Shown here one piece after another: positions 1 through 64,000 of a DNA stretch of 64,000 bases. This DNA comes from Alistipes sp. (GTDB lineage: Bacteria; Bacteroidota; Bacteroidia; Bacteroidales; Rikenellaceae). How positions within the stretch are numbered: the stretch's first letter is position 1; each line of letters starts with the position of its first letter. A program made the position numbers and the translations under genes. The notes beneath the pieces were generated by a model that did no database searches, had not been told where the DNA came from, and saw only the letters and a list, made by a program, of their open reading frames with translations. The stretch spans positions 41,663 to 105,662 of the forward strand of contig JAGBVG010000048.1 of NCBI GenBank assembly GCA_017630455.1, written 5' to 3'.

Positions 1-675
1 CACAATCGCGACACCCTCGCGCGATGCCATATCCACAACATCACGACCGCAGTAATCCACAACTGCCGAGTCTCCCGAGTACTCCAAACCTGGCTCGCAA
101 CCTATGCGATTGACACCCACGGCGTATGCCTGATTCTCGATAGCCCTGGCACGAAGCAGCGTTCGCCACACCTCCCTACGTGGCTTGGGCCATAGGGCGA
201 CATAGAGTATCGCATCGTAGTCGCCACGCTGGCGGCTCCACACTGGAAAACGAAGGTCGTAGCAGACAGCCAGAAAGTATCTCACTCCGCGCCACGATAC
301 CACCTTACGCTCCGCACCCGCCTTATACCTCAGATGCTCGCCACCAACCGAAAATAAATGGTGCTTATCGTACCACTCCACGCCACCATCGGGCTTCACA
401 AAATACATACGATTGTAGTGGTCATCACCCGCCTTCACCGACACCGAGCCTACGATAGCGGCATCCATCTTTGCAGCCATACGCTGCATCCAGCAAAGCG
501 TAGAGCCACAATCCGACACCCCCTCTGGCTCTGTGACAAAGCCCGTCTGGAACATCTCCGACAGCACCACGACATCGGCATCCACACCCTCGAGCATCTG
601 CTCCAAGGCCTTCAAATTGGCATCGACATCTCGCCACGCGATATCGCGCTGAACTATAGCCACGCGCTGCTTCAT
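1..675 (-). CDS. Omega-amidase / carbon-nitrogen hydrolase (YafV-like), 3' end cut by window
   Basis: The 225 visible residues form a nitrilase-superfamily domain. The catalytic triad is readable: Glu40 (VVVLSEMFQTGF), Lys104 (WYDKHHLF) and Cys138 (AVCYDLRFPVWSR). The YDKHHLF and CYDLRFPVWSR blocks are typical of the YafV/omega-amidase branch, which hydrolyses alpha-keto acid omega-amides such as ketoglutaramate; that substrate is inferred from the family. The start ATG at 675 overlaps the TGA stop of the upstream methyltransferase by one base (TGATG), so the two are probably translationally coupled. The C-terminus lies beyond position 1. Confidence 0.88.
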   Translation of the reverse strand, partial: MKQRVAIVQRDIAWRDVDANLKALEQMLEGVDADVVVLSEMFQTGFVTEPEGVSDCGSTLCWMQRMAAKMDAAIVGSVSVKAGDDHYNRMYFVKPDGGVEWYDKHHLFSVGGEHLRYKAGAERKVVSWRGVRYFLAVCYDLRFPVWSRQRGDYDAILYVALWPKPRREVWRTLLRARAIENQAYAVGVNRIGCEPGLEYSGDSAVVDYCGRDVVDMASREGVAIV

Positions 676-1433
676 CACTTAGTAGCTATATAAAAGAGGT
701 CGAAACACCTCGGGTGAACATCCACAACCTTATAGTCCTCCATCTTAATACCCTCCGTAAGGCTCCTATTAGCACTATGGAGCTTGCGGCGGTTAAGACG
801 ATTCAAAATATCATACGGGATCTGCAGCAGCCAGCGCGGCAACCACCACTGCATACGCAACACATCGAAGCGCATAATACGACTTACCGACTCGCTATTC
901 TTGGTATAGTACTCCCATACACGCTCATTACCCTCCACGCCGCGCGCCACAACATCCGAGAACGCCGCGAGCAACGCTCCAAACTCCGATGCGGTATACT
1001 CCCTCACGTGCCACGGATTGCGCGTGAGCGACATAGGTTTGTTGGGCGTGCTGACAATGAACTTTCCTCCTGGCTTCAGCACTCTGAGCACCTCCGCGAC
1101 AAAAGCTCTGTCATTGCGGATATGCTCGATAACCTGAAACGACACCACATAGTCGAACGTATTGTCAGCAAACGGTAGCGGCGGCACCTTAGCCTCCACA
1201 AACTCGACACTTGCAGGCAACACACCCAACTCCTCGGAGCGGGTTTTATCAACAGTCGTGAAGTGCTCGGCAAAGGGGGCTATGATCTCCGCGCCATAAC
1301 CCGTACCAGTACCAACCTCCAACACACGACCCGAGACCATCTGCGACGCTGCGACATACGCCAGCCGCGAACGCTGGAATACGTAGTTGTCGCTAACATC
1401 GCGCGATACCCTCTCTGCGGTTTTGAGTGCCAT
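675..1433 (-). CDS. Class I SAM-dependent methyltransferase (Methyltransf_11 type)
   Basis: The 252-residue protein has a Rossmann-type methyltransferase core. Motif I is VLEVGTGTGYG (residues 37-47), an acidic motif II follows, and FDYVVSFQVIEHI then VLKPGGKFIVSTPN match motifs IV and V of the Methyltransf_11 group. The C-terminal half is basic and carries no recognisable second domain. The substrate cannot be read from the sequence. It overlaps the downstream amidase by one base and sits 12 bases after the S1-domain gene, so the three minus-strand genes may share a transcript. Confidence 0.85.
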   Translation of the reverse strand: MALKTAERVSRDVSDNYVFQRSRLAYVAASQMVSGRVLEVGTGTGYGAEIIAPFAEHFTTVDKTRSEELGVLPASVEFVEAKVPPLPFADNTFDYVVSFQVIEHIRNDRAFVAEVLRVLKPGGKFIVSTPNKPMSLTRNPWHVREYTASEFGALLAAFSDVVARGVEGNERVWEYYTKNSESVSRIMRFDVLRMQWWLPRWLLQIPYDILNRLNRRKLHSANRSLTEGIKMEDYKVVDVHPRCFDLFYIATK

Positions 1434-1445
1434 TCTCTTACGATT

Positions 1446-2282
1446 TTACTTTATTACCTCGATGCCATACTCCGTCTGGCGCACCTTACCCTGCTTCAGA
1501 AGCATACCGAGTGCACGCTTAAAGACCTTCTTGCTCATACCCGTAAGACGCGCAACATCCTGGGGATCTGTCTTATCGTTCGCACTCAGAACGCCACCGT
1601 GAGCCTTAAGCAGAGCCTCGAGCTTCACAACCGAAGTCTCCACCTCTGCCAAGCCCGTCTGCTGGAGGCTGACGTCGATACGCATATCCTCCGTGATCTT
1701 ACGAATCCAACCCTTGCAGCGGTCTCCGATGCGAATAGGACGGAAGAGCTGATTCTTATATATCATACCCCAGTGACGGTTGTTAAGCACAACGCGATAA
1801 CCGATAGGTGTCTCGTATGCCACAAAGACATCCACCTCGTCGTTAACCTTCACCGTGAGAGTCTCATCGTTGTAGACAAACGGCTTTATCTTGTTGGTAG
1901 CCACGCAGCGTCCTGTACGCTCGTCGACATACATATAGACCACGGTTCTCTGACCCGCTACGACACCACCCTGCTGATTACGATTAGGGAGAAAGAGATG
2001 CTTACCCGAGAGTCCCCAATCGAGGAACGCACCGTGAATACTCTTATCCACAACCTTCAGCGCAGCAACCTCGCCAACCTTGATAAGTGGAGTTTCAGTA
2101 GAGGCCACAAGGCGATCCTCAGAGTCGTGATATACGAACACCTCAACCTCGTCACCCTCCTTCATATCGAGGCGTGTGAAGCGATTTGGGAGCAACACCT
2201 CGTTGCCCTCGTCATCCCTAAGATATAGTCCGAAGTCGGATATTCGGCCCACGTGCAGTCTCTGTATCTCTCCTGTTCTCAT
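1446..2282 (-). CDS. S1-domain RNA-binding protein, CvfB/YitL family
   Basis: About 278 residues. The N-terminal half has two S1-like OB segments (GRISDFGLYL, then VVDKSIHGAFLDWGL followed by a KHLFLP strand). A third S1-like stretch and a C-terminal winged-helix part (LTGMSKKVFKRALGMLLKQGKV) complete the CvfB architecture. The family binds RNA and influences gene expression; the direct target here is unknown. I chose the ATG at 2282, which gives MRTGEIQRLHVG, over an in-frame TTG three codons upstream, because family members begin close to this first strand. Confidence 0.85.
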   Translation of the reverse strand: MRTGEIQRLHVGRISDFGLYLRDDEGNEVLLPNRFTRLDMKEGDEVEVFVYHDSEDRLVASTETPLIKVGEVAALKVVDKSIHGAFLDWGLSGKHLFLPNRNQQGGVVAGQRTVVYMYVDERTGRCVATNKIKPFVYNDETLTVKVNDEVDVFVAYETPIGYRVVLNNRHWGMIYKNQLFRPIRIGDRCKGWIRKITEDMRIDVSLQQTGLAEVETSVVKLEALLKAHGGVLSANDKTDPQDVARLTGMSKKVFKRALGMLLKQGKVRQTEYGIEVIK

Positions 2283-2325
2283 AGCTTGCAATGTTATTTC
2301 GTTGTACTAAATATGCTTTATCGGG

Positions 2326-2356
2326 TAAAGATACGAATTTTCTCGCAGAAAACAAA
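2326..2356 (-). promoter_or_regulatory. Promoter for the CvfB-like gene
   Basis: On the minus strand TATCTTTA (2333-2326) lies 19 bases from TTTG (2356-2353). It matches the Bacteroidetes pattern with one mismatch in the last base of the -7 box. Confidence 0.5.
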
Positions 2357-2410
2357 ATTATGCATTATTATTGGAGAATAAACACAAGGTTATACGGATA
2401 TAGGACAAAA

Positions 2411-2441
2411 AAAGAATAGGCTGTATAAAATCCATACAGCC
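2411..2441 (-). terminator. Intrinsic terminator of the histone-like gene
   Basis: An 8-bp perfect stem, GGCTGTAT (2419-2426) with ATACAGCC (2434-2441), is followed in the minus direction by a T-rich run. It lies 43 bases past the stop codon. Confidence 0.85.
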
Positions 2442-2484
2442 CAATATTATGAGGCAGAATCGGCCTCTATAACGAACAAAGATA

Positions 2485-2661
2485 TTACTTCTTTGCCTCA
2501 GCTACAGACTCAGCACGGAACTCCTTCAAGAGCTTTGAAAGCTCCAACGCAGCCTTACGTGCGCGAGTACCTGCAGCCTTATTATTTTTCTCTACCTGCA
2601 ATGCTGCGTTAGCTGAAAATGCCTCATACTGAGCAGCGATCTTCTCTACCAATGTCTTCAT
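2485..2661 (-). CDS. Histone H1-like small basic protein
   Basis: A 58-residue lysine- and alanine-rich protein that starts MKTLVEKIAAQYEAF and ends ESVAEAKK. The central NNKAAGTRARKAALELSKLLKEF is the conserved heart of the short proteins annotated as histone H1-like in Bacteroidetes. They are thought to bind DNA or act as nucleoid proteins, but the role is poorly tested. It has its own promoter and terminator and is therefore monocistronic. A strong stand-alone unit for such a short protein suggests abundant expression, which is inference. Confidence 0.85.
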   Translation of the reverse strand: MKTLVEKIAAQYEAFSANAALQVEKNNKAAGTRARKAALELSKLLKEFRAESVAEAKK

Positions 2662-2692
2662 ATCAATAAAATTTTTAAGGTTTTTCGTTATG

Positions 2693-2721
2693 CAAAGTTA
2701 TAAATTATTTTTATTCTGCAA
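2693..2721 (-). promoter_or_regulatory. Promoter for the histone H1-like gene
   Basis: Minus strand TAACTTTG (2700-2693) fits TAnnTTTG exactly. TTG (2721-2719) lies 18 bases upstream. Confidence 0.75.
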
Positions 2722-2884
2722 ATTTTTTACCTCTTATTTTATTCATAATGTGGTGATTTTACAACAAATCAACCATTTTTACAGCATCGCGTAGTGGCAA
2801 AAAGGGGAGCTCCTTAAAGCGATATTAGCAATACCACACAACTATCGCCATTGCCCAATGCGCAACACATCATAGTGAGCATAA
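2722..2884. other. AT-rich spacer between histone-like gene and feoAB, no gene seen
   Basis: This is part of the 312-base gap 2662-2973. I see no coding frame or RNA fold here. The two promoters and the inverted repeat that flank it are listed separately. Confidence 0.6.
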
Positions 2885-2904
2885 AATCCCCAATAATGGG
2901 GATT
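2885..2904. repeat. Inverted repeat overlapping the feoAB promoter, possible operator
   Basis: AATCCCC (2885-2891), a 6-base centre AATAAT, then GGGGATT (2898-2904): 7-bp perfect arms. The right arm runs into the TTG of the predicted -33 box, so a bound protein would block polymerase. Iron repression by a Fur- or DtxR-type regulator is a plausible but untested reading. Confidence 0.5.
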
Positions 2905-2933
2905 GCGTAGCGGCGCAAAATTCCATACCTTTG
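2903..2933 (+). promoter_or_regulatory. Promoter for feoAB
   Basis: TTG (2903-2905), 20 bases, then TACCTTTG (2926-2933). This is the exact Bacteroidetes consensus, about 40 bases before the feoAB start codon. Confidence 0.8.
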
Positions 2934-2973
2934 TGGTCATTAAATAACGAAATAGATAAACTAACAAATATAG

Positions 2974-5340
2974 ATGCGTCTAAGCGAACTTAAAACTGGA
3001 GAAAAAGCCATAGTGGTTAAGGTGTTGGGCTACGGAGGTTTCCGCCGCCGAATTATGGAGATGGGCTTCGTGCGCGGTCAAGAGGTGACGGTAATCCTCG
3101 ATGCACCGCTCAAGGACCCTATCGAGTACCACATTATGGGATACGATATATCCCTCCGACGCAAGGAGGCGGAGATGATCGTGGTGATGACACACAAAGA
3201 GGCTTCGAAGCTCTCAGAGGTGGAGTCCTCGACACTCGTAAACAACGACGAGATCCTTGTGGAGGCGGTACGTAGCAGCCACAAACACATAAGCGTAGGA
3301 TTGGTGGGCAACCCCAACTCGGGCAAGACATCGCTCTTCAACACCCTCTGCGGACGTAGCGAGCACGTGGGAAACTACAGCGGCGTGACGGTGGATGCCA
3401 AACGCGGAACACTCGAATACAAGGGCTACACGCTGGAGATCACCGACCTACCTGGCACATACGCCCTCTCGGCATACTCACCCGAGGAGGTATACGTGCG
3501 CAGGCATATCGTCGAGAACACCCCCGATGTTATCATCAATACCGTTGTAGCCTCAAACCTCGAGCGCAACCTCTACCTCACCACCGAGCTTATCGACATA
3601 AGCCCGAAGATGGTCATAGCACTCAATATGTACGATGAGCTGGAGCGCGGCGGTGCGAAATTCGACCACGAGAGCCTCGGTGGTATGATTGGCGTTCCGA
3701 TGATCCCTGTCGTAGCACCCTCGGCGCGCGGCATCGAGGAGCTTCTCGATGCGGTGATTGCGGTATATGAGAACCGCGACCCTCGAGTGCGCCACATACA
3801 CATCGGCTACGGCTCGATTATCGAGGAGCATCTCGCAACACTAAACGCCGAGATGCGCGAACATCGCGAGGAGCTTATTGCACACTTCCCGCCACGCTAC
3901 TACGCCCTGAAGCTCATCGAGGGCGACAAGGAGGTTATGGATCTCATCGCCTCATCGCCCCACGCCAAGCGTTGGCGAAGAATGGCCGACCGCGCAAGAG
4001 TAAATATCGAGGATGCCTTAGGCGAGGATATCGAGACAGCGTTGGCTAATCAGAAGTATGGTTTCATATCGGGAGCAATGAAGGAGACCTATACGGCTGC
4101 GGAGCGTAAGCGTAACACCCTCGGCGATAAGCTCGATGCCATCGTCACACACCGCGTATGGGGATTCCCGATATTCTTTGCCCTTATGTGGTTTATGTTC
4201 TACTGCACCTTCACCCTCGGTGCCTATCCGCAAGGATGGATAGAGTCGGGCGTGGAGTGGCTCTACAACACCGTTCACGGTATGATGAGCGCAGGAGCGT
4301 TGCGCGATATGCTCACCGATGGTGTTATCAGCGGCGTGGGCAGCGTCCTTGTCTTCCTGCCCAATATTATGATCCTCTACCTCTTCATATCGCTCTTGGA
4401 GGATTCGGGATACTTGGCACGCGCGGCATTTATTATGGATAAGGTTATGCACCATATGGGTGTTCACGGCAAGTCGTTCATACCTATGGTTATGGGCTTC
4501 GGCTGCAACGTTCCAGCAGTTATGGCGTGCAGAACCATCGAGTGCACCACATCGCGTATCATAACCATTATGGTTGTACCGTTTATGTCGTGCAGCGCGC
4601 GCCTACCTATATATATGATGATAGTAGGCACGTTCTTCCCTGCGTATGCTGGCACAGCACTATTTCTGCTATATGTCGGGGGTATGATAATGGCCGTGAT
4701 CTCGGCACGCCTGATGCGTAGGTTTATGTTCCGCGAGCAGGAGGCTCCGTTTGTTATGGAGCTTTCGCCATACCGCATACCTACGACTGTGACCACCATA
4801 CGCCATATGTGGTCGAAGTGTGCGCAGTATCTCAAGAAGATGGGCGGCTTAATACTCATAGCCTCTATCGTGGTGTGGTTGCTGAGCTACTATCCTCGCC
4901 CCGAGGCCGACACCACGGAGCAGAATATGCCACGCTACGAGCAGTCGTATATGGGACATATAGGCAAGTTCTGCGAGCCTGTGTTTGCCCCTATGGATAT
5001 GGAGTGGCAGGCTACGGTAGCCCTCATATCGGGTATTCCAGCGAAGGAGATTGTAGTAAGCACTATGAACGTTCTCTATGCTCATCCAAGCGACGAGGAG
5101 GCTGCCAACGACGAGGAGCTGTCGCCATCGGCAACAAAGCGCATAGCCGAGAGTATGTCGATACCTACCGCCGTGGCATTCCTGATATTCTCACTCCTCT
5201 ATCTCCCTTGCGTAGCCACCATTATGGCCATAGGCGCGGAGCTGAATTGGAAGTGGGCCGTGGGTTCGGCACTCTACAACACCGCCGTGGCGTGGGTCGT
5301 AGCGTGGATAGGATTCCTAATAACCTCATTAATTATGTAG
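2974..5340 (+). CDS. feoB: Ferrous iron transporter, FeoA-FeoB fusion
   Basis: A 788-residue inner-membrane Fe(II) importer. Residues 1-75 are a FeoA SH3-like domain fused to FeoB, a fusion common in Bacteroidetes. The GTPase follows: G1 GNPNSGKTS (112-120), G2 around SGVTVD, G3 DLPG (158-161) and G4 NMYD (218-221). A helical spacer then leads into the membrane core. The two Gate motifs carry their cysteines: MGFGCNVPAVMACR and PFMSCSARLPIY. Expression is probably iron-responsive, given the inverted repeat over the promoter. It is followed after four bases by a Cys-rich partner gene and then a strong terminator. Confidence 0.97.
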   Translation: MRLSELKTGEKAIVVKVLGYGGFRRRIMEMGFVRGQEVTVILDAPLKDPIEYHIMGYDISLRRKEAEMIVVMTHKEASKLSEVESSTLVNNDEILVEAVRSSHKHISVGLVGNPNSGKTSLFNTLCGRSEHVGNYSGVTVDAKRGTLEYKGYTLEITDLPGTYALSAYSPEEVYVRRHIVENTPDVIINTVVASNLERNLYLTTELIDISPKMVIALNMYDELERGGAKFDHESLGGMIGVPMIPVVAPSARGIEELLDAVIAVYENRDPRVRHIHIGYGSIIEEHLATLNAEMREHREELIAHFPPRYYALKLIEGDKEVMDLIASSPHAKRWRRMADRARVNIEDALGEDIETALANQKYGFISGAMKETYTAAERKRNTLGDKLDAIVTHRVWGFPIFFALMWFMFYCTFTLGAYPQGWIESGVEWLYNTVHGMMSAGALRDMLTDGVISGVGSVLVFLPNIMILYLFISLLEDSGYLARAAFIMDKVMHHMGVHGKSFIPMVMGFGCNVPAVMACRTIECTTSRIITIMVVPFMSCSARLPIYMMIVGTFFPAYAGTALFLLYVGGMIMAVISARLMRRFMFREQEAPFVMELSPYRIPTTVTTIRHMWSKCAQYLKKMGGLILIASIVVWLLSYYPRPEADTTEQNMPRYEQSYMGHIGKFCEPVFAPMDMEWQATVALISGIPAKEIVVSTMNVLYAHPSDEEAANDEELSPSATKRIAESMSIPTAVAFLIFSLLYLPCVATIMAIGAELNWKWAVGSALYNTAVAWVVAWIGFLITSLIM

Positions 5341-5344
5341 CCTT

Positions 5345-5509
5345 ATGACGTGGCAGGATTGGAGCGTGGCGGCTATAGCCATTGTCGTTACGATAATATT
5401 GGTACGCCGCATCTGGCGATTCTTCGTATGCGGCGACACGGCAAGCAGCTGCGAGGGTTGCAACAAGGAGTGTAGCCACCGCAAGCGAAGTAAGCGCGAA
5501 GAGAAGTGA
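5345..5509 (+). CDS. FeoB-associated Cys-rich membrane protein
   Basis: 54 residues, with one N-terminal membrane segment (about 8-28) and a cytoplasmic tail holding Cys29, Cys36, Cys39 and Cys43 followed by a very basic end. This matches the FeoB-associated Cys-rich family, small proteins encoded directly after FeoB and thought to assist or sense iron transport. The gene starts four bases after the feoB stop, so co-expression is almost certain. The cysteine spacing suggests metal or iron-sulfur binding, which is inference. Confidence 0.82.
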   Translation: MTWQDWSVAAIAIVVTIILVRRIWRFFVCGDTASSCEGCNKECSHRKRSKREEK

Positions 5510-5522
5510 TTGATAAGTTTAA

Positions 5523-5568
5523 AAATACACAGGGAGTTTAAGAGACATCTTAAACTCCCTGTGTATTT
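5523..5568. terminator. Bidirectional terminator between feoAB and cdaA
   Basis: A perfect 21-bp stem (5523-5543 with 5548-5568) closes a GACA loop. The arms begin AAAT and end ATTT, so it works for both converging units. It is the longest perfect hairpin noticed in the window. Confidence 0.93.
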
Positions 5569-5580
5569 CATTTTGCAGCG

Positions 5581-6384
5581 CTACTTTTTATCGCTCTCCT
5601 CGCGACGTTTATCATTTTTGCGCATAAGCTTGCGAATGGCCGAGGCGAGATTCTGAGGGTCGATATTTCGCTTTATCACCGACGAGTGTGCCAGCGAAAT
5701 CTGACCCGTCTCCTCCGACACAGCAATGATAATAGCATCCGAAACCTCGCTCATACCGAGTGCCGCTCGGTGACGCATACCATACGACTTTGGTACCTCC
5801 TGCTGCGTAGATGGAAGCACACACTTCGCCGCAACAACTCTGCTGCCGTGGATGACCATAGCGCCGTCGTGAAGCGGCGCATTCTTGAAAAAGACATTTT
5901 CGATAAGCGGCGTCGACACCTTTGCATCTATCGAGATGCCGCTCTCCTCGATGACACTGAGGTCGCTCGACTGCTTGAGGATAATCAGCGCACCGACCTT
6001 ATCGGCTCCCATCTCCTGGCAAGCCAAGACAATAGGATCGAGATCAATATCCGACTCCTGGCGACGGTTGCGGAAGTTGAAGATGCGCGACAGCCACTCG
6101 AAGCGTTCGCGCTGGCGGCCGATAACCTGCAGGAAGTGGCGAATCTCAGGCTGGAAGATGATGAGGATGGCGATGACACCGACCGAGATAATCTGCCCGA
6201 GGATTGTAGAGAAAAGAACCAAGTTGAAGGTCTTGACGAGAATCCAGACAAGGTAGATGATGAAGATACCCATAATGATGTATGGCGCAGATGTTCCCCT
6301 CATCGCACGATATACTCCATAGAGCAGCGATGCCACCAAGACGATGTCAATAACGTCAACAAATGTGAATGGTATAAATCCCAT
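5581..6384 (-). CDS. cdaA: Diadenylate cyclase CdaA
   Basis: 267 residues. Three hydrophobic segments fill the first 80 residues, then comes a DisA_N catalytic domain. The nucleotide-binding and catalytic motifs are DGA (173-175, in LHDGAMVIHG) and RHR (204-206, in GMRHRAALG). The enzyme joins two ATP into c-di-AMP at the membrane. The basic, acidic-patched C-terminus is typical. No cdaR- or glmM-like neighbour is present. It converges on feoAB with a shared terminator. Confidence 0.95.
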   Translation of the reverse strand: MGFIPFTFVDVIDIVLVASLLYGVYRAMRGTSAPYIIMGIFIIYLVWILVKTFNLVLFSTILGQIISVGVIAILIIFQPEIRHFLQVIGRQRERFEWLSRIFNFRNRRQESDIDLDPIVLACQEMGADKVGALIILKQSSDLSVIEESGISIDAKVSTPLIENVFFKNAPLHDGAMVIHGSRVVAAKCVLPSTQQEVPKSYGMRHRAALGMSEVSDAIIIAVSEETGQISLAHSSVIKRNIDPQNLASAIRKLMRKNDKRREESDKK

Positions 6385-6443
6385 TATTCTAAATATTTTA
6401 CTGAAACCCTAAGATAGTCGATAAATAACGGAGCAAAAATAAT

Positions 6444-6475
6444 AAAAAAAAGCCGATAAGCAAACGCAAATCGGC
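6444..6475 (-). terminator. Terminator of the Skp-like lipoprotein gene
   Basis: GCCGAT (6452-6457) pairs with ATCGGC (6470-6475). In the minus direction the stem is followed by an eight-base T run (6451-6444). It separates this gene from cdaA, which therefore probably has its own weak promoter near 6410-6435. Confidence 0.75.
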
Positions 6476-6499
6476 AATTTTATAACGTTGTTATAACGC

Positions 6500-7183
6500 T
6501 TACTCCAAAGCACCCGCCTCGTAAAGCTCGTCAACCTTCTTAAGAACAAGATCTGAGATGTTGAGCGAAGGATCAGCATCGACAACAGATACAGCGTTGA
6601 TAATCATCTTGTAACGTCTATCAGCATTAAGCTCCTCGATAGCCTTGCGAGCGATGCTCTGAAAGCGATTCATAAGCACCATCTGCTCCTCGGCAAGAGC
6701 CTGCTCCTCGGTCTGGAGCTTCTGACCCTCGGTCTGAACTGTGGTCTGGAGAGCTGTCATACGAGTCTGGATAGACTCACCCTTCTTCTGCAACTCTGCC
6801 TGACGCTCCTGAGCCTTGAGAGTGGTAACAAGACCCTTCTCATAATCCTGCTGGAGCTTCATCGCCTCATTCTGAAGCTTATTGTACTCCTGAGCCAAGC
6901 TCTGCTCCTTCTTTGCCCAGCCATCCTGCGCCTCTGCGGCACGCACCTGGAACTCCTGCATCTTGGTCTCCAAAGCCTTACCCTCCGAAGCATAGAGCTT
7001 GCTTGATGACATAATATAGTCGAGATCAACATATACGACATCGCCACTTGCTACACACTCCACGGTGCGAACCTCGGTGCTGTCGCTTGCTGTCACGTTC
7101 TTGTCCGCGTTACCACTTGCAGAACCTGCACAAGAGGCCATCAATGCCGACGCAGCCAAGATAAAGAAAAGACTCTTTTTCAT
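6500..7183 (-). CDS. OmpH/Skp-like lipoprotein
   Basis: 227 residues. A signal peptide ends in a lipobox with Cys18 (LMASCAG). The central region (about 65-175) is a long, charged, Gln/Glu/Lys-rich coiled coil, followed by a short globular end with YKMIINAVSVVDADPSLNISD. This is the OmpH/Skp layout: periplasmic chaperones that hold unfolded outer-membrane proteins. Classical Skp is soluble, so the lipid anchor marks a Bacteroidetes variant. It is monocistronic, with its own promoter and terminator. Confidence 0.82.
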   Translation of the reverse strand: MKKSLFFILAASALMASCAGSASGNADKNVTASDSTEVRTVECVASGDVVYVDLDYIMSSSKLYASEGKALETKMQEFQVRAAEAQDGWAKKEQSLAQEYNKLQNEAMKLQQDYEKGLVTTLKAQERQAELQKKGESIQTRMTALQTTVQTEGQKLQTEEQALAEEQMVLMNRFQSIARKAIEELNADRRYKMIINAVSVVDADPSLNISDLVLKKVDELYEAGALE

Positions 7184-7226
7184 AATTTTTATACTTTGTT
7201 TTAGTTAATTTTCACATTTCGAAACA

Positions 7227-7254
7227 CAAAGGTAAGAAAATTTATTTACTTTTG
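7227..7254. promoter_or_regulatory. Divergent promoter elements for the Skp-like gene and ruvA
   Basis: Minus strand TACCTTTG (7234-7227) serves the Skp-like gene. Plus strand TACTTTTG (7247-7254) serves ruvA. The boxes lie 12 bases apart; no good -33 element is visible for either. Confidence 0.6.
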
Positions 7255-7292
7255 TAGAAAATTTAAAATATTTTTCACTTAACGACACTATT

Positions 7293-7892
7293 ATGTACGA
7301 ATATATATCAGGACAGGTTACCGAGGCGACACCCACATACGCGGTAATCGAGGCTGCGGGCGTGGGATATTTCATAAATATCTCGCTCAAAACCTACTCC
7401 GACATCGAGCAGGCGCAGCAGGCTCGTCTCTACGTTCACTTCATCGTGCGCGAGGATCAGCAGGCACTCTTCGGTTTCTCCACAAAGTTGGAGCGCGAGC
7501 TATTTCGCCAGCTCATAAGTGTCTCAGGCGTAGGAGGTAACACCGCGCGTATGATACTCTCGACATACTCGTCGCACGAGCTTCAGAACATCATAGCCAC
7601 CGAAAACGCCGTGCTGCTGAAGAATGTCAAAGGCCTCGGACTAAAGACCGCGCAGAAGATCATCGTGGAGCTCTCGGGCAAGATGATAGAGCTTGGAGCA
7701 AGCGATATGATGACACCGATTATCAAGGGCGCGACACCACAAGATAACGAGACCTACAACGAGGCTTTGGCGGCCCTTGCAATGCTCGGATTCCAGAAAT
7801 CGGCATCGGAGAAGGCTCTCAAAGCCATCTTTAAGGAGTCGCCCGACATCTCGGTGGAGGATGCCGTTCGCAGCGCACTGAAGAGATTGTAG
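7293..7892 (+). CDS. ruvA: Holliday junction branch-migration protein RuvA
   Basis: 199 residues, standard length. An N-terminal OB-fold domain (1-64) starts MYEYISGQVTEATPTYAVIEAAGVGY. The tandem helix-hairpin-helix motifs are SVSGVGGNTARMIL and NVKGLGLKTAQKII, and the C-terminal RuvB-binding domain III covers about 150-199. RuvA binds four-way junctions and loads the RuvB motor. ruvB and ruvC are not in the window. Confidence 0.97.
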   Translation: MYEYISGQVTEATPTYAVIEAAGVGYFINISLKTYSDIEQAQQARLYVHFIVREDQQALFGFSTKLERELFRQLISVSGVGGNTARMILSTYSSHELQNIIATENAVLLKNVKGLGLKTAQKIIVELSGKMIELGASDMMTPIIKGATPQDNETYNEALAALAMLGFQKSASEKALKAIFKESPDISVEDAVRSALKRL

Positions 7893-7935
7893 TAGCAGAT
7901 TTTCAAGAAAATTTCGAGGTTTACAAAATAATTAC

Positions 7936-7943
7936 TATCTTTG
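7936..7943 (+). promoter_or_regulatory. Promoter -7 box for the FKBP gene pair
   Basis: TATCTTTG, exact consensus. Its position rules out translation from a TTG at 7941 and favours the ATG at 7962. Confidence 0.7.
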
Positions 7944-7961
7944 TGCGATATATATATGTGT

Positions 7962-8594
7962 ATGGAAAGATATCGTAACATACTTCGAAAAGAGATAGTG
8001 ACAGCCGTGCTGCTATGTATGGCTATCGTGTTTGTAGGGTGCAAGAATGAGACCGACACCACGCTGACACAGCAGCAGCAGTCGATAGAAAAGTACCTCA
8101 CGAGTTCTCACAACCCTCGCCTGATCGAGGAGACAGAGATCGCGAACTCACCACAGTCGAACCCTCCGTTCTACACCCGTTGGGATATGGATATCTATCG
8201 CTACATCGCCACATACTACGACGAGGGTCGCGAGAAGCTGCCCGAGATCACAAACGGCTCTACTTTTGATATTACATACACCGCATACATCTTCAACGGC
8301 AACGCACCACAAACTACGGATATGTTCGCCACAAACGATGCGGCGCAACTCGAGGAGCTTAAGGCAATGGGACTCACACCAACGTATGAGTGGAGCACTG
8401 AACCTAAGCGTGTGACAATGGGTAAGGGAGATCTCTTCGCGAGCCTTGAGACAGCTCTTGAGAGCTGCCGCGAGGGCGACGACATCGAGGTTTACTTAAC
8501 CTATCCCGAAGCGTATGGCAAAAACTACATCGGCAAAGTCCCAAGCAAGTCGGCACAGATGTGGAAGATAAAGATCGAAGAAGTCATAGAGTAA
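7962..8594 (+). CDS. FKBP-type peptidyl-prolyl isomerase lipoprotein
   Basis: 210 residues from the ATG at 7962 (an ATG at 7956 is also possible). A signal peptide leads to a lipobox with Cys27 (FVGCKN). The C-terminal half follows the FKBP fold: VTMGKGDLFASLETALES, REGDDIEVYLTYPEAYGKN and the closing strand MWKIKIEEV. It is predicted to be periplasmic and membrane-anchored, helping proline-limited folding. The usual aromatic active-site residues are only partly conserved, so catalytic activity is uncertain. It is the first gene of a pair with the larger FKBP-like protein ten bases downstream. Confidence 0.8.
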   Translation: MERYRNILRKEIVTAVLLCMAIVFVGCKNETDTTLTQQQQSIEKYLTSSHNPRLIEETEIANSPQSNPPFYTRWDMDIYRYIATYYDEGREKLPEITNGSTFDITYTAYIFNGNAPQTTDMFATNDAAQLEELKAMGLTPTYEWSTEPKRVTMGKGDLFASLETALESCREGDDIEVYLTYPEAYGKNYIGKVPSKSAQMWKIKIEEVIE

Positions 8595-8604
8595 AATACA
8601 GAAT

Positions 8605-10149
8605 ATGAGATACATATATAACACAATAACATTCATTATTGCTATTACGCTCCTTAGCTCGTGTTTCAAAGAGCCAAAGGTGAGCTACGAAGATGTGGAG
8701 CGCCGCTCGCTGCGCGCGTGGATAACAGAATACCACCCCGAGCTTCTCGAGAATTACCAGGAGGAGGGTGAGTATTACGTGGAGGTACTCGACCGAGGCG
8801 TTCAGGACTCTGTTGAGGTTACCGGCAAGGATGTGTGGGTGTGGTGCGACTTCACAACACGCAACCTCGATGGCGATATCGTTGAGACACGTAATGCCGA
8901 CCTCACGAAGATGGTAAACACCTTCAACAAACATACACGCTACATCCCTGCATTCCGCTTCAGTGGCAAGGATAGCCATACGCTGATGGAGGGTACATAC
9001 CTCGCGACGTTCAACAAACTCAAGATTGCCGATGAGGAGCTGATGGTGCGCTACGGCACTAAGTTGCGTCTCTACCTGCCATCTATCGTAACGGAGAGCA
9101 ACGTGGCGACAAACGACGGTGGCTACGAGGGTGAATATGCTCTCGATACAAGCAAGCCTCTGACTGTGGAGATGACAGTATATGGCCACGTGGGCAACCC
9201 TGTGGCATACGAGGGTGAGCGCGTGACAGCGTTCGCTAATGTCAATGGCGGCGTATGCCAGGAGCATAGCACAACAACTGAGGAGGACGCTGAGACCCAG
9301 AGCTATAGCCGTCGCCGTGCGACACGTGGCGACAGCGACGAAGAGGAGCAGGAGGAGGTAGATACACGACCTTTGGAGTTCTTCGATGGTCGCTGGCATC
9401 AACCTGTGGATACTATGAAGCACCTCTTGGTGAAGTACTCATACTCTCCCGAGACCACTATCGACTTTGCCGGGGCGTTGGGTGTCGACACGCTCAAATA
9501 CCCTTCGGAGAATATCTATAAGGCTGGTGGCGTGAATATCGCAGACCTCGACAGCCGTATCAACGCCGCCCTCATAGAGCGTTTCGGCAGAGGAATTGAT
9601 GGCGACGAGGAGATATTGGAGGCCGACTCCATAAATACCAAGACCACTGCAAAGGTGTGGTATATAGGTCGCTTCTTGGACGGCTTTATCTTCGATACCA
9701 ACATCGACGAGGTTAACGAGATTCTCTACGGCACGGTGGAGAATAAGGGCGAGGCATTGTCGTTCACAACCAACGATCCTGTGGAGGAAAACGAGTATAT
9801 CTTGGCGTGGGAGTATGCCATCCCTACGCTACGCCTCGGACAGTGGGCTGCCATCGTGACGGTGTCGACATACGGCTACGGCATTTCGGGCAAGGTTGGC
9901 TCACACACCTCAACAACCACAACCGATGGCACATACGACTACGCCAGCTACTATAACTATATGAACTATATGAACAACTACTACGGTGGTTACTATGGTT
10001 ATGGTAATATGTACAACCAGGGATACTACGGCTATAACCCCTACTACTATGGTTATACGCCACAGGTGACAACCACAACCGTCACCACCACCTCTACGGA
10101 GATCCCGGCGTTCTCGCCACTGCTGTTCCAGGTATTTGTGGAAAAGTAG
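8605..10149 (+). CDS. Two-domain FKBP-like lipoprotein with Tyr-rich low-complexity insertion
   Basis: 514 residues with lipobox Cys20 (LLSSCFKE). Two FKBP-like halves are visible. Residues about 50-200 include FRFSGKDSHTLMEGTYLA and LRLYLPS. Residues about 250-514 include AKVWYIGRFLDGFIFDTN, AIPTLRLGQWAAIVTVSTYGYG and the final strand EIPAFSPLLFQVFVEK. An acidic, Arg-containing linker lies near 225-250. Between the penultimate and last strands sits a Tyr/Gly/Asn-rich tract (about 443-485, roughly 19 Tyr) flanked by Thr-rich runs. The tract sits where the FKBP flap loop would be. The function is unknown; prolyl isomerisation or substrate holding in the periplasm is inference. Confidence 0.75.
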   Translation: MRYIYNTITFIIAITLLSSCFKEPKVSYEDVERRSLRAWITEYHPELLENYQEEGEYYVEVLDRGVQDSVEVTGKDVWVWCDFTTRNLDGDIVETRNADLTKMVNTFNKHTRYIPAFRFSGKDSHTLMEGTYLATFNKLKIADEELMVRYGTKLRLYLPSIVTESNVATNDGGYEGEYALDTSKPLTVEMTVYGHVGNPVAYEGERVTAFANVNGGVCQEHSTTTEEDAETQSYSRRRATRGDSDEEEQEEVDTRPLEFFDGRWHQPVDTMKHLLVKYSYSPETTIDFAGALGVDTLKYPSENIYKAGGVNIADLDSRINAALIERFGRGIDGDEEILEADSINTKTTAKVWYIGRFLDGFIFDTNIDEVNEILYGTVENKGEALSFTTNDPVEENEYILAWEYAIPTLRLGQWAAIVTVSTYGYGISGKVGSHTSTTTTDGTYDYASYYNYMNYMNNYYGGYYGYGNMYNQGYYGYNPYYYGYTPQVTTTTVTTTSTEIPAFSPLLFQVFVEK

Positions 10150-10169
10150 TAGCGTAGAAGCCGCCTAAG

Positions 10170-10294
10170 AAGAGTTATTTTCTCGTTGCACTCGTCCTCA
10201 ATATGCTCATTTACACCAAGTAAACTGCACTATTTCGGACTTCGTGCGCCTAAAACTAACCCTTGTTATACGACTTCTAAAAGTTAGAGTTGAG
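10170..10294 (+). repeat. Intergenic structured repeat, copy B
   Basis: This shares ATGCTCATTTAC (10203-10214) and then GTAAACT (10220-10226), plus similar flanks, with the sequence at 52061-52185 on the other strand. It folds around TTTAC/GTAAA with outer arms GTCCTCAATA and TATTTCGGAC. It sits just after the FKBP-like stop codon. The 368-base gap 10150-10517 otherwise holds two hairpins and no gene. Confidence 0.6.
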
Positions 10295-10302
10295 GTAAAG
10301 AG

Positions 10303-10347
10303 AAAGAGCGGATGGGACATACTTGGCGTATTTCCCATTCGCTCTTT
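10303..10347. repeat. Long imperfect hairpin
   Basis: AAAGAGCG (10303-10310) pairs with CGCTCTTT (10340-10347), continuing through ATGGGA/TCCCAT and ATAC/GTAT. No clear T run follows on the plus strand. It may back up the terminator at 10425-10480. Confidence 0.55.
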
Positions 10348-10424
10348 GGATTGAGGTGCAACAGATTGCGCCTTATCCCCAACACCGAATTTCTTGATAG
10401 AAGGTAGTAGATGCAACGCTCGGC

Positions 10425-10480
10425 AAAAAAAATGAGGAAGGGCTGTACTGATGCGTACTGCCCTTTCTCATTTATTTTTT
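10425..10480. terminator. Bidirectional terminator after the FKBP pair
   Basis: The arms AAATGAG-GAAGGGC-T-GTAC (10430-10448) and GTAC-T-GCCCTTTCTCATTT (10455-10473) pair with few mismatches. Flanking A run 10425-10432 and T run 10471-10480 serve both directions. Confidence 0.85.
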
Positions 10481-10517
10481 GTTAGCGGCAGCAGATGCTG
10501 CCTTATCTCAAGAAATT

Positions 10518-13100
<2,583 letters not shown>

Positions 13101-13124
13101 AAACTACGAATAACATTTAGCATT

Positions 13125-14015
13125 ATGATACAGGATAAGATTAAGGGCGTGGGTGTTGCGCTCATAACCCCTTTCAACAACTTCGAGGTGGACTACGAGG
13201 CTTTGGCACGTATGGTGGACCACATCATTGAGGGTGGTGTGGATTATATCGTTGCCTTGGGCTCTACGGCCGAGACCGCAACGCTATCGCTCAAGGAGCG
13301 TCAGGAGGTCCTCGACTTTATCGTAGAGCGCACCGCAGAGCGTGTGCCAATAGTGGCAGGTATGGGAAGTAACAACACTGCAGACCTCGTGGCACAGCTA
13401 CGCTCGTTCGACCTATCGAAGTGTGTGGCGATACTCAGCGTTGTGCCATACTACAACAAACCTTCGCAGGAGGGCATCTACCGCCACTATATGGCTGTTG
13501 CCGAGGCATCACCTGTGCCAGTCATCGTCTACAACGTACCTGGTCGCACGGGAGTGAATATGAGTGCTGAGACTACCCTGCGTCTGGCGCACGCGACGGA
13601 TAAGATTGTGGCTGTGAAGGAGGCATCGGGCGACATAGAGCAGATGCAGCGAATCATAGACGGCAAGCCTGAGAACTTCTTGGTTATCTCGGGCGATGAC
13701 GGCATCACAGTGGAGTTGGTAAAGCGTGGCGGTGTGGGTGTCATCTCTGTAGCTGCGAATGCCTTTCCAGAGAGCTTCTGCAGCTGCATCCACAAGGCTA
13801 TGGATGGCGATATCGAGAGTGCAGAGAGGCAGATGGCGGAGCAGTTCACAGAGCCATTAAACCTCATCTTCCGCGAGGGAAACCCAACAAGTATCAAGGT
13901 GATGACCGAGACGATGGGTCTCACACGTCGCGAGGTACGTCTGCCACTGGTGGAGGGAACAGAGCAGCTCGCCACCGACATAAAGGCTGCCGTTGCGAAA
14001 TACGATTTGAAGTAG
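13125..14015 (+). CDS. dapA: 4-hydroxy-tetrahydrodipicolinate synthase DapA
   Basis: 296 residues, a TIM-barrel of the expected length. It condenses pyruvate with aspartate semialdehyde at the entry to lysine and diaminopimelate synthesis. The Schiff-base lysine is Lys165 (AVKEASGD) and the catalytic tyrosine is Tyr136 in VYNVPGRTG. The substrate loop reads LGSTAETATLS, where many homologues have GTTGE; Ser replaces the first Thr conservatively. It sits in a ligA-dapA-DUF4919 run with short spacers. Confidence 0.96.
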   Translation: MIQDKIKGVGVALITPFNNFEVDYEALARMVDHIIEGGVDYIVALGSTAETATLSLKERQEVLDFIVERTAERVPIVAGMGSNNTADLVAQLRSFDLSKCVAILSVVPYYNKPSQEGIYRHYMAVAEASPVPVIVYNVPGRTGVNMSAETTLRLAHATDKIVAVKEASGDIEQMQRIIDGKPENFLVISGDDGITVELVKRGGVGVISVAANAFPESFCSCIHKAMDGDIESAERQMAEQFTEPLNLIFREGNPTSIKVMTETMGLTRREVRLPLVEGTEQLATDIKAAVAKYDLK

Positions 14016-14045
14016 AGAGTGCGTTTATAGGGCAAAACCTACATT

Positions 14046-14804
14046 ATGAAGCAGATAAAGAGATTGATTTTAACCCTTGTGGTAGCGGTGATGAGTACAA
14101 CCTCGATCTCGGCACAAGAGGTCGAGAAGATGGTGCCAAACGAGGATGACATCCTCGCCAAGACTCTCAGCACCGCATCGCCCTACTACTATACAAACCT
14201 GATGCTGAAGTATCGCCTTGGCAACGAAGCTCTTACAGCTACGGAGTATTACTACCTATATTACGGCTTTCTCTACCAGGAGGATTATCGACCCTTTACG
14301 GAGAATAGAGCCCTCGACGAGATGTTGGGCATTATGGCGGGTATAAACCCCGAGCAGCCCACCGTGGGACAGCTCGAAGCACTCATAGAGCGCGGCCTCG
14401 AGGCTATGGAGCTCGATCCATTTAATCCCAAGATGCTCAATATGTTGGCATACGCCTACGGAGCGTTGGACGACCCCTACCGCGAGAAGCTATATTTCAA
14501 CCACCTCAATGGCATCCTCGGGGCTATCGAGATGTCGGGAACGGGGCTCAAGGAGGATGATGCGTGGCACATACTGATGTTCTCGCACGCCTACGATATG
14601 GTGGCATCGAAGGGCTATACCTACAACGAGGCGCGTATCATAAGCCGCACCACAGAGTTTGTGCCACTTATGCGCAAGCAGAATGGCATCAAGGGCTTCT
14701 ACTTCGACTATAGCCGCGTCTACCGCAACAAACCCGACGACGTAACGATAAAGCGCGACCGCACCTGGCAGATCAATGGTCTGCAACCGCAGGAGTATAA
14801 GTAG
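14046..14804 (+). CDS. DUF4919 exported protein
   Basis: 252 residues with a Sec signal peptide ending at about residue 23 (ISAQ). The mature part is helical, with blocks YYYTNLMLKYRLGNEALT and YYYLYYGFLYQEDY that characterise DUF4919, and TPR-like spacing in the middle (LELDPFNPKMLNMLAYAYG-type helices). The family is Bacteroidetes-specific with unknown function, and the location is probably periplasmic. It starts 30 bases after dapA with no promoter in between, so it likely shares that transcript. Confidence 0.8.
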   Translation: MKQIKRLILTLVVAVMSTTSISAQEVEKMVPNEDDILAKTLSTASPYYYTNLMLKYRLGNEALTATEYYYLYYGFLYQEDYRPFTENRALDEMLGIMAGINPEQPTVGQLEALIERGLEAMELDPFNPKMLNMLAYAYGALDDPYREKLYFNHLNGILGAIEMSGTGLKEDDAWHILMFSHAYDMVASKGYTYNEARIISRTTEFVPLMRKQNGIKGFYFDYSRVYRNKPDDVTIKRDRTWQINGLQPQEYK

Positions 14805-14814
14805 CGAGGAGACC

Positions 14815-14845
14815 TTGGCAAATTGCAAGATTTTGCCTATCTTTG
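14815..14845 (+). promoter_or_regulatory. Promoter for the clostripain-family lipoprotein
   Basis: TTG (14815-14817), 20 bases, TATCTTTG (14838-14845). Perfect consensus; it fixes the start codon downstream at 14871. Confidence 0.88.
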
Positions 14846-14870
14846 CCGAATGTTTCACAAAAATCACACG

Positions 14871-16394
14871 ATGAAGAACTTACGTAGATTATTCACCGCC
14901 ATAGTATGGATCGCGGCATCCATAGCTCTCACAGGCTGTACGGTAAAGAGCATTACGCTATATGCCATAAACGTTGACGCGGAGTTTGCCTGTCTGAATA
15001 TGGCATACAACGAGTTGGTGATAACATACGCCGTAAACGAGGAGGCGATAACCGAAGGTACCAAGTTCTCGGCTCAGGCCAGCGAGGAGTGGGTAACAAT
15101 AGTCGACACATCGGAGGTGGGTAAGATTGTGCTTAGCGTGGAGGAGAACAACGGCGATAACCGCACCGCGCAGATCACCATTTCGGCTCCGGGGTGTATA
15201 ACGACACACACCACACTACTTCAGTATGGCACACCGCCCGAGAAGGCAAACCACACGTTGATGTACTACTTCTTTGGCACGAGCCTCGGTGGATTCTTCA
15301 AGACCAACCTCTCGGATGCTGCAACAGCCATCGAGACAGGTATCTTGGGTAATAGCAACCGTGTGGTATTCTTCCGTCAGGAGGGCCAGTACAGCGGCTA
15401 CATCGGAGAGTTGAAGTATGACGTAACAAAGAGAGAGTGTAATGAGTTCCGTATCAAGGATATAACCCTAACGGTCAACACCATAACACCTAATAGCATA
15501 GGGGAGATTATGGCCGAGATGGCCGAGGTAGCTCCTGCAGAGCGCTACGGCATTGTCTTCGCGGGACACGGCCAGGGATGGATACTTCGCGAGATTCTCG
15601 CAAGCGATAGCGACATTTCGGCTGCGGGATCAGCTGCGGCATTCAACCTTGGATACACCCCCTTCGTACCTGCTCCAGGCGCAGAGGTGACACGTGCCTT
15701 TGGCGAGAAGAATGTGCAGGTGAACATCCCTGAGTTGGCAGAGGGTATTGAACATTCGGGCGTAGAGCTCGACTATATACTCTTCGACGCCTGCTTTATG
15801 TCGAACATCGAGGCGATATACGACCTACGCAACTCGGCAAACTACATCATAGCCTCGCCTTGCGAGATTATGGGTAAGGGATTCCCATACAACCGCACAC
15901 TCCCCCACCTCTTTAAGGATGAGGGTAGGACAACGGATTATGTAGGTGCCGCCGAGAGCTATCATATCTACTATCGCGACGAGTATATCGGAAACTCGCG
16001 TTGCGGCTCTATTGCCGTCTATGACTGCTCAGAGATTGAGAGTCTCGCCGAGGCAACAAAGGATGTGATGAAGAGCGCAAAGAGTGAATATAATGCCAAG
16101 GAGCTGCAGACGTATGAAGGTGAGAACCCTCACCATTTCTACGACTTCGGAGAGTGGGTAAGGGTTGTGGCAACGGACAATGCCGCACTGCAGAGTTTCA
16201 ATGAGGCTATGGCAGAGTGTGTTATCGCGAAGTACTCACTCGCGTCGTTCTACTCGGCATACGGCACGTATGGCACATATCCTATCGACCTCGATGTATA
16301 CTCTGGCGTCACCACATCTGCACCATCAAAGGCATATCCTAATGGCTGGAGAGCGACAAATTGGTATAAAGAGGTAATGGAGTTGGAAAATTAA
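14871..16394 (+). CDS. Clostripain-family (C11) cysteine peptidase lipoprotein with BACON-like domain
   Basis: 507 residues. A signal peptide ends in lipobox Cys23 (ALTGC). Residues about 40-118 form a BACON-like beta domain (IVLSVEENNGDNRTAQITIS), often used in Bacteroidetes for mucin or carbohydrate contact. The C11 peptidase domain then carries His233 (VFAGHGQGW) and Cys308 (ILFDACFMSN) in the expected order. Such enzymes cleave after Arg or Lys and are surface- or periplasm-exposed; the substrate here is not known. Alternative upstream starts fall inside the promoter and are rejected. Confidence 0.88.
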   Translation: MKNLRRLFTAIVWIAASIALTGCTVKSITLYAINVDAEFACLNMAYNELVITYAVNEEAITEGTKFSAQASEEWVTIVDTSEVGKIVLSVEENNGDNRTAQITISAPGCITTHTTLLQYGTPPEKANHTLMYYFFGTSLGGFFKTNLSDAATAIETGILGNSNRVVFFRQEGQYSGYIGELKYDVTKRECNEFRIKDITLTVNTITPNSIGEIMAEMAEVAPAERYGIVFAGHGQGWILREILASDSDISAAGSAAAFNLGYTPFVPAPGAEVTRAFGEKNVQVNIPELAEGIEHSGVELDYILFDACFMSNIEAIYDLRNSANYIIASPCEIMGKGFPYNRTLPHLFKDEGRTTDYVGAAESYHIYYRDEYIGNSRCGSIAVYDCSEIESLAEATKDVMKSAKSEYNAKELQTYEGENPHHFYDFGEWVRVVATDNAALQSFNEAMAECVIAKYSLASFYSAYGTYGTYPIDLDVYSGVTTSAPSKAYPNGWRATNWYKEVMELEN

Positions 16395-16413
16395 GATATA
16401 TTCTATATCTTTG
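16383..16413 (+). promoter_or_regulatory. Promoter for ffh
   Basis: TTG (16383-16385), 20 bases, TATCTTTG (16406-16413). Perfect consensus; its -33 box lies within the 3' end of the upstream peptidase gene. Confidence 0.85.
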
Positions 16414-16450
16414 CACACCTTAACAAAGAAATAATTAAAGATGATATACT

Positions 16451-17791
16451 ATGTTTGAAAATCTAACCGAGAAACTTGAACGCTCGTTTAAAATCCTCAA
16501 GGGCGAGGGTCGCATTACGGAGATTAACGTTGCCGAGACTCTCAAGGAGATACGTCGCGCACTTATCGATGCCGATGTTAGTTACAAGGTTGCAAAATCA
16601 TTCACCGACGAGGTAAAGCGTAAGGCTCTCGGTCAGGATGTGCTCACAGCTGTGAAGCCTGGTCAGATGATGACCAAGATCGTGCGCGATGAGTTGGCAC
16701 AGCTTATGGGTGGCACAGCTACGGATGTAAACCTCGAGGGTAACCCTGCCGTGGTGCTTATCGCAGGTCTCCAGGGTTCGGGTAAGACAACCTTCTCGGG
16801 TAAGTTTGCGTCGTTGCTCAAGACCAAGAAAAACCGCAAGGTGCTGCTCGTGGCTTGTGACGTTTACCGCCCTGCAGCTATCGACCAGCTCAAGATTTTG
16901 GGCGATACCGTGGGTGTGGAGGTATACACCGAGCCAGACAACAACAACCCAGTGGAGATTGCCAAGAACTCTATCGACTACGCTCGTCAGAAGGGCTACA
17001 ACACCGTGATTGTCGATACCGCGGGTCGCTTGGCTGTTGACGAGGCTATGATGGTGGAGATCACAAACATCAAGGCTGCCATCAACCCATCGGAGACACT
17101 CTTCGTGGTGGACTCTATGACAGGTCAGGATGCTGTGAACACCGCTAAGGAGTTTAACGACCGTCTCGACTTCGACGGCGTGGTACTCACAAAGCTCGAT
17201 GGTGACACTCGTGGTGGTGCTGCGATCTCTATCCGCTCGGTAGTCGACAAGCCTTTGAAGTTTATCTCTTCGGGCGAGAAGATGGATGCACTGCAGGTCT
17301 TCCACCCAGAGCGTATGGCAGACCGTATCCTCGGTATGGGTGATGTGGTGTCGCTTGTGGAGCGTGCACAGGAGCAGTTCGACGAGGAGCAGGCACGTAA
17401 GCTTAAGAAGAAGCTCATCAAGGATCAGTTCGACTTCAACGATTTCCGCGAGCAGATTGCACAGATCAAGAAGATGGGTAACCTCAAGGACCTCGCATCG
17501 ATGATTCCAGGTGTTGGCAAGGCTTTGAAGGATGTGGATATTCCAGATGACGCATTCAAGCAGACCGAGGCCATCATCGACTCTATGACTCCTGAGGAGC
17601 GCGAGAAGCCTGAGATCATCAACTCACGCCGCAGAGAGCGCATAGCACGCGGCTCGGGAACAACGGTTGCGGATGTAAATCGTCTCTTGAAGCAGTTTGA
17701 GCAGACTCGCAAGATGATGAAGACCGTAGCCGGAGGAGGACTCCAGCAACAGATGAGACAGATGAGACGTGGCGGACATCGCCGCAGATAA
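16451..17791 (+). CDS. ffh: Signal recognition particle GTPase Ffh (SRP54)
   Basis: 446 residues. The N domain is followed by the G domain with GLQGSGKTTFSGK, DTAGRL and TKLDGD. The Met-rich M domain at the C-terminus (RKMMKTVAGGGLQQQMRQMR) binds the SRP RNA. Ffh captures signal sequences at the ribosome and docks with FtsY. The RNA partner ffs is about 20 kb away at 37141-37237. It is monocistronic, with a clear promoter and terminator. Confidence 0.98.
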   Translation: MFENLTEKLERSFKILKGEGRITEINVAETLKEIRRALIDADVSYKVAKSFTDEVKRKALGQDVLTAVKPGQMMTKIVRDELAQLMGGTATDVNLEGNPAVVLIAGLQGSGKTTFSGKFASLLKTKKNRKVLLVACDVYRPAAIDQLKILGDTVGVEVYTEPDNNNPVEIAKNSIDYARQKGYNTVIVDTAGRLAVDEAMMVEITNIKAAINPSETLFVVDSMTGQDAVNTAKEFNDRLDFDGVVLTKLDGDTRGGAAISIRSVVDKPLKFISSGEKMDALQVFHPERMADRILGMGDVVSLVERAQEQFDEEQARKLKKKLIKDQFDFNDFREQIAQIKKMGNLKDLASMIPGVGKALKDVDIPDDAFKQTEAIIDSMTPEEREKPEIINSRRRERIARGSGTTVADVNRLLKQFEQTRKMMKTVAGGGLQQQMRQMRRGGHRRR

Positions 17792-17797
17792 TAAGAT

Positions 17798-17833
17798 GGG
17801 CGTGTCCAATAAATTTTCGGACACGTCCTTTTT
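17798..17833 (+). terminator. Terminator of ffh
   Basis: GGGCGTGTCC (17798-17807) pairs with GGACACGTCC (17819-17828, one G-T pair), followed by a T run. It lies seven bases after the stop. Confidence 0.88.
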
Positions 17834-17857
17834 GTTTGATGGTTTCTTATTCCTATT

Positions 17858-18403
17858 ATGACCGACTTAGAGATCCGAGATGCACTCATACGCGGTGACG
17901 AGGAGGTGACACGCAACTTTTTCTACAGAACCTGTCGTCCTCTCCTTATCAGCGTGATACGCCGTGTGTTCAACTATACGGTCGACTACGACGAGTGCAT
18001 CAATGAGCTATACCTGCACTTAATGGAGGATGATGGGCGGCGACTACGTCAGTTTGCCGGGCGAAGCACCATATACCAGTGGATAAAGATTGTGGCGACA
18101 CGATTTTTCATAAATCGGCGCGGCGCAGTGATAGATATCAACTCTTCGAACCCTCTTATGGAGAGAGTGGGTATGACTCGAGGAGCATCGCCAGAGGCGC
18201 AGAACGACGCACGAATGGATGTGGAGAGCCTCTTTGGAAGTATGAAAAACGAACGCTATGCCACGGTACTGAGGCGTCTGATAATGGACGACGCAGCACC
18301 AGAGGATGTGGCACAAGAGATGGGTATAAAGGTGGACAACCTCTACAACATCAAGAAACGAGCTATAGCTGCGCTTATGCGCATAGCAATTGGGAAAGAG
18401 TAA
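17858..18403 (+). CDS. ECF-type RNA polymerase sigma factor
   Basis: 181 residues. Region 2 covers about 20-95 (YRTCRPLLISVIRRVFNY, DECINELYLHLM, STIYQWIKIVATRFF). Region 4 covers about 130-178, with a helix-turn-helix in APEDVAQEMGIKVDNLYNIK. No extra C-terminal domain is present. The next gene starts 22 bases on and the third 23 bases after that, so the sigma factor heads a compact cluster. It may direct expression of that cluster or of unlinked genes. No membrane anti-sigma gene (FecR type) and no SusC-like receptor is adjacent, so it is not a standard SusCD-linked ECF unit. Confidence 0.85.
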   Translation: MTDLEIRDALIRGDEEVTRNFFYRTCRPLLISVIRRVFNYTVDYDECINELYLHLMEDDGRRLRQFAGRSTIYQWIKIVATRFFINRRGAVIDINSSNPLMERVGMTRGASPEAQNDARMDVESLFGSMKNERYATVLRRLIMDDAAPEDVAQEMGIKVDNLYNIKKRAIAALMRIAIGKE

Positions 18404-18425
18404 TGCCTATTATAATATATAAGGT

Positions 18426-19121
18426 ATGAGAGATGATATTATCATAAACGGCATAACCGATGATATGGTAGCTGCGCTTATGGATGGCACAGCGACGGCC
18501 GAGGAGATCAGGATGATACTTGCCGCACTACCCCACTGCAAAGAGTTGCAGGAGATCATAACTGTGGCAATAGGCGTCGACCGCGACCTTGCCCTCGGCT
18601 TTGATGTTGAGGATATGCTGCTAAAGAGGGCATACGCAGCATCGAGCAAGCGCGGAAACCTCTGCTGCTGGGAGTGTGAGAAGCATATTCTCGACAAGCA
18701 CCATATCGCCTACGACGAGGCGGAGATGCTGAGCGTGGCGGAGAAGAATATGTGGATATGCGACAAGGGTACGGCGCTAAATAATATAGGCCGCTCAGCG
18801 GAGAGTTTAGGTATGAGCATCGAGCAGCGATTTATGGGCAGCTTAGAGGATCTCTGCCAAGCCTTGGAGAGTAAGAGGGATGTCATCGTGGCGGTGGATG
18901 GTGGCGAGTTGCTGGGTGACAGATGGATGGAGATGATGGAGGATATCTTCGATGGTGAGAAGCCTGACCATACGGTGGTGGTGCTTGGCTACGACAAGGA
19001 GCTTAACACCGTGACGGTCTACGACCCCAACAGCGACAACGACACCGACAGCTACCCTATCGAGCAGTTTATGGATGCGTGGAACGACTCCAACAACTAC
19101 TTCGTAACAGTGTGTAAATAA
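18426..19121 (+). CDS. C39-like papain-fold protein, putative cysteine protease
   Basis: 231 residues without a signal peptide. Residues 1-65 are a helical, acidic N-terminal segment (ITDDMVAALMDGTATAEEI) that resembles short anti-sigma-like tails. Residues about 75-230 have the layout of a C39-like papain fold: Cys80/81/84 in GNLCCWECEKHIL, His182 in DHTVVVLGYD and Asp200 in VTVYDPNSDN. It is cytoplasmic by prediction. The conserved Cys-His-Asp order suggests a peptidase, but the usual QxxCG motif is absent, so it could be inactive. Its place right after an ECF sigma factor suggests control or processing of that factor, which is inference. Confidence 0.65.
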   Translation: MRDDIIINGITDDMVAALMDGTATAEEIRMILAALPHCKELQEIITVAIGVDRDLALGFDVEDMLLKRAYAASSKRGNLCCWECEKHILDKHHIAYDEAEMLSVAEKNMWICDKGTALNNIGRSAESLGMSIEQRFMGSLEDLCQALESKRDVIVAVDGGELLGDRWMEMMEDIFDGEKPDHTVVVLGYDKELNTVTVYDPNSDNDTDSYPIEQFMDAWNDSNNYFVTVCK

Positions 19122-19144
19122 TCAGCTTAGAAACCCAATTTATT

Positions 19145-19450
19145 ATGAGTGAGAAGAATAACGGATATATCCCAAGTCCGAAAGATGTCAGCGACATCGT
19201 ACTTGATAGCTCGGTTATGGAGCTTGTGGAGGTTATGGCGAAGAATGTTCACGAAGTGTGGGCAGAGTCGCGCATCCGCGAGGGGTGGCGCTATGGCGTA
19301 ACACGCAACGAAGAGCGTAAGGAGCACCCCTGTCTCATCCCCTACGAGGAGCTACCAGAGAGCGAGCGTGACTACGACCGCAACACCGCCATCGGCACCC
19401 TGAAGCTTATTCACAAGCTCGGCTTTAAGATCGAAAAGCGCGAGCCATAG
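19145..19450 (+). CDS. RyR domain protein
   Basis: 101 residues, essentially one RyR domain. The signature blocks are NVHEVWAESRIREGW, YGVTRNEERKEHPCL, and IPYEELPESERDYDRNTA followed by LKLIHKLGF. The RyR repeat was named from ryanodine receptors; in bacteria it occurs alone or in signalling proteins and is suspected to bind small ligands. It is the last gene of the sigma/C39-like/RyR cluster and is closed by a terminator. Confidence 0.88.
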   Translation: MSEKNNGYIPSPKDVSDIVLDSSVMELVEVMAKNVHEVWAESRIREGWRYGVTRNEERKEHPCLIPYEELPESERDYDRNTAIGTLKLIHKLGFKIEKREP

Positions 19451-19473
19451 GGGGGGCTTTTTGCATCATTACC

Positions 19474-19507
19474 AAAAATTGCGAGACCGATCTCGCAATT
19501 TTTTTTT
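19474..19507. terminator. Bidirectional terminator between RyR gene and WYL regulator
   Basis: AAATTGCGAGA (19476-19486), loop CCGA, TCTCGCAATTT (19491-19501), flanked by A and T runs. It overlaps the stop codon of the regulator by two bases. Confidence 0.92.
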
Positions 19508-20402
19508 ATAATCTCGATTCTGCGATCTTCGCGCGAAGAAACTCCTTAAACTCCTCACTACCCAAGACCTCGACATCATCCATCAAGCCCAACACGAAGC
19601 GTCCAACACCGCGATAGTTACAAACCAGAGTATCGAGAATCCATCTATCCCCCTCGCGAACAATATCTCGCTCGGCCAAGGGATACTCCTCCAACAACAG
19701 GTTGCGCGCCATCATACCCAAGGCTATGCGAACGCGATGCTGCTCGAACCCCGTCATACGGAAGACGTCAATGTGACCCTCCTGATGCCTATCCTGCGCC
19801 TGCCACGCCTCGGCAAGGAGCTCAACGCTACCAATGCGCGAGGTCTTGAAGATCTTGTTTTGCCCGCTCTCCACCTCGTAACACCACACCTGAACATAGT
19901 TAGTGGTGAAGCCAAAAGGCTCGACAACCCTATCGCGCACAACACCAGTATTGGACGAAGCATAGTCGTGCAACACCACCCTACGCTGCTGGGTCATAGC
20001 CTCGAGGAGCATATTCACATTCGAGGCATTCTTGCCGCGCACGATACTCTGCGCCATAGATGTGCAGTCGTATATGGCGGTAAGTTTGCGGCGCAAGTTC
20101 TGCTTGAGCATATTCGTATCATCAAGAGCCTCAATAAGTTGATTCACGATATGCGCCTCCTCATCCGTGAAGTGTACCAACTGTGAGATATCCTTGAAGT
20201 AGCGACTCTCCTTACCCAATTTATATACTCCGCGGCCTCTGTTCTGCACCACAAAACCCGCATCCTTGAAAGTTTCGATATAGCGATATATGGAGCGATA
20301 AGTGGTCCCCAGACGCTGAGCGAGGTCGTTGACCGTATAGTCAACATTTCCCGTCATCAACTTCATCAAGCGAAGCATACGTTCTAATTTCGGCTGATCC
20401 AT
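19506..20402 (-). CDS. WYL-domain HTH transcriptional regulator
   Basis: 298 residues. An N-terminal winged helix-turn-helix (1-60: VNDLAQRLGTTYRSIYRYIETF) is followed by a WYL domain with VVEPFGFTTNYVQVWCYE and a C-terminal WCX extension. WYL proteins sense ligands, often nucleotides or nucleic acid, and act as repressors or activators, including of defence genes. Its own promoter carries two tandem 13-base repeats, which suggests self-regulation. No obvious regulon partner is next to it apart from the sigma/C39-like/RyR cluster, which converges on it. Confidence 0.88.
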   Translation of the reverse strand: MDQPKLERMLRLMKLMTGNVDYTVNDLAQRLGTTYRSIYRYIETFKDAGFVVQNRGRGVYKLGKESRYFKDISQLVHFTDEEAHIVNQLIEALDDTNMLKQNLRRKLTAIYDCTSMAQSIVRGKNASNVNMLLEAMTQQRRVVLHDYASSNTGVVRDRVVEPFGFTTNYVQVWCYEVESGQNKIFKTSRIGSVELLAEAWQAQDRHQEGHIDVFRMTGFEQHRVRIALGMMARNLLLEEYPLAERDIVREGDRWILDTLVCNYRGVGRFVLGLMDDVEVLGSEEFKEFLRAKIAESRL

Positions 20403-20433
20403 ATCTTAGTGCTTTAAACAACAATGCAATTCA

Positions 20434-20471
20434 CAAAGCTACAACAAATCCTACTAAACTACAACAAATCC
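20434..20471 (-). promoter_or_regulatory. WYL regulator promoter with tandem operator-like repeats
   Basis: Minus strand TAGCTTTG (20441-20434), 20 bases, then TTG (20464-20462). Plus strand CTACAACAAATCC occurs twice, at 20439-20451 and 20459-20471, with a 20-base period, so each copy covers one promoter element. Confidence 0.7.
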
Positions 20472-20514
20472 CTCAAAACTATAATAAAATAGGACCTGCA
20501 CACTTGCACATACA

Positions 20515-20545
20515 ACAAAAAAAGCAACAGATAAAATCTGCTGCT
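20515..20545 (-). terminator. Terminator of tRNA-Lys
   Basis: Ten-bp stem AGCAACAGAT (20523-20532) with ATCTGCTGCT (20536-20545, one G-T pair), then a T run in the minus direction. Confidence 0.85.
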
Positions 20546-20555
20546 CGTTAAATCT

Positions 20556-20631
20556 TGGTGAATCCGCCGGGGCTCGAACCCGGGACCCCAACATTAAAAG
20601 TGTTGTGCTCTACCTGCTGAGCTACGGATTC
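20556..20631 (-). tRNA. tRNA-Lys (UUU anticodon)
   Basis: The 76-base cloverleaf starts GAATCCG, which pairs with CGGATTC. The anticodon stem CAACA/TGTTG encloses the loop CTTTTAA, giving anticodon TTT. The T arm contains GGGTTCGAGCCC, and CCA is encoded at the 3' end (20558-20556). It has a consensus promoter and a terminator and is a single-gene unit. Confidence 0.97.
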
Positions 20632-20657
20632 TCCGATACCAATTTTATTTGGTGCTG

Positions 20658-20687
20658 CAAAGATAATCAAAAATTTCGTTCTAACAA
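20658..20687 (-). promoter_or_regulatory. Promoter for tRNA-Lys
   Basis: Minus strand TATCTTTG (20665-20658), 19 bases, TTG (20687-20685). Confidence 0.82.
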
Positions 20688-20738
20688 ATATATCTACAAA
20701 ATATATCTGATAAATATCCCCTTTTAGTCTATAAATTC

Positions 20739-20903
20739 CTAATCACGCAATAGTTCGTCGGGGGTAAGGCGCACTATCTCTCCGTCGCGCACAACCACCA
20801 AGTCGCCGTTATCCCTACGGGTGCGCTCTATGAGGCGACGCTGCGCCAAGAGGATACCTGCATCTATACGTTCTTGAAGCTCTCGAATCTCAAACTCACT
20901 CAT
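20739..20903 (-). CDS. Small putative antitoxin-like partner of zeta-type kinase
   Basis: 54 residues: an N-terminal helix (FEIRELQERIDAGILLAQRR) and then a short beta element (GDLVVVRDGEIVRLTPDELL). The start overlaps the end of the zeta-like kinase gene by eight bases, so the two are tightly coupled. I recall similar short proteins next to zeta-type kinases in other bacteria, which supports a toxin-partner reading, but no function is established from the sequence alone. It has no resemblance to the classical epsilon antitoxin. Confidence 0.7.
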   Translation of the reverse strand: MSEFEIRELQERIDAGILLAQRRLIERTRRDNGDLVVVRDGEIVRLTPDELLRD

Positions 20904-21468
20904 AACTCAATATTTTCTGATAAGCTAACGCATCAACGACCTCTTTTATTTCGCCCTTTGAGCCATAGGCTATCTTCTTTACACCCTCAGCGGTGGAGTT
21001 ATCGTATATTACCCAGTAGTCGCAAATAGGAACATAGAGCTTCGTAAGATTGCGCATACTGCTCTCGTAGCGACGACGGATGGTGTTAGTCGGGATGTTG
21101 TGTCCTCCCAGACTCACACGCTTTGCAACACGCTGTATAGCTTGCTCGGGGGTGGGCAACCAGAAATACAATAGCGACACGAAGTAGCCCTTCTCGTGGG
21201 CGCGCTCGATGAATTTCTGGTATGTACGTGTGGAAAGTGTGGTCTCGAATGCAAAGTCAGAACCCTCCTCTAACAGGTCGTTTATGCGGCGCAACATCAG
21301 ACGTCCCGCCTCGATAGCCATACTATCGGGATTAAACGGCGAGAGGCCGCGCGCAATTTCATCCGCGTTGACAAATTCGTGGCAGTGCAACAACTCGGGC
21401 AACATAGTGTAGGATGCCGTTGTCTTGCCTGCGCCATTACAGCCTGCTATGATATAGAGTTTCTGCAT
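20896..21468 (-). CDS. Zeta-toxin family P-loop kinase
   Basis: 190 residues. The P-loop is GCNGAGKT (9-16), the conserved acidic switch is EFVNADEIARGL, and DFAFETTLSTR matches the substrate-side glutamate segment of zeta/PezT proteins. The C-terminal lid has RRRYESSMRNL. Zeta toxins phosphorylate UDP-GlcNAc sugars; other branches act on different small molecules. The gene has a consensus promoter and is translationally coupled to a 54-residue protein downstream. That order (kinase first) is the reverse of epsilon-zeta. It could instead be a metabolic kinase. Confidence 0.82.
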   Translation of the reverse strand: MQKLYIIAGCNGAGKTTASYTMLPELLHCHEFVNADEIARGLSPFNPDSMAIEAGRLMLRRINDLLEEGSDFAFETTLSTRTYQKFIERAHEKGYFVSLLYFWLPTPEQAIQRVAKRVSLGGHNIPTNTIRRRYESSMRNLTKLYVPICDYWVIYDNSTAEGVKKIAYGSKGEIKEVVDALAYQKILSYE

Positions 21469-21512
21469 AATATATCTGTTGCGGCCTATGGATTTTTCGA
21501 TAGGCGTTGTCG

Positions 21513-21544
21513 CAAAGATAATATATTTTGAGGTAATAGCAAAA
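21513..21544 (-). promoter_or_regulatory. Promoter for the zeta-kinase pair
   Basis: Minus strand TATCTTTG (21520-21513), 19 bases, TTTTG (21544-21540). The leader contains a GCCTAT/ATAGGC hairpin (21484-21505). Confidence 0.78.
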
Positions 21545-21547
21545 TTT

Positions 21548-22519
21548 TTATAGTAGGAACTTCATACTATCCACCCCATCGGCGTAGTCCGTCAAAGTTG
21601 GATATTGCGCCCTACCAAATGGCACACACCCCTCGATATCGGCGTGCGACACCACACACTGCAGCTCCTCGCGATGCTCCGCAATCCACTCTCTAACCTC
21701 CTTAATATCACGATATCTACATATAGCTATCTCGGCGAGAGAGGTCGAAAATGCCGTAGCCTCGAGAGCAAGAAATGCGCCATAATCCTTATAAGGCTTG
21801 CCCTGAAGCGTATACAACGCCCTGCGCTGGGCAATATTGTTTCGGAGTTTCGGGTTCTGAGCCTTCGACTTCGGTAGCCTCAACTCGCAGTCCTCGGGGA
21901 GAAAGAGCATCGACACCGAGCGGCATCCAAGACCCGAATAGGATGTTATGTCCGACAAAAGTCCCTGCAACTCCGCGTCACTCTCCGTACCATCCAGCAC
22001 TGCAACCGAGTGGCGGCTACCACGCAGAAGGTGGCGCGTACCCTCGAAGTGCTGACGGAAGTAGGCATTGGCCTCGTCACCACCCGTGGCAATTGCCATA
22101 TCGTACCTATCCTCGCTGTTATATTTATATATAGGAATCTCGGTCTCGATGTCACGCAACAGGTCTATAATATACTCCATAAGCACCTTATCCTTGCTTG
22201 ATGGTTTCACATAGAGCTTATGGCCACTGCACACCACACACAACAGATCGAAGAAGCCTACCAACGGAATATTACCCGCCATAATCACCGCAACACGCTG
22301 TGGCACAGAGACTGGGGTGTAGTGCGCAAGCCACGCTGTGAGCTTCGCACCATCGAGCATCTCCTCGCGTATGGCATCCACGGCATGCACAATATCACGC
22401 TCCGTGAACCACAGATTCTGCTCCACAGCATGGCGCATAACCTCGCGTGACGCATCATCATCGCCGAAGCCTCGAAGACGCGCACCAAGCTCAACAAATA
22501 TATCCACCACCGACTTCAT
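21548..22519 (-). CDS. LuxC-like acyl-CoA reductase
   Basis: 323 residues of the LuxC/acyl-CoA reductase superfamily, an aldehyde-dehydrogenase-like fold that reduces acyl-CoA to aldehyde with NADPH. Visible family blocks are RVAVIMAGNIPLVGFFDLLCV, the cofactor segment KLYVKPSSKDKVL, and YSGLGCRSVSMLFLP with the probable catalytic Cys. No LuxD or LuxE partner is nearby. It starts three bases after the thioredoxin-like lipoprotein gene, so both share a transcript. The physiological substrate is unknown. Confidence 0.85.
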   Translation of the reverse strand: MKSVVDIFVELGARLRGFGDDDASREVMRHAVEQNLWFTERDIVHAVDAIREEMLDGAKLTAWLAHYTPVSVPQRVAVIMAGNIPLVGFFDLLCVVCSGHKLYVKPSSKDKVLMEYIIDLLRDIETEIPIYKYNSEDRYDMAIATGGDEANAYFRQHFEGTRHLLRGSRHSVAVLDGTESDAELQGLLSDITSYSGLGCRSVSMLFLPEDCELRLPKSKAQNPKLRNNIAQRRALYTLQGKPYKDYGAFLALEATAFSTSLAEIAICRYRDIKEVREWIAEHREELQCVVSHADIEGCVPFGRAQYPTLTDYADGVDSMKFLL

Positions 22520-22522
22520 AAC

Positions 22523-23476
22523 CTATCTCTCGGACTCTACTAAAGATAAAACATTCTCGATATGCACCACACTCGTGCCATCCTTCACCAGCACACGTTT
22601 CTGCGCATCGAGGAGATAGAGCGAAGGGATGGCCCTGAGGCTGTAGAGACGCTCGTTGCTGATCACCATACCCTCATCGTAGCCATTCACCCACATCTTT
22701 GGCATCTGCGGCAGGTAGTCGCGCCACGCCGCAAGATCCTCATCGGGATAGAGCGACAACACCGTCAAGCTTCCCATCTCCACCATCTCGTTCAAGAGTG
22801 GCGAGGCGCAAATCTCATCTATAATCTGGCAGCACATAGGGCATCCCGGATTGGTGAACATCAGCAGCGTATATGGCGAATTGATATCGTGGAGGCGGCG
22901 TTGCTCTCCGTCACGCAGCGTAAACACAAAATCACTGGCTACCCTGCCGATGCGGTTCTTGCGCGCCACCTCGAGGTCGTACGCAGGTGCTATACGATCA
23001 TACTCATCCCAAAGCGGAGACTTGAGCATCTCCTCCAGCACAGGGATATAATACTCATCGTTGCGATATGGTGAGTTAGGGTCGTGGAGTACCATCTCCG
23101 CAACCGTAGCAAAGAAGTCCAACATCGGGCGGCTCACCGAGGCGCGTGCCACAAGAGCACGAAGCAGCGAGTCGGCACGCTGAGGATGTATCACGGCAAC
23201 ATAGTCGCTAAAGGCATAGACGATGTCTACAGTATCGTATGCCACAACAGCGCTATCGGCCGCGAAGTCGAAGTCATCCCAATAGTGCTCCACCATAGCC
23301 TCATACTCCGCCTGCGTGCGTACAGAGTAGACACCCGCCTCGACACTGCGCTTCATAGTGCGAGTACCAGGCTCATACGCCACAGCCTGCGTCTCCTGCG
23401 CCTTTGGCTTCACGCCACCACACTGCGACAACATCACCGCTATGAACAGCGTCGCTATAATATATAGAACCCTCAT
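22523..23476 (-). CDS. DUF5106 / thioredoxin-like lipoprotein
   Basis: 317 residues with lipobox Cys19 (MLSQCGG). Residues about 35-175 form a helical DUF5106-type region. Residues about 180-317 are thioredoxin/TlpA-like, with the redox motif NPGCPMC, a cis-Pro element (LRAIPSLYLLD) and a final strand. It is predicted to lie in the periplasm and move disulfides or respond to redox state. The start codon lies only 12 bases after the T run of the argS terminator, and I found no promoter in that gap. Confidence 0.82.
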   Translation of the reverse strand: MRVLYIIATLFIAVMLSQCGGVKPKAQETQAVAYEPGTRTMKRSVEAGVYSVRTQAEYEAMVEHYWDDFDFAADSAVVAYDTVDIVYAFSDYVAVIHPQRADSLLRALVARASVSRPMLDFFATVAEMVLHDPNSPYRNDEYYIPVLEEMLKSPLWDEYDRIAPAYDLEVARKNRIGRVASDFVFTLRDGEQRRLHDINSPYTLLMFTNPGCPMCCQIIDEICASPLLNEMVEMGSLTVLSLYPDEDLAAWRDYLPQMPKMWVNGYDEGMVISNERLYSLRAIPSLYLLDAQKRVLVKDGTSVVHIENVLSLVESER

Positions 23477-23488
23477 CTGCTATATTAT

Positions 23489-23519
23489 AAAAAAGAGCGC
23501 CTCGGAGATGAAGCGCTCT
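23489..23519 (-). terminator. Terminator of argS
   Basis: AGAGCGC (23494-23500) pairs with GCGCTCT (23513-23519), with a T run in the minus direction. It is followed almost at once by the DUF5106 gene start. Confidence 0.8.
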
Positions 23520-23528
23520 AAGTTTGTT

Positions 23529-25304
23529 TTACATTCTCTCAGGGACATTGATACCCAAAAGTGCCATCGCCGAGCGAATCACACGTGCCACCTCTGAGGC
23601 AAGCATCAGGCGCAACGCACGAACCTCAGTACGCTCCTCCTTGAGGATTGAGTGATCGTGGTAGTAGCCATTGAACTGCTTAGCAAGGTCGTAGGCGTAG
23701 GCTGCGATAACCGATGGAGCAAACTGCTGACCAGCGGTACGCACCGTAGCTGGGTACTCCGACAAAGCCTTGATAAGCTCAATCTCCTCTGGAAGAAGCT
23801 CCGCCTGTGCGTAGCCCTCGGTTGTGATACCCGACTCCTCGGCCTTACGCAAGATAGAGCGGATACGAGCGTGGGTATACTGGATGAATGGACCTGTGTT
23901 ACCATTGAAGTCAATAGACTCACGTGGGTCGAAGAGCATAGTCTTCTTAGGATCAACCTTGAGGATAAAGTACTTCAACGCTCCGAGACCTACCATCTCC
24001 GAGATCGCTGCGGCCTCCTGCTCCGAAACGCCGTCGAGCTTACCCAACTCCTGCGACATCTCGCGCGCTGTGCCAACCATATCGGCAATCAAGTCATCGG
24101 CATCTACGACAGTACCCTCGCGTGACTTCATCTTACCCTCTGGCAACTCAACCATACCGTAAGAGAGGTGGAAGATGTTGTCGCTCCACTCATAGCCGAG
24201 CTTCTTCAACACGAGCTTCAGCACCTGGAAGTGGTAGTTCTGCTCGTTACCCACAACGTAGATCATATCGTCGAGGCTATTCTCCTCGAAGCGGCTGAGA
24301 GCAGTACCCAAATCCTGGGTCATATATACCGATGTGCCATCGCCACGCAGAAGCAGTTTCTGGTCGAGACCATCAGCCTCGAGGTCGATCCATACCGAGT
24401 TATCCTCCTTGCGGAAGAAGACGCCCTTCTGAAGACCATCCTCAACAAGGCTCTTACCCAAGAGGTAGGTCTGTGACTCGTAGTATACCTTATCGAAGTC
24501 TACGCCAAGAGCCTTATACGTTACGTCGAAGCCCTCGTATACCCAGCCGTTCATAGTCTCCCACAAGGTATATACCTCAGGATCCTTAGCCTCCCACTTA
24601 CGCAACATCTCCTGTGCCTGGAGCATAATAGGAGCCTTCTTCTTAGCCTCCTCCTCCGACATACCCTCCGCTACAAGCGCCTTAACCTCAGCCTTGTAGT
24701 GCTTGTCGAACTCTACGTAATACTTACCCACCAAGTGGTCGCCCTTCATACCCGAAGACTGTGGAGTCTCGCCACCACCATAGAGCTGCCAAGCAAGCAT
24801 CGACTTACAGATGTGGATACCGCGGTCGTTGACCAAGTTAACCTTGATGACGTTGTGACCATTAGCCTTGAGGATAGTAGCCACAGAGTAGCCGAGAAGG
24901 TTGTTACGGATGTGACCGAGGTGGAGAGGCTTGTTAGTATTTGGTGACGAGTACTCAATCATAATGGTGCGTCCCGAAGGCTCTGCCATACCAAAATTTT
25001 CTGTTGCCACAATCTCGGCAAAGCGTGATGCCCAGAACGACGCATCTACAACGAGGTTCAAGAAGCCCTTGATAACGTTGAAACTGCTAATCTCGGGTGT
25101 TGTTGATGTAATCTTCTCGCCAAGCTCCGTAGCTGTAGCCTCTGGCGACTTCTTTGATGCGCGGAGCAGCGGGAACACCACCACGGTGTAGTCACCCTCA
25201 AACTCTTTGCGCGTCTTCTGTATCTGCAGGTTGTCGCTTACGCCATACAACTCCTCGGTTGCACGAGCCACAACACTGGTGATAAACTCTTCGATGTTAA
25301 CCAT
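23529..25304 (-). CDS. argS: Arginyl-tRNA synthetase
   Basis: 591 residues. The N-terminal Add-1 domain is followed by the catalytic Rossmann fold with the HIGH-type motif HLGH (128-131, in NKPLHLGHIRNNLLG). An MKSREG segment sits where the KMSKS motif is expected, and many ArgS enzymes have a degenerate form there. The DALR anticodon-binding domain ends the protein with SEVARVIRSAMALLGI. It charges tRNA-Arg. Confidence 0.98.
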   Translation of the reverse strand: MVNIEEFITSVVARATEELYGVSDNLQIQKTRKEFEGDYTVVVFPLLRASKKSPEATATELGEKITSTTPEISSFNVIKGFLNLVVDASFWASRFAEIVATENFGMAEPSGRTIMIEYSSPNTNKPLHLGHIRNNLLGYSVATILKANGHNVIKVNLVNDRGIHICKSMLAWQLYGGGETPQSSGMKGDHLVGKYYVEFDKHYKAEVKALVAEGMSEEEAKKKAPIMLQAQEMLRKWEAKDPEVYTLWETMNGWVYEGFDVTYKALGVDFDKVYYESQTYLLGKSLVEDGLQKGVFFRKEDNSVWIDLEADGLDQKLLLRGDGTSVYMTQDLGTALSRFEENSLDDMIYVVGNEQNYHFQVLKLVLKKLGYEWSDNIFHLSYGMVELPEGKMKSREGTVVDADDLIADMVGTAREMSQELGKLDGVSEQEAAAISEMVGLGALKYFILKVDPKKTMLFDPRESIDFNGNTGPFIQYTHARIRSILRKAEESGITTEGYAQAELLPEEIELIKALSEYPATVRTAGQQFAPSVIAAYAYDLAKQFNGYYHDHSILKEERTEVRALRLMLASEVARVIRSAMALLGINVPERM

Positions 25305-25335
25305 ACTTATATCTATAATAAAACTTTCTAAACTG

Positions 25336-25394
25336 CAAAGGTACGTTTTCTTTGCGAAACTTTCACCATTTCCAACAAAAATTTGCTATCTTTG
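25336..25394. promoter_or_regulatory. Divergent promoters for argS and dusB
   Basis: Minus strand TACCTTTG (25343-25336) serves argS. Plus strand TATCTTTG (25387-25394) serves dusB. Both match TAnnTTTG; the -33 regions between them are weak and overlapping. Confidence 0.75.
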
Positions 25395-25415
25395 CCTAAT
25401 AATTTTTCTTTCTTT

Positions 25416-26438
25416 ATGAAGATTGCAGATATCGAGCTGGGTAACCAGCCACTATTTTTGGCCCCAATGGAGGATGTCACCGACCCCTCGTTCCGCTATA
25501 TGTGCAAGAGGTTTGGTGCCGATGTGGTATACACAGAGTTCATCTCGTCGGATGGTCTTATCCGCGATGCATGGAAGTCACGCGCCAAACTCAACATCGC
25601 CGACTATGAGCGCCCCGTGGGTATTCAGATTTATGGCCACCTGATAGAGCCTATGGTGGAGGCTGCACGCATTGCCGAGAGTGCAAATCCAGATATTATA
25701 GACATCAACTTCGGATGTCCCGTAAAGAAGATTGCGGGACGCGGCGCAGGCTCGGGAATGATGAAAGACCCAGATCTTATGGTGGAGATGACACGCCAGA
25801 TTGTCCGCGCGGTAAATAAGCCCGTGACCGTTAAGACGCGCCTCGGCTGGAGCGACGAGATGAAGAACATCGAGGAGATAGCACTCCGCCTTCAGGATGT
25901 GGGCATCGCAGCCCTCACCATCCACGGTCGCACACGCGCACAGATGTACCGTGGCGAGGCAGACTGGACTCTCATAGGTAAGATTAAGAATGACCCTCGC
26001 ATTACCATCCCGATCATCGGAAATGGCGATGTGGACTCGGCGGAGAAGTGCAAGCAGATGTTTGACCGCTATGGTGTGGATGGCGTGATGATAGGTCGCG
26101 CGACGTATGGTCGTCCCTGGATTTTCCGCGAGTGCAGACACTACCTAGAGACTGGCGAGTTACTACCACAACCATCAGTCATAGAGCGTGTTGCGATAGC
26201 CAAAGAACACCTTGAAAAGTCGTTGGAGGTTAAGGGTGACAGAGTGGGCATCCTGGAGATGCGCCGCCACCTTACAAACTACTTCAAGGGTCTTCCCGAC
26301 TTCAAGCAGACACGCTTGAAGCTCGTAACATCGTTCGACACCGAGGAAATACTCTCGACGCTTGATTATGTTGCCGAGCGTTGGGGTGACTTTGATATGC
26401 GCGAGGCCGTACCAGCACCGCTGTCACACGACATATAA
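25416..26438 (+). CDS. dusB: tRNA-dihydrouridine synthase
   Basis: 340 residues from the ATG at 25416, which sits 21 bases after the -7 box. A TIM-barrel FMN enzyme, it reduces uridine to dihydrouridine in the tRNA D loop. Family blocks: FLAPMEDVTDPSFR, the catalytic Cys101 in INFGCPVKK, LTIHGRTRAQMYRG, and the FMN phosphate site GVMIGRATYGRPW. The C-terminal helical RNA-binding domain includes HLTNYFKGLPDFKQTR. The DusB assignment rests on these patterns rather than on substrate data. Confidence 0.94.
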   Translation: MKIADIELGNQPLFLAPMEDVTDPSFRYMCKRFGADVVYTEFISSDGLIRDAWKSRAKLNIADYERPVGIQIYGHLIEPMVEAARIAESANPDIIDINFGCPVKKIAGRGAGSGMMKDPDLMVEMTRQIVRAVNKPVTVKTRLGWSDEMKNIEEIALRLQDVGIAALTIHGRTRAQMYRGEADWTLIGKIKNDPRITIPIIGNGDVDSAEKCKQMFDRYGVDGVMIGRATYGRPWIFRECRHYLETGELLPQPSVIERVAIAKEHLEKSLEVKGDRVGILEMRRHLTNYFKGLPDFKQTRLKLVTSFDTEEILSTLDYVAERWGDFDMREAVPAPLSHDI

Positions 26439-26442
26439 AGAC

Positions 26443-26483
26443 AAAAAAATAGCGTTAACAGCAATTTGTTAACGCTATTTTTT
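26443..26483. terminator. Bidirectional terminator between dusB and DUF819 gene
   Basis: AAAATAGCGTTAACA (26446-26460) pairs with TGTTAACGCTATTTT (26467-26481) around a 6-base loop, with A and T runs at the two ends. Confidence 0.93.
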
Positions 26484-26493
26484 CTTTTTATAG

Positions 26494-27666
26494 TTACAAT
26501 ACCGCCAATAGTTGTGCAACAATAACCCCGAGGTGATTGCCAAGCGCATAACCCACAATACCAGCTGCGAGACCCGTGATAAGGGCCTTGCGGTTTTTCA
26601 TTACCGCGGCCACCATAGGCACAAACGGAGGTGAGTTGATAAAGGCCACAGAGGTGATGGTCATCGAGTCGGCATCGACCCTCAGCAGGCGACACACCAC
26701 AGCGTGGACAAAGAGTGATACAAAGACCGCAAAGAACATAAAGAGAATGAGATTTAGACCCTGCGCCACGTCGAGTTTCGAGAAGTCAGCCATTGTAGCT
26801 ATGGCGAGGCTGAAGATATATATCAGATACATTCCGATGTCGTAGCTTCGCTCCATAGCTTGGATACGCTTCACGAACGAAAGCGCAACACCTAACGTGG
26901 TGATCATCAGGATAAAGACCACCATAAACCACCCCTCGGGCATAAGCATTGCCGCACCTCCCGACACAGCCACGACACCCAACGTAATACCTACGATGGA
27001 TAGCAGCTGCTTAAGGCCACTCTGCGTGAGAAGTCCCGAATATGGATTCCTATTTTTATCAACCTGAGCCTCATCCAAAACCTCGCGATCCCCATCTTGA
27101 GACACGACACACTCCGCCTTTTGGCCATAGAGCCTACGAAACAGACGGATGCCGCAGCTAAATAGGAAGATGAAATATAGGAACGAGATTATGATATCGT
27201 AGGAGTTGACAAGCGCAAACGTGAGGCTATCTATCTGAAATATAGCCTGCAACGCCGCAGCGTTTATCGTACCTCCGGTGTACATTCCCGAGATTATACC
27301 ACCCACCTCTGCGCCTTCAGGGACTTTGCATCCGAAGAGTAGATATCCGCACACGACAGCCACCACGACCGACAGAAAGCCACTGATGCAGACCTTAAGC
27401 TGAAGAACCAACTCACTGCGCGAGAAGCTACATCCAAAGAGCATCATAGGTATCGCCAGCGGAACCATAACATTTGGCAGCAGCTCCTGCAGCACAAGCA
27501 TCTCGCGCGGCAGAGTAAAGATATTTCCCACGGCCATACCCACGGCATAGAGCAACATAATTGGGCCTATCTTACCTAAAACAGCGTAGCGGCGACAGAG
27601 CCACAGTATCACTGCGGGTGTAGCCAAATAGAACAATAGTGCAACAGTGTAGTTTAATATTGTCAT
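26494..27666 (-). CDS. DUF819 family membrane protein
   Basis: 390 residues with about ten to twelve membrane segments. The blocks GKIGPIMLLYAVGMAVGN, SGMYTGGTINAAALQAIF and VAFINSPPFVPMVAAVMK match the DUF819 (YjcL-like) family, relatives of bile-acid/arsenite-type transporters. A soluble, charged loop near 185-215 splits the two halves. The substrate is unknown. It lies back to back with a BASS-family transporter, which suggests a shared theme of organic acid movement, but this is only context. Confidence 0.85.
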   Translation of the reverse strand: MTILNYTVALLFYLATPAVILWLCRRYAVLGKIGPIMLLYAVGMAVGNIFTLPREMLVLQELLPNVMVPLAIPMMLFGCSFSRSELVLQLKVCISGFLSVVVAVVCGYLLFGCKVPEGAEVGGIISGMYTGGTINAAALQAIFQIDSLTFALVNSYDIIISFLYFIFLFSCGIRLFRRLYGQKAECVVSQDGDREVLDEAQVDKNRNPYSGLLTQSGLKQLLSIVGITLGVVAVSGGAAMLMPEGWFMVVFILMITTLGVALSFVKRIQAMERSYDIGMYLIYIFSLAIATMADFSKLDVAQGLNLILFMFFAVFVSLFVHAVVCRLLRVDADSMTITSVAFINSPPFVPMVAAVMKNRKALITGLAAGIVGYALGNHLGVIVAQLLAVL

Positions 27667-27701
27667 AGTCCGAGTCTGTTTGATATTCCAAAATTGTGAT
27701 A

Positions 27702-27709
27702 CAAATATA
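27702..27709 (-). promoter_or_regulatory. Promoter -7 box for the DUF819 gene
   Basis: Minus strand TATATTTG (27709-27702), 35 bases before the start codon. Confidence 0.65.
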
Positions 27710-27807
27710 TTCTATTTTTCGCTCCGTTGGATAAGTATATATACGTATTAATACCTAAAATGGGCATATTTGTTTATAAAAAGCGATGATTTTTGAAAAA
27801 ATTTTAA

Positions 27808-27815
27808 TATATTTG
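27808..27815 (+). promoter_or_regulatory. Promoter -7 box for the BASS transporter operon
   Basis: TATATTTG implies a leader of about 125 bases. Within it ATTTTTGT (27844-27851) pairs with ACAAAAAT (27860-27867). Confidence 0.55.
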
Positions 27816-27917
27816 TGTGTTGGAATATGGTCAATACCATACGATTTTTGTTTCATCGCACAAAAATTCGACACAAACTAATATTGCTTTTTAAAGACTA
27901 AAAACCAAAAAACGTAT

Positions 27918-27929
27918 GCCCCGCGGGGC
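27918..27929. repeat. GC-only 12-base palindrome in BASS leader
   Basis: GCCCCGCGGGGC is a perfect palindrome in an otherwise AT-rich leader, 17 bases before the start codon. Confidence 0.6.
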
Positions 27930-27946
27930 GAAAATAAGTTGTGATT

Positions 27947-28909
27947 ATGAAGGAACATTTGGCATTTCTTGATTCGTTAAACATCAACCTCGGAGCTGGA
28001 GAGATGGTCGTTGTAAACTGCATCCTCGCATTTGTAATGTTTGGCGTGGCACTCGGCATCAAAATTCAGACATTCAAGGATGTATTCAAAAACCCAAAAT
28101 CGGTACTTTTAGGCATCGGCCTGCAGTGGATTGCACTCCCTGCCATCACTTGCCTCCTTGCCATCATCCTCAACCCTATAATCACACCTATGGTGGCTAT
28201 CGGTATGATCCTCGTGGCATCTTGCCCCGGAGGTAATATCTCAAACTTTATGTCGGCATTCTCGAAGGGTAATATTGAGCTCTCGGTGTCTATGACCGCC
28301 ATCACAACCATCGCAGCACCATTCATCACCCCTGCCAACTTCTGGCTCTGGGGCACACTCTACTGCAAGTTCGCAGCCGTGAAGAACGACATCCCTACCC
28401 TCGAGATTCCATTTATGGATATGCTTGAGCAGATTCTCCTCATCTTGGGTCTTCCGATTATCGTAGGTATGCTCTTCGCGCACTACTTCCCTAACGGTGC
28501 TAAGCGACTTATGAAGCCTACGCAGTGGATGTCGATCCTACTCTTTATGGGTATGGTCGCAGTGGCTTTGTCGCAGGTACTCACAGCCTTGGAGCAGAAG
28601 TGGGTGGTATACGCAGCGGTTCTTTTCGCTCTCATGGTTGTCATCATCCACAACGCAACGGCTCTCAGCGCGGGCTACTTCACAGGCCGCTGGGCTAAGG
28701 TCTCTGTTGCTGACCGCCGAAGCCTAACTATCGAGACAGGTATTCAGAACTCAGGTCTTGGTCTTGCCCTGCTCTTCAACCCTGCGATTTTCGACCCTGC
28801 AGTGTGGTCTCACAACGGCGGTATGGTCATCATTACAGCCCTCTGGGGTGTATGGCACATCGTATCGGGATTGAGCGTGGCGACAACATTCCGAAAGACA
28901 AAGATCTAA
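27947..28909 (+). CDS. Bile acid:sodium symporter family (BASS) transporter
   Basis: 320 residues from the ATG at 27947 (a GTG two codons earlier is less likely). About ten membrane helices. Signature segments are ILVASCPGGNISNFMSAFSKG, the sodium-site crossing region, and LTIETGIQNSGLGLALLF. BASS proteins move organic anions with sodium; the substrate may be bile acids, pantoate or other acids and cannot be told here. It is followed by an acyltransferase (36 bases) and an outer-membrane barrel, in one probable operon. Confidence 0.92.
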   Translation: MKEHLAFLDSLNINLGAGEMVVVNCILAFVMFGVALGIKIQTFKDVFKNPKSVLLGIGLQWIALPAITCLLAIILNPIITPMVAIGMILVASCPGGNISNFMSAFSKGNIELSVSMTAITTIAAPFITPANFWLWGTLYCKFAAVKNDIPTLEIPFMDMLEQILLILGLPIIVGMLFAHYFPNGAKRLMKPTQWMSILLFMGMVAVALSQVLTALEQKWVVYAAVLFALMVVIIHNATALSAGYFTGRWAKVSVADRRSLTIETGIQNSGLGLALLFNPAIFDPAVWSHNGGMVIITALWGVWHIVSGLSVATTFRKTKI

Positions 28910-28945
28910 CAACGTCTAAGTAACGCCTTACGTAACATATATTAT

Positions 28946-30274
28946 ATGGCAAAGCAACGAAAGATTCAGGATTATGACTGGCTATACAGCTTCTTGCGCC
29001 ACTATGTGGATGCTATGGTCAAGCTATCATATCGCGACATTCGCTTCGAGGGTCGTGACCGCATACCTAAGGATGGAGCTATAATCTATGCTCCGAACCA
29101 CACCGGAACGTTGATGGATGCGATGGTGCTACTGGCGATGGACCGCTCCCCAAAGGTGTTTGTTGCACGTGCCGACATATTCAAGAACCCGAAGATTGCC
29201 AAGATCCTCACGTTCCTCAAGATTATGCCTATTATGCGTATGCGCGACGGCATCGACGAGGTGAAGCGTAACAACGAGACCATCGAGCGAGCTGTGGATG
29301 TTCTTCGCGACAGAATACCTTTCTGCATCTTCCCCGAGGGTATGCACCAAACTAAGTTCTCGACACTGCCACTCTCGAAGGGTATCTTCCGCATTGCGTT
29401 CCAGGCTCAGGAGCTGATGCCCGACACACCGCTCTATATTGTTCCAGTGGGTATACGCTATGGCAACTTCTTCCGCTTCCGTTCAACGGTGAGAGTGCAG
29501 ATTGGCGAGCCTATCGACGTTAGGAAGTTTATCGCAGCGCGCAGCGATATGCACAGCCAGGAGCAGATGAACGACATCCGCCAGCTGCTGGAGGAGCGTA
29601 TGCGAGAGTCGATATTCTACATTCCAAACGACGAGGACTATGAGGCTACATACGAGATTTGCGGTGCGGTGGTATCACAGCAGCTTAAGCTCATACGCGA
29701 GCGTCGCAAGGCTATGAAGCTTCGTGGTCTGAACGCCTACTTCACAGCCAACAACCTCACCGTCAAGCAGGTGCAGGATATGAAGCAGAGCGATCCTGAG
29801 CGAGCAAAGAGACTCCTCGATCTTGGTCGCGAGGCTATAGCTATGCGCACCTCCGAGAATATTAGTCTCAAGTCGGTGGCTATGCGACGCCCTATCCTCT
29901 CGCGAATCCTCAAGAGTCTGATATTCATAGTATGTCTGCCATACATCCTACTCACCACGCTCTTCAACCTACCGTCGATACTCGTATGTAAGTTCCTAAC
30001 GGGCAAGTTCAAGGATTCGGCATTCCACAACTCAGTGCGCTACCTTGTTAACCTCGTGATGTGGCCAATACTGATGATTCTCTACGCCATCATAGCATAC
30101 ATAGCTCTGCCTTGGCTTACGGCACTTATCCTCACGCTGCTGATTCTCCCATCGCCGATTATTGTCGACGAGAGCTACCGCCTTGTGAGACTTATGGTGT
30201 CGGATACCAAGCTATGGCGTAACAAAATCCTTCGACAGAAGTATGCGCAGATCAGAGATTTAATGTTTAAATAG
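28946..30274 (+). CDS. PlsC-like 1-acyl-glycerol-3-phosphate acyltransferase
   Basis: 442 residues. The PlsC domain covers about 35-230, with the acyltransferase motif NHTGTLMDA (His52, Asp58; His and Asp are five residues apart, not four as in the textbook motif) and FPEG (129-132) in CIFPEGMHQTK. The C-terminal half is unusual: a charged helical stretch (about 225-300) and two or three membrane helices near 325-415. It probably acylates lysophosphatidate or a related lipid at the inner membrane. It sits seven bases before an outer-membrane barrel gene. Confidence 0.85.
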   Translation: MAKQRKIQDYDWLYSFLRHYVDAMVKLSYRDIRFEGRDRIPKDGAIIYAPNHTGTLMDAMVLLAMDRSPKVFVARADIFKNPKIAKILTFLKIMPIMRMRDGIDEVKRNNETIERAVDVLRDRIPFCIFPEGMHQTKFSTLPLSKGIFRIAFQAQELMPDTPLYIVPVGIRYGNFFRFRSTVRVQIGEPIDVRKFIAARSDMHSQEQMNDIRQLLEERMRESIFYIPNDEDYEATYEICGAVVSQQLKLIRERRKAMKLRGLNAYFTANNLTVKQVQDMKQSDPERAKRLLDLGREAIAMRTSENISLKSVAMRRPILSRILKSLIFIVCLPYILLTTLFNLPSILVCKFLTGKFKDSAFHNSVRYLVNLVMWPILMILYAIIAYIALPWLTALILTLLILPSPIIVDESYRLVRLMVSDTKLWRNKILRQKYAQIRDLMFK

Positions 30275-30281
30275 TTCGATT

Positions 30282-31760
30282 ATGAAGATAGGTAAATTAG
30301 CAACAATAGCCCTCTTCGCCCTTATGCCATTTGTAGCAAGTGCCACGGTGACAGAGAGCAGCGCAGCAAGTGGCGAGAAGGTTGAGAAGCAGGAGAAAAA
30401 GAAGAAGGAGGTTAAGTATAACGACAAGGGCGAGATCATCAAGACTGGCTACAACTATGGTCCGCTTCCTGCCGTAGCCTTCGATGCCGACAAGGGCTTC
30501 CAGCTCGGAGCGTTGCTCAACATCTTTGACTTTGGCGATGGCTCGACATACCCTAACCCTCGCCAGAAGTGGTACTTCGAGGCCTCGTTCTTCACCAAAG
30601 GCTCACAGCTTTTTGTGGTGTCGTACGACAATAAGTTCTCGATTCCAGGCGTGAGATTTTCATCTACCTTCACGCTGACAAACGACAAGGCTATGGACTT
30701 CTATGGCTTCAATGGCTATATGTCCTACTACGATGCCGAGCGTGTGGCACTGGGTAAGGATAAGAACAACCACGACAACTTCATCTACACCCCTAAGTAT
30801 CGCATCAACCGCCTTGCGATGTTGTTCAAGACCGACTTCACGGGCAACATCTGGAACAACAAGTTCTTCTGGGAGGCGGGCTACCACCTCAGCTATCTAA
30901 AGCAGGGTTACGACAATAAGCAGGCTCTGAACCTCAAGAAGATCAATAAGAACAAGGATCAGGATAAGATGTTCCCCGAGACCGAGGAGCCTATTTTCGA
31001 TCTCTACCGCAAGTGGGGCATCATCTCCGAGGAGGAGGCTTGGGGTGGTCTGAACAGCACGCTCCGTCTCGGTTTGCTCTTCGACACTCGCGACAAGGAG
31101 GCTGCGCCATCACGTGGCATCTGGGCTGAGGCGCACGCCACGATTGCACCAAAGTGGCTCGGCACTACAAACCCCTACTACCGCTACTCGGTGACATTCC
31201 ACCACTATGTGCCTATCGTGAAGAACGACATCCTCACACTGGCCTATCGTCTTAATTATGAGGGTACTTTTGGCAACTCAGCACCATACTACGTACTGCC
31301 ATTTATCACCGTTATGGGTTCGAGCTACGACCGCGACGGTATGGGTGGCTACCGCACCATCCGAGGCTTGATGCGTAACCGCGTGCAAGGTCTCGATGTG
31401 GCATCCTACAACGCCGAGATTCGCTGGCGTTTCGTGTCGTTCCAGCTCTGGAAGCAGAATATCGCATTTGGACTGAACCTCTTTAGCGACGGTACTATGG
31501 TCACTAAGAACTACGATATGTCGTTCAAGGGCGATGAGCAGTATCGCGCAGAGTATGAGGAGTATATGGCTCTTACGGGCAATCGCACCGCCGACCGTCC
31601 TCATATCACTGTTGGTGCAGGTTTGCGCTTCATTATGAATCAGAACTTCATCGTGGCATTTGAGTATGGCTTGCCGCTGAGCAAGTTCAGCAGCAATCCG
31701 TATATCAAAAATCAGGATGGAAACGGAGCTTTCTACATCAACACGGGTTACTTGTTCTAA
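30282..31760 (+). CDS. BamA/TamA-like outer-membrane beta-barrel (DUF5982 type)
   Basis: 492 residues with a signal peptide (cleavage near residue 22), then a Lys-rich linker (VEKQEKKKKEVKYN). About 430 residues of alternating beta strands follow and end in a terminal aromatic (TGYLF). GGYRTIRG resembles the Omp85 lid-lock motif. POTRA domains are absent, so this is a short barrel of the D15/surface-antigen group, and PLPAVAFDADKGFQLG matches the DUF5982 type as I recall it. It may insert lipids or proteins with help from the preceding acyltransferase; that link is inference. Confidence 0.82.
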   Translation: MKIGKLATIALFALMPFVASATVTESSAASGEKVEKQEKKKKEVKYNDKGEIIKTGYNYGPLPAVAFDADKGFQLGALLNIFDFGDGSTYPNPRQKWYFEASFFTKGSQLFVVSYDNKFSIPGVRFSSTFTLTNDKAMDFYGFNGYMSYYDAERVALGKDKNNHDNFIYTPKYRINRLAMLFKTDFTGNIWNNKFFWEAGYHLSYLKQGYDNKQALNLKKINKNKDQDKMFPETEEPIFDLYRKWGIISEEEAWGGLNSTLRLGLLFDTRDKEAAPSRGIWAEAHATIAPKWLGTTNPYYRYSVTFHHYVPIVKNDILTLAYRLNYEGTFGNSAPYYVLPFITVMGSSYDRDGMGGYRTIRGLMRNRVQGLDVASYNAEIRWRFVSFQLWKQNIAFGLNLFSDGTMVTKNYDMSFKGDEQYRAEYEEYMALTGNRTADRPHITVGAGLRFIMNQNFIVAFEYGLPLSKFSSNPYIKNQDGNGAFYINTGYLF

Positions 31761-31776
31761 CGAGTAGGACAGAACG

Positions 31777-31812
31777 AAAGATGGTAGTTTCAGTTGAAAC
31801 TACCATCTTTTT
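31777..31812. terminator. Bidirectional terminator
   Basis: A 15-bp perfect stem, 31777-31791 with 31796-31810, loop AGTT, flanked by A and T runs. It ends both the plus-strand BASS operon and the minus-strand mltG operon. Confidence 0.94.
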
Positions 31813-31814
31813 CG

Positions 31815-32717
31815 TTAAATGGATCCTATCGCCAGCAGCACCATTCCTATTAATATTAGTATCAGGTCGATGACCTTCGAGCGGACATTACGCTCACCGA
31901 AGAGCAACACTCCACATATAAAGGTTACAATGACCGAGGAGCGGCGAATCATCGACACGACGGCAATCATAGCCTCCTTGTCGGCAAGAGCGTGGTAGTA
32001 GAAGAAGTCGGCACACGACACAAAGAGCGTGATAAGAGGTATCGTCCAGCGCCATACGAAGCGCTCCTCACCTCGGCGTGGAAGCCACAACACACACGCC
32101 ACAATAGTCATCATAAGTAGCTGATAAACACCAAACCAACTCTGCACAAAGAGCGGATCGAGAGAGTGAGCCGAGATGATATACTTATCGTAGAGGCCGC
32201 TAACAGCACCTAAGAGCATAGCCATAAAGAGTGACCAGACATAACGGTTGCTGCGGAAGTCGATACTCTCGCGCTTACCAGAACGGCTCAAGAGATAGAG
32301 CGACAGAATGGTAAGCAGCACACCACCCCACTGCCACATATTGAGACGCTCGCCAAAGAGCAGCGTGGCACCCACAAGTACCACAACAGGGCGCATAGCG
32401 TTGACAGGTCCGACGATGGTCAGTGGCAGATGCTTAATGGCGTAATAGCCACACAACCACGACGATAGCGTGATGGCTGACTTCAATGCCACCATAAGGT
32501 GATCGGACACACTGCCGCATGACGAACTAAGAAGCTCCCCAGCAAAAAGATTCAACTCCAACTCCGCATTCAGAATCACGGGGAGAAAGAGCAGCGACGC
32601 AAAGAGCGTATTGAGGAGCAACACCGGAATTACGGCATTATGAGCCAGCGAACGCTTCTTCGCCACGTCGTACAAGCCGAGCAGAAACGCTGATATAAAT
32701 GCCGCACCCACCCACAT
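31815..32717 (-). CDS. EamA/DMT-superfamily transporter
   Basis: 300 residues in two five-helix halves, the drug/metabolite transporter layout. The first half ends with VVVLVGATLLFGERLNMWQW and the second with VTFICGVLLFGERNVRSK, the paired LFGE signatures of EamA repeats. The substrate is unknown. It is the last gene of the mltG operon, two bases past the prenyltransferase. Confidence 0.88.
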   Translation of the reverse strand: MWVGAAFISAFLLGLYDVAKKRSLAHNAVIPVLLLNTLFASLLFLPVILNAELELNLFAGELLSSSCGSVSDHLMVALKSAITLSSWLCGYYAIKHLPLTIVGPVNAMRPVVVLVGATLLFGERLNMWQWGGVLLTILSLYLLSRSGKRESIDFRSNRYVWSLFMAMLLGAVSGLYDKYIISAHSLDPLFVQSWFGVYQLLMMTIVACVLWLPRRGEERFVWRWTIPLITLFVSCADFFYYHALADKEAMIAVVSMIRRSSVIVTFICGVLLFGERNVRSKVIDLILILIGMVLLAIGSI

Positions 32718-32719
32718 AA

Positions 32720-33586
32720 CTATGCGTAGATTAACAAGTTGGCGATAAGGCAGACAGCCAAAGAGAGACTCGCAAGAGCGTTAAACGTGCCGAAGGCGAT
32801 GCCTATATTACGCTGTCGCGTGGGTGTAACGATATAATGCTCCGAGGCAACTATACTCGAGAACATAGCACAACCAACGTACAACAACCACGACTGCGGC
32901 TGAAACGAGGCGTACCACACCAAAAACACGACACTCACTACGTGAAGCAACGCACTGATTATGAGTGATATGCGCGCTGAGAAGTGCGAAGGGATAGAGT
33001 GCAGGCCACGTTTTCTATCGAACTCTGCATCCTGCAACGCATAGATGATATCGAAGCCTGCGCACCACGACATAACCACGAGCGCTAACAGCCAACACTC
33101 CAAAGGCGCTGCACCCGTAACAGCCATAGTAGCGCCCACTGGGGCGATGCCGAGCGAGATGCCGAGGACAATATGCGCGAGAGCCGTAAAACGCTTGCAG
33201 TAGCTATAGAACATCACAACTATCAGAGCCACAGGCGATAACCATCCACACAATGAATTAATCGTGGCAGCCACGGCGATGAACAACACCGCATTTACAA
33301 CAACGAATATCACTGCTCCGCGGGCTGAGACCCTGCCTGCAGGGATCTCTCGCATTGCAGTACGCGGATTCTCGGCGTCGATTTTTCGGTCTGCCCAGCG
33401 ATTGAAGCCCATAGCCACGTTGCGCGCAAAGACCATACACGCCACAACTTGCAGAAGCAACAGCCACAGCGGCTGCGACGGCTCGCTTGTCACCCACGCA
33501 TAGGTGAAGGCCAGCAGCGCAAAGGGCATAGCAAAGATAGTATGCGAGAACTTAACAAGACGCAGATAATCGAGTATCTTATTCAT
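32720..33586 (-). CDS. mqnP: UbiA-family prenyltransferase, MqnP-like
   Basis: 288 residues from the ATG at 33586. A GTG nine codons upstream overlaps the previous gene and is less likely. About eight or nine membrane helices hold the first Asp-rich motif in NRWADRKIDAENPRT (62-76) and the second in YALQDAEFDRKRGL. The NPRTAMREIPAG block is typical of the MqnP group, which attaches the isoprenoid tail in the futalosine menaquinone route. No other mqn genes are here, so a 4-hydroxybenzoate-type role cannot be excluded. Confidence 0.85.
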   Translation of the reverse strand: MNKILDYLRLVKFSHTIFAMPFALLAFTYAWVTSEPSQPLWLLLLQVVACMVFARNVAMGFNRWADRKIDAENPRTAMREIPAGRVSARGAVIFVVVNAVLFIAVAATINSLCGWLSPVALIVVMFYSYCKRFTALAHIVLGISLGIAPVGATMAVTGAAPLECWLLALVVMSWCAGFDIIYALQDAEFDRKRGLHSIPSHFSARISLIISALLHVVSVVFLVWYASFQPQSWLLYVGCAMFSSIVASEHYIVTPTRQRNIGIAFGTFNALASLSLAVCLIANLLIYA

Positions 33587-33596
33587 AATCACTATT

Positions 33597-34007
33597 TTAT
33601 TCGTTAAGTTCACGCTCGAGAACCTCCATAAGCCACGCTGGAGCGCGATGCGGACGACGTGTCTCCTTGTCGATAAATCCGAGGGTTGTCAGTCCCGAAG
33701 CAATGTCGCGACCATCCTCGCCACGAACCTCATAGCGGAATGTCATACGCGCCATAGGCATCTCATCGACGTATGCTCTGACCGATATAAGCTCATCATA
33801 ATAGGCTGGCATACGGTACTTTACCTGCACCTCAACAATAGGCATCATAACACCTCTGCGCTCCATCTCGGCGTAGGTGAGTCCTGCGGCACGAAGCCAC
33901 TCCGTGCGTGCCACCTCGAAGAACTTTACATAGTTCGAATGGTGGACAATACCCATCTGATCGGTGTGGTGATACTCCACACGTATCTTTGTCTCGAAAC
34001 TTCTCAT
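33597..34007 (-). CDS. YbgC/4HBT hotdog-fold acyl-CoA thioesterase
   Basis: 136 residues, one hotdog domain. The catalytic Asp16 sits in EYHHTDQMGIVHHSNYVKFF, the classic 4HBT motif, followed by the long central helix (EVARTEWLRAAGLTYAEME). It hydrolyses acyl-CoA thioesters; the substrate is not readable. It lies between DUF4293 and the prenyltransferase with spacers of three and ten bases. Confidence 0.92.
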   Translation of the reverse strand: MRSFETKIRVEYHHTDQMGIVHHSNYVKFFEVARTEWLRAAGLTYAEMERRGVMMPIVEVQVKYRMPAYYDELISVRAYVDEMPMARMTFRYEVRGEDGRDIASGLTTLGFIDKETRRPHRAPAWLMEVLERELNE

Positions 34008-34010
34008 ACG

Positions 34011-34475
34011 CTATCGAATTCTATCCAACGAACGAACAAGCACCTCATCCTTAAATATCGCGCGTGAGGCCAAAGCCGCGAAGACCAACGCTACGATAGG
34101 CATAATAGCTGCCCAGCCAAACTGACGATGCAACACCTCGGCATCCTCCAAGGCATTAGCACCCGAGAGCCAGAAGTAGATAGCCATAAACGCTATGCAA
34201 CCAACGAGCAAGACAATCTCCACAGCGCAGAGGCGAATCTGCAACACGCGGTTCTTAAACATAAAGAGGGTCACCAAAGGGAGTGCCGTAGCGAGGCTCA
34301 ACAAGATACCCATCCAGATAGTTCCCTGCGACTGCATCTCGCTTGCCAAAGAGAAAGCCGAGAGGGTAAAAACCTCGCCACTTGCCACGGTAAACATAGC
34401 AATAGGCGCAAAGAGTGTGACGCACATAAGTGCTGTTACGATCAAAAGATAGAGTGACTGAATACGCTGAATCAT
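34011..34475 (-). CDS. DUF4293 membrane protein
   Basis: 154 residues with four membrane helices and the N-terminal MIQRIQSLYLLIVTALMC that marks DUF4293, a Bacteroidetes family. The function is unknown. It sits in the middle of the mltG operon, close to cell-wall and lipid genes. Confidence 0.85.
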   Translation of the reverse strand: MIQRIQSLYLLIVTALMCVTLFAPIAMFTVASGEVFTLSAFSLASEMQSQGTIWMGILLSLATALPLVTLFMFKNRVLQIRLCAVEIVLLVGCIAFMAIYFWLSGANALEDAEVLHRQFGWAAIMPIVALVFAALASRAIFKDEVLVRSLDRIR

Positions 34476-34493
34476 AGTTATTTACATTTTAAA

Positions 34494-35459
34494 TTATTTT
34501 TCAATTCTTTTATCTATAAGGTAGTGGTTGCGGTCCGACGAGCGGCGATTGATAAGCTCGCCAAGGAAGCCAGCTAAGAACAACTGCACACCGAGGACTA
34601 TGGCCAAAAGTGCCAAATAGAACATAGGCTGCTCCGTGACACCGCGCCACACAAAACCGTGCGACTGCGAGTAGATCTTATCGGCGATGATCCACACCGC
34701 GGTGATGCCGCCAAAGAGAAACATCAACGTTCCAAGGCCGCCAAAGAGGTACATCGGCGAGCGTCCGAAATGCGACATAAATGTCACCGAAATAAGGTCG
34801 AGATAGCCCTTTACCATACGCTCCATACCAAACTTCGAGACTCCGTACTTACGCTCCTGATGCTCTACAATCTTCTCGCCAATACGCTTAAAACCAGCGT
34901 GTTTGGCAAGGATAGGGATATAGCGGTGCATCTCGCCATACACCTCGATACTCTTGACAACCTTGCGGCGGTAAGCCTTAAGGCCGCAGTTGAAATCGTG
35001 GAGCTTGATGCCCGACATAAGGCGTGCTGTGAAGTTAAAAAACTTGCTCGGCCAACGCTTACCCACCGGATCGTAACGCTTGCGCTTCCATCCCGACACA
35101 AGGTCATAACCCTCCTCCAGAATCATACGGCGCATAGCGGGAATCTCATCGGGCGAATCCTGAAGATCGGCATCCATAGTAAACACCACCTCGCCCTCGG
35201 CCATCTCGAAACCGCAATATAGTGCGGCAGACTTACCATAGTTACGCGAGAAGCTGATGCCGCGAATAGCCGCATACTCACCCTTAAGGCGCTCCACGAT
35301 ACTCCACGACTCATCCGTTGAGCCGTCATCAACCATAATAATCTCATACGAGAGACACTCTCTCTTAGCCACGCGGTCTATCCACGCCACCAACTCGGGC
35401 AGCGACTCCGCCTCGTTGTATAGCGGCACAACAACCGAGATATCCAAACTCTTATCCAT
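34494..35459 (-). CDS. Family 2 glycosyltransferase with C-terminal membrane helices
   Basis: 321 residues. The GT-A domain has VVPLYNEAESL, VDDGST (43-48) and the metal-binding DAD (96-98) in FTMDADLQDSPDEIPAM. Two membrane helices follow near 235-300. This is the DPM1/bactoprenol-glucosyltransferase (GtrB/ArnC-like) layout: it moves a sugar from a nucleotide donor onto undecaprenyl phosphate at the inner membrane. The sugar is unknown. Confidence 0.9.
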   Translation of the reverse strand: MDKSLDISVVVPLYNEAESLPELVAWIDRVAKRECLSYEIIMVDDGSTDESWSIVERLKGEYAAIRGISFSRNYGKSAALYCGFEMAEGEVVFTMDADLQDSPDEIPAMRRMILEEGYDLVSGWKRKRYDPVGKRWPSKFFNFTARLMSGIKLHDFNCGLKAYRRKVVKSIEVYGEMHRYIPILAKHAGFKRIGEKIVEHQERKYGVSKFGMERMVKGYLDLISVTFMSHFGRSPMYLFGGLGTLMFLFGGITAVWIIADKIYSQSHGFVWRGVTEQPMFYLALLAIVLGVQLFLAGFLGELINRRSSDRNHYLIDKRIEK

Positions 35460-35472
35460 AATCTCTCAAGCA

Positions 35473-36057
35473 TTAGAACTCCATCTCTCGATACTCGGGC
35501 TTACGGCTCACAACACCGGCGATGATGAGACCCGGAAGACCACCAAGGATGATATAGTTATTAAATCCGCTAAAGACATTCGAAATCATAGATGGCTGCT
35601 CGGTGGTGCGCACAGCGTGCACGACGTCATCAAAGATCTTCAAATCTGACGAGCTCACACCCATCGAGGCATACAACTCCCTAAGCTCTTCGATGCGTGC
35701 TATAGATCCTGTTACGAAGCCATCATAGCCCATCGCCGAGGTAAAGAGCGTGTCGCCGACACCCACGATAATACCCGCAAACATCGACACCACGAGGATG
35801 TAGGATAGTGCCAAGCCATAGCTAAAACCGAGACGTGGATCACACTCCTTGGCTCTGCGACGTGTGAAACGCACCAGCAACCATATAAACACCACACACG
35901 CAAGGAGACCCTCGCCGAGGTAGAGCAGCGACGCCTTGTTTAGCTCCCAACCACTGTAGAACAACACATAACGCTCAAAGATGCGCGACACGGCCATAAC
36001 AATACCCAAGATCGCTCCCGAGCGCATCACATCGTACCAAAATTCTCTGTTATTCAT
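35473..36057 (-). CDS. DUF4199 membrane protein
   Basis: 194 residues, four membrane helices, with the DUF4199 N-terminus (FWYDVMRSGAILGIVMAV) and the central GLALSYILVVSMFAGIIVGVGD. The function is unknown. In Bacteroidetes this family often precedes a DPM1-like glycosyltransferase, as here, with 13 bases between the genes; a partner role is inference. Confidence 0.88.
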   Translation of the reverse strand: MNNREFWYDVMRSGAILGIVMAVSRIFERYVLFYSGWELNKASLLYLGEGLLACVVFIWLLVRFTRRRAKECDPRLGFSYGLALSYILVVSMFAGIIVGVGDTLFTSAMGYDGFVTGSIARIEELRELYASMGVSSSDLKIFDDVVHAVRTTEQPSMISNVFSGFNNYIILGGLPGLIIAGVVSRKPEYREMEF

Positions 36058-36073
36058 ATATTTATGTTTTTAA

Positions 36074-37090
36074 TTATCGTATCTTCATCCTATCCAATGC
36101 GCTATGATATGCCTGAGCATTGCGATTATGCTCCGCGAGTGTGGTGGCAAAGTTGTGACGACCATCCATCTCGGGGCGAGCGCAGAAGTAGAGGTAGTTA
36201 TGCTCCTCGTAGTTCAGCACGCCGTAGATAGCTGCCATATCGGGCATAGCGATTGGCGTAGGCGGAAGGCCACAATACTTATAGGTATTATACGGTGACT
36301 CTATCTCCTTATGCTTGTTCAGCACGCGCTTTATCGTGAAATCTCCCGCGGCGTACTTCAACGTCGGATCTGCCTGCAGGGGCATACCGCGCTTCAGACG
36401 GTTGACATATACTCCTGCCACACGCGCCATCTCCTCCGCGGCATTGGTCTCCTCGTGAACTATAGATGCCAGCACCATCACCTCGTATGGCGAGAGTCCT
36501 AACCTTTCGAGTTGCTTCTGACGCTCCGCCTGCGACCAGAAGATATCCGACTCGCGCTTGAGGCGGCGCACCAAAGCCTCGGGGGCTATATCGGCATATA
36601 CCTCGTAGGTATTAGGAATGAATATCGAGAACATAGCCTCGGCGCTCTCGAATCCAAGCTCCTCGATAAGGGTCTCGTTGCGCAGCGCCATAGCCACCGA
36701 CAGCGAATCGGCATATATCTGTCGCGATATCTTACCTGCAAGGATCTCGGGCGTGCGGGCATTGTTGATCGTGAGGCGCACGGCGTTATCGGCTCCGAAC
36801 TTGAGGGTTCGCGCCACATTTATAACACTCATACCCTCGTCGAAGGTATACTTGCCAGGCTCGATGCCTCTATCGAGATTTATACGCTTGGCGTAGATGT
36901 CAAACGACCAGTGATAGAGCAACGCCGACTTAACCTTTTTGGTCATCTCATCATAGCTCTCATCGGCACGAAGTATCACCGTAACACGATTTTCGACCGC
37001 CGGACCATAAAACATCTGATATACCCAAACACCCGTAACTGCCACAATTACAATGACAACAAGGAATATGACACTAATTTTCTTTTTCAT
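36074..37090 (-). CDS. mltG: Endolytic transglycosylase MltG
   Basis: 338 residues from the ATG at 37090, which follows the -7 box by about 20 bases. One N-terminal membrane helix (5-25) is followed by a LysM-like region and the YceG catalytic domain, with the catalytic Glu213 in ASIVHEETNAAEE and LPPTPIAMPDMAAIYGVLN further on. It cuts nascent glycan strands and sets their length at the inner membrane. It heads the operon mltG-DUF4199-GT2-DUF4293-thioesterase-prenyltransferase-EamA. Confidence 0.95.
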   Translation of the reverse strand: MKKKISVIFLVVIVIVAVTGVWVYQMFYGPAVENRVTVILRADESYDEMTKKVKSALLYHWSFDIYAKRINLDRGIEPGKYTFDEGMSVINVARTLKFGADNAVRLTINNARTPEILAGKISRQIYADSLSVAMALRNETLIEELGFESAEAMFSIFIPNTYEVYADIAPEALVRRLKRESDIFWSQAERQKQLERLGLSPYEVMVLASIVHEETNAAEEMARVAGVYVNRLKRGMPLQADPTLKYAAGDFTIKRVLNKHKEIESPYNTYKYCGLPPTPIAMPDMAAIYGVLNYEEHNYLYFCARPEMDGRHNFATTLAEHNRNAQAYHSALDRMKIR

Positions 37091-37105
37091 TTTTTCACTT
37101 TTTAT

Positions 37106-37135
37106 TTGCAAAGATACATTTTTTTTGTACTTTTG
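37106..37135. promoter_or_regulatory. Overlapping divergent promoters for ffs and mltG
   Basis: Plus: TTG (37106-37108), 19 bases, TACTTTTG (37128-37135), for ffs. Minus: TATCTTTG (37116-37109), for mltG. The mltG -7 box abuts the ffs -33 box. Confidence 0.8.
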
Positions 37136-37140
37136 CACCC

Positions 37141-37237
37141 GGGTAAGTCTTATACGACCAGCTCCTGCAGAACCCCCCCAGGCGAGGAATCGAGCAAGGG
37201 TATGCGGTTGTAGCGGTGCGATATAAGTAGCTTACCC
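37141..37237 (+). ncRNA. ffs: Signal recognition particle RNA (4.5S type)
   Basis: A 97-base RNA closed by GGGTAAG (37141-37147) with CTTACCC (37231-37237), then a T run (37238-37244). The centre is the conserved SRP domain IV: CAGG, stem CGA, tetraloop GGAA, stem TCG, then AGCA, which is exactly the symmetric loop and GNRA hairpin bound by Ffh. Flanking CCC/GGG and AACC/GGTT helices fit. No Alu domain. It works with Ffh (16451-17791). Confidence 0.92.
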
Positions 37238-37268
37238 TTTTTTTGTACCCTTCTGTAAGCCTCGTCGC

Positions 37269-38942
37269 TTAGAAATCTATCTTCACGCCAGCCATAAATC
37301 CTATGCCATTGCGACCGTAGTAGGCATAGTCGTAAATCTCCTGATTGAGGAGGTTGTAACCATCCACAAATATCTCGAATCGCTGTGACAGACGATAGCC
37401 GACTCCAGCACCCAAGTCGAAGCTTGCAGGGGCAGAAAATGCCTCCTTGGTTATGCTGCCATCAGCCTCGAGCAACGACCAGCAGCGACGACCCATAAGC
37501 TCGCCCTGGAGGTGGAACTTCCAACGCTTGATATTATACTTCACATCCAGCGCACCACGCATACGCGCATCACTTATGGCATACTCCGAGCGTGAATTAT
37601 CCGAATGGAGATAGAACATCGCTCCTATCGAGAGGCCACCCAAAGGGCGATACTCCACCTCTGCGCCAAAGGCCAGACGGTTGTTATCTGCTGCCGCGGG
37701 GGCAAACACCGCCATATCGATCATATACCACGACACATAGTCGCGCATAAGGGTCATAGCCACGTATGCGCGATACGACAGACGTGACGAGAATGCCACA
37801 CCTGTGATACCCGCCGAGAGGTTATAGCTGAGGGTATTAGGCATCCCAAGCATCACAGCCTCCGAATAGCCGTAATCCAAAAACGGATTCTCGCCGTAGA
37901 GCTGCGACGCACCATTTTGCGACACCGTGGTGTTGATGTCGAGATATGGTCTGAGGGCATCAATATGCAGGTCGAAGTCGGCACGCAGGGCTGGAAGGAT
38001 GAAGTGTGACGCCTGCTCGCGATCAAGCACACGGTCGTAGAGATAACCCAACGAAGCATCTATGGCTACCAGACCGAAGTCGCGCGAGTAGTCGAACGTT
38101 GCGCCAAAGCGAATGTCGCGGTAGCTCGAAGCCGTAGCCTGCCACATATCATACTCCGCGCCTAAACCCACGACATTACCCTTGAAATCGCGCATCAGCT
38201 GCGCTGAGAGTCCCAAGCGATACTCAGGAATGGCGCTATCTGCCGTAGCCACAGGTGGCACGTGACTCCAATAGCCACCGTGAGCCTCAACACTGAAGTT
38301 CATACGCGAGAGGTCGGCAAAGTTATCACCATAGCGAACCGCCACATCCGCATCGTTAAAATAGAGACGCGAAGGCTTACCCGCCACGGCGTATGTATTG
38401 TAGATATCGAAGTTATAGTCAACATTGGCCTCCAACATTCTACGACCTAAAATCACGCCACCGCCAGCATTTACACCATTCTGCATATCGTAGCCATCGG
38501 CTATGGAGCGCTGCACACCCAAGCCACTTTGCTGAGGCGAGAAGTTCGCCTTGTGATTAATACCCGCACCAAAATAGCCAACACGCACATTCTGAGTCAT
38601 ATAACGCAACTCGGCATCGGTCATAAACGGATAGCCCGCCGAGAGGCGTGTGTAGCAATGCTCGGCACGATTATAGTCCCAGTAGCTCGCCTTTGCAGGC
38701 TTGAAGTTGTGGTCCTGGAGCTTTATCTGCCACGTCTCGGGAGTGACGTTATAGTGTATCTCAGGCTCGATGTCACTACCCTCGGCAACGGTAGCTGGGA
38801 CATCGAGTTTCGTACTCTTCTCCACCTCAGGAGTGTATATCGTTGTGACCTCCACACGTTTATGCTCCTGCGCCGAGGTGTGCTGCGGCGACATCGCACA
38901 TAGTGCAAAAAGGGATATTGCGATAATGTTTAGGTATCTCAT
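37269..38942 (-). CDS. Outer-membrane beta-barrel protein (TonB-receptor-like, no plug)
   Basis: 557 residues with a signal peptide (cleaved near residue 24, TSAQ). After an extended, acidic linker of about 60 residues, the rest is repeated beta strands with barrel periodicity, ending MAGVKIDF with a terminal Phe as expected for BAM recognition. The last strands (RFEIFVDGYNLLNQEIYDYAY) resemble TonB-dependent receptor ends, but no plug domain or TonB box is visible. It is downstream of and probably co-transcribed with the large TPR protein. Confidence 0.78.
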   Translation of the reverse strand: MRYLNIIAISLFALCAMSPQHTSAQEHKRVEVTTIYTPEVEKSTKLDVPATVAEGSDIEPEIHYNVTPETWQIKLQDHNFKPAKASYWDYNRAEHCYTRLSAGYPFMTDAELRYMTQNVRVGYFGAGINHKANFSPQQSGLGVQRSIADGYDMQNGVNAGGGVILGRRMLEANVDYNFDIYNTYAVAGKPSRLYFNDADVAVRYGDNFADLSRMNFSVEAHGGYWSHVPPVATADSAIPEYRLGLSAQLMRDFKGNVVGLGAEYDMWQATASSYRDIRFGATFDYSRDFGLVAIDASLGYLYDRVLDREQASHFILPALRADFDLHIDALRPYLDINTTVSQNGASQLYGENPFLDYGYSEAVMLGMPNTLSYNLSAGITGVAFSSRLSYRAYVAMTLMRDYVSWYMIDMAVFAPAAADNNRLAFGAEVEYRPLGGLSIGAMFYLHSDNSRSEYAISDARMRGALDVKYNIKRWKFHLQGELMGRRCWSLLEADGSITKEAFSAPASFDLGAGVGYRLSQRFEIFVDGYNLLNQEIYDYAYYGRNGIGFMAGVKIDF

Positions 38943-38969
38943 AGCTTTTTGAATAAACTTTTGTTAGTA

Positions 38970-41951
38970 CTACTTTGGCAACGCCGCGATACGCCCCTTA
39001 GCCTCCTCGACAATGCCATCATCCTTAGGCGAGTAGCCATCGACAATACTCTGGTATGTGGCACGCGCCTGGAACGTATTGCCGCGCTTGACAAGCACAT
39101 CGCCAAGAACGAGATAGATCTTTGCCTGCCAATACATCGAGCCACACTCGCCAAGATCATATACACGCTGCTCAGCACTGTCGTAATCGCCTGTAATATA
39201 GTCATTCTCCACAAGTCGGAAGTAGGCCTCAGTACCCTCGACACTGTGCTTATCAGCCGACAACTCGGCATATAGCTCCATAGCCGCTGCCGAGCTACCC
39301 TCCTTGCGATGCTCATTGGCACAGGCGAGTTTCGATGCCCTGCGTGCCCAAGCCGACGCATCAGTCATCTTCGTAACATCCTCAGCCATAAGCTTTATCG
39401 TCGCGCCATCGGCATACTTAAGCGTAGCCTCGACATATCCCTCGGAGATCACCTCGCGGCGATTCTTATCCTCGCTAATATCATAAAGCTCGCGGTAGGC
39501 CTTTGCTGCATCCTCCCACTTACCCATATCGTAGCTCATACGCGAGTAGACATCCAACACTCGCTCGGTATACTGTGTAGTACCGTGGTCGAGGAGCTCG
39601 CGCATAGCGGTAAGTGCCGCCTCGTTATCCTCCAGTGCCACATAGCAGTCACTGAGGTAGAAGAGTGCCTCGGTGCGGTTATATCCTGTCTCGAAGTCGT
39701 TGAGATAACCCTTCAGACTCTCTCGCGCACCACTCATATCACCTGCGAGGTAGAGGTTTCGCGCCGCGGCAAAGCTCAATGAGTCGCGCGCCGCAACACT
39801 CATATCTCCCTGCAAGCCCTTACGCTCGGCATAGGCGAAGTAGTCATTTACCCTACCCTGCGACACATAGATCTCGCGAATGCCACGTATAGCCTCCATA
39901 GCCGCCGCAGACTGTGGGTCGTAATCGACAACCTGCTCGTAGCACTTGCGGGCATCATCCTTGCGACCGAGGTTGTAGTATGCCAACGCCAAATCCGATA
40001 GCGCGGGGATATAGAATGGCGAGTGAGGGTTATGCTTCACGAAATCCGAAAGCGTTGTGGCACCATCCTTGTATCGCTCCGTGGTGATGTATGTCTTACC
40101 GAGCTCATACCACGCATCGTCGACATAGGGACCTTTGGCCTGCGAGACAATAGACTTCAACTTCTCGATCTTAGCCTTTGGCTTATTGTCGATGCCATCG
40201 ACCTTAGCAAGCTGATAGAGAGCATAGTAACGCTCCTCAACAGGTGCTTTGGCCACGACATTATAGGCCTTACGCGCATCGGCAAACTCGCGAACCGCAT
40301 AGTAGGCATCGCCGAGACGGTTATGCGCATCGTAGAGGTAGCCATCGCGCTTGGTATAGTCGCGCACAAAGGTTGTGAAGCTCCTCTGCGCATCCTCCAT
40401 CTTCTCGAGATCGAGATAGACATATCCTAAGCCATAGTTCGCATAGAAATACTCCATCTCACCCTTAGGGGCACGACGGAGGTAATCCTCATAATATCTT
40501 TGTGCCTGCTCCTTATCACCCTTATTATAAGCTACCTCGGCGAGCCAATAGAGCGTCAGCGCGTTATACTTTGACGACATCGCAATCTCCTTTGACTCCA
40601 ACAGCAGAGCCTCGGCCTCAGCCCAGCATCGCTGACCTACAGCCTCCACAGCACGAAATACGGCTACCTTCTGCAACGCCGCGCGTATCTCATCGTCTGG
40701 ATTTGGAATCTCGCGAATACCACGATATGCAGCCTCGTAATCTTTGGAGTTGTAGTATGCCGCAACAAGCAATCGCTTAGCCTCGGGAGTATTCTCCGAG
40801 TCGGGATAGCGCACTATATACTCCTGCAAAACGTTGATAGCCTCGTTGAAGACTCCTCCGCCAAGCTCATACTTCAGGCGGCCGTAATTAAGCAGCGCCT
40901 CGCGAGCTATATTCTTGTCGTAATCGCCCGATGATGCCATAGCGAAGGCGTCGGCAGCACTGCGCTTGTTGGCAACACGCAGGTAGCAATCTCCGAGGTG
41001 GTACGATGCATTCTGCGTGAGAGCATCATCCGCGCCGCACACACTCTTCAGAGGCTCCACAGCATCGTTGTACCTCGCCATACGATAGAGCGAATAACCC
41101 TTGATGTAGTTCTCCTGGCGAGAGATCATATCGGCTGGCAACTCCGAGATGTAACGTATGGCATTGGCGTAGTCGCCCTTGATGAAGTAACTCTCGGCGA
41201 TGATGCGCACGAGGTCGCTTCGTGTGTCGCCCGCAGCTTGCTGGAGGAGCTTCTCGCCCTCCGAAATCACAGCGTCATAATTAGCCTTGCGATACTCGAG
41301 CTGAAGGATATAGAACGGAGCGAGCTTGTCGTATGGCTGATACTTTGCCAACGCCCTGAAGCCCCTCTCGGCATCGTCGTTACGGCGCTGGCTGTAGTCG
41401 ATGTAGGAGATGTAGTATAGCGCGTGAGGATAGTACTCCGACAGAGGAGTGATCTTAGTGAAGTGGTTATTAGCCTTTTGCGTGTCGCCCTCGACAAAGA
41501 GGATATATCCCATACGAATATCGTAACGCTCGCGCTCACGGCCATCCAAAGCCTTGTAATCCACACTCTTGAATAGCTCCTTAGCACCCGTCATATCCCC
41601 CTTGTCGCACTTGTGGCAAGCATTGAGGAACGAGACCTTATTGGCATAGATACTTGAGGGATAGCTATCGACATAATCCTGCATAAGAGCCTCGAAATCG
41701 GCACTACCAAGCTCCATAGCACACAGCACACGCTGGTACTCCGCCCACTCTATATCGCGGTTATCGACAATAGGATCGAGCGATGCACTGAACCTATCGA
41801 TAGCCATATAGGCATCACCCCAACGGCTGCGCTCGAGCATACTCTCGATATGCTCCATCTCGGCTCTTCTATCTGGTATTTGTGCCACAGCACCCTTGGG
41901 CATCGCCATAAAGAGCATAAGCACTGCAATGGTCATAAACTTTTGTCGCAT
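38970..41951 (-). CDS. Large periplasmic TPR-repeat protein
   Basis: 993 residues. A signal peptide (1-24) is followed by an almost continuous array of TPR and SEL1-like helices, for example SEYYPHALYYISYIDYS, YANAIRYISELP and ALYQLAKVDGI. Such arrays are protein-binding scaffolds. It precedes an outer-membrane barrel by 27 bases on the same strand, which suggests a joint envelope complex. No enzymatic motif is present. Confidence 0.88.
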   Translation of the reverse strand: MRQKFMTIAVLMLFMAMPKGAVAQIPDRRAEMEHIESMLERSRWGDAYMAIDRFSASLDPIVDNRDIEWAEYQRVLCAMELGSADFEALMQDYVDSYPSSIYANKVSFLNACHKCDKGDMTGAKELFKSVDYKALDGRERERYDIRMGYILFVEGDTQKANNHFTKITPLSEYYPHALYYISYIDYSQRRNDDAERGFRALAKYQPYDKLAPFYILQLEYRKANYDAVISEGEKLLQQAAGDTRSDLVRIIAESYFIKGDYANAIRYISELPADMISRQENYIKGYSLYRMARYNDAVEPLKSVCGADDALTQNASYHLGDCYLRVANKRSAADAFAMASSGDYDKNIAREALLNYGRLKYELGGGVFNEAINVLQEYIVRYPDSENTPEAKRLLVAAYYNSKDYEAAYRGIREIPNPDDEIRAALQKVAVFRAVEAVGQRCWAEAEALLLESKEIAMSSKYNALTLYWLAEVAYNKGDKEQAQRYYEDYLRRAPKGEMEYFYANYGLGYVYLDLEKMEDAQRSFTTFVRDYTKRDGYLYDAHNRLGDAYYAVREFADARKAYNVVAKAPVEERYYALYQLAKVDGIDNKPKAKIEKLKSIVSQAKGPYVDDAWYELGKTYITTERYKDGATTLSDFVKHNPHSPFYIPALSDLALAYYNLGRKDDARKCYEQVVDYDPQSAAAMEAIRGIREIYVSQGRVNDYFAYAERKGLQGDMSVAARDSLSFAAARNLYLAGDMSGARESLKGYLNDFETGYNRTEALFYLSDCYVALEDNEAALTAMRELLDHGTTQYTERVLDVYSRMSYDMGKWEDAAKAYRELYDISEDKNRREVISEGYVEATLKYADGATIKLMAEDVTKMTDASAWARRASKLACANEHRKEGSSAAAMELYAELSADKHSVEGTEAYFRLVENDYITGDYDSAEQRVYDLGECGSMYWQAKIYLVLGDVLVKRGNTFQARATYQSIVDGYSPKDDGIVEEAKGRIAALPK

Positions 41952-41973
41952 ATCATATAGGTATAAATACTCG

Positions 41974-42003
41974 CAAATATACGACTTTTTCGTGAAATAT
42001 CAA
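41974..42003 (-). promoter_or_regulatory. Promoter for the TPR-barrel operon
   Basis: Minus strand TATATTTG (41981-41974), 19 bases, TTG (42003-42001). Confidence 0.8.
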
Positions 42004-42044
42004 GCATTAACACCACGCTTCACACCCCACAAATATTTCAGTTT

Positions 42045-43304
42045 CTACTTTTCCTCTATCGCCCCTACAATATATTTGTAAGCCGCCACCGCCACGGCGT
42101 AGTCATACTGCGCTGCTATGGCGTTGCTATATATCTGTAACCAGCTCAGTTGCGCCTGCAAAACATCGAGTATAGTCCCCAGACCCTCGCTATAGGCATA
42201 GGTGCTTATCTCGAGATTCTCAGCGGCGATGGCGAGGTTACGACGTATGGCCTCGACACGCTCCTGGGTGGATAGCAGGTTGGTCCATCCATTGCTCTCG
42301 TTAAGGGTTATCTCATCCACAAGATCCTCGACCATAATCTCCGCGCTGTGCAACCTGCTGCGTGCCGCGCGCACCGCCTCGCGACGCTCCCCGAAGTGGA
42401 AGATCGGAGTGCTCATAGAGATCATCACACCACCATCCAGCCGCGACCCCACGCCCTTCACATTTGGAGAATCGGGATGCCAGAGACCATATACACCCAC
42501 GCCGATTTGCGGAAGATAGTCGGCACGAACGACCTTAACTCCCCACCTCGCAGCCTCACGCTCGGCGACCATCGCTACGTACTGCGGATGCAGGGCCACG
42601 ATCTCCTCAACTCTCTCACGCTCAGGTATCGCCATACTATCGAGGATACTCTGCGAAAGTACCACCTCACACGTCGGCTCGTTGCCACACAGAAGGTTGA
42701 AATTGTGCCGTGCCTGCTGCCTCTGCTGCTTGGCCTGCGAGAGCTGATACTCCGCATCGCTCAGCCGCGACTCCACCTGCAGCAGATCACTTTTGGAGAT
42801 ATAACCCTCCAAGAAGCGTTGCGACACCACCTCCCCAAGCGATGCGACAATGGCGCGGTATCGCTCTATGGCTCGGCAGTATATCTCGGCGCGAGAGAGG
42901 CTCCAATATGCCACATCGGCACTATAGGTTACATCGAGGTCTACGCTTTGCTCCTCCGAGAGCGCCGCACTCCACAACATCGAGGTCTGCTCCTTGAGAG
43001 CCTGCACACGACCACCATAGAAGATTGGCTGAACGAGATCGGCACGCACAGCCCAATCGACCCTGCGCTCCTCCTCTAAGTTACGAAAGTCGTAGGTTGT
43101 GCTATGGCTCATATCGAGCGAGGGCAATGCTCCCTTTTTCGCCACGCGCATATCTGCCTCCGCACCATCCACCACAGCCGCGGCGCGCCGAAGCGTATGG
43201 CTATAGTCGCGAACCAAGGCTCGATACTCTTGGAGGGTCATCTGCGCAGAAAGACCCTCGACCAGCGACACCGCCACAACGAAAAGAAGTATTCGACGTA
43301 TCAT
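42045..43304 (-). CDS. TolC-family outer-membrane efflux channel
   Basis: 419 residues with a signal peptide (to about residue 20). Two OEP repeats form long periplasmic helices (YRAIVASLGEVVSQRFLEGY, and later IRRNLAIAAENLEISTYAYSEG) with short barrel strands. It is the exit duct of the tripartite pump encoded just upstream; its start overlaps the RND stop by four bases (ATGA). Confidence 0.92.
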   Translation of the reverse strand: MIRRILLFVVAVSLVEGLSAQMTLQEYRALVRDYSHTLRRAAAVVDGAEADMRVAKKGALPSLDMSHSTTYDFRNLEEERRVDWAVRADLVQPIFYGGRVQALKEQTSMLWSAALSEEQSVDLDVTYSADVAYWSLSRAEIYCRAIERYRAIVASLGEVVSQRFLEGYISKSDLLQVESRLSDAEYQLSQAKQQRQQARHNFNLLCGNEPTCEVVLSQSILDSMAIPERERVEEIVALHPQYVAMVAEREAARWGVKVVRADYLPQIGVGVYGLWHPDSPNVKGVGSRLDGGVMISMSTPIFHFGERREAVRAARSRLHSAEIMVEDLVDEITLNESNGWTNLLSTQERVEAIRRNLAIAAENLEISTYAYSEGLGTILDVLQAQLSWLQIYSNAIAAQYDYAVAVAAYKYIVGAIEEK

Positions 43305-46300
43305 TGTCTAATTCTATAAATGAGTGAATATACCACAGGTAAAACCATAAGTACCAGCGCCGTAGCAACTACCAAACCTCCCATAATCGTAGCGGCCATA
43401 CTGCCAAACATAGAGTCAAGCAGCAGCGGCGAGATGCCCAGCACCGTGGTAGCCGAAGCCACCACCACGGGTACAAACCTATCCTCCGCAGCTGCGATGA
43501 CGGCTTGCAAAGGCTCGACTCCCGATGCGCGAAGCTCGTCGATATGCGAGAGGAGTATAACCCCGTTTTTGACATTCATACCCACCAGGCCGAGGAGTCC
43601 CAAGAGCGAGAAGAAGTCGAACATCTTGCCCGTGACAGCCAACCCCGCAACGACACCTATGAATATGAGCGGCAGTGTTACAAGAATGGCCATCGGGGAG
43701 CGGAGGTTACCAAAGAGAAATAGCAACGTCGCCAATATAAGTAACAGCGTCACAGGGAGTTTCGACGCAAGAGCCTCGTTCGACTCCTCGCGACTCTCCT
43801 GCTGGCCGAAGATCTCCATACGATACCCCTCGGGGAGATCAATCTCGCGCTCCAGCTCCTCGCGTAAGCTGCCAAACAGGGCGATAGTATTCACCCCTCG
43901 GTCAGCATCGCACTGAGCCTTCATAACACGTTCGAAGTCAATGCGACGTATCATCGGCAGCTGAAATGCAAAGCTAAACTCCGAGGTGGCTTGCGCGAGC
44001 GAGAAGCTGCGTCCTTTGACCGAAAACACCGGGAGCGTGGTGAGCGACAGCAGCGAGCTATCTGCCGCAGGCGTAGTACGCAGAAGAATAGGCATTGGCA
44101 TATCATCGTCCCTAAATGTTGCAACACGAACTCCCGAGGTGGAGAGCTCCAACGAGCGTGCTACCGAGCTGCGATCCACACCCAAACGCTGAGCCTTGAT
44201 CTGCGAATATCGCGGCTGCCACACCGCCACCCTATTACCCCAGCTATTACGCACATTGCGCGTATCGCCGCGACGCTTCATAATCTCCATAGCCTCGGCC
44301 GTGAGGCGGGCGAGGGTATCGACATTATCTCCCACGAAGCCAAATTCGATCGAGGCCTCGGGAACTGGCGAGAGACGAAAGAGCGACGAGCTGAGCCACA
44401 CATCGGGGATATTACCCCTCACCCAGCTATCGAAACGCTCCTCGACAGCGGGCGCGGCATCGGCATCCGTAACCTCCACAAGCAGATTACCATAGTTGGG
44501 ACGCGAAGCATAGCTGCCACTTGCGAGGTAGTAGCGCGGCGGCGTGCCACCCGCTGTGGTGGAGACCCTGACGACCTCGGGTTGCGACCGTAGCCACGAT
44601 GTCATCCTCTGAAGTCGCTCATCCGTAGCATCTATATCGTAGCCCTCAGCCATAAAGACATCAGCACGGAAATATGGCTTCGAGAGTTGCGGGAAGAAGT
44701 TTTGAGGCATACGCCCCATAATCCATAACGACACCGCAAAGAGCAGCAGCGTAACAGCCACCGTAACCCACCTATGTGCAAGCAGCACCCTAACCACGCG
44801 CCCAAACCACGCGACACGGAGCTCCGAGGTCACGGCAGAGGGGGCGCGCAGCAACGCAACAGAGGACATAGGAACCTGCGTAAGAGCAAAAAGCCAGCTC
44901 GACAGAAGCGACACCGCAACAACGACAAACAGAGGGCGGATGATCTCGGCAACAGAGGATGGGGCTAACTGCAGCGGCAGGAACGAGATTATAGCTATGA
45001 TGGTGGCGGCAAGGAGTGCCCAGCGTGGCCGCGAAGCCCCCTCCACAGCCGCGACACGCAGCGGCAGTCCCGTTACCGCGAGCCTCCGTGTGTTATCCAC
45101 CGCCACAATGGCATTGTCGACAAGCATTCCCATAGCGATAATGAAACCTGCCAACGAGGTGCGATTTATACCCTCGCCAATGAGCAGCATAACGACAAGT
45201 GTGGCGGCTATGGAGAGCAGCAGCGATACCCCCACCACAACTCCCGAACGCCAACCCATAACCACCATAACAAGCAGTATGACAATCGCCAACGACTCTA
45301 TGAGGTTCACCACAAAGTCGTTATTCGCCTCGCGCGCAATCTCATTTTCGGGATAGAGCGACACGATGCTCAGGCCTGCGGGAAGTCTATGGCCAAAGGT
45401 CTCGATACTACGCTCCACAGCATCACCCACCTTCACGATATCCATCTGCGGATCTCCAGCCACAGCAATAGCCACAGCCTCGTTGCCATCCACACGCATA
45501 CGCAGCGACGGCGGGGTGTGATAGCCGCGCTCCACACGTGCAATATCTCCCAAGCGATACTGCTTGCCATCTGCTGCCATAAGCAGCTGATTCTCAAGTT
45601 CTGACAGCGACCTATAAGTACTACCTTCGATAAGCTCTACGTTCACCTCGCCAGCCTCACGCACACCCAATGCCGCAATGCGGTTTTGTTGCGCAATGGC
45701 ATTTCCGATATCCTCGGGACGGAGGTCGAAAGCCGATAGTATCGAGGGGCTGATCCAGATATTCACCTCGGGAGATTGCTCGCCATAGAGCATCACCTTA
45801 TCCACGCCATCAATGGCATAAAGCTCCCGCTCGATATCCTTGGCATAGCGGTGCAGCTCCTGCCACGAGTATCCACCCTCCGACACAAGGGCGTAGTAGA
45901 TTCCGTAGACATCGCCAAAATCATCTATAACCTCGATATCCCCCACACCCTCTGGAAGGGTCGCACGTGCCCTGTCGACCTTACGCCGCAGCTCATCCCA
46001 CAACTGCGCGATACGTTCTGAGGGTGTTGCTGGATGAAGCTCAACCATAATGCGTGCATAGCCGTAGTGCGCCTCAGAGGTTATCTTATGCACCGCCGTG
46101 AGGGTGCGAATCTCACGCTCGAGAGGCTCTACAACAAGTGCCTCCACCTCCTCGGGCGTTGCGCCGCTATATGGGCATACGACAATGGCACTCTTGATTG
46201 TAAACGTAGAGTCCTCACGCTTACCGAGTGCCGCAAAGGCATAGAGGCCTCCGCAAAGGATAGCCAACATAAGCACCACAACAACCGAGCGATGCTTAAT

Positions 46301-46324
46301 GGAGTATTGCGATACATTCATCAT
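43301..46324 (-). CDS. RND-family efflux pump (AcrB-like)
   Basis: 1007 residues. It has the RND plan of 12 membrane helices and two large periplasmic loops. The proton relay is visible: the Asp in GMLVDNAIVAVDN (where AcrB has a second Asp, here Asn) and the Lys in VGMNVKNGVILL. Proton-driven export of drugs, bile salts or lipids is expected; the Asp-Asn pair departs from AcrB but occurs elsewhere in the superfamily. It lies between adaptor and channel genes with a 3-base gap and a 4-base overlap. Confidence 0.95.
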   Translation of the reverse strand: MMNVSQYSIKHRSVVVVLMLAILCGGLYAFAALGKREDSTFTIKSAIVVCPYSGATPEEVEALVVEPLEREIRTLTAVHKITSEAHYGYARIMVELHPATPSERIAQLWDELRRKVDRARATLPEGVGDIEVIDDFGDVYGIYYALVSEGGYSWQELHRYAKDIERELYAIDGVDKVMLYGEQSPEVNIWISPSILSAFDLRPEDIGNAIAQQNRIAALGVREAGEVNVELIEGSTYRSLSELENQLLMAADGKQYRLGDIARVERGYHTPPSLRMRVDGNEAVAIAVAGDPQMDIVKVGDAVERSIETFGHRLPAGLSIVSLYPENEIAREANNDFVVNLIESLAIVILLVMVVMGWRSGVVVGVSLLLSIAATLVVMLLIGEGINRTSLAGFIIAMGMLVDNAIVAVDNTRRLAVTGLPLRVAAVEGASRPRWALLAATIIAIISFLPLQLAPSSVAEIIRPLFVVVAVSLLSSWLFALTQVPMSSVALLRAPSAVTSELRVAWFGRVVRVLLAHRWVTVAVTLLLFAVSLWIMGRMPQNFFPQLSKPYFRADVFMAEGYDIDATDERLQRMTSWLRSQPEVVRVSTTAGGTPPRYYLASGSYASRPNYGNLLVEVTDADAAPAVEERFDSWVRGNIPDVWLSSSLFRLSPVPEASIEFGFVGDNVDTLARLTAEAMEIMKRRGDTRNVRNSWGNRVAVWQPRYSQIKAQRLGVDRSSVARSLELSTSGVRVATFRDDDMPMPILLRTTPAADSSLLSLTTLPVFSVKGRSFSLAQATSEFSFAFQLPMIRRIDFERVMKAQCDADRGVNTIALFGSLREELEREIDLPEGYRMEIFGQQESREESNEALASKLPVTLLLILATLLFLFGNLRSPMAILVTLPLIFIGVVAGLAVTGKMFDFFSLLGLLGLVGMNVKNGVILLSHIDELRASGVEPLQAVIAAAEDRFVPVVVASATTVLGISPLLLDSMFGSMAATIMGGLVVATALVLMVLPVVYSLIYRIRQ

Positions 46325-46327
46325 AAC

Positions 46328-47368
46328 TTACCGATTTTCAGACTCCTCGACTCTCACACGCTCGCCCTCTGTTAGGTGGTAAATCCCTGCAATGACAACC
46401 CTATCTCCGGGCTTAATACCACTCACCACCTCCACGCCATCGCTACCCGCAAGCGAGCCGAGCTTCACCTTATATTTATAGACGTGGTCATACTGCACCG
46501 CCCACACATAGTCATCGTCACCAAGGGGTGAGTATATAGCTGTGAGGGGTACGACAACGGCATCGCGATCATCATCTGGCGTGACGACAGTGGCAATGCA
46601 GGTCATACCCGGAGATATCCTATAGCGCAGCGTGTCGACATCGGTAAGTCGCAGCGAAACAGGGAAGCCCAACGCATCGGAGGAGGTGCGCGCGAAGCTC
46701 TTTATAACAGCCGTAAAGCGCACCCCACGCCACGCATCAAACTCCACGCTAAAATGGGTATCTGGCGAGGCGAGCTGCGGAATAAGCTCCTCGGGAGCTG
46801 TAAAGCCGACGGTGGTGCTTACAGGGTTGACAATGCGCACTATACTCTCTCCCGACGAGACGCGCTGAAAGGCATCTACGTATGTTCGCTCGACAACACC
46901 AGCAAAGGGTGCTACGATGCGTGTATCGCGGAGCAGGTCGAGGCTATTCTCATATTGCGAATAGGCCTGTGCCACAGCATTTTTTATAGACTCCACCTCC
47001 TGCTCCGATATGGCATCGTGGGCCTTGAGACGCTCCGCACGACTAAGCCGCGACTGCGCCTCACTATATGCCGAACGTGCCGCCTCGACCTGCAGCTCCA
47101 CATCGCGAGGATCCAACTCCGCAAGCACCTCTCCACGCGCCACGGCAACGCCCTTAGCCACAGGGATATCCTTAACCAATCCCGAGATCTTAAACGCTAG
47201 TGTCACAGCATCATCTGCTGTGGAGAGAGCCGCGAAATCATACGAGAGAGAGTCGAGATGTCTCACCGTTATACACTTCACAACCGTAGGCTCGGCAGAG
47301 CCGCGCCCTGCATTTCCGCCACACGCCGCAAGCAACGCCATAAGCGGGATATATAAAACTCTTTGCAT
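46328..47368 (-). CDS. RND efflux periplasmic adaptor lipoprotein (MFP)
   Basis: 346 residues with lipobox Cys16 (ALLAACGG). A lipoyl/barrel-sandwich segment (VAKGVAVARGEVLAELDP), a coiled-coil hairpin (about 90-150) and beta-barrel and membrane-proximal domains (VVPLTAIYSPLGDDDYVW) follow in order. It joins pump and channel. The start codon lies three bases after the U run of a perfect terminator hairpin, so no promoter fits in between. Confidence 0.93.
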   Translation of the reverse strand: MQRVLYIPLMALLAACGGNAGRGSAEPTVVKCITVRHLDSLSYDFAALSTADDAVTLAFKISGLVKDIPVAKGVAVARGEVLAELDPRDVELQVEAARSAYSEAQSRLSRAERLKAHDAISEQEVESIKNAVAQAYSQYENSLDLLRDTRIVAPFAGVVERTYVDAFQRVSSGESIVRIVNPVSTTVGFTAPEELIPQLASPDTHFSVEFDAWRGVRFTAVIKSFARTSSDALGFPVSLRLTDVDTLRYRISPGMTCIATVVTPDDDRDAVVVPLTAIYSPLGDDDYVWAVQYDHVYKYKVKLGSLAGSDGVEVVSGIKPGDRVVIAGIYHLTEGERVRVEESENR

Positions 47369-47371
47369 AAC

Positions 47372-47411
47372 AAAAAAAATTGACCGTTACCTGCAGTGGT
47401 AACGGTCAATT
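47372..47411 (-). terminator. Strong hairpin-U8 terminator abutting the efflux operon start
   Basis: A 14-bp perfect stem, 47398-47411 with 47378-47391, loop of six, then eight T in the minus direction (47379-47372). It ends the suf-tmk-doxX unit; the adaptor ATG is at 47368. Confidence 0.93.
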
Positions 47412-47429
47412 ATCTTGCCAAGAATAGCG

Positions 47430-48512
47430 CTATATATCGCGGATATCCGACTTGAACTCCACAACGCCGTCGCGGAGAATCACAACGCCAATATCGGAGC
47501 GGATTACGGAGCGAAGGGTCATAGCGTCCACAGCATACATCTCGACATCCGACACAGAGATAACATCCTCAATATCTGATATATCCACCGCCGTGAGCAC
47601 TACAATAGCACGGAGCGGATATTGCGTCAGAAGCGAGTTTATGCCACGTAAATGGCGCGCGGAGATATCCTTAGTGTCGTTGATGCACAGCAGTGCCACA
47701 CGCCCCTTGCGACCAATGACATCGAGAGTACGATCATCACCCTCCGAATCATAGAGGCGGAAATCATCGTATGTGGTTTCGACACTCATTCGTCGCGTTA
47801 CAGCCTCGACAAATTCGAGATCGTCATCCTCCCAGCACACACCATCTGAGGCATCAAACTCCACGCTCTCACCAGTTTTTATATTCTTAAATATCAGAAC
47901 ATTACACACCGCCTGCTCCTCCTTGTCGCGCTCCATAGCTACAGCATCGTAGAGCGCAGTCTCGACCCTATATGGCATAGTGTCGACAAGCGGAAGATGG
48001 CGCAAGGCATAGAGGCTCACACCGAGCGGAACAACAATGCCAACAATTACCGCAATGCCATTCTTGGGCACTATAGGACGTTTCTCGCCGCGGCATCGCC
48101 ACAGGAGATAACAGAAGACCAAAAGTACAATGTTTTTCAGAAAAGTTTGCCACGGCGTGAGCTTGAGAATATCACCAAAACATCCGCACTCGCCAATAGG
48201 TAAAACCGTAGCACTCAGCAGTGTAACCACAGTAAAAAGCGAGAGTATAAGAAGTGATATGAGCGAGGTTATATGACGTAGAACACCCGTAACGAGCAAC
48301 ACACCGAGTAGCGTCTCAACCACAGCAAGCGTCACAGCAATGCCCTCAGACAGAGGCAGAAAGGTCTCCAAAGAGTAGGTCGCGAGATACTTCTCGACAT
48401 AAATCGCACTGCCTACGGGATCGACACACTTCGTGAGACCCGAGAATAGAAACGTAGCGCCTACAACCCATCGCAGGATGGTCGTAGCGACAACCTCAGT
48501 GCGCGAAGACAT
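47430..48512 (-). CDS. DoxX/MauE-like membrane protein (BT_3928 type)
   Basis: 360 residues from the ATG at 48512 (an ATG six codons upstream overlaps tmk). Four to five membrane helices cover about 15-160, with TTILRWVVGATFLFSGLTK and the MauE-like motif PIGECGCFGD. The rest is a soluble, thioredoxin-like domain (VALLCINDTKDISARHL) without a CxxC. A redox or quinone-linked envelope role is suggested by the family. It is the last gene of the suf unit, one base after tmk. Confidence 0.78.
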   Translation of the reverse strand: MSSRTEVVATTILRWVVGATFLFSGLTKCVDPVGSAIYVEKYLATYSLETFLPLSEGIAVTLAVVETLLGVLLVTGVLRHITSLISLLILSLFTVVTLLSATVLPIGECGCFGDILKLTPWQTFLKNIVLLVFCYLLWRCRGEKRPIVPKNGIAVIVGIVVPLGVSLYALRHLPLVDTMPYRVETALYDAVAMERDKEEQAVCNVLIFKNIKTGESVEFDASDGVCWEDDDLEFVEAVTRRMSVETTYDDFRLYDSEGDDRTLDVIGRKGRVALLCINDTKDISARHLRGINSLLTQYPLRAIVVLTAVDISDIEDVISVSDVEMYAVDAMTLRSVIRSDIGVVILRDGVVEFKSDIRDI

Positions 48513-48513
48513 A

Positions 48514-49194
48514 CTACAACGAAATTGCATTTACGAAGCTCATTATGCGCTCGAAGATAACCTCGGGAGAGGCCATAGCGCCCTCCGCCGTAGAGCAATC
48601 GACAACCTGAATATCTGAGCCCTCCGAAGCGGCATCCAAATATACCTCACGCACCGCGCGCTGCAGGTCGAGCGACGCCTCGTGAATATCCTTCTGACCC
48701 TGGAGATATGCTCTGTCATCACCCTCGCGCGTCTCCGAGAGTTTCTTCTCGGTGAAGGCAAAAGGCACGTCGAGGAAGAGCGACAAGTCGGGGCGAGGAA
48801 TTGCAAACTCCTCGAACTCGGTATGCAGGATCCACTCTTTCAATCTGTTACGCTCCTCGCCGCGGGGCAGCTTGGCACACTGGTAGCCGATATTAGAGTA
48901 TACGTATCTATCCACAATCACCACCTTGCCCTCGGCCAACCAGCCACGGATCACATTCGCAGCATCGGCTCTGTCGCCAGCATAGAGCAGCGCAACAAGA
49001 TAGGGATTGACACACTCGACACCGCCCAAGTCACCACGCAAGAAACGCGCTATAAGCTCGCCATAGACCGGAGCATCGAAACGCGGAAAGTGCAGATACT
49101 CCGACTCCACGCCACGTGCACGAAACATATCCCTGAGCTTGCTAATCTGCGTGGACTTGCCAGCGCCATCTAAACCTTCAAGTACTATAAACAT
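48514..49194 (-). CDS. tmk: Thymidylate kinase
   Basis: 226 residues. The P-loop is GLDGAGKST (7-15), DRYVYSN is the DRY motif, and REGDDRAYLQGQ is the lid region. It phosphorylates dTMP to dTDP. It lies 23 bases after sufS in the same transcript, an apparently chance operon link. Confidence 0.95.
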   Translation of the reverse strand: MFIVLEGLDGAGKSTQISKLRDMFRARGVESEYLHFPRFDAPVYGELIARFLRGDLGGVECVNPYLVALLYAGDRADAANVIRGWLAEGKVVIVDRYVYSNIGYQCAKLPRGEERNRLKEWILHTEFEEFAIPRPDLSLFLDVPFAFTEKKLSETREGDDRAYLQGQKDIHEASLDLQRAVREVYLDAASEGSDIQVVDCSTAEGAMASPEVIFERIMSFVNAISL

Positions 49195-49217
49195 ATATAT
49201 AAATAAGTATAGTGTTC

Positions 49218-50438
49218 CTATTTCAGCATCATAACCGCGCGCTCGACACCCTTTACCAAAGCATCAACCTCCTCCTTGGTGTTATACATACCAATCGAGG
49301 CGCGACACATTCCCGTTACGCCAAAATGGGTCATAACAGGCTCGGCACAGTGATGTCCAGTGCGGATGGCAATGCCAAGTTTATCGAGGATCATACCCAC
49401 GTCGTAGGGGTGTGTGCCATCAACGGTGAAGCACACCAAAGGGCACTTACGCTCGGCAGTGCCATAGATTCTGAGGCCCTCGATAGTCGACAATCGCTCT
49501 GTCATATAGGCGAGCAACTCCTGCTCATACGCCTCGATAGCCTCCACGCCGATGCTCTCCACATACTCGATAGCCTCGCCGAGGCCTACAGCACCAATGA
49601 AATTAGAGGTACCCGCCTCAAACTTCAGGGGCAGCGGAGCGTAGGTCGTCTTGGCGAAGGTGACCTTATCGACCATATCGCCACCACCCATAAACGGCGG
49701 CATAGCCTCAAGTAGCTCCTTGCGGCCATAGAGAACGCCGATACCCGTAGGACCATACAACTTATGTCCCGAGAAGGCGTAGAAGTCATAGCCGCGCTCC
49801 GCAACATTACCGCCACCGTGGACAACGCCCTGACAGCCGTCGACCATCACAACAGCACCTACAGCGCGCGCCGCAGCGATGATAGGCTCCAAATCGGGCA
49901 TAGTACCCAACGTATTCGACGCCTCGGTGACTGCGACAAGGCGCGTGCGCTCATCGATGAGTTCGCCCAACTTATCCATCATCACCTCTCCCCTATCGTC
50001 GAAAGGCAACACGCGAAGCTCCGCGCCACAACGCTCGCAGGCCAATTGCCACGGCACGATATTGGAGTGATGCTCCATCTCCGACACCACGACATTATCG
50101 CCCTCGCGGAGGAATCGCGCACTCCACGCATAGGCAACAAGGTTGATGGATGCCGTAGCACCCGAGGTGAAGATAACCTCCTCGCGATGCTCCGCACCGA
50201 TAAACCTACGCACCCTCTCGCGCGCCGCCTCGTACATCTCGGTCATAACACCCGAGAGATGATGCACGCCGCGGTGAATATTGGCGTTCGACTCGCGCAT
50301 AAGGCGATCGGTAGCCTCGATAACACGCTGGGGCTTCTGCGCCGTAGCTCCGCTATCGAAATATACCAACTTGCGGCGATTCACCTCGCGCTCAAGGATA
50401 GGAAAATCCCTACGTATCTGCTCTATGTCGTATGCCAT
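49218..50438 (-). CDS. sufS: Cysteine desulfurase SufS
   Basis: 406 residues, fold-type I PLP enzyme. The Schiff-base lysine is Lys226 (FSGHKLYGPTG) and the catalytic cysteine is Cys364 in RTGHHCAEPVM. The cofactor-stacking segment reads MVDGCQGVVHGGG, with Cys where most SufS proteins have Ala. It supplies persulfide sulfur to SufBCD. No SufE or SufU follows directly. Confidence 0.95.
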   Translation of the reverse strand: MAYDIEQIRRDFPILEREVNRRKLVYFDSGATAQKPQRVIEATDRLMRESNANIHRGVHHLSGVMTEMYEAARERVRRFIGAEHREEVIFTSGATASINLVAYAWSARFLREGDNVVVSEMEHHSNIVPWQLACERCGAELRVLPFDDRGEVMMDKLGELIDERTRLVAVTEASNTLGTMPDLEPIIAAARAVGAVVMVDGCQGVVHGGGNVAERGYDFYAFSGHKLYGPTGIGVLYGRKELLEAMPPFMGGGDMVDKVTFAKTTYAPLPLKFEAGTSNFIGAVGLGEAIEYVESIGVEAIEAYEQELLAYMTERLSTIEGLRIYGTAERKCPLVCFTVDGTHPYDVGMILDKLGIAIRTGHHCAEPVMTHFGVTGMCRASIGMYNTKEEVDALVKGVERAVMMLK

Positions 50439-50448
50439 AGTCCGAATC

Positions 50449-51252
50449 TTACAACTTATTTAGTTTCTCAGCCAACATCTCCGTGAGGATATCCTGCACA
50501 CCATCAACAGCCGAGTGCAATACTACATCATCCACAAAGCCCTCGATCTGCAGACGCTTGGCATCCGCAAGGCTCAAGCCACGCTGACGCATATAGAGGA
50601 TGGCATCCGAATCCATCTGACCCACCGTAGCACCGTGGCTACACTTCACATCGTCGGCATAGATCTCCAACTGCGGAAGGGTCTCGATATGGCCATCGCC
50701 AATGGTTACATTGCGGTTTGTCTGCTCCGAGTCGGTGCGCTGTGCATCGGGAGCTACGTAGACCAAACCCGAGAAACGTCCGTGGGACTTACCCGACGCA
50801 ACACCCTTGACCTTGATGCGCGACACGCAGTCCGAGCTTATGTGGTTGACATCTGCCGTGACGCCAGTCTGGTCGCCATCGGTAAGCACAAAGACACCGC
50901 CCAGCTCAAATCTCGCATCACGACCCACAAGGCTCGCAACAACACGCGAATCCGACGACGAGCATACCACCTGCGTCATACGACACACCGCGCCCTCGGC
51001 AACGGCAACCGCCAATGTAGTAGCACTCTTATGGTTTACCACGTGGAGGATGCTTAGCTTAGCACCACACTCCACATCTATATTCATCTCTGCCGCGGCA
51101 TCGCCATCGAGCAAAAGCAGCGAGACATCGCTACCCGCCTCAATGGTGATATCACAATCTGCCACAGCCTCATACGACCACACTCCCGAACCTACACATC
51201 CCGAAGATGGAAGTTGCTGAGCCTGCAGAGAACTATTCAAACGCTCCACCAT
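50449..51252 (-). CDS. sufD: Fe-S cluster scaffold SufD, short form
   Basis: 267 residues, well below the roughly 420-450 common in the family. It contains the beta-helix core and the conserved C-terminal block VKCSHGATVGQMDSDAILYM, whose His and surroundings form the SufBD interface, but the N-terminal helical region is mostly missing. The gene starts three bases after sufC with no remnant of a longer frame, so this looks like a real compact form rather than a frameshift. Confidence 0.88.
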   Translation of the reverse strand: MVERLNSSLQAQQLPSSGCVGSGVWSYEAVADCDITIEAGSDVSLLLLDGDAAAEMNIDVECGAKLSILHVVNHKSATTLAVAVAEGAVCRMTQVVCSSSDSRVVASLVGRDARFELGGVFVLTDGDQTGVTADVNHISSDCVSRIKVKGVASGKSHGRFSGLVYVAPDAQRTDSEQTNRNVTIGDGHIETLPQLEIYADDVKCSHGATVGQMDSDAILYMRQRGLSLADAKRLQIEGFVDDVVLHSAVDGVQDILTEMLAEKLNKL

Positions 51253-51255
51253 AGC

Positions 51256-52011
51256 CTACTCCTCCTTATAGTCGTTGATAAGCCAGTCGTAACCCTCCTT
51301 CTCGAGTTTCAACGCAAGACTCTTGTCGCCAGTGTAGATGATGCGACCCTTGTACAACACGTGGACATAATCAGGCACGATATAGTCCAACAGACGCTGA
51401 TAGTGGGTGATGACCACCGTAGCGTTATCCTCGCGCTTGAGGCGTGTGACACCCGTAGCTACGATACGCAACGCGTCGATATCCAAGCCCGAGTCGGTCT
51501 CATCCAAGATTGCCAACTTTGGGTCGAGCATCGCCATCTGGAAGATCTCGTTCTTCTTCTTCTCACCACCCGAGAAACCCTCGTTCACAGCACGTGAGGT
51601 GAGCTTCGAGTCGAGCTCCACGATAGCACTCTTCTCCTTCATCATACGGAGGTACTCCGCAGCGGTGAGAGGCTCAAGACCACGTGCCTTGCGCTGCTCG
51701 TTGACGGCAATCTTCATAAAGTTTGCCATCGTAACACCCGGAATCTCAACAGGATACTGGAAACCGAGGAACAAGCCCTTACGCGAACGCTCCTCGATGC
51801 TATACTGAAGCAAGTCCTCGCCCTCGAACTCCACGCTACCAGCCGTAACGGTGAACTTCTCGTTACCAGCCAATACCGAAGCGAGCGTAGACTTTCCCGA
51901 GCCGTTAGGACCCATAATAGCGTGTACCTCGCCAGCCTTAACAGTGAGGTTTATACCTTTCAAAATCTCCTTATCGCCAACTGAGGCGTGCAGATTTTCT
52001 ACCTTTAACAT
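51256..52011 (-). CDS. sufC: Fe-S assembly ATPase SufC
   Basis: 251 residues, ABC-type ATPase. Walker A is GPNGSGKST (34-42), the signature is GFSGGEKKKNEIFQM, and Walker B is LAILDETDSGLD. It drives the SufBCD scaffold. A 174-base gap containing a structured repeat separates it from sufB. Confidence 0.97.
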   Translation of the reverse strand: MLKVENLHASVGDKEILKGINLTVKAGEVHAIMGPNGSGKSTLASVLAGNEKFTVTAGSVEFEGEDLLQYSIEERSRKGLFLGFQYPVEIPGVTMANFMKIAVNEQRKARGLEPLTAAEYLRMMKEKSAIVELDSKLTSRAVNEGFSGGEKKKNEIFQMAMLDPKLAILDETDSGLDIDALRIVATGVTRLKREDNATVVITHYQRLLDYIVPDYVHVLYKGRIIYTGDKSLALKLEKEGYDWLINDYKEE

Positions 52012-52060
52012 AGTTTATATCGTTTTTCGTTTTTATTCTTTTTAATAATTTCTTTTTCAA

Positions 52061-52185
52061 CTCTTTGTCAGAAGGGTGTCAGATTTGGCGATTTGTCGCA
52101 GTCTGAAAAGGCGGAGTTTACCAAAGCGTAAATGAGCATTTTTCAGACGAGCAAAGCGTCAAAGATGCGCCCTTATCACAAAGAG
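52061..52185 (-). repeat. Intergenic structured repeat, copy A, between sufB and sufC
   Basis: Three nested inverted arms: CTCTTTGT (52061-52068)/ACAAAGAG (52178-52185), AAGGG/CCCTT, and GTCTGAAAA (52101-52109)/TTTTCAGAC (52140-52148). The core GTAAATGAGCAT (52128-52139) is shared, on the opposite strand, with copy B at 10203-10214. The outer arm touches the sufB stop codon. Confidence 0.65.
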
Positions 52186-53634
52186 CTATCCGACACTTCC
52201 CTCCAAACTGAGCGATAGAAGTTTCTGCGCCTCTACGGCAAACTCCATAGGCAACTTTGCCAATACCTCGCGGGCATAGCCGTTGACAATAAGTCCCACG
52301 GCATCCTCCGTAGAGAGGCCACGCTGATTGCAGTAGAAGAGCTGATCCTCAGAGATCTTCGATGTAGTAGCCTCGTGCTCCAACACCGCCGAAGCATTAT
52401 AGGAGTCGATAACAGGAAAGGTGTGTGCGCCACACTTGTCGCCAATAAGGAGCGAGTCGCACTGCGAGTAGTTACGCGCATTATCCGCGCCCTTTGCCAC
52501 ACGCACCAGACCACGGTAGGCATTCTGTGAGCGACCTGCCGAGATACCCTTCGACACGATGCGCGAGCGGGTATTCTTGCCGATATGAATCATCTTCGTT
52601 CCCGTATCAGCCTGCTGGTAGTTGTTGGTCATAGCCACAGAGTAGAACTCTCCCGAAGAGTTATCGCCCTGAAGCACGCAGCTCGGGTATTTCCACGTGA
52701 TGGCAGAGCCAGTCTCGACCTGTGTCCACGAGAGGTGCGCACCCTGGCGGCAGATGCCGCGCTTGGTAACGAAGTTGTAGATACCACCCTTACCCTCTTT
52801 ATCGCCTGGATACCAGTTCTGAACGGTAGAGTACTTGACATCGGCATCCTTCTCCACCACAATCTCCACTACTGCGGCGTGAAGCTGATTCTCATCACGA
52901 CGTGGCGCAGTACAGCCCTCAAGGTAGCTAACATACGAACCCTCGTCCGCCACGATAAGCGTGCGCTCGAACTGTCCTGTACCCTCGGCATTGATGCGGA
53001 AGTAGGTGGATAGCTCCATAGGGCAGCGCACACCCTTAGGGATGTAGCAGAACGATCCGTCGGAGAATACTGCGGCGTTGAGCGCAGCGTAGAAGTTATC
53101 GGTGTAGGGCACTACCGAGCCGAGATACTTCTTAATGAGCTCGGGATGCTCCTTGATAGCCTCCGAGATAGAGCAGAATATGATACCCTTCTCGGCCAAC
53201 GTGTCGCGGAAGGTGGTCTTGACCGACACAGAGTCCATAACCGCATCCACGGCAACACCCGCCAAGGCCATCTGCTCCTCGAGCGGAATACCCAACTTAT
53301 CAAATGTGCGCTTCAACTCTGGGTCTACCTCGTCCATAGAGTTGAGCTGCTTCTTCTGCTTCGGTGCTGCATAGTAGATGACATCCTGAAAGTCAATCTC
53401 AGGGATGTCGAGATGCGCCCACTTGGGGTGCTCCAACGTCAACCAGTGGCGATAGGCCTGCAAGCGACGCTCCAGCATCCACTCAGGCTCGCCCTTCTTC
53501 TCGGAGATGAGACGTATGACCTCCTCCGAGAGTCCACGTCCGATGGTTTCGGTCTCGATATCGGTGACGAAACCATATTTGTATTCGCTCGTTTCGAGCT
53601 CCTGTAATATATCTTTTTGTGTATCCTTTTCCAT
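52186..53634 (-). CDS. sufB: Fe-S cluster scaffold SufB
   Basis: 482 residues, full length. Conserved blocks include [40 protein letters not shown]-type strands, [20 protein letters not shown], and [20 protein letters not shown] at the C-terminus. It is the scaffold on which SufS sulfur and iron are joined. It heads the unit sufB-C-D-S-tmk-doxX with a consensus promoter. Confidence 0.97.
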
Positions 53635-53653
53635 ACATATAAATTATAGCTTG

Positions 53654-53685
53654 CAAAATTAACAAAAACTATTCATAATTTCAAA
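53654..53685 (-). promoter_or_regulatory. Promoter for the suf operon
   Basis: Minus strand TAATTTTG (53661-53654), 20 bases, TTTTG/TTG (53685-53682). Confidence 0.75.
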
Positions 53686-53857
53686 AGAAACTTCATCTTT
53701 ATTTTATATAGGTCTATAAGCGAATTTTATATCACAAAATGCGCGACAAAGCTACCACATAACACAGTAATTCGATATTGCACTAAATATCAAAAACTTA
53801 GCGTACACCAACAAAATCCTCACGCCACAGAAAATCAATTTTCACACCGAAAAAATT
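53686..53857. other. AT-rich divergent spacer, no gene seen
   Basis: This is the central part of the 302-base gap between sufB and glyA. Apart from the two outward promoters I see no coding frame, RNA fold or clear repeat. Confidence 0.6.
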
Positions 53858-53888
53858 TTGTTATTTAATTTATTTTTTTATATCTTTG
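53858..53888 (+). promoter_or_regulatory. Promoter for glyA
   Basis: TTG (53858-53860), 20 bases, TATCTTTG (53881-53888). Perfect consensus. Confidence 0.88.
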
Positions 53889-53936
53889 TTAGTTGGAATT
53901 AATAATTAACACGAAACTTAAAACTAAAACTACAAT

Positions 53937-55217
53937 ATGAACAAGGATTTACAGATTTTTGACTTGATTGCCGAGGAGCGTTCACGTCAGATGAAGGGTA
54001 TTGAGCTTATCGCTTCGGAGAACTTCGTTAGCGATCAGGTGATGGCAGCTATGGGTTCGGTATGTACCAACAAGTATGCCGAAGGCTACCCTGCTGCTCG
54101 CTACTATGGCGGTTGCGAGGTGGTGGATAAGATTGAGAATCTCGCTATCGAGCGCATCTGCAAGCTCTACGACGCAGAGTATGCTAACGTTCAGCCACAC
54201 TCTGGAGCTCAGGCAAATATGGCGGTATTCTTCGCTTGCTTGAAGCCAGGTGATACATTTATGGGTCTCGACCTTTCGCACGGCGGTCACCTCTCACACG
54301 GTTCGCCAGTGAATATGTCGGGTATGTACTTCAACGCTGTGGGCTATCGTCTCAGCGAGGAGACTGGTAACATCGACTACGAGGAGATGGAGAAGCTCGC
54401 TCTTGAGCACAAGCCAAAGCTCATCATCGGTGGTGCTTCGGCATTCTCTCGCGAGTGGGATTACAAGAGAATGCGCGAGATTGCTGATAAGGTTGGTGCT
54501 TTGTTTATGGTGGATATGGCACACACCGCAGGTCTTATCGCAGCTGGCTTGTTGGACAACCCTGTGAAGTATGCTCACATCGTGACATCTACAACACACA
54601 AGACCCTCCGTGGTCCTCGTGGCGGTATCATCCTTATGGGCAAGGATTTCGACAACCCTTGGGGCTACACAACACCAAAGGGCGTAGTGAAGAAGATGTC
54701 GCAGATCTTGAACTCTGCAGTATTCCCAGGCATCCAGGGCGGCCCATTGGAGCACGTTATCGCGGCTAAGGCTGTGGCATTTGGCGAGGCTCTCACACCT
54801 GAGTATAAGGAGTATCAGCAGCAGGTTGTTAAGAACTCTAAGGCTTTGGCTGAGGCTCTCACAAAGCGTGGCTATAAGATTGTATCGGGCGGCACTGACA
54901 ACCACCTTATGTTGGTTGACCTTCGCACTAAGTTCCCAGAGCTTACTGGTAAGCTTGCGGAGAAGTGCTTGGTGGCTGCCGATATCACCACTAATAAGAA
55001 TATGGTGCCATTCGACTCACGCACCCCATTCACAACATCTGGTTTGCGCTTCGGTACTCCAGCCATCACAACACGTGGCTTGAAGGAGGATAAGATGGAC
55101 TACATCGCAGAGCTTATCGACCGCGTACTCGCTGACCCTGAGAACGAGGCAAACATCGCTGCCGTTCGCAAGGATGTTAACGAGCTTATGTCGCAGTATC
55201 CACTCTTCGCGTGGTAG
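53937..55217 (+). CDS. glyA: Serine hydroxymethyltransferase
   Basis: 426 residues, fold-type I PLP enzyme. The Schiff-base lysine is Lys222 ([14 protein letters not shown]). Other blocks: [28 protein letters not shown], and [14 protein letters not shown]. It interconverts serine and glycine and feeds one-carbon units to folate. Codon use is strongly biased toward CTC, AAG and GGT-type codons, consistent with high expression. Own promoter and terminator. Confidence 0.98.
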
Positions 55218-55243
55218 TAGTATAATAGAGACTTTAGTCTTGC

Positions 55244-55281
55244 AAAAAATCCCACTTGGCACACCGCTGAGTGGGATTTTT
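55244..55281 (+). terminator. Terminator of glyA
   Basis: AAAAATCCCACT (55245-55255) pairs with AGTGGGATTTTT (55270-55281) around a 13-base loop, T run at the end. Confidence 0.88.
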
Positions 55282-55329
55282 CATCTTGGCATATCTGTTG
55301 CAATACCCATAAGAAAAAAATAGAAGACT

Positions 55330-56523
55330 ATGAAAATTGCAACAGGCAAAGGCTCGATATCGCTCGTGACGCTCATCGCCATACTATCCATATCGGCCGT
55401 GGTATCCCTCCCAGGATTGGCTATATCGCCAATACTCAGCGACTTGGACAAGATATTCCCCTCGGCAAGTGAGTTGGAGGTGGAGATGCTCGAATCGCTA
55501 CCCTCGCTACTCATAATACCCTTTATGCTGCTGGCGGGCAGGTGGTCGATAACCTACAACAAGATAAAGCTGCTCGTAATCGGATGCGCCATATTCCTCA
55601 TCAGCGGCGTAGGCTCACTCCTCTCGCGCAGCCTCATAGAGCTCATCGTGTTAGGCGCGATAATGGGCATCGGCGCAGGTATCATAATACCGCTCTCCAC
55701 GGGATTTATCGTCGACTACTTCACAGGCGACTACCGCGTGAAGCAGCTCGGCATAAGCTCGGCGGTGAACAACCTCACTTTAGTTGTTGCCACGACACTC
55801 GTGGGATGGCTTGCGGAGCGCGAATGGAGCTACGCCTTTGCGGTATACCTCCTACCCGCCGTGACGCTAATTCTCATCCCGGCATTGAGTCATACCACAC
55901 CCGAGCCAGAACCATCAAGTGGCGCGCAACACCGTCAGCAAGAGCTAAATAAGAGTATAATCGTAGGACTTATGCTCTTCTACTTCGCCATCACATACTG
56001 CTCGCTTGTGGTGACATTCAATACCTCGTACCTTGTTGATAAGGGAGGTATGAGCGACACCACCTCGGGCGTTATCATCTCCCTATTCTTCCTTGCTATT
56101 ATGGCTCCGGGATTTATCCTCAACCGCATAATTGCCGTCTTTGGCGATAAGACAAATCTCTGGTCGCTTCTAATTATGGGTGCGGGACTGGCCATTATGG
56201 CCCTCTGCCGCCCTACGGCGCTATGGCTCATCGTGGGTGTGGTGATGACGGGTCTGGGATACGGCGTTATGCAACCTATCGTATACGACAAGGCTGCCAC
56301 AAATGCGCCGCCCCACAAAGCCACCCTCGCACTCTCGATTGTTATGTCGGTAAATTATGCAGCCATACTCCTTGCCCCATTTATCATTGATGGCGTTGAC
56401 CATATCTTCGCCACCTCGAACCATAGCTTTGCCTTTGGCTTCAACGCTATAATTACACTCCTTATGGCTATAGCAGCCGCCCTCACCTATCGCCACAACC
56501 GCGTCCTCGGCTCTGACGACTAA
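55330..56523 (+). CDS. MFS transporter
   Basis: 397 residues with 12 predicted membrane helices. The loop 2-3 region (MLLAGRWSITYNKIK) is a degenerate MFS signature, and GAIMGIGAGIIIPLSTGFIVD and MTGLGYGVMQPIVYDKAA mark the two halves. Sugar, drug or anion export are all possible; the sequence gives no substrate. No promoter is obvious upstream and no partner gene is adjacent. Confidence 0.9.
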   Translation: MKIATGKGSISLVTLIAILSISAVVSLPGLAISPILSDLDKIFPSASELEVEMLESLPSLLIIPFMLLAGRWSITYNKIKLLVIGCAIFLISGVGSLLSRSLIELIVLGAIMGIGAGIIIPLSTGFIVDYFTGDYRVKQLGISSAVNNLTLVVATTLVGWLAEREWSYAFAVYLLPAVTLILIPALSHTTPEPEPSSGAQHRQQELNKSIIVGLMLFYFAITYCSLVVTFNTSYLVDKGGMSDTTSGVIISLFFLAIMAPGFILNRIIAVFGDKTNLWSLLIMGAGLAIMALCRPTALWLIVGVVMTGLGYGVMQPIVYDKAATNAPPHKATLALSIVMSVNYAAILLAPFIIDGVDHIFATSNHSFAFGFNAIITLLMAIAAALTYRHNRVLGSDD

Positions 56524-56610
56524 CCCTCGCCCGACGGCTTGATATCTATTATCGTCGTTACATTTCGCTTTTTTAGGCAAATATTAGTACGTAGTTTTAA
56601 GAACTATTCG

Positions 56611-56618
56611 TATATTTG
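56611..56618 (+). promoter_or_regulatory. Promoter -7 box for the exported C1 peptidase
   Basis: TATATTTG, 39 bases before the start codon; no good -33 box seen. Confidence 0.6.
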
Positions 56619-56657
56619 TAGGTAGAAATTGTAATAACGTTAAAAGAATATCAAATT

Positions 56658-58046
56658 ATGAAAAGACTTTTTATGTTGGCCATAGCATTTGTGGCCGCTG
56701 GTACGCTTCAGGCGCAGCAGGATAAGGGTGGCATCACGGCGGAGATGATGCAGCAGATTCGCAACTCGCAGACCAACACCCAGGCCGACCGCGCAGCACG
56801 CAACGCCTTGGCTATCAACCCTATCTCGGAGTTAGCAACAAATGCCGAGAACCTCGCGATGATCGACACCCACTTCTCGCACCGCGTAACAACAAAGGGC
56901 ATCACCGACCAGCATCAGTCGGGTCGCTGCTGGTTGTTCACAGGCCTCAATGTCTTACGTGCCAAGATGATCTCGGATCTCGACCTTGCGGAGTTGACAT
57001 TCTCGCACAACTACCTCTTCTTCTACGACCAGTTGGAGAAGTGTAACCTCTTCCTTCAGGCGGTTATCGACACCAAGCACCTGCCTATGGAGGATCGTCA
57101 GGTGGAGTGGCTGTTCAAGAATCCACTTAGCGACGGTGGTCAGTTTACTGGCGTATCGAACCTCGTGATGAAGTATGGCGTTGTGCCATCGGAGATTATG
57201 CCCGAGAACTACCAGTCGAACAACACATCGCAGATATCTAACCTCCTGAAGTTGAAGCTCCGCGAGTATGGTCTCAAACTCCGCGCGCAGAAGGATCGTT
57301 GCGCTCCTGTAGCTCTCAAAACCGAGATGCTCTCGGAGTTGTACTCTATGCTCTCACGCGCATACGGCGTACCTCCAACAGAGTTTGAGTGGACACTGCG
57401 CAACAAGGCTGGCGAGGTGGTATCTACCAAGAGCTACACCCCACAGTCGTTCTACAAGGAGTATTTCGGCGACATAGACCTCGAGAATGACTTTGTGATG
57501 GTTATGAACGACCCATCGCGCGAGTACTACAAGGTTTATGAGATTGAGTACGACCGCCACGTATACGATGGCGATAACTGGGTATACCTCAACCTCCCTA
57601 TCGACGAGGTTAAGGCCCTCGCCATAGCATCTATCAAGGATAACACCGCTATGTACTTCTCTTGCGACGTGGGTAAGTTCCTACTCTCGAAGAAGGGTAC
57701 GCTCGACATCAACAACTTCGACTATGAGTCGCTTATGGGTGTTGAGTTCCCTATGAACAAGGAGGAGCGTGTGCGCACCTTCGCAAGTGGCTCATCACAC
57801 GCTATGACCCTCATCGCCGTAGACCTCGACGAGAATGGCACGCCTAAGAAGTGGATGGTGGAGAATAGCTGGGGTCCTCAGTCTGGCTGGAAGGGTAACC
57901 TCATTATGACCGACGAGTGGTTTGAGGAGTATATGTTCCGCGTGGTTGTAGACAAGAAGTATATCCCTGCCGAGACCCTAAAGCTCCTCGAGCAGAAGCC
58001 TACAATGCTTCCATCGTGGGACCCTATGTTTGCTCCAGAGATGTAG
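56658..58046 (+). CDS. pepC: Exported aminopeptidase C / bleomycin hydrolase family protease
   Basis: 462 residues. A signal peptide (cleavage near residue 20, LQAQ) precedes a C1B papain-like domain. The triad is complete: Cys91 in QHQSGRCWLFTGLN, His381 in GSSHAMTLIAVD and Asn403 in MVENSWGPQSGW. PepC enzymes trim N-terminal residues from peptides and form self-compartmentalised hexamers in the cytoplasm of many species; here the signal peptide places it in the periplasm or beyond. It is followed after three bases by a CYTH phosphatase. Confidence 0.93.
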   Translation: MKRLFMLAIAFVAAGTLQAQQDKGGITAEMMQQIRNSQTNTQADRAARNALAINPISELATNAENLAMIDTHFSHRVTTKGITDQHQSGRCWLFTGLNVLRAKMISDLDLAELTFSHNYLFFYDQLEKCNLFLQAVIDTKHLPMEDRQVEWLFKNPLSDGGQFTGVSNLVMKYGVVPSEIMPENYQSNNTSQISNLLKLKLREYGLKLRAQKDRCAPVALKTEMLSELYSMLSRAYGVPPTEFEWTLRNKAGEVVSTKSYTPQSFYKEYFGDIDLENDFVMVMNDPSREYYKVYEIEYDRHVYDGDNWVYLNLPIDEVKALAIASIKDNTAMYFSCDVGKFLLSKKGTLDINNFDYESLMGVEFPMNKEERVRTFASGSSHAMTLIAVDLDENGTPKKWMVENSWGPQSGWKGNLIMTDEWFEEYMFRVVVDKKYIPAETLKLLEQKPTMLPSWDPMFAPEM

Positions 58047-58049
58047 TAT

Positions 58050-58532
58050 ATGGCTACGGAGATAGAGCGTAAGTTTTTGGTTATGGGCGAGTATAAACAC
58101 CTCGCCCATAGTCGTTTACACCTAACACAAGGATATATCGCCTCGGGGAAGCGCACGGTGCGTGTGCGCCTTAGTGACGACCGTGCGTGGCTCACAATAA
58201 AGGGCAAGTCTACAGATGACGGTCTCTCGCGCATAGAGTGGGAGAAGGAGATTTCGCAGAGCGAGGCTCGGGAACTTCTACCACTTGTCGATGGTGCGCT
58301 GATTGACAAGTACCGCTACCTCGTGGAGTTCGAGGGTCACACCTTTGAGGTGGATGAGTTCCTCGGCGAGAACGCAGGTCTTGTGATTGCCGAGGTGGAG
58401 CTGAGCGCCGTAGACGAACACTTCGAGCGCCCCGAGTGGTTAGGCAGAGAGGTTACGGGCGAACGCCGCTTCTATAACTCCCACCTTCGCGCCCACCCCT
58501 ACTCCGAGTGGAGCACCGAGGAGCGACAATAA
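58050..58532 (+). CDS. CYTH-domain triphosphatase
   Basis: 160 residues, a single CYTH domain. EIERKF (4-9) is the metal-binding start. RVRLSDDRAWLTIKGKS and IDKYRYLVEF supply the tunnel Arg and Lys residues, and the last third has EVDEFLGENAGLVIAEVEL. The family hydrolyses inorganic triphosphate or related polyphosphates. It is co-transcribed with the exported peptidase, with no clear metabolic link. Confidence 0.92.
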   Translation: MATEIERKFLVMGEYKHLAHSRLHLTQGYIASGKRTVRVRLSDDRAWLTIKGKSTDDGLSRIEWEKEISQSEARELLPLVDGALIDKYRYLVEFEGHTFEVDEFLGENAGLVIAEVELSAVDEHFERPEWLGREVTGERRFYNSHLRAHPYSEWSTEERQ

Positions 58533-58550
58533 CCATACCTTATATATAAA

Positions 58551-58578
58551 GGCAACCTTTGTGGGTTGTCTTTTTTTT
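58551..58578 (+). terminator. Terminator of the pepC-CYTH unit
   Basis: GGCAACC (58551-58557) pairs with GGTTGTC (58564-58570), then eight T. Confidence 0.82.
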
Positions 58579-58608
58579 ATCTCCAAGCACAAAAAAGTTA
58601 CAGAAAAA

Positions 58609-58641
58609 TTTGCAAAAGTGGTATTTTATGCACTATCTTTG
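58609..58641 (+). promoter_or_regulatory. Promoter for the SPFH operon
   Basis: TTTG (58609-58612), 21 bases, TATCTTTG (58634-58641). Confidence 0.82.
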
Positions 58642-58660
58642 TGATATCAAAATGATATCA
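58642..58660. repeat. Twin TGATATCA palindromes at the SPFH operon start site
   Basis: Two perfect 8-base palindromes, 58642-58649 and 58653-58660, with centres 11 bases apart (one helical turn), directly after the -7 box. This is a typical layout for a dimeric ribbon-helix-helix repressor, and such a protein is encoded in the operon. Confidence 0.65.
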
Positions 58661-58714
58661 TCATAAACAACGCAAAACGAAATCTAATTTATAAACCTTA
58701 AAAACACTACCATT

Positions 58715-59653
58715 ATGAAAAACTACACTTATTCAGGTTGGAAACTCAACGGTTTCATTGCCCTCCTACTCAACCTCGCATTCGTAGGCGTTGCGATATA
58801 CGCCATCACAGTTCTTGCAAGCAGCGAGACACTTATCGTGTGGGCACTTGTGGCACTCATCGCATCTATCCTTGCAGCGGTGCTTATGATGTGCGGATAT
58901 ATAATGCTTGAGCCTAACGAGTCACGCGTATTGCTCTTCTTTGGTAACTATCGTGGTACGTTCTACGACACAGGTTTCTGGTGGATTAACCCATTTATGA
59001 GCGCAAAGAAGCTCTCGATGCGTGCGCGTAACCTCAACGTAGACCCTATCAAGGTTAACGATAAGGCGGGTAACCCTATCCTCATCGGCTTGGTTGTAGT
59101 GTGGAAGATTAAAAACGACGGTGCTTATAACGCGGTATTCGAGATTGACGCTCCATTGGAGATTGGCGCTACAGGCTCTAACACACGTATGAACGTCTTG
59201 GAGAACTTCGTAGCCGTACAGAGCGACTCGGCATTGCGCCAGGTTGCGGGTATGTATGCCTACGACGAGAACTCTAACAACGCCACTGACGAGGTTACAC
59301 TCCGCTCGGGTGGTGATGAGATTAACGACCGCCTTACCGATGAGCTTAACGAGCGCCTTTCAATCGCGGGTATCGAGGTTATCGAGGCACGCTTGAACTA
59401 CCTTGCATACGCTCCAGAGATTGCTGCTGCTATGCTTCGCCGTCAGCAGGCTGATGCTATCATCTCGGCACGTGAGAAGATTGTTGAGGGTGCTGTGTCG
59501 ATGGTTAAGATTGCCCTTGAGCGCCTCTCAACCGAGGATGTTGTGGAGCTCGACGAGGAGCGCAAGGCTGCTATGGTGAGCAACTTGCTCGTTGTACTCT
59601 GCGCCGATGAGGCTGCACAGCCTGTGGTAAACACCGGAACATTGCATAACTAA
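58715..59653 (+). CDS. SPFH/Band-7 domain membrane protein
   Basis: 312 residues. Two membrane helices (about 10-35 and 43-65) are followed by an SPFH domain: [21 protein letters not shown], then [20 protein letters not shown] and a helical C-terminus rich in Ala and Glu ([19 protein letters not shown]). The family forms membrane microdomain scaffolds (stomatin, prohibitin and flotillin relatives). It is the first gene of a six-gene unit. The long 5' leader carries the TGATATCA pair. Confidence 0.92.
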
Positions 59654-59673
59654 TAGCCTCTCCCCTACCCCCT

Positions 59674-59874
59674 ATGGCTACAAAGGATTCTAACACACGC
59701 AGTTTCGTGCTACGCATCGATGGCGAGACGATGGATGCTCTCGAGAAGTGGGCAGCCGATGAGTTTCGCTCGATGAATGGACAACTGCAATGGATTATTG
59801 CCGAGGCCTTGCGTCGCAGTGGGCGCAAGCCTCGCGCAAAGAAGGCTAAGGAGGAGCCACAAAATGAAGAATAG
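59674..59874 (+). CDS. Arc-like ribbon-helix-helix DNA-binding protein
   Basis: 66 residues. The strand-helix-helix core (SFVLRIDGETMDALEKWA, then EFRSMNGQLQWIIAEALRR) fits the Arc/MetJ fold, with a basic tail rich in Lys, Arg and Glu. Such proteins bind short palindromes as dimers or tetramers. The TGATATCA pair upstream of the operon is the obvious candidate site, so this is probably the operon's own repressor. It is 20 bases after the SPFH gene and overlaps the next gene by 11 bases. Confidence 0.85.
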   Translation: MATKDSNTRSFVLRIDGETMDALEKWAADEFRSMNGQLQWIIAEALRRSGRKPRAKKAKEEPQNEE

Positions 59875-60370
59875 ATATAGTTTCTATAAGATTCGCTTCG
59901 GTAGGATTGAGAAGTTGGCAAACCGCCGTCTGGGCAAGAGTCCCGACGAGGGAAAACTGAAGTTCTCGGATGTTGTAATGTTCCTGGCAACACTCCTGCT
60001 CTTTGGCGTTCACTACATTCCCGAGAGTGTGGAGTATCACCGCGAGATAGAGATTCTCATCGCCGTGGGTGTCTTCGGCATCGGACTTTTCCTCACCTAC
60101 TACCGTATGGCTCCACGCCCCTGCTGGGCTAAGGCTTCGGCTGCCACAGCAATGCTTGCTCTTGTGTGGAGCGTGCTGCCGTGGATACTTCTATGGGCAG
60201 ATGAGGTAGATGTGGAGTTTGCCCAAAACCTCACCATCTGCTCCGCTATTATGTGGCTCGCATTCATCTGCTGCTTCTTGCGTCTGCGCTACATACGTCG
60301 CCGCTCACGTCAGGAGATTGCGATGATGAGACTACGAGAGAAACGCCGCCGTAAGGCACAATACCTATAA
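59864..60370 (+). CDS. Four-helix membrane protein of unknown function
   Basis: 168 residues from the ATG at 59864; the frame is open upstream but that part lies inside the ribbon-helix-helix gene. Four hydrophobic segments (about 40-55, 66-84, 97-117, 129-150) are flanked by very basic ends (RRRSRQEIAMM, REKRRRKAQYL). I do not recognise the family. Its overlap with the DNA-binding gene points to coupled translation. Confidence 0.8.
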   Translation: MKNRYSFYKIRFGRIEKLANRRLGKSPDEGKLKFSDVVMFLATLLLFGVHYIPESVEYHREIEILIAVGVFGIGLFLTYYRMAPRPCWAKASAATAMLALVWSVLPWILLWADEVDVEFAQNLTICSAIMWLAFICCFLRLRYIRRRSRQEIAMMRLREKRRRKAQYL

Positions 60371-60373
60371 CCT

Positions 60374-60679
60374 ATGACAACCTCGACACACATCCTAATC
60401 ATAACCCTTATCTGCCTGATACTTATATCATTATCCCTACTGACCATTATGGGCAAACTCGACAGATGGTACTCTTGGAGCCAGGCTGATAACGACAAAC
60501 CCTCGGAGCAGAGGATAAAGCGCTGGCGCAAGGTCTTCGCCATAGAGATTCTTCTTGCCCTCGCGATAATCGTGACATCCAATGTCTCGGACATCATTGA
60601 CAACATCGCATCCTATTTATTCTTTGCCCTTGTCGTCGCCACAGCAGTGATAGAGCACAACTGGGTAAGAAAGGTATAA
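60374..60679 (+). CDS. Small two- or three-helix membrane protein
   Basis: 101 residues. An N-terminal helix (ILIITLICLILISLSLLTIM), a polar loop (KLDRWYSWSQADNDKPSEQR) and then one or two helices near 55-95. Family not recognised. Three bases after the preceding membrane protein, so part of the same unit. Confidence 0.75.
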   Translation: MTTSTHILIITLICLILISLSLLTIMGKLDRWYSWSQADNDKPSEQRIKRWRKVFAIEILLALAIIVTSNVSDIIDNIASYLFFALVVATAVIEHNWVRKV

Positions 60680-60701
60680 CATTTAGAGCACCCTAACGCC
60701 T

Positions 60702-62264
60702 ATGAAACGTATAGCACTAACCGCTGTCGCCTTGCTATGCTTGGGCGCAGCACATAGCCAAAACATCCCCGAGTATCACGACACCGAGGTAGAGGCTTCG
60801 AGAGAGTATATCGAGGGTAATGCCTACCAGAAAGATTTGCTCCTCTATGCCGATATGCTTGGCGATACACACCCCTACTACGCTGATGCTGAGCATCGCG
60901 CAAAGTTGCAGAGGCGCGTAGGCAAGATATATAAGGAGTGTGGCAAGATTACCGAAGTAAGCGACTTCAAACTACGTCTATCGAAGTTGGCAGCATCGCT
61001 ACACGATGGTCACACCGCGATATACTTCTTTAACAGATTAGACCGCATCTTCCCTGTGATGTTTACCATAGACGGCAACGCACCGACTACTATAGAACTA
61101 TGCTCCGAGGAGCATCGCGACATCCTCGGCAAGGAGGTTGCATCTATAAACGGCAAACCACTAAAGAAGATTCTCAACTCGGCACGAGAGTTTGTGAGTG
61201 CCGACAACGCGGTTAACTTCGAGAATCTCGTTCAGGAGTATCTGCTCCTTACGGACTTTTGGGCGATGATGGGTATGAGTGACGAGGTGCTAAACATCAC
61301 ATTTACCGACGGCAGCACCATAGCAATACCTGCTATCAACAAGAGTGACCTGAAAATCGCGCAGGTGCAAAAGAATATGTCGGGACGCATCACAGTACCA
61401 CGCCGTGCGCTCTTCGACTACACCATCTACGAGGATAAGGGCATCTGCTATATGCAGTTCAACCAATTTGCCGACAGGATTACCCACCCCAAGAATCCAC
61501 AGTTGCCACGCTTCGATGAGTTTATGCGCGATATGATGGCGGATATGGAGGCGAAGAGCGTCAAGACACTTGTCGTAGATCTCCAGTATAACAGCGGCGG
61601 CAATAGCTTGCTTGGCGATGTGCTTCTCTCGTGGCTGAAGCCATACCAAGAGATAAAGCAGTTCAGCGCCCAGGTGCGTATCTCGGAGTTGATGCTCGCA
61701 TACTACCCCTACTACAAGGAGTTCACCTACGACGGCAAGCCTCTCGAGGTTGGCGAGATATATTGGGCCCGCAAGTTCGACCACAACCGAGATGCAAAGA
61801 TAGACTACACCACACCACAAGACTCTGCGCGCCACGTTCTAAACCTCGACCCAGAGCGCATATTTAATGGCGATGTAATCTTCATCCAGGGTAAGGATAC
61901 CTTTAGTAGCGCGATGATACTTCTTACCACAGCGCGCGACAACTCTATCGGAACTATCGTTGGTGAGCGCTCGGGAGGTCGTCCAAGCCACTATGGCGAT
62001 GTTCTATACTGCAGACTGCCTAACACTGGGACAATGGCTACAGTAAGCCATAAGATATTTACTCGCCCTGCGTATGGCACGGTGGAAGATGCCGAGTACC
62101 TATACCCCGACTTGGAGATAGACCTCAACGACCCTCATCGGGAGCTTGTGTGGGAGTTCGTCGAGTCCTTCACCCGTAAGGCTAACGTAACAAATAGCAA
62201 CAAACAACAGGAGGATGATAGTTATCTTTGGGATACTATTTACAACCCATCTATGAACAACTAA
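60702..62264 (+). CDS. Exported S41-like peptidase family protein
   Basis: 520 residues with a signal peptide (to about residue 19). The core shows S41/tail-specific protease features: LHDGHTAIYF, a PDZ-like region, VVDLQYNSGGNSLLGD and the nucleophile region GKDTFSSAMILL (Ser402/403), followed by GERSGGRPSHYGD. The classical catalytic lysine is not clear, so activity is uncertain. It acts in the periplasm. Co-transcribed with the SPFH and membrane genes. Confidence 0.85.
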   Translation: MKRIALTAVALLCLGAAHSQNIPEYHDTEVEASREYIEGNAYQKDLLLYADMLGDTHPYYADAEHRAKLQRRVGKIYKECGKITEVSDFKLRLSKLAASLHDGHTAIYFFNRLDRIFPVMFTIDGNAPTTIELCSEEHRDILGKEVASINGKPLKKILNSAREFVSADNAVNFENLVQEYLLLTDFWAMMGMSDEVLNITFTDGSTIAIPAINKSDLKIAQVQKNMSGRITVPRRALFDYTIYEDKGICYMQFNQFADRITHPKNPQLPRFDEFMRDMMADMEAKSVKTLVVDLQYNSGGNSLLGDVLLSWLKPYQEIKQFSAQVRISELMLAYYPYYKEFTYDGKPLEVGEIYWARKFDHNRDAKIDYTTPQDSARHVLNLDPERIFNGDVIFIQGKDTFSSAMILLTTARDNSIGTIVGERSGGRPSHYGDVLYCRLPNTGTMATVSHKIFTRPAYGTVEDAEYLYPDLEIDLNDPHRELVWEFVESFTRKANVTNSNKQQEDDSYLWDTIYNPSMNN

Positions 62265-62274
62265 AACAACTACT

Positions 62275-62562
62275 ATGACAACAGAAAATATCTACCTACT
62301 AGTAATGTCGATAGCCTTTGCTGTGCTAGGCATCATGCTACTACTCGGCAGGGCAGACTTCGCCATTAAGAGGCATATCCGCGAGTCGGGAAAGTATATC
62401 ATCCCGCGCCTGAGGGTCATCTACGCTATGTCGTTCTTCCTTATCGGCATCGTCACAACGCTGGTGCTCTGCGGCTTGAATGAGACGGTTACCCTCTGCG
62501 TCATCGTTCCCGTCGTCATCATACTTATCGCCCTGCAATACACCTGGGCAAAGATTAAGTGA
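62275..62562 (+). CDS. Small three-helix membrane protein
   Basis: 95 residues with hydrophobic segments near 5-25, 48-66 and 70-90 and a basic middle (FAIKRHIRESGKY). No family recognised. Ten bases after the S41-like gene; last gene of the unit before the terminator at 62816. Confidence 0.72.
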   Translation: MTTENIYLLVMSIAFAVLGIMLLLGRADFAIKRHIRESGKYIIPRLRVIYAMSFFLIGIVTTLVLCGLNETVTLCVIVPVVIILIALQYTWAKIK

Positions 62563-62815
62563 GGAATGAGGAATGAGTAATAGGGGCGCTCCGTTGGAGC
62601 GATTAGAGAAGTTAGAGATTAATCACTAAACTCTTTAAATCCTCTAAGATCGCTATGGACTCGTTGTCTGCGGATTGTATAGCGAGGAGATCCTTCGACT
62701 CAGTTTCACTCCGCTCAGGATGACACAGAGGGTGTCAAGGCTACATTAATTTTGTATCAGAAATGCGCCGCCTAATTTTTGATTTTATAGGAGCATATTT
62801 GTTCTATCGTAATAA
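62563..62815. other. Intergenic spacer with direct and inverted repeats, no gene
   Basis: The 336-base gap 62563-62898 has a GAGGAAT direct repeat at its start, a small CGCTCC/GGAGCG hairpin near 62587-62601, the REP-like element at 62688-62725, and the terminator at 62816-62860. No open frame or RNA gene is seen. Confidence 0.6.
62688..62725. repeat. REP-like element
   Basis: ATCCTTCGACTCAG and GCTCAGGATGACAC enclose a short centre; the arms ATCCT and AGGAT pair. This phrase is common in intergenic repeats of many genomes, as I recall. Confidence 0.45.
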
Positions 62816-62860
62816 AAAATATCGTGGGATAGTACCTGAAGTACAGCCCACGATATTTTG
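62816..62860. terminator. Bidirectional terminator between SPFH operon and der
   Basis: AAAATATCGTGGG (62816-62828) pairs with CCCACGATATTTT (62847-62859), with an inner GTAC/GTAC stem. Confidence 0.9.
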
Positions 62861-62898
62861 TTTAGGAATGGGACAAAGATGCCCTATAAAATCGAAAA

Positions 62899-64000
62899 TT
62901 ACTTTTGGCGGAAGTAGATTTGGATAGGCACTCCCGAAAAATCCCACTGCTCACGGAGTTTGTTCTCGAGGAAGCGACGGTACGACTCCTTGATGTACTG
63001 CGGGAGGTTCACGAAGAAGGCGAACTGTGGCGTAGGCGTTGGAAGCTGCGTTACGTACTTGATTTTGATATACTTACCCTTTGTTGCTGCAGGTGGGTAG
63101 TTCTCGATAAGTGGGAGGAAGAAGTCGTTAAGCTCTGATGTAGAGATACGACGCTTACGAGACTGATATACACGGATTGCCGCCTGGAGCACGTCGAGGA
63201 TACGCTGCTTGTTGATTACCGAGGTGAAGATGATTGGGATGTCGCTAAATGGAGCAAGCTTCTTCTCGAGGAACTCACGCCACACCTTCATAGTGTTGCT
63301 ATCCTTCTCCACCAAATCCCACTTATTCACCACGATAACACAGCCCTTGCGGTTACGCACGATGAGGTTGTGGATATTCAAGTCCTGCGACTCGATACCC
63401 TGCTCTGCGTCGAGCATAAGCACGCAGACATCGGCGTTCTCGATAGCGCGGATGGAGCGCATCACAGAGTAGAACTCGAGATCCTCGGTAACCTTACCCT
63501 TCTTACGCATACCTGCGGTGTCGATAAGGTAGAAGTCCATACCGTACATATTGTAGCGTGTATGGATAGAGTCGCGTGTGGTACCTGCCACATTGGTCAC
63601 GATATTACGCTCCTGTCCAAGGAGGGCATTTGTCATAGACGACTTACCAACATTTGGGCGACCTACGATGGCGATACGTGGAAGCGTAGCATCGTACTCC
63701 GCTGTGGTATCCTCTGGGAGGTTGGCAAGGATGGCATCCATCATATCTCCCGTTCCGCTACCCGACATAGAGCTAATGCAGTATGGCTCGCCAAGGCCGA
63801 GGGCGTGGAACTCGTGAGAGTAGTAGATGAGTTCGTAGGTGTCGACCTTGTTACATACGAGCATCACCTTCTTACCCGAGCGGCGAAGGATATCTGCCAT
63901 CATCATATCGAGGTCGGTGATACCGGTCTTAACCTCTACAAGGAAGAGAATGAGGTCTGCCTCGTCAATGGCCAACATCACCTGACGGCGAATCTCATCC
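62899..64000 (-). CDS. der: Ribosome biogenesis GTPase Der, N-terminus cut by window
   Basis: About 367 codons are visible; the frame runs off the right edge with [15 protein letters not shown], so the first GTPase domain lacks its P-loop here. Second G domain: [19 protein letters not shown] and VNKWDL. The C-terminal KH-like domain ends QIYFRQK. Der helps mature the 50S subunit. The GTG and ATG near 63979 are internal codons, not the start. Confidence 0.97.

What the first reader, a model, noticed from the sequence alone, without database searches (positions are those of the whole stretch)
17858..19450. ECF sigma factor, C39-like protein and RyR-domain protein in one compact cluster
Three plus-strand genes with gaps of 22 and 23 bases form a unit between two terminators. 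The first is an ECF sigma factor. The second has a helical N-terminus of anti-sigma type fused to a papain-like domain with Cys80/81/84, His182 and Asp200. The third is a lone RyR domain. No FecR or SusCD partner is present. A cytoplasmic protease-like partner plus a ligand-binding RyR protein could make a stress or small-molecule circuit in which the C39-like protein holds or cuts the sigma factor. This is inference from order and domains.
Basis: partly seen in the sequence, partly recalled or inferred. Interest (0 to 1): 0.72.

Follow-up and report, generated by a model that had tools for sequence, protein, structure and literature searches.

The report
Sigma factor with ryanodine-receptor-type sensor
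Three neighbouring genes in a gut bacterium encode a transcription switch, a papain-like protein that probably holds it, and a small domain of the ryanodine-receptor family, and relatives of these genes sit beside immune-type enzymes and ion-channel-like proteins, which suggests a signalling route from an NAD-derived molecule to gene expression.

The parts
17798..17834 (+). terminator-like hairpin behind ffh, upstream border of the unit
   Evidence: read by eye (10-bp stem, 11-nt loop, T tract); outside the loop limit of the scan
17858..18403 (+). ECF-type sigma factor, 181 aa
   Evidence: Sigma70_r2 23.9 bits, cut-off 24; TIGR02937 E 9e-11, 1.3 bits under its cut-off; alignment with 12 relatives
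18426..19121 (+). C39-like protein, 231 aa: N-terminal helical domain perhaps of anti-sigma type (residues about 1-60) + papain-like domain (about 74-231)
   Evidence: model mean pLDDT 74.7, several blocks above 90 in the catalytic part, N-terminal part mostly 40-70; fold
18663..18665 (+). codon of Cys80, catalytic candidate
   Evidence: 22 of 22; start of helix 79-91
18969..18971 (+). codon of His182
   Evidence: 22 of 22; start of strand 182-190
19023..19025 (+). codon of Asp200
   Evidence: D in 19 of 22, N in 3
19145..19450 (+). stand-alone RyR (R12) domain protein, 101 aa
   Evidence: tree position
19250..19378 (+). stretch with the codons of His36, Trp39, His61, Asp78 = RyDEP H75, W78, H100, D117 by spacing (+3, +25, +42)
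   Evidence: literature; Trp39 stands against RyR3 Trp880 in the alignment (counted by hand)
19474..19503 (+). terminator-like hairpin, downstream border

Best explanation
A nucleotide-gated sigma switch. The N-terminal helical domain of the C39 protein holds the ECF sigma factor in the cytoplasm (inferred). The RyR domain, here a separate small protein, in 14 of 22 relatives part of the C39 chain, binds an adenine-diphosphate-ribose type molecule such as a cADPR isomer made by a TIR NADase (inferred from conserved residues, from the phage RyR work and from the gene company). Binding changes or triggers the papain-like domain, which cleaves or lets go, and the sigma factor is freed (inferred). 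The same signal would act on the RCK channel-like protein (inferred). In the window species the sigma-C39-RyR arm stands alone at one locus, while TIR and channel-like genes lie on other contigs.
Against: No TIR gene stands beside the window genes; the two TIR genes of the genome are on other contigs of a MAG with 7.15% contamination. Seven of 22 C39 loci (L016, L038, L041, L042, L043, L044, L045) have no RyR fused or beside C39 in the stretch fetched (L041 has one about 13 kb on), and three of these carry dynamin-family genes instead, so sigma-C39 exists without RyR. Conversely none of the 23 other RyR regions shows a C39 match in the stretch fetched (hits fused to C39 had been set aside), so the TIR-RyR company mostly lacks this sigma arm. 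In 10 of 14 fused RyR the phosphate-binding His is T or N. RyR also occurs beside a cyclase gene and a Pycsar-type effector (L099), so the ligand could be another nucleotide. No shared promoter motif was found. Channel C-terminus against RyR by hhalign is not significant (E 0.1), and of six channel-like proteins of C39 or RyR loci scanned by Pfam only one passes the Slo-like_RCK cut-off, three are below it and two have no match. The anti-sigma N-terminus rests on sub-threshold matches.
Confidence: 0.42

Rival explanations
1. The stand-alone RyR protein is an off-switch: like the phage enzyme RyDEP it cleaves, or like the phage sponges it soaks up, the nucleotide signal, while the sensor is the C39 protein or its fused RyR.
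For: All four RyDEP residues including the catalytic pair are kept in 21 of 22 stand-alone RyR, but the phosphate His only in 4 of 14 fused ones; five loci carry both a fused and a stand-alone RyR (L030, L031, L033, L034, L035).
Against: In the window genome no other RyR match is left to be the sensor, and in L013 the stand-alone type is fused to C39. In the preprint the other homologs tested (eight were chosen) did not cleave.
Confidence: 0.2
2. An ordinary ECF sigma/anti-sigma pair that reads cell energy state (ATP/ADP through RyR) or another stress and has nothing to do with immunity.
For: RyR3 R12 binds ATP, ADP and AMP-PCP; none of the five window neighbours scanned is of TIR or STAND type (one, at 20896-21468, is zeta-toxin-like); the own channel-like gene lies behind ahpC/ahpF-like genes (names by eye).
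Against: TIR and STAND-type neighbours in relatives and at other RyR loci.
Confidence: 0.2
3. The C39 protein is an effector: on activation the papain-like domain cuts host or phage proteins, and the sigma factor only switches the genes on.
For: Protease-like fold with a complete triad; a further peptidase (M48) in 9 of 22 loci (one weak match dropped).
Against: N-terminal domain that weakly resembles an anti-sigma zinc finger, and the very close sigma coupling.
Confidence: 0.12
4. A decaying remnant of a larger defence cluster.
For: Channel-like, M48 and TIR genes and the C39-fused RyR and zinc ribbon of relatives are missing at the window locus.
Against: The genes are open in two species at the same site between ffh and a WYL-type gene, with dN/dS 0.08-0.11.
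Confidence: 0.06

Closest known systems
Phage RyR-domain proteins RyDEP (PMC13232231, preprint 2026)
   Same: PF02026 domain; H, W, H and D at identical spacing in the window RyR
   Different: Here chromosomal, beside or fused to a C39 protein and a sigma factor; phage ones are anti-Thoeris enzymes or sponges
Thoeris (TIR makes a cADPR isomer, an effector is gated by it)
   Same: TIR proteins beside RyR genes in relatives
   Different: Proposed receptor is RyR; output would be a sigma factor and a channel-like protein; no TIR beside the window genes
ECF sigma with cytoplasmic anti-sigma factor
   Same: Adjacent small sigma and a protein with a helical N-terminus; relatives weakly match zf-HC2
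   Different: The N-terminus is fused to a papain-like domain and often to RyR and a zinc ribbon
DO-GTPase/HSP70 conflict systems (PMC7159879, passages seen)
   Same: Relatives L042, L043 and L045 carry the C39 gene with dynamin-family genes, L043 also with HSP70 and DO-GTPase genes
   Different: The window has none of these; the paper has no occurrence of sigma, C39 or RyR in its main text
EACC2-caspase systems with an ECF sigma factor (PMC8195603, outline and passages seen)
   Same: A protease-fold protein coupled to an ECF sigma in a predicted immune setting
   Different: Caspase fold there, papain/C39 fold here; no occurrence of RyR in its main text
B. thetaiotaomicron RyR protein 3nrt and animal RyR repeat 1-2
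   Same: Same domain; window Trp39 aligns with RyR3 Trp880
   Different: Single stand-alone repeat as in 3nrt, no calcium channel body

Membership tests
RyR / R12 domain family (PF02026) | profile match over the cut-off | tested here: met
   111.7 bits against 27.4
RyR / R12 domain family (PF02026) | ligand residues H75, W78, H100, D117 of RyDEP | tested here: met
   H36, W39, H61, D78; by spacing, the RyDEP sequence itself was not fetched
RyR / R12 domain family (PF02026) | binding or cleavage of cADPR isomers | not testable with these tools
   needs biochemistry
C39-like papain-fold peptidases | profile match | tested here: met
   28.3 bits against 24; 19 of 22 relatives at E up to 1
C39-like papain-fold peptidases | papain fold | tested here: met
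C39-like papain-fold peptidases | Cys-His-Asp/Asn triad | tested here: met
   order along helix and strands
C39-like papain-fold peptidases | peptidase activity | not testable with these tools
   needs biochemistry
ECF sigma factor | match to the sigma70-ECF profile | tested here: inconclusive
   TIGR02937 over residues 19-173, E 9e-11, 41.6 bits, just under the cut-off of 42.9
anti-sigma factor | recognised anti-sigma domain | tested here: inconclusive
   zf-HC2 in 5 of 22 members, not in the window protein at E up to 1; the two shown are below the cut-off
anti-sigma factor | binds the partner sigma | not tested
Thoeris | TIR gene in the operon | tested here: not met
   none beside the window genes; present in 7 of 22 C39 loci
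DO-GTPase/HSP70 conflict system | GTPase and HSP70 genes | tested here: not met
   none among the five window neighbours scanned apart from ffh

The most novel reading that the evidence does not exclude
Bacteroidales have a host-encoded ryanodine-receptor-type signalling pathway: TIR NADases make an ADP-ribose-type messenger, RyR domains receive it, and the outputs are an RCK channel and, through a papain-like anti-sigma factor, a dedicated sigma factor; stand-alone RyR proteins may also end the signal. Phage RyR proteins would be stolen receptors, and the nucleotide site of the animal RyR repeat would descend from this pathway.
Probability: 0.33. Interest if true: 0.92.

Novelty: new variant of a known kind. 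Interest (0 to 1): 0.8.

Why it matters
It gives a testable home for bacterial RyR domains (one is solved, 3nrt; I found no function for it in the papers searched) and joins two open questions: what receives TIR-made cADPR signals besides the known Thoeris effectors, and whether the R12 repeat of animal ryanodine receptors is itself a receptor for cADPR-type molecules. It also proposes a transcriptional arm, with a papain-like anti-sigma factor, for nucleotide-based immunity.

Tried and rejected
Viral contigs: C39-RyR and RyR queries found no relative; alignment A4 was too diverse to scan. Class-wide sample (2 of 395 genomes): besides the own genome only a fragment with seven stops, not counted. 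Shared promoter motif upstream of 17 cluster starts: no two-block motif in more than 4 of 17. Channel C-terminus as RyR: key residues line up but hhalign E 0.1; my RyR profile matches seven channel-like proteins of other loci (L059, L060, L067, L068, L070, L072, L073). M48 in the own genome: none at E up to 0.001 (no positive control). Mirror test on 21 loci (L045 dropped): sigma distances correlate with the C39 N-terminus (0.88) and with its catalytic part (0.83), which shared descent alone could give. My profile called D4062 was built from L036 and L031 and is not confirmed as DUF4062 by Pfam at E 0.01, so it is left out of the counts. M48 in L045 and dynamin in L033 dropped as weak cross-matches. 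L014 and L029 are one contig, counted once; L074 repeats part of L040. The fold list covers model residues 74-231; the N-terminal domain was not tested alone.

Full report
OBSERVATION. The three genes are as described: 17858-18403, 18426-19121 and 19145-19450 on the + strand, gaps 22 and 23 nt, between a hairpin behind ffh (by eye) and one at 19474-19503. Domain calls: sigma (TIGR02937 E 9e-11, 1.3 bits under its cut-off), C39-like (28.3 bits against 24) and RyR (E 2e-32). The window lies in a 2.0-Mb Bacteroidales MAG, 90% complete, 7% contaminated.

GENE COMPANY. A sigma of the same family is on the same strand in 22 of 22 loci and within -47 to +29 nt upstream in 21 of 22 (the sigma profile was built from 13 sigmas, 12 of them kin of these loci, so it measures likeness). 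RyR is fused to C39 in 14 of 22; a separate RyR gene follows in 6 (window, L030, L031, L033, L034, L035); in G119 one lies about 13 kb on in a run of + strand genes. Families of neighbours were first found by BLAST clustering, and the profiles used for counting at the C39 loci were built from members of those loci. A channel-like gene precedes sigma in 8 of 22, M48 with zinc ribbon is present in 9, TIR in 7, nSTAND in 4. 'Channel-like' rests on hydrophobic segments and weak Slo-like_RCK matches: of the six such proteins scanned one passes the cut-off (L015), three are below it (L014, L033, L035) and two have no match (L040, L056). Three loci carry dynamin-family genes instead, L043 also HSP70 and DO-GTPase. 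TIR is fused to LRR, Sel1, hexapeptide or SIR2-like (below cut-off) domains; the glutamate that I recall as catalytic is kept in 9 of 9 aligned TIRs by eye, two of them from the window genome. Outside the phylum (plasmid search, 15 of 72,556 records), a Rhodococcus plasmid has GTPase, HSP70, C39 and sigma genes on one strand within about 7 kb, and an Anabaena plasmid C39 with HSP70 and dynamin genes but no sigma found.

THE WINDOW IS A REDUCED FORM. Between ffh and a WYL-type gene it keeps only sigma, C39 and RyR; an Alistipes MAG has the same place with C39 and RyR fused. The RyR tree (FastTree) puts window and L013 RyR together (0.996) inside a stand-alone RyR clade (0.93), apart from the other 13 C39-fused RyR. 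I read this as loss of the old fused RyR and zinc ribbon in this lineage and a second, independent fusion in Alistipes. dN/dS between the two species is 0.11 (sigma), 0.08 (C39) and 0.10 (RyR), with dS near saturation.

WHAT RyR DOES. RyR occurs in 25 of 295 Bacteroidales genomes sampled (31 matches). Leaving out the window, three C39-fused matches and one broken fragment, and joining matches that lie together, I fetched 23 regions. TIR on the same strand is present in 11 (L068 weak, E 5e-4), a channel-like protein in 14 (L064 weak; in seven the channel-like protein itself also matches RyR), at least one of the two in 19 of 23; neither in L061, L063, L065 and L069. None of the 23 has a C39 match in the stretch fetched. 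Nineteen regions of 16-17 kb from 13 of the same genomes, positions chosen by hand, gave 0 TIR and 0 channel-like, with two weak sigma and two weak nSTAND matches; Fisher p 3e-4 and 3e-5. The test regions ranged from 6.5 to 17 kb. Phage records also carry RyR: 279 of 50,697 have a match at E up to 0.01 (30 rows seen). The two best are unannotated 'Bacteriophage sp.' records; one looks like a bacterial fragment with an RyR beside a channel-like gene.

LITERATURE. A 2026 preprint (PMC13232231; abstract, the opening text up to the third section, the homology and catalysis sections and the legends read) shows that the phage protein RyDEP cleaves 2'/3'cADPR with H75 and D117, with W78 on the adenine and H100 on the phosphates; of eight further homologs six bind and none of them was seen to cleave. 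It names a B. thetaiotaomicron RyR protein only as a structural match. The window RyR has H36, W39, H61 and D78, the same spacing; all four are kept in 21 of 22 stand-alone RyR, and H, W and D in 14 of 14 fused ones. RyR3 R12 binds ADP and AMP-PCP with Trp880 on the adenine and Lys884 and Arg895 on the phosphates (PMC12627627, abstract and passages); in the alignment, counted by hand, these stand against window W39, R43 and R54. I take it as likely that the window RyR binds an adenine nucleotide, and as plausible that this is a TIR product. Another preprint (PMC13174449, passages) was seen for TIR-like NADases. Nine searches (listings, capped) showed no paper on a sigma-C39-RyR system or on host RyR beside TIR; two papers on nucleotide-centred conflict systems that might touch on RyR are not held, so novelty is provisional.

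OWN GENOME. It has two TIR genes (514 aa with a membrane segment by eye; 631 aa with Sel1-like repeats by eye) and one channel-like gene of 835 aa, on other contigs, and no M48 relative found. So the main steps of the proposed route have candidates, but unlinked, and contamination of the MAG could mislead.

VERDICT. Shown: genes, predicted fold, conserved residues, gene company, selection. Read from a tree: two fusions. Inferred: anti-sigma action, ligand, gating, proteolysis, output genes. The finding is a real and unusual regulatory unit, best read as the transcriptional arm of a RyR-based nucleotide signalling system.

Noticed in passing
window 20896-21468 (-) and L032 16262-16831 (+): Zeta-toxin-like P-loop protein about 1.4 kb past the RyR gene (Pfam E 6e-12); a protein with a near-identical start lies about 5 kb past the C39 gene of L032.
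   Followed up: no
L099 (Priestia aryabhattai plasmid NZ_CP128553.1): RyR gene directly behind an adenylate/guanylate cyclase gene, with a Pycsar-type effector upstream and a TIR gene on the other strand: RyR may read other nucleotides too.
   Followed up: partly
L098 (Rhodococcus plasmid) and L097 (Anabaena plasmid): C39 gene with GTPase or dynamin and HSP70 genes, in Rhodococcus also a sigma gene: the C39-sigma pair seems to reach beyond Bacteroidota and beyond RyR.
   Followed up: partly
L028 13497-15185: A NusG-family gene and a tyrosine-recombinase gene head this cluster, which hints at mobility and antitermination.
   Followed up: no
upstream of L028, L029, L031, L032, L033, L035, L038, L040 clusters: By eye, boxes like TAnnTTTG, which I recall as the housekeeping -7 box of Bacteroidetes, in about 8 of 17 upstream stretches: the clusters may be expressed without their own sigma.
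   Followed up: no
L102 8914-11421 (own genome): The channel-like gene of the window genome stands behind ahpC- and ahpF-like genes (names by eye).
   Followed up: no
L095 (MT836850.1): Record labelled Bacteriophage sp. looks like a Bacteroidales chromosome piece (FecR-like and sigma-like genes by eye) with an RyR and a channel-like gene.
   Followed up: partly
L071 5886-7727: SLATT_1 membrane effector domain beside an RyR gene and a TIR gene.
   Followed up: no
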